Of a DNA stretch of 36,761 bases, positions 1 to 36,761 are shown one piece after another. The DNA is from Piscinibacter caeni. GTDB lineage: Bacteria; Pseudomonadota; Gammaproteobacteria; Burkholderiales; Burkholderiaceae_C. Position numbers and translations under genes: made by a program. Each line of letters begins with the position of its first letter. Position 1 is the stretch's first letter. The stretch lies in NCBI GenBank assembly GCA_003265685.1, contig KZ836125.1:1-36761 (forward strand), read 5' to 3'. The notes under the pieces were generated by a model. It was not told the origin of the DNA, ran no database searches, and saw nothing but the letters and a program-made list of their open reading frames with translations.

Positions 1-1893
1 CGGCAGGCGGCAGCAGCCGGCGCGCGCGACCTGCTGCGCGGGCGCTGCCAGGTCGACCCCGCCGCCCGGGCCCTCGCCGCACGCGGCCAGGTCGCGCAGG
101 AAGCCGAGCAGCGTGTCGGCACCCGGGGCGTCCAGCTGCGCCGCGCCGATCGGCAGCACCAGCAGCGGCTGGCCGTCGCGGCGCCAGTGCCGGTGCAGGT
201 AGGCCAGCTCGGAGCCGATCTGCTCGACCAGCAGCCGGTTGTCCAGCGCCAGGTAGAAGCCGCGCCGCTGGCACAGCGGGGGCAGGCAGAGCGCCTGGCC
301 GCCGGCGTGTTCGAACCGCTGGCTGGTGGTCAGGCTCGACAGCGGGTGCAGCGGCCGGCCGGTCAGCCCGAGTGCCTCGCTGCGCCCCAGGCCGGCGAGC
401 GCCTGCGCCAGCTCGGCGGCATCGAGCACGGCCAGCGGCTGCAGGTCGGCCGCGGTGCCGGCGGCCAGGCCCTGCACCGCCAGGCGCGAGCGCACCAGCT
501 CGTCCTCGGCCAGCAGCAGCAGCTGCACGCGCACCTCGGGGCGCACCTCGTCGCCCAGGCGGCGGCCGAGCGGGTCGAGGTCCTCGGGGTGCACCAGGCC
601 CTCGTGCAGCAGCACGCCCACCAGGTACAGGCTCTGCGCCCACACCAGCGGCACGTTGGCGTTCGGCTCGCGTACCTGGCTGTGCGGGCTGGCCCGCTCG
701 GCCTCGACCGCCTCGGCCGGCACCACGTACAGCTCGGGCAGCAGCCGCTGGCCGTCGCGCTCCTGCATCAGCGCCTCGAGGCGCGTGCGCCAGTGCGCGG
801 CCGCCTCGGCGTCACCGGCCAGCCCGGCGTCGATCAGCAGGTAGGTGAAGAACAGCGGCCACTCGGACTCGATGTGCTCGAACTGCTGCAGTTCGCCGGG
901 CTCGTAATGCAGGCGCGCGTGGTCCTCGAGCACGGTCTGGTGGCCGTCGCGCAGGAAACGCTTGCAGCCGTAGCGGCCCTGCAGCTTGGCCAGCACGGTG
1001 GCCTGGGTGCGCCGGGCAAGCTCCGGGTCGTCCACCGCGAAGGCCGGGAAGCCGGTGATGGACAGCAGCGCCGCGTCGGTTTCCTTGGAGACCGATTCGC
1101 GCGGCAGCAGCGCGGCCAGCGTGTCGCGTGCGTGCGCGATGTCGCCGGCCATCACCTGCACCGGCGGCGCGACACCCGGCAGCGGCTCGAAGCCGGCGAT
1201 CGCCTCCAGCGCCGCCTTGGCCATGCCGATCGAGCTGGCGTTGCGCTCGGCCACGCCCTCGTTGCGCTTGTGGCCGCGCTCCCAGATACCGTAGTCGGGC
1301 GTGCGCCAGGCCTGGGCCAGGTAGTGCACCAGGTTCTGCACGAAGGCCTGCTCGTCGGCGCTGCGGACGAGGCTCAGGCCCGAGGCGCTCATCTGCGCCA
1401 GCATCAGCACGAAGATCGCGGTGGCGTCGATCTGCAGGTGGCCCCAGTCGGCGTCGCCCACCACCGGCTCGCCGTGCGTGGTGTCGTACTTCGCGTGCAG
1501 CGCGTCGAGCGGATCCTGCGTGTGCTTGAAGCGCTCGACCTTGTGGGCCTGGCGCAGCATCGCCGCGAGCAGGCCGCGCATCAGGCGCGTGACCGCCTCC
1601 TCCAGCGGCGCCGCCTCGGCGCCGCGCCCGGCGCGCCGGAAGGCCAGCGCGAGCGCCCAGACCGCCAGGATGCTGTAGACGTTGTCGCGCACCCAGGCGT
1701 GGCGGTAGTCACCATGCACCGTCACCGCGGTGCTGGCCGGCAGCAGGCCGGTGGCCGGATCCTGGCGCGCGAGGATGATGCCGTCGACCTGTCGGCGCAA
1801 CGCATCAAGCTGTCGCCGCGGATCCGGCTCCGCCGGTCCGCTGGCGGCGCCCCCCTGGGGGGGAGCGCCGGAGGCGCTACGGGGGGGGGACAT
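1..1893 (-). CDS. GH15 / phosphorylase-kinase-alpha-like protein (3' end beyond window)
   Basis: An open minus-strand frame of 631 codons runs from an ATG at 1893 to the left edge without a stop, so the C-terminus is missing. Near residue 59 it reads HGDYRHAWVRDN, followed by an alpha-helical (alpha/alpha)6-type sequence with HTQDPLDALHAKYDTTHGEP and WGHLQIDATAIFVLMLAQMS. These signatures belong to bacterial proteins related to eukaryotic phosphorylase kinase regulatory subunits and GH15 glucoamylases; the true substrate of the bacterial members is poorly known. The start codon overlaps the stop of the NADH dehydrogenase gene (TGATG), implying translational coupling. Residues 2-18 are encoded by a GC-rich repeat, so the true start could be a TTG at Leu32 instead. 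Position behind amylosucrase suggests a role in alpha-glucan metabolism (inference). Confidence 0.8.
   Translation of the reverse strand, partial: MSPPRSASGAPPQGGAASGPAEPDPRRQLDALRRQVDGIILARQDPATGLLPASTAVTVHGDYRHAWVRDNVYSILAVWALALAFRRAGRGAEAAPLEEAVTRLMRGLLAAMLRQAHKVERFKHTQDPLDALHAKYDTTHGEPVVGDADWGHLQIDATAIFVLMLAQMSASGLSLVRSADEQAFVQNLVHYLAQAWRTPDYGIWERGHKRNEGVAERNASSIGMAKAALEAIAGFEPLPGVAPPVQVMAGDIAHARDTLAALLPRESVSKETDAALLSITGFPAFAVDDPELARRTQATVLAKLQGRYGCKRFLRDGHQTVLEDHARLHYEPGELQQFEHIESEWPLFFTYLLIDAGLAGDAEAAAHWRTRLEALMQERDGQRLLPELYVVPAEAVEAERASPHSQVREPNANVPLVWAQSLYLVGVLLHEGLVHPEDLDPLGRRLGDEVRPEVRVQLLLLAEDELVRSRLAVQGLAAGTAADLQPLAVLDAAELAQALAGLGRSEALGLTGRPLHPLSSLTTSQRFEHAGGQALCLPPLCQRRGFYLALDNRLLVEQIGSELAYLHRHWRRDGQPLLVLPIGAAQLDAPGADTLLGFLRDLAACGEGPGGGVDLAAPAQQVARAGCCRLP
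1846..1889. repeat. GC-rich palindromic repeat-like element at the ndh/GH15 junction
   Basis: Two nested inverted repeats are visible: GGCGC at 1846-1850 pairs with GCGCC at 1865-1869 around a C-run/G-run stem, and GCGCC (1865-1869) pairs with GGCGC (1873-1877) around GGA. A run of nine G follows at 1881-1889. I recall similar C-run/T/G-run elements scattered in Burkholderiales genomes, so this is probably a dispersed REP-like element; that is memory, not a search. It lies inside the predicted N-terminus of the GH15-like gene and is read in frame. Confidence 0.6.
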
Positions 1894-3245
1894 CAGTGCA
1901 GCTTCACGCGCGGCTCGGTGCCGCGCGTCAGGATGCGCGAGGCCGAGCCCAGCGCGGTCTTCCAGAAGCCGTGCAGCGCCAGCTCGTGCAGCTTGTACAG
2001 CGACAGGTACATCCAGCGCGCGAACAGACCCTCGACCCACAGGTTGCCGCCCACCAGCGAGCCCATCAGGTTGCCCACGGTGCTGTACTCGCCCAGCGAG
2101 ACCAGCGAGCCGAAGTCGCGGTAGGTCCAGGGCTTGAGCGCCTGGCCGTTCAGGCGCCGCTCGATCTGCCTGGCCAGGTGGGTGGCCTGCTGGTGCGCCG
2201 CCTGGGCGCGCGGCGGCACGTTGCCCTGGTGGCCCACCCAGGGCGCGGCGGCGCAGTCGCCCAGCGCGAACACGTTCGGGTCGCGCGTGCTGACCAGCGT
2301 GGGCTCGACCACCAGCTGGTTGAGCCGGTTGGTCTCGAGCCCGGCCAGCTCGCGCAGGAAGTCCGGCGCCTTGACGCCCGCGGCCCAGACCACCAGCTCG
2401 GCGGGGATCAGCTCGCCGCTGGCCAGCGTCACGCCTTCCGGGCCGACCGCGGTGACCTTGGCGCCGGTGCGTACCTGCACGCCCAGCTTGGCGAGCAAGG
2501 CGTGCGCCGCGCCGGAAATGCGCTCGGGCAGCGCCGGCAGGATGCGCGGGCCGGCCTCGATCAGGTTGAGCCGGATGTCGCGCTTGGGGTCGATGCTGTC
2601 CAGCCCGTACGAGACCAGCGTGCGAGTGGCGTTGTGCAGCTCGGCGGACAGTTCGACGCCGGTGGCGCCGGCGCCGATGATGGCCAGCTGCAGCTGGCGC
2701 GGCTCGAGTGGAATGCCCTGCACACGCTGCACGTGGGCGCGGAAGCAGGCGTTGACCAGGCGGCGGTGGAAGCGGTCGGCGTCGGCCGGCGTCTCGAGCG
2801 CGATCGCGTGCTCGGCCACGCCGGGTGTGCCGAAGTCGTTGGTCTGGCTGCCCACCGCGATCACCAGTGTGTCGTAGCCGCGCGTGTAGGGCACGGTGAT
2901 CGGCTGGCCTTCCTCGTCGATCGCCGGGGCGACGATCACCTCGCGCTTCTCGCGGTCGAGCCCGACCATCTCGCCGACCCGGTAGCGGAAGCCGTGCCAG
3001 TGCGACTGCGCGAGGTAGTCGGTGGCGTGGGCGTGCAGGTCGGCGCTGCCGGCGGCGATCTCGTGCAGGTGCGGCTTCCAGAAATGGGTGCGCGCCTTCT
3101 CGATCAGCGTGATGTGCGCCTTGCCGCGCTTGCCGAGCCGGTTGCCCAGGCGCGTGACCAGCTCGAGGCCGCCCGCGCCGCCGCCGACGACGACGATGCG
3201 GTGCAGGCCGCCGGCCTCGGCCGGGACGGATGGGGATGCAGTCAT
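1893..3245 (-). CDS. ndh: Type II NADH:quinone oxidoreductase (NDH-2)
   Basis: 450-aa flavoprotein that oxidises NADH and reduces membrane quinone without pumping protons. The N-terminal FAD-binding Rossmann motif is VVVGGGAGGLELVTRLG. The middle holds the second nucleotide-binding motif (IIGAGATGVELSAEL). The C-terminal half has ALGDCAAAP, the usual second FAD contact, and ends with an amphipathic RWMYLSLYKLHELALHGF segment typical of NDH-2 membrane attachment. The ATG at 3245 was chosen because GAAGG sits about 8 nt upstream and family homology begins just after it; the open frame continues upstream but without family-like sequence. It lies 58 bp behind amylosucrase and overlaps the next gene by one base, so it is probably part of the same transcript. 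Its link to glucan metabolism is not obvious. Confidence 0.93.
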   Translation of the reverse strand: MTASPSVPAEAGGLHRIVVVGGGAGGLELVTRLGNRLGKRGKAHITLIEKARTHFWKPHLHEIAAGSADLHAHATDYLAQSHWHGFRYRVGEMVGLDREKREVIVAPAIDEEGQPITVPYTRGYDTLVIAVGSQTNDFGTPGVAEHAIALETPADADRFHRRLVNACFRAHVQRVQGIPLEPRQLQLAIIGAGATGVELSAELHNATRTLVSYGLDSIDPKRDIRLNLIEAGPRILPALPERISGAAHALLAKLGVQVRTGAKVTAVGPEGVTLASGELIPAELVVWAAGVKAPDFLRELAGLETNRLNQLVVEPTLVSTRDPNVFALGDCAAAPWVGHQGNVPPRAQAAHQQATHLARQIERRLNGQALKPWTYRDFGSLVSLGEYSTVGNLMGSLVGGNLWVEGLFARWMYLSLYKLHELALHGFWKTALGSASRILTRGTEPRVKLH

Positions 3246-3303
3246 GAATTGCCTTCGCGAAGGTGCCTGAGCGGCGTCAAGCACGCAGCATGCCTCAGCT
3301 GCC

Positions 3304-5232
3304 TCAGCCGCCTCGGCAATCGAGCCACAGCATCTGGTACGGCGCGAGCTCGAGCGGGCGGCGCAGGTCGGCATGGCCGCCGGCGATCAGCTCCTCGGCC
3401 GCGGCCGGCATGCCCGAGAGCACATGCGCCTCGATGCGCTGCGGCTGCTCGCTGAAATTGGCCAGCACCAGCACGCTGCCGCGTGCGGCCGGGCGCATGA
3501 AGCCCAGCACGTGCGGGTTCTTGCTCCAGAACGCGACCAGCCGGTTGCCCGCGAAGCAGTCGAGCGAGCGGCGCACCTCGATCAGCCGACGCAGCCCGCC
3601 GAAGAGGCGCCCGGCGTCGCTGGCGGCGTCGTGGCGCTGCGCGTAGCGCGCCGCGTCGCGGCGCGGGCGGTGCACCCAGCGGCTGTCGTCACCCTTGCCG
3701 GGCTCGTTCACGTAGCCCGGGTCGTTCAGCGTGCCGACCTCGTCGCCCAGGTAGAGCAGCGGGATGCCGCCGGCCGCCAGCGCCACGCCGTGCAGCAGCA
3801 GGATGCGCGCCACCGCGTGCGGGTCGTGCTGCTCGAGGCCGCACAGCGAGGCGCAGGTGCCGCTGATGCGGCAGTCGCCGGTGGCCGGGTTGTCCTGGAA
3901 CGGCACGCCGCGCGCGAAGCTGCCGGGGAAGCGGTTGACGTAGAAGCGGTTCAGGAACTGACGGTGGTCGAAGCCCCGGATGCCGAGCTGGATCGCGTCT
4001 TCGTCGGCGAAGGTCCAGCCGATGTCGTCGTGGCTGCGAACGTAGTTGACCCACGCGGTGCCGGCGGGCAGCGCATGGCGCCGCTCGAGCGCCTGCTGCA
4101 GCAGGCCGACCTGGCGCGTCGCCAGGCTCTCCCACAGCAGCGCCATCTGCAGCGGGTTGTAGGAGATCTGGCACTCCGCCGGCGCGATGTACTTCACCAC
4201 GTCGTCCGGGTGCACGATGGCCTCGCTCTTGAACAGCAGCGCCGGCGCGGCGATGCGCGCCAGCGCGTTGTAGGCACGCAGCAGCGTGTGCGCCTCGGGC
4301 AGGTTCTCGCAGCTCGTGCCCAGGCGCTTCCAGATGAAGGCCACCGCGTCCATGCGCAGGAACTCCACGCCGAGGTTGGCGATGGCCAGCATCTCGCCGG
4401 CCATCGCGGCGAACACCTTCGGGTTGGCGTAGTTCAGGTCCCACTGGTAGGAGTGGAAGGTGGTCCAGACCCAGCGCCCGTCCTCCAGCTGCGAGAAGGC
4501 GCCGGGGTGTTCGTCGGGGAAGATCTCGCGCAGCGTGCGCTCGTAGCGGTCGGGCTCGGTGCGGTCGGGGAAGATGAAGAAGAAGTCGCGGTACTGCGCT
4601 TCGCCCGCCTTCGCGGCGCGGGCCCAGTCGTGTTCGTCCGAGGTGTGGTTGAACACGAAGTCGAGCACCAGCGAGATGCCGGCCTTGCGCAGCTGGCCGG
4701 CCAGCGCGCGCAGTTCGTCGATCGTGCCGAGCTTCGGGTGCGTCTCGCGGTAGCTGCTGACGGCGTAGCCGCCGTCGCTGTGCGGCTCGGGGCACTTGAA
4801 CACCGGCATCAGGTGCAGGTAGGTCAACCCGAGCTCGCGGAAGTACGGGATCTGCGCCGCGATGCCGGCGAAGTTGCCCGCGTACAGGTCGACGTAGCAG
4901 ACGCCGCCGAGCATCACCTGCGACTGGAACCAGTCCGGATCGTGCTCGCGCGCGTCGTCCAGCGCCTTGAGTTCCGGCGGCCGCTCGCACCACTGGGCGT
5001 AGACGCCGGCCAGCAGGTCGACCAGCACCGGCTCGAAATCGAGCCGCTGGCCGTACAGCCGCGCCAGTTCGTCGCGCAGCGTGCCGAGGTGGCGGCGCAG
5101 GCGCGCATCGAAGGCCGGCCAGTGGCTGCCGCCCTCGCGCGCCACCCGGTCGCGCAGCGCGCGCCAGAGCCGGCCGAGCTGCTCGTCCGGCACGACCCAG
5201 TCCGCGCCCTGCGCGTGCTTCGGATCCAGCAT
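3304..5232 (-). CDS. Amylosucrase (GH13 subfamily 4)
   Basis: 642-aa enzyme that makes alpha-1,4-glucan from sucrose, releasing fructose. From the ATG at 5232 the catalytic residues fall at Asp295 (FLRMDAVAF), Glu337 (FKSEAIVHP) and Asp402 ([11 protein letters not shown]). These correspond to Asp286, Glu328 and Asp393 of Neisseria polysaccharea amylosucrase with a constant offset of nine. Other family marks are [13 protein letters not shown] at 191 and [21 protein letters not shown] at 353. The family length is about 630-640 aa. The start at 5232 has an excellent ribosome site (GGAGGG, 3 nt spacing); the open frame extends 16 codons further but into the promoter. No signal peptide is seen, so the enzyme is probably intracellular. 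It heads a minus-strand unit with NDH-2 and the GH15-like gene. Regulation is probably by a LacI-family sugar repressor, given the twin operators upstream. Confidence 0.95.
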
Positions 5233-5256
5233 GTTCCCTCCGTCTTGTTCGGTCGC

Positions 5257-5296
5257 CAAAGCGATTTGATTATCCTCCAAATCGCTTTGAATTCAA
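5257..5296 (-). promoter_or_regulatory. Amylosucrase promoter with twin LacI-type operators
   Basis: On the minus strand a -35 TTGAAT (5291-5296) and a -10 GATAAT (5269-5274) are separated by 16 bp. Two 12-bp sites, CAAATCGCTTTG (5278-5289) and CAAAGCGATTTG (5257-5268), each have the central CG and CAAA/TTTG arms of LacI/GalR-family operators. They are exact reverse complements of each other, and their centres are 21 bp apart, two helical turns. One fills the -35/-10 spacer and the other covers the expected transcription start near 5262. This layout fits repression by a sugar-responsive LacI-type protein, which is not encoded in the window. Confidence 0.7.
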
Positions 5297-5368
5297 GGCG
5301 ACCTGACCTGTGACAAGGTCGTTCGCGACGCACCACGGGAGCGCTCCGGCGGGCCCGACAATCGCTTC

Positions 5369-5986
5369 ATGAGCCCTCTCAGCACGACGCTGCGCGAACG
5401 CACCGCCGCCGCCCACCGGCGCGTCGAAGCCACGCCCTTCGTGCGGACTTTGCTGGCCGGACGGCTGGACCGGGCCGGCTACACGCTGCTGCTGCGCAGC
5501 CTGCACGAGGTCTACGCCGCGCTCGAGTCGGCGCTGGGCGCGCAGCCTGCGCTCGCGCCGCTGCACCACCCCGCCCTGGCGCGCAGCGCGGCGCTCGGCG
5601 AGGACCTGGCCCTGCTGCACGGCCCGCGCTGGCGCGAGGAACTCGCGCCGCGCCCGGCCTCGCTCGCCTACGCCCGCCGCCTGGGCGAGCTCGCCGCCGC
5701 GCAGCCGCTGCTGCTGGCCGCGCACGCCTACGTGCGCTACCTGGGCGACCTGAGCGGCGGCCAGGTGCTGGCCCGCGTCGTGCAGCGCAGCCTCGGCCTG
5801 GACGGCGAGGCCGGCACGCGCTTCTACCGCTTCGAGGCGCCGGCCGGCGCGCTCGCGCAGCGCCTGCGCACCGGGCTGGACGCACTCGAGGTGGGCGCGG
5901 CGCAGCGCGAGGCCCTGCTGGACGAGGCGCTGGCGGCCTTCGGGCGCCACGAACACCTGTTCGCCGAGTTGCAGGCGGCGCGCTGA
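5369..5986 (+). CDS. bphO: Heme oxygenase (biliverdin-forming)
   Basis: 205-aa HO-1-type heme oxygenase. His16 in AAHRRVEATPF is the expected proximal heme ligand, and the distal helix reads YVRYLGDLSGGQ, with the Gly-rich kink diagnostic of the family. It cleaves heme to biliverdin, iron and CO. Biliverdin is the chromophore of bacteriophytochromes, and the facing gene is a bacteriophytochrome with the chromophore cysteine, so supply of chromophore is the likely job. It is convergent with bphP (21-bp gap) rather than in its operon, and divergent from amylosucrase (136-bp gap). No strong Shine-Dalgarno sequence precedes the ATG. An inverted repeat GACCT-N6-AGGTC at 5305-5320 lies upstream; its role is unknown. 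Confidence 0.92.
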   Translation: MSPLSTTLRERTAAAHRRVEATPFVRTLLAGRLDRAGYTLLLRSLHEVYAALESALGAQPALAPLHHPALARSAALGEDLALLHGPRWREELAPRPASLAYARRLGELAAAQPLLLAAHAYVRYLGDLSGGQVLARVVQRSLGLDGEAGTRFYRFEAPAGALAQRLRTGLDALEVGAAQREALLDEALAAFGRHEHLFAELQAAR

Positions 5987-5992
5987 GCGGCA

Positions 5993-6004
5993 CGCCGGCC
6001 GGCG
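5993..6004. terminator. Possible bidirectional hairpin between convergent bphO and bphP
   Basis: CGCCGGCCGGCG is a perfect 12-bp palindrome in the 21-bp gap between the two convergent stop codons. There is no U-run on either strand, so it is at best a weak hairpin terminator. Confidence 0.25.
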
Positions 6005-6007
6005 CAC

Positions 6008-8143
6008 TCAGTGGCCGCGCTGGAAGCGGCGGATGCGCTCGTGCAGCAGCGTGGCGCGCTGCGTCGAGGCCTCGAGCTCCTCGAGCACCGGCACCACCGA
6101 GGGCGCCGACGGCCCGTCGGCGATGTCCATCGCCGCCAGGCTGGCGTTGGCCAGGATCGCGCTGCCGAGTTCGTCCTGGCCGGAGGCCGCGACCACCGGC
6201 CGCGCCCGCGCGAGCGCCTGCTCCAGGTGCTCGCGCGCCAGGGCGGCACGCCGCAACGCCGTCAGGTTCTCCAGCACCAGGATGTGGCCGAGCACGGTGC
6301 CGTCGCGCGCCGGCACCACCTCGACGCGCAGCGCCACCGGCACGGGCGGCTCGAGCGCCAGGGTCAGCTCGGCGCGCCAGGAGCGGCCGTCGCTGCCGAG
6401 CGTGGCGAGGCGCCGGCGCGCGGCGTCGGCCTCGACGAAGCAGGCCGACAGCGCGTCCAGGTCGGGCAGCGCGCCCGCGTCGCGCCCGGTCAGGCGGCGG
6501 AAGGCCTCGTTGGCGAACAGCGTGCGGTGCCCCGCATCCGCGACGATCACCGCCTCGTTGGCGCCGCCGACCGTCGCGCGCAGGCGCGCGAGCTGGTGCT
6601 CGGCGATCAGCAGCCGCACCGCGTTGACCTGCACGATGATGTCGTTCAGCGCCGCGCCGATGGCACGCGCCAGCGCCAGCTCGCCGCCGGTCCAGGGCGC
6701 GGCGGTGCCGCGCACCATCTCCGACCAGGCGGCGAACGAACGCCGCGGCGAGAGCTGCAGCGGGTCGTCGCCGAGCATCGGCTTGCCGGGGTTGCCGGCC
6801 CAGGTGACCGACAGCAGCTGCTCCTTGCGCAGCCACATCAGGTAGTCGGGCCGGTGGTTCGACAGACGCACGGCGATCACGCCGCTCGCGGTGGGCGTCA
6901 GCGCAGCCAGCGCCGGGTTGGCCTGCTCCACCGCCGAGCAGGCGAACAGGTCCTCGCGCGGCCGGGACTCGATCCAGTCGCGCAGCGCGCGCAGCTGCGG
7001 CGTCGACGGCACCTCACCGGTGGTCAGCACCTCGTCGTCGTGGAACAGCACGGCGCCGCTGGCGTCCAGCGGCTGCAGCAGGGTGCGCGGGTTGCGCAGC
7101 AGGGCGAGGCGCCAGTCGCCCTCGGTCGAGGTGGCCTCGATCAGGCGCTGCTCGAGCCGGCGCACCTGGATCGCCACCTGTGCGTAGGCGTAGTTCTCGA
7201 TCGCCGCCAGGCGCGTGGCGATCACCTCGGCGAGCAGGTCCGAGGCGGCGCGCAGCGCGTAAGGCAGGCGCCGCACCGCGTAGTGATGGCAGGCCACCAG
7301 CCCCCACAGCCGGCCCTCGCGCACCAGCGAGACCACCAGCGTCGCGGTGACGCCCATGTTGCGCAGGTACTGCAGGTGCAGCGGCGACATGCTGCGCAGG
7401 CTGCACATCGACATGTCGAGTTCGGCCCCGCCCGGCAGGCGCGCCGGCTGCAGCGGCGCGGCCCGCGCGTCGACGTCGACCAGCACGCGCACGCGGTTGC
7501 GCAGGTACAGCTCGCGCGCACGCTGCGGGATGTCGCTGGCCGGGTAGTGATGGCCCAGCAGCGATTCGAGGCGCGGGTCGCGCGCCTCGGCGATCACCTT
7601 GCCATGGCCGTCGGGGTCGAACCGGTAGACCATGACCCGGTCGTAGCCGGTCAGGTCGCGGACCACCCGCACCACCGCGTCGGCCAGCGTGCCCACGGTG
7701 GCCGCGCCGTTGAAGCGCTGCAGGGCTCGCGCGAGCGTGCCGTCGAGGTCGGCGGGCACCGGCTCGGCCGGCTCGGGCTCGAGCTCGATCACCAGGCCCT
7801 GCCCCGGCACACGGTGCAGGCTGCCCTCGAAGACCTGCGGCGCGCCGCGTACCGGCAGCGTGGTGCGCAGCGGCGCCAGCTCGCCCAGCTGCGGATCCTG
7901 CGCCAGGTCGCGCACCACGGCGTCGACCTCGGCGCCGAGCTCGCGCAGGCGCCGGCCCAGCAGGTCGCCGTGCTGCAGGCCGAGCAGTTCGGCGACGTTC
8001 GCGCTCGCCTGCAGCACGGTCAGCGCGGGCTCCTGCAGCGTCAGCAGCAGGCCATGCGGCTGCACCGAGCCGGCGAGGTGGATCAGCTCGCGCTCGCAGT
8101 TGGTCAGGTCGGCCTGACCGAAGGCAGGAGACTCGTCGTTCAC
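6008..8143 (-). CDS. bphP: Bacteriophytochrome without histidine kinase (PAS-GAF-PHY-PAS-helical output)
   Basis: 711-aa red/far-red photoreceptor. Cys16 (LTNCERELIHLAGSVQPHG) is the biliverdin-binding cysteine. The GAF domain has PASDIP at 201-206 and ACHHY at 285-289. The PHY tongue carries LSPRRSF (464-470). A second PAS domain spans about 520-630. The tail, 655-711, is helical (AILANASLAAMDIADGP, then VLEELEASTQRATLLHERIRRF) and lacks the H-box, N-box and G-boxes of a kinase. This PAS-plus-helical-output layout is that of Rhodopseudomonas palustris RpBphP1, which acts by binding PpsR2 instead of phosphorylating a partner (known for that family; applied here by inference). The start is GTG at 8143 and overlaps the ppsR2 stop by 4 bp (GTGA), so the two are translationally coupled. 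Chromophore would come from the adjacent heme oxygenase. Confidence 0.95.
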   Translation of the reverse strand: MNDESPAFGQADLTNCERELIHLAGSVQPHGLLLTLQEPALTVLQASANVAELLGLQHGDLLGRRLRELGAEVDAVVRDLAQDPQLGELAPLRTTLPVRGAPQVFEGSLHRVPGQGLVIELEPEPAEPVPADLDGTLARALQRFNGAATVGTLADAVVRVVRDLTGYDRVMVYRFDPDGHGKVIAEARDPRLESLLGHHYPASDIPQRARELYLRNRVRVLVDVDARAAPLQPARLPGGAELDMSMCSLRSMSPLHLQYLRNMGVTATLVVSLVREGRLWGLVACHHYAVRRLPYALRAASDLLAEVIATRLAAIENYAYAQVAIQVRRLEQRLIEATSTEGDWRLALLRNPRTLLQPLDASGAVLFHDDEVLTTGEVPSTPQLRALRDWIESRPREDLFACSAVEQANPALAALTPTASGVIAVRLSNHRPDYLMWLRKEQLLSVTWAGNPGKPMLGDDPLQLSPRRSFAAWSEMVRGTAAPWTGGELALARAIGAALNDIIVQVNAVRLLIAEHQLARLRATVGGANEAVIVADAGHRTLFANEAFRRLTGRDAGALPDLDALSACFVEADAARRRLATLGSDGRSWRAELTLALEPPVPVALRVEVVPARDGTVLGHILVLENLTALRRAALAREHLEQALARARPVVAASGQDELGSAILANASLAAMDIADGPSAPSVVPVLEELEASTQRATLLHERIRRFQRGH

Positions 8144-9522
8144 GACGTGCGGGGCGTGTGCCGGTCGCGCCGGCGCCGGGCCAGATTGTCGCGGCTGACG
8201 CCCAGCAGCTGCGCGGCCGCCGCCGCGTCGCCGCCGCAGCGCTGCAGCGCGGCCTGGATGAAGTGCCGCTCGGCCAGTGCGGCCGCCTCGCGCATCATCT
8301 GCGGCAGGCTGGTGCGGCCGAGCTGCTCGTCCAGCATGCCCCAGGCCTGCAGGAAGGCACGCTGCGCCGCGGACGCCATGCCGGGCCCCTCGCCCGGGCG
8401 CACGATCAGGCCGATGCCCTCCTGGTCGCCTTCGGCGAGCCAGCTGGCCGACACCCGCGCGCGCTGCGCCGCGGCGCTGCCGCGCAGTGCCAGGCCGTCG
8501 CGCTCGGCCAGGCCTTCGCGGCGCGTGTCGGCCAGCAGGGCCTCGAGCGGCTGCTGCGGATCGCCGAGCCAGTCCGACAGCGCGCGGCCCACCAGCGCGG
8601 CCTCGCCCGGCTGGCCGACCAGCGCGGCAAAGGATTCGTCGCAGGCCCGCAGGTGGCCAGCGGCATCGGTGATCACCACCGACTCGCCGGCCTGGGCGGC
8701 CTGCAGGCGGCGCTCGCCGGCCGACGGCGCACCGTCGGTCGGGTCACGCAGGCGCAGCAGCAGCCGCTGCGACGCCCCGACCCGGAACGGCGTGGCCGCC
8801 ACGCTGGCATAAGCGTGCGAGCCGGCCAGCCGCGCACGCAGCTCGACCGGGCGGCCGCCGCTGCACGCGGTGCCGAGCAGTTCCTCGACCGCGGCGCGCG
8901 AATGGGCGTCGAACAGCAGCCCGGCCGGGCGGCCGAGCGGCGCGCCGTCCGGCCCCGTCCGGTGCGCGGCCGCGTTGGCCGAGAGCACGGTGCCGTTCTC
9001 GGCGTCGAGCACCAGCAGCGCGTCGCTGGCCACCTGGCGCAGCGCCCGCTCGCGGGTCTCGGCCTGGCGCGCGCGCCAGTAGCCGCGCTCGAGCTCCTGC
9101 TGGGCGTCGAGGAACTGCTGCTGGATGGCCGCGATCGCGCGCAGGTCGCGCCCGACGGCCAGCACCGGCCCGTGTGCGCCGAGCCGGATCGCGGTGTAGG
9201 CCACCGGGATGTCGGCCCCCGCGGCGCCCGGGTGGCTGACCTCGCGGCGCCGCGCCGTCCCGGTGCTCGCGACGTCGCCCAGCAGCAGCTCGATCTTGCG
9301 GCGCGTCTCGGCGGTGACGGTGTCGGCCCAGGCGCGGCCGACCCATTGCTCGGCCTCCGGCGCCATCGGCGTTCCGCCGGACTGCGCCACCCGGGTGATG
9401 ACGCCGCTGGCGTCCATCACCAGGGCGATGTCGCTCGACAGGGAGACGAAGGTCTGCGCCAGTTCGTTGACCCAGGGCGACAAGGCCTCCAGGTCGCTGG
9501 TACTGCCCGAGCGTTGGTTCAC
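8140..9522 (-). CDS. ppsR2: PpsR/CrtJ-family transcription regulator, divergent paralogue (PpsR2-like)
   Basis: 460-aa protein with the PpsR plan: N-terminal PAS-like region (residues 1-130), Q-linker helix (IQQQFLDAQQELERGYWRARQAETRERAL), two PAS domains and a C-terminal Fis-type helix-turn-helix. The GTG at 9522 was chosen because CAGGAGA lies 8 nt upstream and it gives the family length of about 460 aa. Compared with ppsR1 in this window, the recognition helix is changed: SRDNLARRRRDRH replaces SRQSLYVKLRRYG. The helix cysteine (EQLCIEAAL in PpsR1) is Phe (ERHFIQAAL), with another Cys shifted to QRCGG. It is 47 bp behind the 93-aa membrane-protein gene and coupled to bphP. By analogy with R. 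palustris and Bradyrhizobium it would be the light-antagonised repressor partner of the phytochrome (inference). Confidence 0.9.
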   Translation of the reverse strand: MNQRSGSTSDLEALSPWVNELAQTFVSLSSDIALVMDASGVITRVAQSGGTPMAPEAEQWVGRAWADTVTAETRRKIELLLGDVASTGTARRREVSHPGAAGADIPVAYTAIRLGAHGPVLAVGRDLRAIAAIQQQFLDAQQELERGYWRARQAETRERALRQVASDALLVLDAENGTVLSANAAAHRTGPDGAPLGRPAGLLFDAHSRAAVEELLGTACSGGRPVELRARLAGSHAYASVAATPFRVGASQRLLLRLRDPTDGAPSAGERRLQAAQAGESVVITDAAGHLRACDESFAALVGQPGEAALVGRALSDWLGDPQQPLEALLADTRREGLAERDGLALRGSAAAQRARVSASWLAEGDQEGIGLIVRPGEGPGMASAAQRAFLQAWGMLDEQLGRTSLPQMMREAAALAERHFIQAALQRCGGDAAAAAQLLGVSRDNLARRRRDRHTPRTS

Positions 9523-9569
9523 GCGCCGTCTCCTGTATCGGGCTCGGAAGCTGGAATCGTCAGGGCATT

Positions 9570-9851
9570 CTATGCCCCGGGTCGTGAGCCTCCGATGCGT
9601 TGGATCAGGTCCCAGATGTGGGCGATTCCGGCCAGTGCAAGCCAGAGGGCGGTCCAGGGCCAGGCGAGCCCGGTCGCGACGCTGCGCAGCGCCATCACCA
9701 GGGCGAAGCCGGCCCCGAGCATCGCCAGCACCTCGCCGGCGCGCGGTCCGCGCCCGGTGCGCCGGCGCCGCCACAGCAGCCAGGCCACCTCGACGAGCAT
9801 CAGGCCGGAGATCAGGTCGGCGGCAAGCGCCGCGTCGAGCCAGGCAGGCAT
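9570..9851 (-). CDS. Small membrane protein of unknown function next to tspO
   Basis: A 93-aa hydrophobic protein not recognised beyond its character. Three likely membrane segments are visible: LISGLMLVEVAWLLW, VLAMLGAGFALVMALRSVAT and PWTALWLALAGIAHIWDLI. A basic loop (RRRRTGRGPR) follows the first. It starts 14 bp after the tspO stop; a GTG at 9860 is an alternative start in the same frame. The ribosome site is weak, suggesting translation coupled to tspO. It sits between tspO and ppsR2 on the same strand, so it is co-transcribed with PGC regulators. The stop codon lies in a small perfect hairpin (9563-9577). It could be a PGC-specific membrane factor or a generic inner-membrane protein; I cannot choose. 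Confidence 0.75.
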   Translation of the reverse strand: MPAWLDAALAADLISGLMLVEVAWLLWRRRRTGRGPRAGEVLAMLGAGFALVMALRSVATGLAWPWTALWLALAGIAHIWDLIQRIGGSRPGA

Positions 9852-9865
9852 GTCAGGCACACCAT

Positions 9866-10372
9866 TCAGAACGGGCCGTTCAGGCGCACGACCTCGAGGT
9901 TGAGCAGCGCGGCGAATGCCACCCAGGCCAGGTAGGGCAGCAGCAGCAGCGCGGCGCGGCGCGAGCTGCGCCAGCACACCACCATCATCAGCAGGATCGA
10001 GGCCCACAGGAACGTGACCTCGGCGAAGGCCCAGTCGGGCCGGCGCAGGCGGAAGAACAGCAGGCTCCACAGCACGTTGAGGAAGCCGTTCAGCGCGAAC
10101 ACGATCAGGATGGCGCTGCGCTGGCGCGGCCCGGCCTGGCGCCACGCCGTCACGCCCGACAGCGCGGTCAGCGCGAAGATCAGCGTCCAGGCCGGGCCGA
10201 ACAGCACGTCCGGCGGTTTCCAAGGCGGCTGCTTCAGCTGCGCGTACCAGCCGCCCAGGTCGGTCGACAGCCCGCCGAGCACGGCCACGCCGAGCGCGGC
10301 CAGCGCCGCGACCAGCACGGCACGCTTCGACTGCGGCCGGTGCGGGTGGGCGACGGGCGCATCGTCAGACAC
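9866..10372 (-). CDS. tspO: TspO/MBR family tryptophan-rich sensory protein
   Basis: 168-aa outer-membrane-type TspO (CrtK of older PGC nomenclature). The signature WYAQLKQPPWKPPD lies at about 42-55. A further conserved stretch, ALNGFLNVLWSLLFF, is followed by DWAFAEV and PYLAWVAFAALLNLEVVRLN at the C-terminus, and five membrane helices can be counted. In Rhodobacter, TspO binds porphyrin intermediates and dampens photosynthesis gene expression under oxygen (family knowledge). The start is GTG at 10372 and overlaps the end of bchP by 8 bp. The N-terminal 15 residues are polar and His/Pro-rich. Its place between bchP and the two light regulators fits a role in tetrapyrrole sensing. Confidence 0.93.
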   Translation of the reverse strand: MSDDAPVAHPHRPQSKRAVLVAALAALGVAVLGGLSTDLGGWYAQLKQPPWKPPDVLFGPAWTLIFALTALSGVTAWRQAGPRQRSAILIVFALNGFLNVLWSLLFFRLRRPDWAFAEVTFLWASILLMMVVCWRSSRRAALLLLPYLAWVAFAALLNLEVVRLNGPF

Positions 10373-11555
10373 GGGCCAGCCCCAGCAGGTGCGCCATGTC
10401 CTTGAAGAAGATGCGCACGTGCGCGAGCGGCCTAGCCCGCACCAGCTCCTTGTTCATGTAGGCCTCGAAGGTGAGCTGCTGCACGTCGCGGTCGCGGCAG
10501 ATCGCGACGAAGCGCTCGCGGCGCCGGTCGCTGCCGTACCAGAAGCGCTGCATGATCCCCAGCACCCAGAACACCCGGCCGTGGGCGCGCATGAAGCGCT
10601 TGCGCGCCTGCGCCAGCGCGCGGGCGTCGCCGCTGCGCAGGCAGGCCTCGACCGCCTCCGCGGCCAACTGGCCGCTGGCCATCGCGTAGTAGATGCCCTC
10701 GCCCGAGGCCGGCGCCACGACGCCGGCGGCATCGCCGGCCAGCACCACGTCGCGTCCGTTGTCCCAGCGCGGCAGCGGCTGCAGCGGGATCGGCGCGCCC
10801 TCGCGGCGCAGGGTCTGCGCGCCCTCGAGGCCGCTGGCGCGGCGCAGTGCGGCGGTGGCGCCGCGCAGCGAGAAGCCCTTGTCGGCGCTGCCGGTGCCCA
10901 CCGAGAGCGTCGGCCCGTGCGGGAACACCCAGCCGTAGAAGTCGGGCGAGAACTCGCCGCGGTAGACCACGTCGCAGCGCGCGCCGTCGTAACTGGCCGG
11001 CGCCTGCTCGGGCGTGCGCAGGATCTCGTGGTAGGCGAACACGAAGCGCCCGCATTCGGCCCCGGGGATGGCCTGGCGCGCGAGTTCGGAGCGCGCGCCG
11101 TCGGCGCCGACCACGCAGCGCGCGCGCACGCTCGCCGCGCTGCCGTCGGCGCGGCGCAGGTGCAGCCGCGCGGTGCCATCGGCATCGCGCTCGAAGCGCT
11201 CGAAGCTGCCGGTCACGCGCACCGCGCCGGCCTGCGCGGCACGCTCGCGCAGCCATTCGTCGAACGGGCCGCGGTCGACCATGCCGACGAAGCCACCCTC
11301 GATCGGGATGTCGACGCGCGCGTCGCTCGGCGCCACCATGCGCGCGCAGCGGATGCGCGCGACCAGCAGGTGGTCGGGGATCTGGAAGTCGCGGATCAGG
11401 CGCGGCGGGATCGCGCCGCCGCAGGGCTTGATGCGGCCGGCGCGGTCGAGCAGCAGCACGCTGCGGCCCTGCCGGGCCAGCTGGTGCGCCGCCGTCGCCC
11501 CGGACGGCCCGCCGCCGATCACGACGGCATCGTAGGTGTGATCGGTCGCTGCCAT
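10365..11555 (-). CDS. bchP: Geranylgeranyl bacteriochlorophyll reductase
   Basis: 396-aa FAD-dependent reductase that saturates the geranylgeranyl tail of bacteriochlorophyll to phytyl after BchG esterification. The N-terminal dinucleotide motif is VVIGGGPSGATAAHQLARQG (11-30), followed by IKPCGGAIPPRLI, typical of the BchP/ChlP group. The middle contains CVVGADGARSELAR and the second FAD contact VLAGDAAGVVAPASGEGIYYA. The ATG at 11555 gives the family length. The start lies 37 nt inside the end of the preceding PucC-like gene, and the stop overlaps tspO, so bchG-bch2-bchP-tspO looks like one transcript. No upstream PpsR site was seen directly in front of this gene. Confidence 0.95.
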   Translation of the reverse strand: MAATDHTYDAVVIGGGPSGATAAHQLARQGRSVLLLDRAGRIKPCGGAIPPRLIRDFQIPDHLLVARIRCARMVAPSDARVDIPIEGGFVGMVDRGPFDEWLRERAAQAGAVRVTGSFERFERDADGTARLHLRRADGSAASVRARCVVGADGARSELARQAIPGAECGRFVFAYHEILRTPEQAPASYDGARCDVVYRGEFSPDFYGWVFPHGPTLSVGTGSADKGFSLRGATAALRRASGLEGAQTLRREGAPIPLQPLPRWDNGRDVVLAGDAAGVVAPASGEGIYYAMASGQLAAEAVEACLRSGDARALAQARKRFMRAHGRVFWVLGIMQRFWYGSDRRRERFVAICRDRDVQQLTFEAYMNKELVRARPLAHVRIFFKDMAHLLGLARV

Positions 11556-12835
11556 GGGTCGCCTGCCTTTCCTTGCACCGCCGATGCGGGCTCGATGGCC
11601 GCCGCCAACCGGGCGGCGACGATGAACAACAAGGCCTCGGCCCCGAACACGATCGCGTAGGCCTCGCCGGGCGAGGGCACGGCCAGGCGCACCAGGTCGC
11701 TGGCCACCGCGCCGAGCAGGCCGCCGCCGCCGAAGGCGATGGCCTGCGCCGCACCCCACAGGCCCATGCGCGTGCCCTCGCGGCCGGGCCGTCCGGCGCC
11801 GGCCAGCCGCATCATCGAGCCGATGGCGGCGATCGAGAACGCGCCGTTGGCCACGCCGAGCGCGAACACCGTCGCATGCAGCGGCCACGCGCCGCCGATG
11901 AAGCCGGCCGCGCACAACCCGGCCAGCGCCAGCGCCGAGGCGAGGCAGCCGCCGACCGTCCAGGCGCGCAGCGAGCCGAAGGCGCGGCGCCCGGCCAGCC
12001 CTGCCGCCAGCATGCCGGCGAACACACCGCCGTGCTGCACGCCCGAGAGCTGGGTCGTCGCGCCCGGGCCGAGCCCGAACACCACGCCGGCAAAGGGCTC
12101 GAGGATCAGGTCCTGCGCGCTGAAGGCGAGCATCGACACCGCGACGAAGATCGTGAAGCGGCGCGCCACCGGTTCGCTCCAGACCTCGCGCAGCGCGGCG
12201 CGGAAGTCGGGGTGCTCCTTCGCGGCCGGCGCCGGCGCCGCGGCGGTGGAGGCCTTCTCGACGCCCCAGACGGCCAGCACGGTGACCAGCCAGGCGAGCA
12301 GCGAGACGCCACTGCTGACCGCCACCAGGCGCGCGGGCGAGTACGGGTCGAGCCAGCGGCCGGCCAGGCCGGCGGTGATCGCGAAGCCGGCGATCATCAT
12401 CATCCACACCACGGTGGCCGCGCCGGCACGACGCCCCTCGGGCACGCGCTTGGCCAGCAGCACCAGCAAGGCGGTGCCGCCGCCGGCCACGCCGAGCCCG
12501 ACCAGCGCATAGGCCAGCGTGACCAGCACGAGCCCGGCCGCGCGGTCGGTGCCGGCCCAGGCCACGCCGAGCGCGGCGAGCGCCCCGCCCGCGCCGAGCA
12601 CGGCCATGCCGCCGATGATCCACGGCGTGCAGCGGCCGCCGACGTCGGCACCGAAACCCAGGCGCGGCCGCGCCAGCTGCACCGCGTGGTGCAGCGCGAC
12701 CAGCAGCCCCGGCACCAGCGCCGGCAGCGCCAGCTCGAGCACCATCACGCGGTTCAGCGTCGAGGTGGTCAGCACGACGATCGCGCCCAGCGCCATCTGC
12801 ACCAGGCCGAGCCGGAACACCCCCAGCCAGTTCAC
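11519..12835 (-). CDS. bch2: PucC/LhaA-family MFS-like membrane protein between bchG and bchP
   Basis: 438-aa protein with about 12 membrane segments, of the bacteriochlorophyll delivery (BCD) branch of the major facilitator superfamily. Family signs are the N-terminal LGLVQMALGAIVVLTTSTLNRVM, which matches LFQVSVGMALALLVGTLNRVM of LhaA in this window, then FSAQDLILEPFAGVVFGL near the middle and MGLWGAAQAIAFGGGGLLG near the end. The same gene (ORF427/428 or bch2) occupies this slot between bchG and bchP in other purple bacteria. The role is inferred as pigment handling or light-harvesting assembly; direct transport is not shown. The GTG start at 12835 overlaps the bchG stop (GTGA), indicating coupling. 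Confidence 0.9.
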   Translation of the reverse strand: MNWLGVFRLGLVQMALGAIVVLTTSTLNRVMVLELALPALVPGLLVALHHAVQLARPRLGFGADVGGRCTPWIIGGMAVLGAGGALAALGVAWAGTDRAAGLVLVTLAYALVGLGVAGGGTALLVLLAKRVPEGRRAGAATVVWMMMIAGFAITAGLAGRWLDPYSPARLVAVSSGVSLLAWLVTVLAVWGVEKASTAAAPAPAAKEHPDFRAALREVWSEPVARRFTIFVAVSMLAFSAQDLILEPFAGVVFGLGPGATTQLSGVQHGGVFAGMLAAGLAGRRAFGSLRAWTVGGCLASALALAGLCAAGFIGGAWPLHATVFALGVANGAFSIAAIGSMMRLAGAGRPGREGTRMGLWGAAQAIAFGGGGLLGAVASDLVRLAVPSPGEAYAIVFGAEALLFIVAARLAAAIEPASAVQGKAGDPWQRPITPTMPS

Positions 12836-13713
12836 GATGCGAGGGCCGCGCGCAGCGCGAAGGCGCTGACCAGCATGCCGGCGACGAAGAAGTTGATGCC
12901 CAGCGCGCTGTACCAGGTGGCGCGGGCCAGCGGCTCGGCGACGAAGCGGCGCATCAGCACCAGCTGCACCGCCAGCAGCGCAGCGACGCCGGCGGCGTGC
13001 CACGGGGCGCCCCACCACAGCAGCAGCGCGATCACGCCGGCCTGCGGCAGCGCCATGGTCCAGCAGGCCACGCGCGCGGCGGCATCGATGCCCAGGCGCA
13101 CCGGCAGCGAGCCGATGCCCATGCGCCGGTCGCCCTCGACCGACTTGAAGTCGTTCAGGGTCATGATGCCGTGCGCCCCGAGGCTGTAGAGCGCCGCGAG
13201 CGCGAGCGAGCGGGCATCGGGCAGCGCGCCGCCGGCCATCACCGCTGCGCCGGTGGCCCAGGCCAGGCCCTCGTAGCACAGCCCGCAGGCCGCGTTGCCC
13301 CACCAGCCGTTGCGCTTCAGGCGCAGCGGCGGCGCACTGTAGGCCCAGGCGAGCGCGAGGCCGAGCGCGGCCGCGGCGAATCCCCAGGGCCCGAGCGCGA
13401 GGCCCACGGCCAGCGACACCAGCGTCCACAGCGTGGCGATGTACAGGCCCCAGCGGCCCGGCATGCGGCCCGAGGGGATCGGGCGCTGCGGCTCGTTGAT
13501 CGCGTCGACGTGGCGGTCGAACCAGTCGTTCACCGCCTGGCTGGTGGCACAGACCATCGGGCCGGCCAGCAGCAGGCCCAGCAGCACCAGCGCCCAGCGC
13601 TCGGACAGCGCCACGCCCGAGGCGACCGCGCCGCAGCCGAAGGCCCACATGGGCGGGAACCAGGTGATCGGCTTGAACAGCTCGGCAACGGCCGACGGCG
13701 CGGGGAATGCCAT
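12832..13713 (-). CDS. bchG: Bacteriochlorophyll a synthase (esterifying prenyltransferase)
   Basis: 293-aa UbiA-superfamily membrane enzyme that joins bacteriochlorophyllide a to geranylgeranyl diphosphate. The first Asp-rich motif is NDWFDRHVDAINEP (62-75). The second region is NDFKSVEGDRRMGIGSLPV, with the metal-binding Asp residues. The N-terminal LFKPITWFPPMWAFGCG is characteristic of BchG. Eight to nine membrane helices are visible. No convincing ribosome site precedes the ATG at 13713, and the best promoter would start transcription almost exactly at this codon, so a leaderless mRNA is possible. It is 56 bp downstream of ppsR1 with its own promoter and overlaps the next gene by 4 bp. 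Confidence 0.95.
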   Translation of the reverse strand: MAFPAPSAVAELFKPITWFPPMWAFGCGAVASGVALSERWALVLLGLLLAGPMVCATSQAVNDWFDRHVDAINEPQRPIPSGRMPGRWGLYIATLWTLVSLAVGLALGPWGFAAAALGLALAWAYSAPPLRLKRNGWWGNAACGLCYEGLAWATGAAVMAGGALPDARSLALAALYSLGAHGIMTLNDFKSVEGDRRMGIGSLPVRLGIDAAARVACWTMALPQAGVIALLLWWGAPWHAAGVAALLAVQLVLMRRFVAEPLARATWYSALGINFFVAGMLVSAFALRAALAS

Positions 13714-13719
13714 CGGCTC

Positions 13720-13760
13720 ATTCTGGAAGCGACACTCCGGAGTGTCAATCCAGATTTACA
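13720..13760 (-). promoter_or_regulatory. bchG promoter with PpsR operator
   Basis: On the minus strand a PpsR/CrtJ-type site TGT-N12-ACA spans 13743-13760 and begins TGTAA, as in the classical consensus. Its last bases form the -35 TTGACA (13743-13748 on the plus strand reads TGTCAA). After 17 bp comes CAGAAT (13720-13725), a 4/6 match to a -10 box. A perfect 16-bp palindrome, GACACTCCGGAGTGTC (13731-13746), overlaps the -35 and fills the spacer. The arrangement implies direct repression of bchG by PpsR. Confidence 0.7.
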
Positions 13761-13769
13761 TGTGCCGGG

Positions 13770-15227
13770 TCAAGTTTCGTTGTCGCCGAGGTCGCCGAGC
13801 CCGTAGCGGCGCAGCTTGACGTACAGGCTCTGGCGCGAGAGGCCGAGCATCTGCGCGGCCGAGGCGCGGTTGTCGCCGGTCAGCCGCAGCGCCGCCTCGA
13901 TGCACAGCTGCTCGATCAGGTCGGTGGTCTCGCCGACGATGTCCTTCAGCGGCACGCGCCCCACCAGCTCGGCCAGCTCGCCGGCGGAGCGCGGCAGTTC
14001 GCCGGCGGCGCGCGGCTCGGCCGACAGGCGCCGGCCGACGTCGCGCACCGCGAAGGCGAGCACGCTGCGCCCGCCCTGCTCGGCCGCCGAGGCCGAGATC
14101 TCGACCTCGGTGCTGGCGCCGTCCTCGCCGCGCAGCAGGGTCGAGAACAGGCGCACCGCGCCGTTCTGGCGCACGTTCTGCAGCAGCACGCCGAGCTCGA
14201 CGCCGGTGCGGCCGAGCCAGCGGTCGAGCAGCTCGCCGCGCGCCTGCTCCTCGCTGCCGAGCTGGGCCATCGCCAGGAAGGCCGCGTTGGCCAGCAGGAT
14301 GCGCCCGTCGCCGTCGGTGAACACGAGGCCGTCGGGCGAGCTGCGCACGAAGCCGAGCAGCAGGTTGTCGCCCTCGCCCGCCACCGCGGCGCGCGCCTCG
14401 GCGCCGACCCGTGTCAGGCGCACCAGCAGCAGCGAGGCGTCGTCCTGCCGGAAGCTGGACAGGGCCACGCTGACGCGCTCGCCGCCGTCGGCCAGCGTGG
14501 CGCGCACCGGTTCGCTCTTGCGCGCGGCGCGCGCCGCGGCCAGCGCCGCCTGCAGCGGGCGGGCGCCGGGCTGCTCGAACAGGGCCGTCAGCGAGCTGCC
14601 GGCGATCCGGCGCGCGCTGCTGCCGCCGATCAAGGCCGTGGCGGCGGGATTGGCCTCGAGGATCTTCAGCGTCGCCGCGTCGGCGATCAGCACCGCTTCG
14701 GACGAGGACTGGAACAGGTGGCGATAGCGTGTCTCGGCCTGGCGGAAGCGCCAGTAGTCGCGCTCCATCGCCTGCTGGGCCTCGATCAGGCGCAGCTGCA
14801 GCGCCTCGGTGGCACGCAGGTCGCGTCCGATCACCACGGTGCGCACCGCGCCGCTGTTGGCGCTGCCGAGCTGCACCGCGGAATAGAGCACCGGCCAATC
14901 GCTGCCGCTGGGCGAGGGATGGTTGACCTGGCGCCAGCGCGGGGCCTGCGCCGCGTCGCGCAGCAGCGCCTCGACCTTGACGCGGCTCTCGACGGTGACG
15001 ATGTCGAGCCAGGACCGGCCGACCCACTGCCCGGCGTTCTCGGCCGCCGCCGCCTCGCTGCCGACGATCACGTCGCGGATCACGCCTTCCGCGTCGAGCA
15101 TCAGCGCGACATCGCTGGCCGCCGCCACGAGACGCTGCACGTCCGCACCCTCCAGGTCACCCAGCGCGGCCTTCCCTGACGGCCTGCGCCTGCCCGCCCC
15201 GATCGGACCGCGGGTCGATGTTTTCAT
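13770..15227 (-). CDS. ppsR: PpsR/CrtJ photosynthesis regulator (canonical copy)
   Basis: 485-aa repressor of pigment and light-harvesting genes. Order: N-terminal PAS-like region, Q-linker (LQLRLIEAQQAMERDYWRF), two PAS domains and a Fis-type helix-turn-helix whose recognition part SRQSLYVKLRRYG is the standard PpsR form. The only cysteine in the whole protein is in this DNA-binding domain (EQLCIEAAL), equivalent to the redox-active cysteine of Rhodobacter CrtJ/PpsR; the second, mid-protein cysteine of Rhodobacter is absent. The N-terminal 20 residues are basic and look like an unstructured extension compared with the paralogue. It starts 31 bp after aerR, reproducing the aerR-crtJ pairing of Rhodobacter. 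The Shine-Dalgarno sequence is weak. The TGT-N12-ACA sites at bchG and bchF/aerR are its likely targets. Confidence 0.95.
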   Translation of the reverse strand: MKTSTRGPIGAGRRRPSGKAALGDLEGADVQRLVAAASDVALMLDAEGVIRDVIVGSEAAAAENAGQWVGRSWLDIVTVESRVKVEALLRDAAQAPRWRQVNHPSPSGSDWPVLYSAVQLGSANSGAVRTVVIGRDLRATEALQLRLIEAQQAMERDYWRFRQAETRYRHLFQSSSEAVLIADAATLKILEANPAATALIGGSSARRIAGSSLTALFEQPGARPLQAALAAARAARKSEPVRATLADGGERVSVALSSFRQDDASLLLVRLTRVGAEARAAVAGEGDNLLLGFVRSSPDGLVFTDGDGRILLANAAFLAMAQLGSEEQARGELLDRWLGRTGVELGVLLQNVRQNGAVRLFSTLLRGEDGASTEVEISASAAEQGGRSVLAFAVRDVGRRLSAEPRAAGELPRSAGELAELVGRVPLKDIVGETTDLIEQLCIEAALRLTGDNRASAAQMLGLSRQSLYVKLRRYGLGDLGDNET

Positions 15228-15258
15228 GACAGTGCCCGTCCGTGGACCGGACAGGGGA

Positions 15259-16152
15259 TCAGTAGCGTTTCACTCGGCCGGCAATACTGCTCTCGGCCAC
15301 GGCGGGTGCTTCGCTGCCATCCGGGGCGGAGGCGTCGGCCCCCACCTCGCGCGCCAGGTGCGGCTTCAGGAAGAACACCGGCCCGCCGACGAGTATCGGC
15401 AAGCCCCGGTTGCACGACGCGCTGCGCACTGCGGCGATGCAGCCGGGCAACCAGTCGAGCCGAGCTTCGCTGCCGACCGAGAAACCGACCACGTCGAACC
15501 ATTCGCGCCGCACCGCCGAGATCGGGTCGGTGTCCGATCCTGCGCCCCCGGCCACGACCTCCCATCCGGCTCGGCGAAAGAACTCGGCGACCATCGACAG
15601 GCCGAAGGTGTGCTGCTCGCCCGGCACGCGTACCAGCAACACGCGACGCCCGTTGGGCGGATGACCCACCTCGACCCCGAAGGCCGGGCTCAATTCTCGC
15701 ATCATTCGCTGCAGGCGCCCGAGGCCCACCGTCACGCCGGTGAAATCGCACTCGTCGTCCGCCCACAGTTCGCCCAGGCGTCGCGCCACCGGCGCGAACA
15801 GGTCGACCAGGATGGTCTCGACGGACAAGGGCCGGGCCCGCAGTTCGGCAAGGCGCTCGGCCAGTCGCGCCTCGGGCGCACTGGCCACCAGGCGCGCAAA
15901 GGCATCCACCGCGGACGGCTCCAGCGCCACCGAGCGTGCATCGTTGCAGGCCTCCGGGTGATCGGCCAGCCGGTGCGCGGCGGCCAGACGCGGAATCACG
16001 TCGCGCTCGAGCGCACGTGCCAGCAAGGCCATGCGCTGCGATGCGGAGACGGTCGACGGGGAATTCTCGGAGGATGCGCCGCGCTGCCGTTGCGCCTGCG
16101 CGTCCGAGCGCGCGGCGGGTGACGATGTCCCTGCCTTCGGACCACCTTGCAT
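15259..16152 (-). CDS. aerR: AerR/PpaA cobalamin-binding antirepressor of PpsR
   Basis: 297-aa cytosolic regulator. Residues 1-35 are polar and low-complexity. Residues 105-160 form the helical cap (LSVETILVDLFAPVARRLGELWADDECDF). The B12-binding Rossmann-like domain follows: VLLVRVPGEQHTFGLSMVAEFF, with His181 in the position of the cobalamin-interacting histidine of AerR/PpaA, then VGFSVGSEARLDWL and PILVGGPVFF. In Rhodobacter this protein binds B12 and modulates CrtJ/PpsR DNA binding. The ATG at 16152 was chosen for its strong AGGAGGG site 4 nt upstream. The frame stays open for 79 more codons to 16389, so a longer form like Rhodobacter LAerR cannot be excluded, though that stretch has no domain character. 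It forms a transcript with ppsR. Confidence 0.92.
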   Translation of the reverse strand: MQGGPKAGTSSPAARSDAQAQRQRGASSENSPSTVSASQRMALLARALERDVIPRLAAAHRLADHPEACNDARSVALEPSAVDAFARLVASAPEARLAERLAELRARPLSVETILVDLFAPVARRLGELWADDECDFTGVTVGLGRLQRMMRELSPAFGVEVGHPPNGRRVLLVRVPGEQHTFGLSMVAEFFRRAGWEVVAGGAGSDTDPISAVRREWFDVVGFSVGSEARLDWLPGCIAAVRSASCNRGLPILVGGPVFFLKPHLAREVGADASAPDGSEAPAVAESSIAGRVKRY

Positions 16153-16318
16153 CGAACCCTCCTGGCTCTTGTCTCTCGTACTTCTCGGGAGTGACTGCTC
16201 GAGGGCCTTGGAGGGGCGAGTCTTTGCAGCGCTTCGCCAATGCTCGGGAGACAGACGGGCGGATCGTTGTTGCCGGATCTTCCTGTTGCGGACGAAGGAC
16301 GGGGTCGGTGAGCACGGG

Positions 16319-16347
16319 TTTTTACTCCTCGACCCGCCATGCGTCAA
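16319..16347 (-). promoter_or_regulatory. Second candidate aerR promoter
   Basis: On the minus strand TTGACG (16342-16347) and TAAAAA (16319-16324) are separated by exactly 17 bp. Transcription would start near 16312, leaving a leader of about 160 nt before aerR. No PpsR site overlaps it, so it might give PpsR-independent expression. The prediction rests on box similarity only. Confidence 0.35.
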
Positions 16348-16400
16348 ATGCTCGGCCTGCGCGACGTGATGCACCGCCGCATCGGTCAACCATGAGGGAC

Positions 16401-16429
16401 ATGATCGGCGCCGCGCGGGCCAATGTCAA
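16401..16429 (-). promoter_or_regulatory. Distal aerR promoter, PpsR-overlapped
   Basis: On the minus strand a perfect TTGACA (16424-16429) is followed after 17 bp by GATCAT (16401-16406). The -35 coincides with the TGT half of the PpsR-type site at 16424-16441. The leader to the aerR ATG would be about 240 nt. Confidence 0.45.
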
Positions 16430-16451
16430 GCCAGGTTTACGTCTACGCTGA

Positions 16452-16457
<6 letters not shown>
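16424..16457. promoter_or_regulatory. Tandem PpsR-type sites controlling divergent aerR and bchF
   Basis: Two overlapping near-consensus sites are present: TGT-N12-ACG at 16424-16441 and CGT-N12-ACA at 16440-16457. Each differs from TGT-N12-ACA by one base, on the inner side. The outer halves, TGTCAA and TTGACA, are the -35 boxes of the leftward and rightward promoters, so one bound PpsR complex would block both. Confidence 0.6.
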
Positions 16458-18247
<1,790 letters not shown>

Positions 18248-18248
18248 C

Positions 18249-19790
18249 ATGCAGCTCACCCTCTGGACCTACGAAGGCCCGCCGCACGTCGGCGCGATGC
18301 GGGTCGCCACCGCGATGCGCGAGCTGCACTACGTGCTGCACGCGCCGCAAGGCGACACCTACGCCGACCTGCTGTTCACGATGATCGAGCGGCTGCCACG
18401 CCGCCCGCCGGTCACCTACACCACCTTCCAGGCGCGCGACCTGGGCGGCGACACCGCCGAGTTGTTCAAGACCGCTGCGCGCGAGGCCGCCGAACGCTTC
18501 GCGCCGCAGGCGCTGCTGGTGGGGGCCTCCTGCACCGCCGAGTTGATCCAGGACGATCCGGGTGGCCTGGCCGCCGCGCTGAACCTGCCGATCCCGGTGA
18601 TCCCGCTCGAGCTGCCGGCCTACCAGCGCAAGGAGAACTGGGGCGCGGCCGAGACCTTCTACCGCCTGGTGCGGGCGCTGGCCGTGCCGCCGCCGCCCAA
18701 GGCCGACGACCGCGCGCCGAGCTGCAACATCCTCGGCCCCGCCGCGCTCGGCTTCCGCCACCGCGACGACCTGCAGGAGATCCGCGGCTTGCTCGGCCGG
18801 CTCGGCATCGAGGTGAACGTGGTCGCGCCCTGGGGCGCGAGCCCGGCCGACCTGGGGCGCCTGCCCGAGGCCGACTTCAACGTCGTGCTCTACCCCGAGA
18901 TCGCCGGCACCGCGGCGCAGTTCCTGCAGCGCCAGTACGGCCAGCCCTTCACCCGCACGGTGCCGATCGGCGTGCAGGCCACGCGCGCCTTCATCGCCGA
19001 GGTGGCCACGCTCGCCAAGGTCGACGCCACGGCGCTGCTGGCCGAGGAAGAGGCCCGCGCCACCTGGTACAGCCGCTCGGTCGACTCCACCTACCTGACC
19101 AACAAGCGCGTGTTCGTGTTCGGCGACGCGACACACGCGGTCGCCGCCGCACGTGTCGCCTCGTCCGAGCTCGGCCTGCAGGTGGTGGGCCTGGGCACCT
19201 ACAGCCGCGAGATCGCGCGCGAGCTGCGCGAGGCGGCCAAGGGCTACGGCATCGAGCCGCTGATCTGCGACGACTACCTCGAAGTCGAGGCCGCCATCGC
19301 CGCCGCGCAGCCCGAGTTGGTGCTGGGCACGCAGATGGAGCGCCACATCGCCAAGCGCCTCGGGCTGCCCTGCGCGGTGATCTCCGCACCGGTGCACGTG
19401 CAGGACTTCCCGGCGCGCCACTCGCCGCAGATGGGCTTCGAAGGCGTGAACGTGCTGTTCGACACCTGGGTCGCGCCGCTGATGATGGGCCTGGAGGAAC
19501 ACCTGCTGCACATGTTCCGCGACGACTTCGAGTTCCACGAAGGCGCCGCGCCCTCGCACCTGGGCCGCGCCGCGGTGCCGGCCGAGGCCGCCGCCGCCCC
19601 GGTCGAGCCCGCAGCGGCCGTGCCGTCGACGACGCAGTGGAGCGCCGACGCCGAGCACGAGCTGCGCAAGATCCCGTTCTTCGTGCGCGGCAAGGCGCGC
19701 CGCAACACCGAGCGCTACGCGAGCGATCGCGGGCTGGCCACCATCACGCTGGAGACCTTGTATGAAGCCAAGGCCCACTTCAGCCGCTGA
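18249..19790 (+). CDS. bchB: Dark-operative protochlorophyllide reductase subunit B
   Basis: 513-aa subunit that pairs with BchN and contributes Asp36 ([11 protein letters not shown]) as the unusual fourth ligand of the shared [4Fe-4S] cluster. [15 protein letters not shown] near 95 is the conserved loop close to it. Three Rossmann-like domains follow. A variable Ala/Pro linker around 440-465 leads to the C-terminal domain ([28 protein letters not shown]) that contributes to substrate binding. The ATG at 18249 follows the bchN stop by one base. Confidence 0.97.
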
Positions 19791-19806
19791 GCAGCGGGGC
19801 CCCGCC

Positions 19807-24439
<4,633 letters not shown>

Positions 24440-24440
<1 letters not shown>

Positions 24441-25147
24441 TGGAACACCTGAGCTACACCAGCCGTCGCGGCGAGATCGAGCACTACTTCGACCGCACCG
24501 CGGTGCAGGCGTGGGCGCGGCTCACGTCCGACGCGCCGGTCGGCCGGATCCGCGCCACCGTGCGGGCCGGCCGCGAGCGCATGCGCGCGACCCTGCTCGA
24601 CTGGCTGCCCGAGGACCTGCACGGCCGGCGCATCCTCGATGCCGGCTGCGGCACGGGCGCCTTCGCGGTGGCGGCGGCGCGGCGCGGCGCGCACGTGGTC
24701 GCGATCGATCTCTCGTCCACGCTGGTCGAGCTCGCCTGGCAGCGGCTCTCGCACCACCTGGACGTCTTCAGCAACGGCGGCCACATCGAGTTCCGTGCCG
24801 GCGACATGCTCTCGGCCGATCTCGGCGAGTTCGACCACGTGGTCGCGATGGACTCGCTGATCCACTACGAAACTACCGACGCCGTGCGCGCGCTCTCGGC
24901 CTGGGCGCCGCGCATCCGGGGATCGATGCTCTTCACCTTCGCGCCGCGCACGCCGGCACTGGCCGCGATGCATGCGGTAGGTCGCTGGTTCCCGCGCGGC
25001 GACCGCGCGCCGGCCATCGAGCCGGTGGCCGAAGGCGCGCTGCGGCGCGAGATCGCGTTGCACCTGCCGCAGTGGCACGCCGCCCGCACGTCGCGCGTGG
25101 CCAGCGGCTTCTACACCTCGCAAGCCATGGAGTTGCGGCTGGCATGA
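24440..25147 (+). CDS. bchM: Mg-protoporphyrin IX O-methyltransferase
   Basis: 235-aa SAM-dependent enzyme that methylates the C13 propionate of Mg-protoporphyrin IX, the step after chelation. The SAM motif I is ILDAGCGTGAFAVAAARRGA, followed by VAIDLSSTLVELA and the post-motif DHVVAMDSLIHYE. The C-terminal RTSRVASGFYTSQAMELRLA is family-like. It shares its start base with the bchL stop and overlaps lhaA by 4 bp. Being directly behind bchH fits the known functional coupling of BchH and BchM. Confidence 0.95.
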
Positions 25148-26580
25148 AGGTCAACCAGCGCCTCGCCCGCGCGTGGCTGCACGTCGGCCCGCGCTTCCTG
25201 CCGTTCGCCGATGCGGCGAGCGCGGAGCTGCCGCTGGCGCGGCTGCTTCGGCTGGCGCTGTTCCAGGTGTCGGTGGGCATGGCGCTGGCGCTGCTGGTCG
25301 GCACGCTGAACCGGGTGATGATCGTCGAGCTCGGCGTGCCGGCCTGGCTGGTGGCGGCGATGGTCGCGCTGCCGGTGCTGTTCGCGCCGCTGCGCTCGCT
25401 GATCGGCTTCCGCTCCGACACGCACCGCAGCTACCTGGGCTGGAAGCGCGTGCCCTACCTGTGGTTCGGCACGCTGCTGCAGTTCGGCGGGCTGGCCATC
25501 ATGCCGTTCGCGCTGCTGGTGCTGTCCGGCGGCGGCAACGGCCCGGCCTGGATCGGCCTGCTCGGCGCGGCGCTCGCCTTCCTGCTCACCGGCGCCGGGC
25601 TGCACACCACGCAGACCGCCGGGCTCGCGCTGGCCACCGACCTCGCCGCGCCCGCGCAGCGCCCGCGCGTCGTCGCGCTGATGTTCGTGATGCTGCTGGT
25701 GGGCATGGCCGCGTCGAGCCTCGCCTTCGGCCTGCTGCTGACACCCTTCACGCCGCTGCGCCTGGTGCAGGTGGTGCAGGGCGCGGCGGCGCTGACGATG
25801 GCGCTGAACCTGGTCGCGCTGTGGAAGCAGGAGGCACGCAACCCGCAGGCCACGCGCCACGACCAGCCGGCCGAGGACTTCCGTGCCGCCTGGAGTGCCT
25901 TCGTGCGCATCGGGCGGACCAAGCGCTTCCTGGTCGCCGTCGGCCTGGGCAGCGCCGCCTTCAGCATGCAGGACATCGTGCTCGAGCCCTATGGCGGCGA
26001 GGTGCTGCAGCTGCCCGTGGGCGCGACCTCGCTGCTGACCGGGCTGCTCGCGCTCGGCTCGCTGGCCGCCTTCGCGCTGGCCGCGCGGCGCCTGTCGCGC
26101 GGCGCCGACCCGCACCGCCTGGCCGCGCTGGGCGTGCTGATCGGCATCCTCTCGTTCGCCGCGGTGATCTTCGCCGCGCCGCTCGGCTCGGCGCTGCTGT
26201 TCCGCGCCGGCGCCACCGGCATCGGATTCGGCGGCGGGCTGTTCTCGGTCGCCCTGCTGTCGGCCGCGATGGCGCTCGACGAAGGCGGCCATGTCGGCCT
26301 GGCCATCGGCGCCTGGGGCGCGGTGCAGGCCACCTGCATCGGCATCGCCACCGCCGCCGGCGGCGCGCTGCGCGACGGCGTGGGCCACCTCGCCGCCAGC
26401 GGCGCGCTCGGCGAGGCGCTGAGCCAGCCCGCGGTGGGCTACAGCGTCGTGTACCACCTCGAGATCCTGTTGTTGTTTGCCACGCTGGCCGTGCTCGGTC
26501 CGCTGTGCACGGCCCGCGCCGTGCCGCGGGACGCAAGCGCGGCGGCGCGGCCGTTCGGCCTGGCCGAGTTCCCTGGTTGA
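25144..26580 (+). CDS. lhaA: Light-harvesting 1 assembly protein (PucC/LhaA family)
   Basis: 478-aa membrane protein with about 12 helices, a BCD-family MFS relative needed for LH1 assembly in Rhodobacter. Family blocks are GTLNRVMIVELGVPAWLVA, GWKRVPYLWFGTLLQFGG, TQTAGLALATDLA, FSMQDIVLEPYGGEVL and AIGAWGAVQATCIGIA. The second copy of this family in the window, between bchG and bchP, is clearly paralogous. The gap to puhA is only 27 bp, and in related bacteria a puhA promoter lies inside this gene; I see no confident boxes for one here. Confidence 0.93.
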   Translation: MKVNQRLARAWLHVGPRFLPFADAASAELPLARLLRLALFQVSVGMALALLVGTLNRVMIVELGVPAWLVAAMVALPVLFAPLRSLIGFRSDTHRSYLGWKRVPYLWFGTLLQFGGLAIMPFALLVLSGGGNGPAWIGLLGAALAFLLTGAGLHTTQTAGLALATDLAAPAQRPRVVALMFVMLLVGMAASSLAFGLLLTPFTPLRLVQVVQGAAALTMALNLVALWKQEARNPQATRHDQPAEDFRAAWSAFVRIGRTKRFLVAVGLGSAAFSMQDIVLEPYGGEVLQLPVGATSLLTGLLALGSLAAFALAARRLSRGADPHRLAALGVLIGILSFAAVIFAAPLGSALLFRAGATGIGFGGGLFSVALLSAAMALDEGGHVGLAIGAWGAVQATCIGIATAAGGALRDGVGHLAASGALGEALSQPAVGYSVVYHLEILLLFATLAVLGPLCTARAVPRDASAAARPFGLAEFPG

Positions 26581-26607
26581 GTTTTTCCGGTCGACAAGGA
26601 GTCGCAT

Positions 26608-27369
26608 ATGACCACCGGTGCCATCACTGCCTACATCGACGTCGCACAGCTCACGCTGTACGGTTTCTGGATCTTCTTCGCGGGCCTGGTCTGGTACCTG
26701 CACCGCGAGAACAAGCGCGAGGGCTATCCGCTCGAGTCGGACCGCTCCGGCAGCATCACCGTGCAGGGCTTCCCGGCCGTGCCGCCGCCCAAGACCTTCC
26801 TGCTGCCCGGCGGCAAGACGGTCACCGTGCCCAAGGACGGCATCAGCAGCGATCCGGTGGCCGCGCGCAGCGCGGGCAACTTCCCCGGCGCGCCGCTGGT
26901 GCCCACCGGCAACCCGTTCCTCGACAACGTCGGCCCGGGCTCGTACACACGCCGCGCCGACGTGCCCGACGTGACGCTGACCGGCGAGCCGAAGATCGTG
27001 CCGCTGCGCGACGCGGCCGACTACGGCGTCGCCTCGCAGGACCCGGATCCGCGCGGCAAGCCGGTCTGGGGTGCCGACGGCGTGCAGGGCGGCACCGTGC
27101 GTGACCTGTGGGTCGACCGCTCCGAGGCCGTGTTCCGCTACCTCGAGGTCACCACCAACGGCGGCCGCAACGTGCTGCTGCCGATGAACTTCGCACGCGT
27201 CACCGACCGGGGCGTCAAGGTCGCCTCCATCCTCGGCGGCCAGTTCGACGGCGCGCCCGCGCCGCGCCAGCCGAACACCGTGACGCTGTACGAGGAAGAG
27301 AAGATCAGCGGCTACTTCGGCGCCGGCACGCTGTACGCGACGCCGGACCGGGCGGAGCCGCTGCTGTGA
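26608..27369 (+). CDS. puhA: Photosynthetic reaction centre H subunit
   Basis: 253-aa subunit capping the cytoplasmic face of the L/M reaction centre and guiding protons to quinone QB. A single N-terminal helix lies at about 12-32 ([20 protein letters not shown]), then the cytoplasmic beta-rich domain with [30 protein letters not shown] and [19 protein letters not shown] strong AAGGAG lies 8 nt before the ATG. The stop overlaps the GTG of puhB. The L and M genes (puf) are not in this window. Confidence 0.97.
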
Positions 27370-28034
27370 ACGTCAGCGAGCACGAACACGAGGCGGCGCG
27401 CGGCCTGCCGGAGCCGCTGCCCGCGGGCGAGCGCCTGCTCTGGCAGGGTGCGCCGGCCTGGCGTGTGCTCGCGGTCGAGGCGCTGCACGTGCGCAAGTTC
27501 GCGCTGTACTTCGCGCTGCTGCTGGCCTGGCGCGCGGCCGACGCGCTGCAGGCCGGCGCCGGCGTGACCGGCGCGCTGTGGTCCGCCGCCGGCGTGCTGC
27601 CGCTGGCGCTGCTGGCGCTGGCGCTGCTGGCCGGCTTCGCCTGGCTGGTGGCGCGCACCACGGTCTATACCGTCACCGACCGGCGTGTCGTGATGCGCAT
27701 CGGCGTGGTCCTCAGCGTCACCTTCAACCTGCCCTACTCGACCATCGAGTCGGCCTCGCTGCGCCTGCGCGGAGACGGCCACGGCGACATCGCGCTCGTG
27801 CTCTCCGGCAGGGACCGCATCGCCTGGCTGCACCTGTGGCCGCACGCGCGGGCCTGGCAGCTGCGCCGTCCGCAGCCGCTGCTGCGCGCGCTGCCCGAGG
27901 CGCGCCGGGTGGCGCAGACCATCGCCGACGCGCTGGCCGGCGCCGCCGCGCAGGCGAGCAGCCCGGTTCCGGCGGCGGCCGACAGCGTGCCGGGCCAGAT
28001 CGGCCTGCCCACGACGCGCCCGCTCGCAGCCTGA
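27366..28034 (+). CDS. puhB: Reaction centre assembly protein PuhB
   Basis: 222-aa membrane protein that assists reaction-centre assembly. After an acidic N-terminus and [24 protein letters not shown] come two to three hydrophobic helices. A PH-like domain follows, beginning [22 protein letters not shown] and continuing [21 protein letters not shown]. The GTG at 27366 overlaps the puhA stop (GTGA). Confidence 0.92.
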
Positions 28035-28043
28035 GGTCACGCC

Positions 28044-28487
28044 ATGCACGACCACGCGCACGACAAGCTGCCGAGCGGCCTGCTGCTCGCGCTGGCCGGC
28101 TTCGCGCTGGCCACGCTGCTGCTGGCCGGCACCGCGCGCCTGACCGGCTGGGGCACCGCCCACCAGGACGACGCCCCCGCCGTGGCCACGCGCGAGCTGC
28201 GCTTCGAGGACCGCGCCGACGGCGGCATCGCGATCGTCGACGCGCGCGACGGCCGCACCATCGCCGGGGCCGACCCCGGCACCAACGGCTTCCTGCGCAG
28301 CGCGGTGCGCGGCCTGGTGCGCGAGCGCAAGCGCCAGGGCGTGGGCGCCGACGCGCCGTTCCGGCTCAGCGCACGGGCCGACGGCCGGCTCACGCTCGAG
28401 GACCCGGCCACCGGCCGGCGCATCGACCTCGAGTCCTTCGGGGCCACCAACGCGGCGGTGTTCGCGCGCCTGCTGCCCACCCCCTGA
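28044..28487 (+). CDS. puhC: Photosynthetic complex assembly protein PuhC
   Basis: 147-aa protein with a His-rich N-terminus (MHDHAHDK), one membrane helix at about 12-33 and a soluble, probably periplasmic, domain with [20 protein letters not shown] and [20 protein letters not shown], which are recognisable PuhC blocks. In Rhodobacter PuhC supports RC-LH1 formation. It lies 9 bp after puhB and 14 bp before acsF. Confidence 0.9.
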
Positions 28488-28501
28488 CGACGGAGACACG
28501 C

Positions 28502-29581
28502 ATGCTGGACCAGACCACCCCCGACGTCGCGACCAAGGCGCTGTCCGACCAGGCCACCGCGCGGGCACGCGCCGACTCGCTGCTCGCGCCGCGCTTCTAC
28601 ACGACCGACTTCGCCGCGCTCGAGAAGCTCGACGTCTCGCCGATCCGCGAGCAGTGGGACGCAATGATGGCCGAGTACGAGGGCGACAACAACCACGACC
28701 ACTTCCAGCGCGACGAGGCCTTCGCCGCCGAGCTGAAGCAGCTGCCGCCCGAACTGCACCAGGAGTTCATCGACTTCCTGATCAGCTCGATCACCTCGGA
28801 GTTCTCCGGCTGCGTGCTCTACAACGAGATCCAGAAGAACGTCCAGAACCCGGACATCAAGGCGCTGATGCGCTACATGGCGCGCGACGAGTCGCGCCAT
28901 GCCGGCTTCATCAACCAGTCGCTGAAGGACTTCGGGCTGGGCGTGGACCTGGGCGGCCTGAAGCGCACCAAGCGCTACACCTTCTTCAAGCCCAAGTACA
29001 TCTACTACGCGACCTACCTGTCCGAGAAGATCGGCTACGCGCGCTACATCACGATCTTCCGCCAGCTCGAGCGCCACCCGGAGAAACGTTTCCACCCGAT
29101 CTTTCGCTGGTTCGAGCGCTGGTGCAACGACGAATTCCGCCACGGCGAATCGTTCGCGCTGCTGATGCGCGCGCACCCGCACCTGCTGGAAGGCGGCAAC
29201 AAGCTGTGGATCCGCTTCTTCCTGCTGGCCGTCTACGCCACGATGTACGTGCGCGACCACATGCGCCCGCAGCTGCACGCGGCGATGGGGCTGGAGTCGA
29301 GCGAGTACGACTACACCGTGTTCCGCATCACCAACGACATCAGCAAGCAGGTGTTCCCGTTCACGCTGGACATCGACGCCCCGGCCTTCCGCGCCGGCAT
29401 GGAGCGGCTCTACGCGATCGCGCAGAAGTCGGCCGCGGCCAAGGCGCGCGGCGGGCTCGTGGGCACGCTGGCGCGCGGCTGGTGGGCCGCCGCCGGCGCG
29501 GCCACCTTCGCGCGCCTGTACTTCCTGCCGGTGATCCCGAACGCGCTGCCGCAGCAGGCGCGCATGGCCCCGGCCTGGTGA
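28502..29581 (+). CDS. acsF: Aerobic Mg-protoporphyrin IX monomethyl ester oxidative cyclase
   Basis: 359-aa diiron oxygenase-type enzyme that closes ring E using O2. The diiron ligands lie in [24 protein letters not shown] and [14 protein letters not shown] (E-E-x-x-H type motifs). [21 protein letters not shown] and [12 protein letters not shown] are family blocks. The length matches Rubrivivax AcsF (358 aa), where this gene was first characterised. It is embedded between puhC and puhE. No anaerobic cyclase bchE is present in this window. GGAGAC precedes the ATG. Confidence 0.97.
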
Positions 29582-29586
29582 GCGGC

Positions 29587-30360
29587 ATGGTCGTCGAGTA
29601 CCTGCTGCCGGCGCTCTACACGGTGTTCGTGTGGTGGGCGGGCACGGGCGTGATCCTGTTCCTCGACGGCCTGCCGCGCTGGACGCACCCGTGGACCATG
29701 CTGTGGGCGACGATCCTGCTGGCCATCGCGCTGGTGGGCATCACCGTCACGGCGGACGACACGCGCAGCACCGGCGCCTACCTCGCCTTCACCGGCACCA
29801 TCCTGGTCTGGGCCTGGAAGGAACTCGCGTTCCTGATGGGCTACGTCACCGGCCCGCGGCGCGTCGCCTGCCCGCCCGGCGCACGCGGCTGGGCGCGTGT
29901 CGGCCATGCACTGGCGGCGATCCTGTGGCATGAACTCGCGCTGCTGGCGCTGTTCGCCGCCGTGCTGGCGCTCACCTGGGGCGGGCGCAACCCGGTGGCG
30001 GCCTGCACCTTCGCCACGCTGTGGATCATGCGGCTGTCGGCCAAGCTGAACGTCTTCCTCGGCGTGCGCAACCTGAACGAGGAGTTCCTGCCCGAGCCGG
30101 TGCGCCACCTGGGCAGCTACTTCCGCCAGCGCAACATGAACCGCTTCTTCCCGGTCTCGCTGCTGGCCGCGACCGCGCTCGCGCTGGCGCTGTGGGAGCA
30201 CGCGCTGGCGCCGGGCACCAGCCGCTTCGGCGCCATCTCCACCACCATGGTGGCGATGCTGTGCACCCTGGCCGTGGTCGAGCACGTGCTGATGATGCTG
30301 CCGCTGCCCTCGCAGTGGCTGTGGCGCTGGGGCTTGCGCAGCCGCGCGGCCGCAGAATAG
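29587..30360 (+). CDS. puhE: PuhE, putative photosynthetic complex assembly protein
   Basis: 257-aa integral membrane protein with about seven helices, of the DUF3623/PuhE family found at the end of puh operons. Recognisable parts are YTVFVWWAGTGVILFLDGLPR, LWIMRLSAKLNVFLGVRNLNEEFLPE and YFRQRNMNRFFPVS. ATG 29587 was taken as start; GTG 29578, which overlaps the acsF stop, is an equally coupled alternative three codons earlier. It is the last recognisable PGC gene on this side. In some relatives hemA follows here; in this window it does not. Confidence 0.9.
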   Translation: MVVEYLLPALYTVFVWWAGTGVILFLDGLPRWTHPWTMLWATILLAIALVGITVTADDTRSTGAYLAFTGTILVWAWKELAFLMGYVTGPRRVACPPGARGWARVGHALAAILWHELALLALFAAVLALTWGGRNPVAACTFATLWIMRLSAKLNVFLGVRNLNEEFLPEPVRHLGSYFRQRNMNRFFPVSLLAATALALALWEHALAPGTSRFGAISTTMVAMLCTLAVVEHVLMMLPLPSQWLWRWGLRSRAAAE

Positions 30361-30391
30361 CCGCGCCCGGCCCCGCCGGGAGGGAGCGGCG

Positions 30392-32335
30392 ATGGACATC
30401 TCCTGCCTGGTCGGCGTGTGCAGCGCGCTGGCGCAGACGGTCCCGGAAGCGGCCGAGGCCGCGGCGGCAGCGTCCGCCGCCGCGGCGGCCTCGGCCGCTT
30501 CCGCCGCGGAGGGCGGCGAGGCACTGACGACGCAGGACATCGCCTGGGTCGTGATCCTGGCGGGCATGGCCAGTGTCGTCGTGGCCCAGTTGCGCGCCAA
30601 CCGCGTGGTGCGACGCTACGGCCAGAGCCTGCTCGGCCTGATGGGCCAGGCCTCGCACCGGGCGCTGGGCGGCAGCGCGACACCGCAGCGCTGGGACGCG
30701 CCGGCCCTGCTGGCCGGACTGGAGTCGCGCCGGCGCGCGGTGCTCATGCTGCTGTCGGCCGTGGTGCTGGTCTACGCGCTGGCGGCGGCCGGCGTTCGCA
30801 TCGCCTTCCCCGGGCCGCAGGGCCTCACGCCGCTGGCCTGGCTCAACGTCGGGGTGTGGTTCGTGATGTTCGCCGCCTTCAGCGCCCCGGTGGTGCTGCT
30901 GGGCGTCTCGGCCTCCAACTTCAGCCGGCTGTTCTGGGCCTGGTTCGGCCCGGCCACCTTCGCCGCGGTGGCGATGCAGGCGATGGTGGCCAGCGTCGAC
31001 GCCGACGAGAAGCTCTCGCACGTGCTGTGGGCACTGGCCACGGTGGTCGGGCTCAGCGTCGCCGCGGTGCTGCTGCGCGACCTGACGCCCGCCGGCCTGC
31101 GCCAGCGCCTGCTGCCGTGGGCCCGGGCCCATTGGCTGCGGGCTTCGCTGGCGGCGGTGGCGGGGCTGCTGGCGCTGCTGCTCGGCATGGCGATGGCGAT
31201 GGGCACGCGGCTCGAGAACTGGATGTTCTACGTGCTCGGCGGCTGCCTGGTCGGCGCGCTGGTGATCGGGCTGTGCTGGTTCACGCTGGTGGACCGCATC
31301 CGGCGCATCGTCGCGCCGCTGCTGGCGGCGGGCTACTGCGCCGCCGGCGCGGCCGCGGTGATGGTGCTCGACCTCGGCCTGCCGTCCAGCGGCGAGCCCG
31401 GCCTCGGCCGGGTCGTGCTGGTGCTGGCCGGGGCGGTGCTCGCGGGCTGGCTGGCGCGCAACTTCCTGCTCAGCTGGATCGGGCTGGCCTACGAGCAGAA
31501 GGTGTTCAGCGACGCGCAGTTCCAGGTGTTCTGCTGGATGGCCAGCGTGTCGGGCATGGTGGTCTGCGTCACCGCCGCGCTGCAGGGCGGCGACCTGTTC
31601 GACGCGACCAACCTCTGGCTGCTGGCCGCTACGGCGCTGGCGCTGCTGGTCTACTGGGCGGCGCTGCGCTACGGCATGACGCCGCTGTCGAGCAACAAGC
31701 GCCTGCTGGTGCTGCGGGTGTTCTCGCAGGAGCGGCGCGGCGAGCGGCTGCTCGACGAGCTGGAGTACCGCTGGCGCTTCATCGGGCCGATCGTGCTGAT
31801 CGGCGGGCCCGACGTCGCCGAGCGCACCATCGACCCGTCCAAGGCGGCCAACTTCCTGCGCGGCCGCCTGAAGCAGAACTTCCTGCCCGGCCGGCATGCG
31901 CTGGACAAGCGCATCGCCGCGATGGACGAGACCCCCGACCCGGACGGCCGCTACCGCGTCAACGAGTTCTTCTGCTTCGACGACCTGTGGAAGGAGGCGG
32001 TGCGGCGCCTGCTGGCCGCCAGCGATGCGGTGGTGGTGGATCTGAGCGAGTTCAGCGCCGAGCGGCGCGGCACGGCCTACGAGCTCGGCCTGCTGCGCGA
32101 GCTGGGGGCGCTGCCGCGCACCGTGTTCCTGGTCAGCGGCCGCACCGATCTGGCCGCGGTGCGCGCTGCGCTCGGCCTCGGTGCCGACGCGGCGCTGCCG
32201 GTCGCCGTGATCCAGGTCGACGCGGCGCCCGACGGCAAGCAGCTCGTCGAGGCGCTGGTGCAGCGCATCCCGCCCGATCCGGAGGACCCGGCCGCGGCGC
32301 GTGTCAGCGAGGCGGCGGCGGCCACGGCAGGCTGA
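30392..32335 (+). CDS. Polytopic membrane protein with C-terminal TIR/deoxyribosyltransferase-like domain
   Basis: 647 aa, function unknown. Residues 18-40 are an Ala/Ser-rich low-complexity tract. About 11 hydrophobic helices span 48-425. The cytosolic C-terminus (432-647) begins LLVLRVFSQERRGERLLDEL. It continues WRFIGPIVLIGGPDVAERTI and a charged YRVNEFFCFDDLWKEAVRRL. It then reads SDAVVVDLSEFSAERRGTAYELGLL (544-568). The pattern of a strand ending in Asp, a loop and a G-T-x-Y-E-L-G helix resembles the nucleotide/NAD-handling TIR and nucleoside deoxyribosyltransferase folds, with Glu564 as the candidate catalytic residue. That is a fold guess by eye. The ATG has a good GGGAGGGAG site. It starts 31 bp after puhE, so read-through from the puh operon is possible, and its last 32 bp overlap the convergent small gene. 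Confidence 0.8.
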   Translation: MDISCLVGVCSALAQTVPEAAEAAAAASAAAAASAASAAEGGEALTTQDIAWVVILAGMASVVVAQLRANRVVRRYGQSLLGLMGQASHRALGGSATPQRWDAPALLAGLESRRRAVLMLLSAVVLVYALAAAGVRIAFPGPQGLTPLAWLNVGVWFVMFAAFSAPVVLLGVSASNFSRLFWAWFGPATFAAVAMQAMVASVDADEKLSHVLWALATVVGLSVAAVLLRDLTPAGLRQRLLPWARAHWLRASLAAVAGLLALLLGMAMAMGTRLENWMFYVLGGCLVGALVIGLCWFTLVDRIRRIVAPLLAAGYCAAGAAAVMVLDLGLPSSGEPGLGRVVLVLAGAVLAGWLARNFLLSWIGLAYEQKVFSDAQFQVFCWMASVSGMVVCVTAALQGGDLFDATNLWLLAATALALLVYWAALRYGMTPLSSNKRLLVLRVFSQERRGERLLDELEYRWRFIGPIVLIGGPDVAERTIDPSKAANFLRGRLKQNFLPGRHALDKRIAAMDETPDPDGRYRVNEFFCFDDLWKEAVRRLLAASDAVVVDLSEFSAERRGTAYELGLLRELGALPRTVFLVSGRTDLAAVRAALGLGADAALPVAVIQVDAAPDGKQLVEALVQRIPPDPEDPAAARVSEAAAATAG

Positions 32336-32537
32336 ACGCGTCCGGGTCCGGCCCGTCGAGCCCGTCGACCCCGTGACGGGCGGCCCATTCCCTGGCCTTC
32401 GCGATGCCGACGCGGATCGCCATGCCCTCGTCGCGGCCCTCGGCCAGCAAGGCGTTGGCGATGGCGATCGCCTTGGCGCGCACCGGCTCGTCCAGGTGGT
32501 TCATGGCCGGCGGGAAGCGGAACGCGGTCCAGGGCAT
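32304..32537 (-). CDS. Small YdaT-like conserved protein
   Basis: 77 aa. The start MPW and the block PVRAKAIAIANALLAEGRDEGMAIRVGIAKAREWA resemble Bacillus YdaT-type small proteins (a DUF2188-like group, from memory), whose function is not established. The C-terminus is Pro-rich (LPWPPPPR). Its 3' end overlaps the end of the convergent membrane-protein gene by 32 bp, and it starts 6 bp after the primase-polymerase stop, so it is most likely the second gene of that unit. Confidence 0.7.
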   Translation of the reverse strand: MPWTAFRFPPAMNHLDEPVRAKAIAIANALLAEGRDEGMAIRVGIAKAREWAARHGVDGLDGPDPDAFSLPWPPPPR

Positions 32538-32543
32538 GGCGCT

Positions 32544-33335
32544 TCAAGCCTCGTCGCCGGCGTCGTGCAGCCGCGCGATGCTGTCGACGGTGCGCAGCAC
32601 CTCGGCCTCCGCGAGCGGCGGGCGGCAATGGCGATGATTCCACGCCAGCAGCAGTTCGGCGACCACCTCGCGTTCCACGCCGCGCTGCATCAGGTGGCCG
32701 GCCAGCGAGGCGATGGTGTTGTTGCGCGCCCCTTCGTCGACCCCTTCGCGCACCAGGCGGCGCCAGTGCAGGCGCGAGTGGCCGATCGGCCGCTGCAGGC
32801 CGCCGAAATGCGGCGGCAGCGGCGCCAGCGGGACCTGCCCGGGCGCGCGGCCCGCCGCCCACTCGTAGCGCCGGCCGTTCGGGTGCACCGAGGGCGGCGC
32901 GACGACGCAGCCGCCGTCGCCGCGCAGGTCGATGCCCGGCCGCAGCGCGACCCGGTTCGCGACGACACCGCCCGGGTGCGCGTAGTACAGGTGGCGCCCG
33001 CCGCCACCGGTGGCCGCTTCGACGGTGGGCAGCAGCGGACCATGCTCGGCCTCGGCCGCCGCCAGGCTCTCGGCACCGCCGTGGCGCGGGTCGACGTCGA
33101 CCACGACGAGGCCCGACACCCGCCCGGTGACCAGGCCCAGGTTGGCCTCGGTCCAGTGCGCGAACCAGCGCGTGATGTCGCCGGGGCCCGCGGCCTGCTG
33201 CTCGAAGGCGCGCCAGGCGACGATGGGGCGCTTGCCGCGCGCCTGCATTGGGATCACCGACCAGCCGCGCGCCGCACAGGCCAGCGCGGCCTCGAGCATC
33301 GGCGAGGGGTCGGTGCCGGCCCGTTGTTTGCTCAT
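32544..33335 (-). CDS. Stand-alone bifunctional primase-polymerase (Prim-Pol plus PriCT-like tail)
   Basis: 263 aa. Residues 12-185 form an archaeo-eukaryotic-type Prim-Pol domain: RGWSVIPMQARGKRPIVAW, then the metal-binding DVD at 80-82 (LVVVDVDPRHGG), GGGGRHLYY with His115, and GIDLRGDGGCVVAPPS with Asp136. Residues 200-258 (GARNNTIASLAGHLMQRGV to VLRTVDSIARLH) match the PriCT helical domain. Such proteins usually come from phages, plasmids or integrative elements and are fused or adjacent to a helicase, which is missing here. The ribosome site AGAGGG is adequate. No integrase, att site or transposase was seen nearby. Confidence 0.9.
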   Translation of the reverse strand: MSKQRAGTDPSPMLEAALACAARGWSVIPMQARGKRPIVAWRAFEQQAAGPGDITRWFAHWTEANLGLVTGRVSGLVVVDVDPRHGGAESLAAAEAEHGPLLPTVEAATGGGGRHLYYAHPGGVVANRVALRPGIDLRGDGGCVVAPPSVHPNGRRYEWAAGRAPGQVPLAPLPPHFGGLQRPIGHSRLHWRRLVREGVDEGARNNTIASLAGHLMQRGVEREVVAELLLAWNHRHCRPPLAEAEVLRTVDSIARLHDAGDEA

Positions 33336-33379
33336 GCCCTCTTGTGCCCGAGGGCCGCGCGGCGGTGCTTGAGCTGGAT

Positions 33380-33400
33380 CACACCGGCCGACGCGGTGTG
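33380..33400 (-). terminator. Candidate hairpin terminator after the lipoprotein gene
   Basis: CACACCG (33380-33386) and CGGTGTG (33394-33400) form a perfect 7-bp stem with a 7-nt loop, 14 bp after the lipoprotein stop on the minus strand. No U-run follows, so confidence is limited. Confidence 0.35.
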
Positions 33401-33414
33401 CCGCCCGTGCTGCT

Positions 33415-35517
33415 TCAGTCCACCGGCCGCAGCGAGGGCACGAAGGTGTGCAGCGTGCGGGTCACCTCGACCTGCCGGCTGTCCTTGCCCCACAGCTCGA
33501 AACTCGTGACCATCGTCTTCAGCGAGAAGCGGGTCGGATCGGCCGCGTCGCACAGGATGCTGCTGATCGTGTTGACCGGGCAGTCGACCCGCAGCTGGCG
33601 CGTGCTCGACGGCACGATCGGGCCGGCATCGAAGCCGGTGCGCTCGGCCCACGGGGTCGCGTAGTCGGCCGTCGCGCGGCCCCACAGGCTGGCCCGGTTC
33701 GGCGCGACGGCACCGTCCGGCACGCTCCAGGCCAGCGTCAGCTGCGGCGGCACGGCCGGCCAGTCGCCCGCCGCGTACGGGCGGGCGCCGAACCAGAACA
33801 GCTTGGCCGCGCTCTCCATCGACAGCGAGCGCAGCGTTTCCAGCGTCGCCGCGTCGAACTGCGCCACGGCGAAGCGCTGCGCCTCGCGCACCGAGGGCAC
33901 GCGCGAGATCGTCGTCATGTGCTGCACGGCGTCGGGCGTCGCACCGCTGTTGCCGGCCAGGAAGTACTTGAAGGTCCACACCGCCTTGTGCGAGGTGCGC
34001 TCGATGCGCTCGTCGCTCCAGGACGGGCCGGCCACCCAGACCGCGCCGCTGCTGTTGACCTGCCGGGGGTGCAGCGGCTCCGTCGTGCGCGCGGCGCGGA
34101 AGGCCCCGGCCACCTTGACGACCTGCGAGGTCTCGCCGGGAACCCAGTTGCCGCTCATGCGCAGGCTGGTGTAGCCCGCGTAGGGCCGCAGCACGAACTC
34201 GTCGCGGGTCGCGCCGCCCTCCAGGCCGACCGGGGCGACCACGACGACGCGGTCGTAGACCGGCGCGCCGTCGACCTTCAGGTTGGTCACGCCCATCGAG
34301 TAGCCGAGCGTCAGGTGGTCGAGCTCGCGGCTGTCCTCGCGCAGGTGGTCCATCAGGTGCACGATGCCGCGCACGCTCATCGGATGCGCGTAGCGGTTGC
34401 CGACCAGGCGCAGCTCGTCGCCCTCCTCGCGCGCGAACAGCACGACGGTGTCGGTGTTGCCGGCGGCGTCGATCCAGCGCAGCGAGAACACGACATCGTC
34501 GTTGTCGCTGCGCACGTACTCCAGCACCGGCCGGTCGTAGACCACCTGGGCGCCGGAGAAGATCCCGCCGAACGCACCGCTGCCGACCCGCGTGCCGCCG
34601 TGCAGGTAGGTGGACGGGTCGGCGCCGAGGAACATGCTGCGGCACGGGCCGGCCTGGATCTGCGCCGGGCCGGGGGGGAGACCGGCGTCGACGCGCTCGG
34701 CCAGCGGCAACCGGTAGCAGGCGTTCAGCAGCGCGACCAGCCGCTCGATGCGTGCCGAGGTGCCGGAGCGGATCAGCTCGTTCTGGTTCAGCGGCGGCAC
34801 CACCGGCAGCGTCCGGTCGGCGCTCGAGAACACCACCGCCGGCAGCGGCTGGTCTTCCTGGCGCCGGGTGCGCAGCGTGACCTCGATGTTCGATGCGGTG
34901 TCGGAGGTCGGCACGATGGTCACCGCGAGCGAATCGAGCAGCTGGTCGTGGCCGGTGCCGTCCACCGCGAAGCGGCCGCTCACGGGGTTCGTGCTGTCGC
35001 CGAGCGCCTCGGCCAGGGGGGCCAGCATCGTGATCACCTCGGCGGTCGAGTCCCGGATCGCCGCGGGCGTCGGCGGCAGGTGGCCGTTGCTGCCCTGGAA
35101 GTCCGCCTCCAGCCCGCGGGGCGTGCCGTCGCTGGCCACCCGCGCCGCGATCAGGCTGGTCACCGGCGTGACGTTGACGGTGCCGGTGACGGCCTGGTCC
35201 GTCGTGCTCACCTGCGCCTCGCCGTCGGGCAGCTCGGCCACGATGACGAACGGCGCCGTCGCCCCCTCGGCGAGCTCGACGCTGTAGTGCCCGTTCGCGC
35301 CCAGCGGCTGGCTGCGCGCCACTTCCGTGCCCCGGGCATCCGTCACGCGGACCGTGGCACCGACCATCGGTGCGCCGGTCGCCGCCGTGCCGCTGAACAC
35401 CACCGGGCCGGCGCTCGAGCCGCCGCTGCCGCCTCCGCCGCAGGCCACGACGGCCAGCGACACGGCGGCGGCCAGCAGGGTGGGACGAAGACTCGGTCGG
35501 CGGATCGGGCGGTGCAT
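33415..35517 (-). CDS. Large predicted lipoprotein of unknown function
   Basis: 700 aa. A basic N-terminus, a hydrophobic stretch and the lipobox LAVVAC (Cys26) followed by GGGGSGGSS indicate a lipoprotein exported and anchored in the envelope. Residues 38-125 look like a carboxypeptidase-regulatory/Ig-like beta domain (FSGTAATGAPMVGATVRVTD, GHYSVELAEG). The rest, which I do not recognise, is beta-rich with a long C-terminal region containing only a few cysteines. AGGAG lies 6 nt before the ATG. It is separated from its neighbours by 79 and 86 bp, so it may be monocistronic. Confidence 0.82.
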   Translation of the reverse strand: MHRPIRRPSLRPTLLAAAVSLAVVACGGGGSGGSSAGPVVFSGTAATGAPMVGATVRVTDARGTEVARSQPLGANGHYSVELAEGATAPFVIVAELPDGEAQVSTTDQAVTGTVNVTPVTSLIAARVASDGTPRGLEADFQGSNGHLPPTPAAIRDSTAEVITMLAPLAEALGDSTNPVSGRFAVDGTGHDQLLDSLAVTIVPTSDTASNIEVTLRTRRQEDQPLPAVVFSSADRTLPVVPPLNQNELIRSGTSARIERLVALLNACYRLPLAERVDAGLPPGPAQIQAGPCRSMFLGADPSTYLHGGTRVGSGAFGGIFSGAQVVYDRPVLEYVRSDNDDVVFSLRWIDAAGNTDTVVLFAREEGDELRLVGNRYAHPMSVRGIVHLMDHLREDSRELDHLTLGYSMGVTNLKVDGAPVYDRVVVVAPVGLEGGATRDEFVLRPYAGYTSLRMSGNWVPGETSQVVKVAGAFRAARTTEPLHPRQVNSSGAVWVAGPSWSDERIERTSHKAVWTFKYFLAGNSGATPDAVQHMTTISRVPSVREAQRFAVAQFDAATLETLRSLSMESAAKLFWFGARPYAAGDWPAVPPQLTLAWSVPDGAVAPNRASLWGRATADYATPWAERTGFDAGPIVPSSTRQLRVDCPVNTISSILCDAADPTRFSLKTMVTSFELWGKDSRQVEVTRTLHTFVPSLRPVD

Positions 35518-35603
35518 GCAGGCTCCTGGTCGGACCCGGCGCCCCCTTGGCGCCGGCCTCGAACGATCTCGACCGACCGGCCCGCGAATTCAGTCCGGTG
35601 CCG

Positions 35604-36761
<1,158 letters not shown>

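Follow-up and report, generated by a model that had tools for sequence, protein, structure and literature searches.

A kinase-less bacteriophytochrome and a PpsR paralogue with a diverged recognition helix in a Piscinibacter caeni photosynthesis cluster: a possible light-gated modulator of PpsR1

The recognition helix of betaproteobacterial PpsR2 proteins has diverged or been lost, with an N-PAS domain and Q-linker as conserved as those of PpsR1; this is the new observation reported here. It came from analysis of the window, a stretch of 36,761 nucleotides from Piscinibacter caeni (contig KZ836125.1), in which ppsR2 adjoins the gene for a kinase-less bacteriophytochrome, BphP (Table 1). Because the PpsR2 recognition helix has diverged or its HTH has been lost, and the HTH of PpsR1 is near-invariant, PpsR2 probably acts via PpsR1. 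We tentatively favor the reading, which seems quite possible, that PpsR2 is a light-gated modulator of PpsR1 rather than an operator-bound repressor; we infer its action as an antirepressor. Because the DNA-reading part of PpsR2 is altered or lost across the wider group, the light signal probably takes a non-textbook route to the photosynthesis genes. A literature search, which covered few subscription papers, found no description of a burkholderial BphP-PpsR2 pair or of a PpsR2 with a diverged HTH. ORF350 of Roseateles depolymerans, a crtJ homologue (PMC10037100), may be such a PpsR2.

Table 1. Features of the bphP-ppsR2 locus and their positions in the window
Feature	Position	Strand	Evidence or remark
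Heme oxygenase, convergent with bphP	5369..5986	(+)	PF01126, 1.4e-51
bphP, encoding a 711-aa bacteriophytochrome without a kinase (PAS-GAF-PHY-PAS-helical tail)	6008..8143	(-)	GTG start
C-terminal helical tail of BphP (HOS domain), residues 628-711	6011..6262	(-)	Homologous to alphaproteobacterial RpBphP1-like tails
Cys16 codon, expected biliverdin attachment site	8096..8098	(-)	
ppsR2, encoding a 460-aa PpsR/CrtJ paralogue and overlapping bphP by 4 bp	8140..9522	(-)	TIGR02040, 242.1 bits
PpsR2 C-terminal Fis-type HTH, residues 406-455	8158..8307	(-)	Diverged recognition helix 444-455
Q-linker helix plus PAS1 of PpsR2 (approximately residues 127-262), QPAS1 counterpart	8737..9144	(-)	Helix 127-166
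Small ORF, 93 aa, between tspO and ppsR2	9570..9851	(-)	No match in Pfam scan
tspO	9866..10372	(-)	PF03073
bchP	10365..11555	(-)	TIGR02023, 503.6 bits, above cut-off
PucC-family (MFS) transporter	11519..12835	(-)	PF03209, 308.2 bits
bchG	12832..13713	(-)	TIGR01476, 347.4 bits, above cut-off
TGT-N12-ACA motif TGTAAATCTGGATTGACA, 30-47 bp before bchG	13743..13760	(-)	Ends in -35-like TTGACA
ppsR1, full PpsR, HTH intact	13770..15227	(-)	TIGR02040, 510.6 bits
aerR/ppaA-like B12-binding regulator	15259..16389	(-)	PF02310

All photosensory marks were found in BphP: PASDIP (201-206), PRRSF (466-470) and Cys16, the expected site of biliverdin attachment in a bacteriophytochrome. Pfam detected PAS_2, GAF, PHY and a C-terminal PAS domain in the protein and no kinase domain, and kinase families were absent from the matches for the 36 relatives in alignment A2. 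Lengths in the family range from 696 to 772 aa, and bphP is the only PHY-domain gene found across its genome. The tail, with predicted helices at 628-652, 658-675 and 683-709, could be aligned with those of alphaproteobacterial RpBphP1-like proteins; these relatives stand in for R. palustris itself, whose 4GW9 construct stops short of the tail. A helical output segment (HOS) of RpBphP1-type proteins has been described (PMC6899989). We classify the window's BphP as an RpBphP1-type (type 3) bacteriophytochrome. The earlier note on this DNA had read the same layout from the three marks, the missing kinase, and the terminal PAS domain and tail, and had placed a 4-bp overlap between bphP and ppsR2; the reading frames, Pfam matches, alignments and coordinates agree. 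Far-red (bathy, Pfr dark state) behavior is uncertain, the sequence correlates being mixed: the PRXSF-8 Gly is present, Gln is absent at PASDIP-3, and the PHY tongue is +4, compared with +5 in known bathy proteins (PMC12362586). The heme oxygenase is the expected source of biliverdin for BphP. The earlier note mentions neither this convergent gene nor the divergence of the PpsR2 HTH, and it does not list the putative PpsR-type site that precedes bchG.

The nearest relative among the matches listed was Piscinibacter defluvii (94%), so the Burkholderiales photosynthesis cluster that had been proposed was correctly assigned. Two reaction-centre genes (PF00124) are on another contig of the same genome. 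The bphP-ppsR2 arrangement is not a local oddity: the pair was present in 57 of 66 related loci, and reaction-centre genes in 56 of 62 carrier genomes. The sample of burkholderial phototrophs comprised 48 genomes: 10 of the 11 with this BphP carried a second PpsR, compared with 0 of the 37 without it (p 1.7e-9, with kinship ignored).

PpsR2 of the window has the N-PAS, Q-linker, PAS1 and PAS2 architecture (4hh2, 1.6e-27); its TIGR02040 score is under the curated cut-off of 275.4, which PpsR2 of some relatives passed. Identity within betaproteobacterial PpsR2 matched that within PpsR1 for the N-PAS domain (48 v 49%) and the Q-linker (68 v 68%), whereas mean pairwise identity of the recognition helix was 23% (59 betaproteobacterial PpsR2 rows) versus 98.5% (22 PpsR1 rows); among 7 alphaproteobacterial PpsR2 it was 76%. 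The conserved operator-reading helix (LSRQSLYVKLRR type) was not found in the window's PpsR2. A PpsR1-derived HTH profile gave 100-109 bits with PpsR1, 51-64 with alphaproteobacterial PpsR2 (7/7), and no more than 31.7 with the other 62 PpsR2 rows (21.1 for the window). In six betaproteobacterial loci (L045, L050, L113, L114, L117 and L118) the HTH is gone, without space for a remnant, and it is likewise gone in Longimicrobiales L062; all seven still keep bphP and its tail.

Complete loss is not the general rule, because the generic Fis/HTH_8 profile (PF02954) still matched 29 of the 39 members of alignment A1, 2 of the 39 being alphaproteobacterial. It scored 35.2 bits with the window's PpsR2 and 39.7 with PpsR1, and the AlphaFold model of this PpsR2 still contains a predicted HTH. 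Values of dN/dS below 1 in the retained HTH (0.05-0.54, 11 close pairs) showed that it is not in free decay, and neutral decay was rejected. Between the window and L002, with a dS of only 0.04, HTH dN/dS was lower in PpsR2 (0.15) than in PpsR1 (0.35), and PAS2 was the fastest-changing part of PpsR2 (0.75).

Of 25 entries, 23 had a TGT-N12-ACA site before bchG, exact in 16 and with ACG in 7. Upstream of ppsR2 the motif occurred at 20 of 65 loci, compared with 3.7 expected, and there was none upstream of the window's own ppsR2. The window as a whole contained four, a number not significantly different from the 2.1 expected. The case for a putative PpsR-type site is made by the conserved bchG position and the excess upstream of ppsR2, not by the count in the window.

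In the mechanism we propose, bphP, ppsR2 and the heme oxygenase would form a biliverdin-based light-sensing module within the photosynthesis cluster. Light would shift the state of BphP, and the helical tail would bind or free PpsR2 via the conserved Q-linker/PAS1. PpsR2, which in betaproteobacteria would no longer read the PpsR operator, would relay the signal through protein contact with PpsR1, the keeper of the operator-reading HTH, possibly in mixed oligomers that bind DNA poorly. A feedback loop would be completed by the putative PpsR-type site, which lies before bchG, where the series of genes ending in ppsR2-bphP starts. Module composition, co-inheritance, N-PAS/Q-linker conservation, HTH divergence or loss and the conserved site are read from the sequences. 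In favor of a modulator we count the divergence of the helix versus the kept N-PAS/Q-linker, the HTH-less loci, the co-occurrence, the bchG site, the binding of BphP1 by QPAS1 (an engineered Q-linker/PAS1 fragment of PpsR2) by itself (PMC13058837, PMC9120076), and the precedent of LdaP, a light-dependent PpsR antirepressor of Dinoroseobacter shibae (PMC10890935). Counted against it are the PF02954 matches, the AlphaFold HTH, the HTH dN/dS, and two published observations: in a SAXS-based model of the complex from R. palustris, contact is made through the HTH and PAS2 of PpsR2 (PMC6899989), and QPAS1 is reported not to oligomerise.

The classic Rhodopseudomonas mechanism, in which PpsR2 directly represses photosynthesis promoters until light-activated BphP lifts it off, had been suggested for this locus. 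The sensor architecture, gene order, strict pairing and surviving PF02954 match agree with it; however, the PpsR recognition helix is gone from this PpsR2 and unconserved in its relatives, six betaproteobacterial loci have no HTH, and the PpsR-specific HTH score is far under that of alphaproteobacterial PpsR2, so that we consider it unlikely here. It is rather unlikely that PpsR2 has instead gained a new, lineage-specific DNA specificity that places other promoters under BphP control. The HTH fold is retained under purifying selection in many lineages, and a Lys-to-Arg shift in the recognition helix is common to 39 of the 59 betaproteobacterial rows, but no new helix common to the whole clade was found among those rows, and some members have lost the HTH completely.

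That BphP signals chiefly to another partner, with PpsR2 doing no more than sequestering or stabilising it, is improbable: five loci have BphP without an adjoining PpsR2 (L017, L035, L041, L052 and L066), and in genome G638 no second PpsR accompanies BphP, but elsewhere the two co-occur, and the Q-linker and N-PAS are as conserved as in PpsR1. Decay of the whole module is very improbable. The BphPs of Rubrivivax rivuli and AAP65, which adjoin PpsR2, are without the Cys region, PASDIP and PRxSF; nevertheless, the photosensory marks are intact in the window and most relatives, dN/dS of the PpsR2 N+Q+PAS1 segment is 0.01-0.34 (14 pairs), that of the Cys-less BphP pair is still 0.24, and 47 of 66 loci retain the heme oxygenase.

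Under the modulator reading we infer the sign of the light response. Betaproteobacterial PpsR2 would have ceased operator reading at least twice independently, in the main clade and in family f30 after the module arrived there from the alphaproteobacterial side, to become a light-gated, dominant-negative PpsR1 subunit. Light-activated BphP may then withdraw PpsR2 and free PpsR1 to repress, so that light would repress bacteriochlorophyll synthesis, the opposite sign to Rhodopseudomonas. We regard this combined proposal as doubtful. To our knowledge, few photoreceptors behind light inhibition of bacteriochlorophyll synthesis have been identified. The proposal is in line with such inhibition in aerobic phototrophs (PMC12654162). 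If correct, a route from a phytochrome through a non-operator-reading PpsR paralogue to PpsR1 would be directly testable in an order some of whose members are in culture, and the sign may be reversed between two branches of a single system.

The earlier note had named recent kinase loss as evidence against its reading. Recent loss was ruled out: the kinase-less BphPs, which share ancestry with RpBphP1, form a single clade apart from other phytochromes (support 99* in one tree, 100/99* in another), and all 10 phytochromes scanned from the 14 outgroup rows bear a kinase. It had also proposed transfer from alphaproteobacteria or independent assembly. Neither a recent transfer nor independent assembly is supported, because the window's BphP lies within a separate, deep betaproteobacterial clade (98/96*) and its gene order, bphP-ppsR2-bchP-MFS-bchG-ppsR1, is that reported for Bradyrhizobium, there with cycA or tspO in between (PMC10569730). 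Genome G402 (L086) has a matching order for the genes searched there, a set without the MFS gene. An ancient transfer may have occurred within the window's own lineage. A single Burkholderiales BphP clade was rejected (p-AU 3e-5) because family f30 falls inside the alphaproteobacterial clade; BchG, BchP and BchN of f30 cluster with betaproteobacteria (moderate support), so that in f30 the module moved and those bch genes did not.

The window shares with RpBphP1-PpsR2 of Rhodopseudomonas palustris and BrBphP-PpsR2 of Bradyrhizobium a kinase-less PAS-GAF-PHY-PAS-tail sensor adjoining ppsR2 in a photosynthesis cluster, the bchP, bchG, ppsR1 order, and a second PpsR without the HTH cysteine. It differs in its separate clade, in a PHY tongue one residue shorter, in carrying His, not Asn, at position PASDIP-3 (among the rows read), and in the unconserved PpsR2 recognition helix. 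A convergent heme oxygenase also adjoins the pair in alphaproteobacterial loci L059, L061, L086, L088 and L089, a set that does not include R. palustris. The QPAS1 segment falls, with N-PAS, in the better-conserved half of betaproteobacterial PpsR2, although the natural proteins retain PAS2 and usually a diverged HTH. HTH-less natural PpsR2 proteins bear on whether phytochrome docks at the HTH/PAS2 end, as in the SAXS model (PMC6899989), or at Q-linker/PAS1, as with QPAS1, and are candidates for new optogenetic pairs. LdaP resembles the module in light-dependent PpsR antirepression in an aerobic phototroph, a function only proposed for the window; it is a LOV/blue-light protein, unlike a bilin sensor acting via a PpsR paralogue. 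Gemmatimonas groenlandica likewise has a bacteriophytochrome and a heme oxygenase (BphP/BphO) in a phototroph beyond the alphaproteobacteria, but that BphP is annotated as a sensor histidine kinase, and the portion of the report available to us names no PpsR2 partner (PMC7844134). In L066, a Gemmatimonadaceae MAG, the relative of the window's BphP is frame-broken.

The window BphP has 711 aa, with PAS_2, GAF and PHY domains followed by a terminal PAS; Cys16, PASDIP and PRRSF are present, and no histidine kinase domain was among its domain matches, as the earlier note had described. Its best solved-structure match was RpBphP1 (4gw9) at 583 bits, against 344 for the top-scoring chain from any other protein, and a fold search agreed. 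The closest relative among the matches listed was from Piscinibacter defluvii (94%). The window bphP was the only PHY gene found in the source genome. The BphP-PpsR2 pairing is confirmed, widely distributed and belongs to a known type of system; what sets it apart from known BphP-PpsR2 systems is the divergence of PpsR2. In the literature searched, no description was found of a burkholderial BphP-PpsR2 pair or of an HTH-diverged PpsR2.

Features of the window and of two related loci
Feature	Position	Strand	Remark
bchG - pucC family - bchP - tspO - small ORF - ppsR2 - bphP	contiguous run	-	neighbors overlap by at most 37 bp or are at most 47 bp apart
ppsR1 and aerR-like gene	ahead of the bchG to bphP run		
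Heme oxygenase		+	faces bphP (convergent)
TGT-N12-ACA	window 13743-13760		upstream of bchG; pattern search
Amylosucrase-like GH13 gene	window 3304-5280	-	adjoins light module
Prim-Pol/PriCT primase-like gene	window 32547-33335	-	PF09250, PF08708
Cys-less second BphP	L065 9944-12037; L067 9944-12034		adjoins HTH-diverged PpsR2

A scan of genome contigs confirmed 112 stretches, of which the best 80 were kept; they gave 79 loci. Of these, 66 (L002-L067, from 62 genomes, some cut or frame-broken) encode a window-type BphP, and the counts over these loci and carrier genomes all refer to those best 80 stretches. A same-strand PpsR-like gene lies directly upstream of bphP in 57 of the 66. Among the nine others, L038, L049 and L055 end at contig edges; L017, L035, L041, L052 and L066 lack it; and in L054 the bphP frame is broken and PpsR2 is approximately 540 bp away. 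A convergent heme oxygenase was found within 600 bp of bphP in 47/66 loci, with less than 600 bp of contig remaining in L005, L027 and L063. The bch genes tested (bchP, bchG and bchN) occurred in the retrieved stretch of only 16/66 loci, in a window-like arrangement in 11 (L002, L003, L016, L021, L045, L048, L050, L056, L060, L065, L067) and a differing one in five (L010, L054, L055, L057, L066). Because none of them was found within 10 kb (often less contig) of bphP in the remaining 50, the position of the module varies. The amylosucrase-like gene has the same placement only in L002 among the loci searched.

Reaction-centre genes (PF00124) were present in 56 of the 62 carrier genomes (45/50 plus 11/12); the six carriers without a match (L017, L022, L045, L046, L047, L054) all have MAG in their titles. 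Two or more PpsR matches, fragments among them, were found in 47/50 carrier genomes (misses G003, G016, G050). In a Burkholderiales sample, 48 of 399 genomes, the window's included, had PF00124. Phytochrome matches (E 1e-40) occurred in 13 of these, 11 being full-length and kinase-less in kind. A second PpsR (E 1e-15) was present in 10 of these 11 genomes versus 0 of the 37 others (Fisher p 1.7e-9, kinship ignored). Three further genomes have a single PpsR frame split in two, and G730 has no PpsR match. The locus L112 combines a deep-branching kinase-less BphP with a heme oxygenase; a second PpsR was not found in its genome, G638.

The HTH profile was made from 26 PpsR1 rows, which scored 100-109. 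Seven alphaproteobacterial PpsR2 scored 51-64, and the other 62 PpsR2 reached at most 31.7 (median 8.6; window 21.1; L110 repeats L057). Mean pairwise identity was determined for 59 betaproteobacterial PpsR2, 22 same-order PpsR1 and seven alphaproteobacterial PpsR2 rows (excluding L062, L109, L110 and alphaproteobacterial PpsR1). PpsR2 and PpsR1 were alike in the N-PAS (48.2 vs 48.6%) and Q-linker (68.1 vs 67.9%), whereas PpsR2 was lower in PAS1 (41.9 vs 49.0%), far lower in PAS2 (33.0 vs 56.1%), and at 34.1 vs 81.6% in HTH helices 1-2. For the recognition helix the values were 23.3 vs 98.5%, and 76.2% for alphaproteobacterial PpsR2. In 19 genomes with both paralogues, N-PAS identity was 41 (PpsR2) vs 50 (PpsR1), and that of the recognition helix 13 vs 98.

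In L045 and L050 (Methyloversatilis), L113, L114, L117 and L118 (burkholderial family f30) and L062, PAS2 is the last part of PpsR2, whose end lies -23 to +34 bp from bphP. With HTH state coded by us as intact or lost/diverged, at least three changes are needed on the PpsR tree. General loss of the HTH is countered by several results, however: generic HTH_8 matches the window PpsR2 (35.2 bits) and 29/39 members of a PpsR2 alignment set that excludes HTH-less loci, an HTH appears in the predicted structure, and retained PpsR2 HTHs have dN/dS of 0.05-0.54 (11 pairs); for PpsR1 HTHs, seven pairs gave 0-0.08 and the window pair 0.35. Weighed against the low profile scores and helix identity, these results indicate that betaproteobacterial PpsR2, judged by sequence, often retains the HTH fold but not PpsR-specific reading of DNA. 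The HTH cysteine is present in the 24 betaproteobacterial PpsR1 rows (L056 and L086 have Ser), absent from most betaproteobacterial PpsR2 (exceptions L115, L116), and present in alphaproteobacterial PpsR2 of L058, L061 and L089; the PpsR2 of R. palustris and that of Bradyrhizobium are reported to lack it (PMC4452267). The BphP of L062, a Longimicrobiales MAG whose PpsR2 has no HTH, gave no match to the Cys motif.

The earlier note had likened the ending of the BphP in a PAS domain and a helical tail to the layout of RpBphP1; in the alignment this helical tail is common to the alphaproteobacterial and betaproteobacterial clades, and it is also present where PpsR2 has no HTH. Because the tail persists there, the sequences favor contact through the Q-linker/PAS1 rather than the HTH contact of a reported SAXS model (PMC6899989). 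A parallel is QPAS1, a Q-linker/PAS1 fragment of PpsR2 reported to be enough by itself for BphP1 binding (PMC13058837, PMC9120076). In Rubrivivax rivuli and AAP65, the PpsR2-adjacent BphP lacks the Cys region, PASDIP, PRxSF and tongue, and is presumably a light-blind phytochrome; a separate Cys-bearing BphP is encoded at another site (L041, L052). Because the Cys-less pair keeps the tail and has a dN/dS of 0.24 (0.16 for PAS9 plus tail), a protein-contact function may be able to outlast light sensing, which agrees with a report that apo-BphP1 may bind QPAS1 (PMC9120076).

Most likely, light would be sensed by BphP, its helical tail would bind PpsR2, and PpsR2 would alter PpsR1 action through mixed PpsR1/PpsR2 oligomers; we infer everything from BphP-PpsR2 binding onward. 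LdaP, reported as a light-dependent PpsR antirepressor (PMC10890935), is a precedent to which the proposed PpsR2-mediated control may be likened in function. A repressing sign of the light response is possible, because light is reported to inhibit pigment synthesis in aerobic phototrophs (PMC12654162).

Exact TGT-N12-ACA sites, putatively bound by PpsR and closing in a TTGACA hexamer, lie 47-77 bp 5' of bchG in 16/25 entries, with an ACG variant in seven more and none in alphaproteobacterial L056 and L086 (bchG starts estimated by alignment; L110 duplicates L057). Within 400 bp upstream of ppsR2, exact sites occurred in 20/65 loci versus 3.7 expected, the window's own ppsR2 having none.

In a quick BphP tree (87 rows) every kinase-less protein falls in a single clade (support 99), so a recent loss of the kinase is rejected. 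The alphaproteobacterial clade (16 rows, 100) includes RpBphP1, Longimicrobiales L062 and f30; the betaproteobacterial clade (56 rows, 99) contains the window. A mixture-model tree of PAS-GAF-PHY from 40 chosen rows gave the same clades (100/100 and 98/96), with the G638 BphP as a third branch of uncertain placement (93/78). A quick PpsR2 tree with the HTH removed had two matching clades (14 rows, 96; 52 rows, 100), separate from PpsR1. The bphP-to-ppsR1 order of the window is also that reported for Bradyrhizobium (PMC10569730) and found in G402 (L086); in G402 the neighboring aerR and bchF are on the opposite side. Clade placement and shared order thus suggest most simply that the module is an old component of the photosynthesis cluster in the window's lineage, and the earlier proposal of transfer from alphaproteobacteria, taken as a recent event, or of an independent arrangement is not supported. 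For f30, such a source is indicated: its BchG/BchP/BchN cluster with betaproteobacterial ones (91/100), unlike its BphP, so its module appears to have been acquired from the alphaproteobacterial side. In L113-L118 this BphP-PpsR2 of alphaproteobacterial descent, its HTH lost or diverged, stands in clusters with betaproteobacterial-looking bchG/P/N. The primase-like gene of the window, of a kind met on mobile elements, is close to the end of the photosynthesis genes.

The PHY tongue was +4 in 50/56 betaproteobacterial BphP rows (others: +3 in L036, +5 in L012, +16 in L052, +19 in L041, none in L065 and L067) and +5 in 16/16 alphaproteobacterial-clade rows and L112; all known bathy proteins are reported to have +5 (PMC12362586). 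Relative to DrBphP, the tongues of the Cys-bearing BphPs of L041 and L052 are longer by 16-19 residues and thus exceed the range of +0 to +10 reported in the same source.
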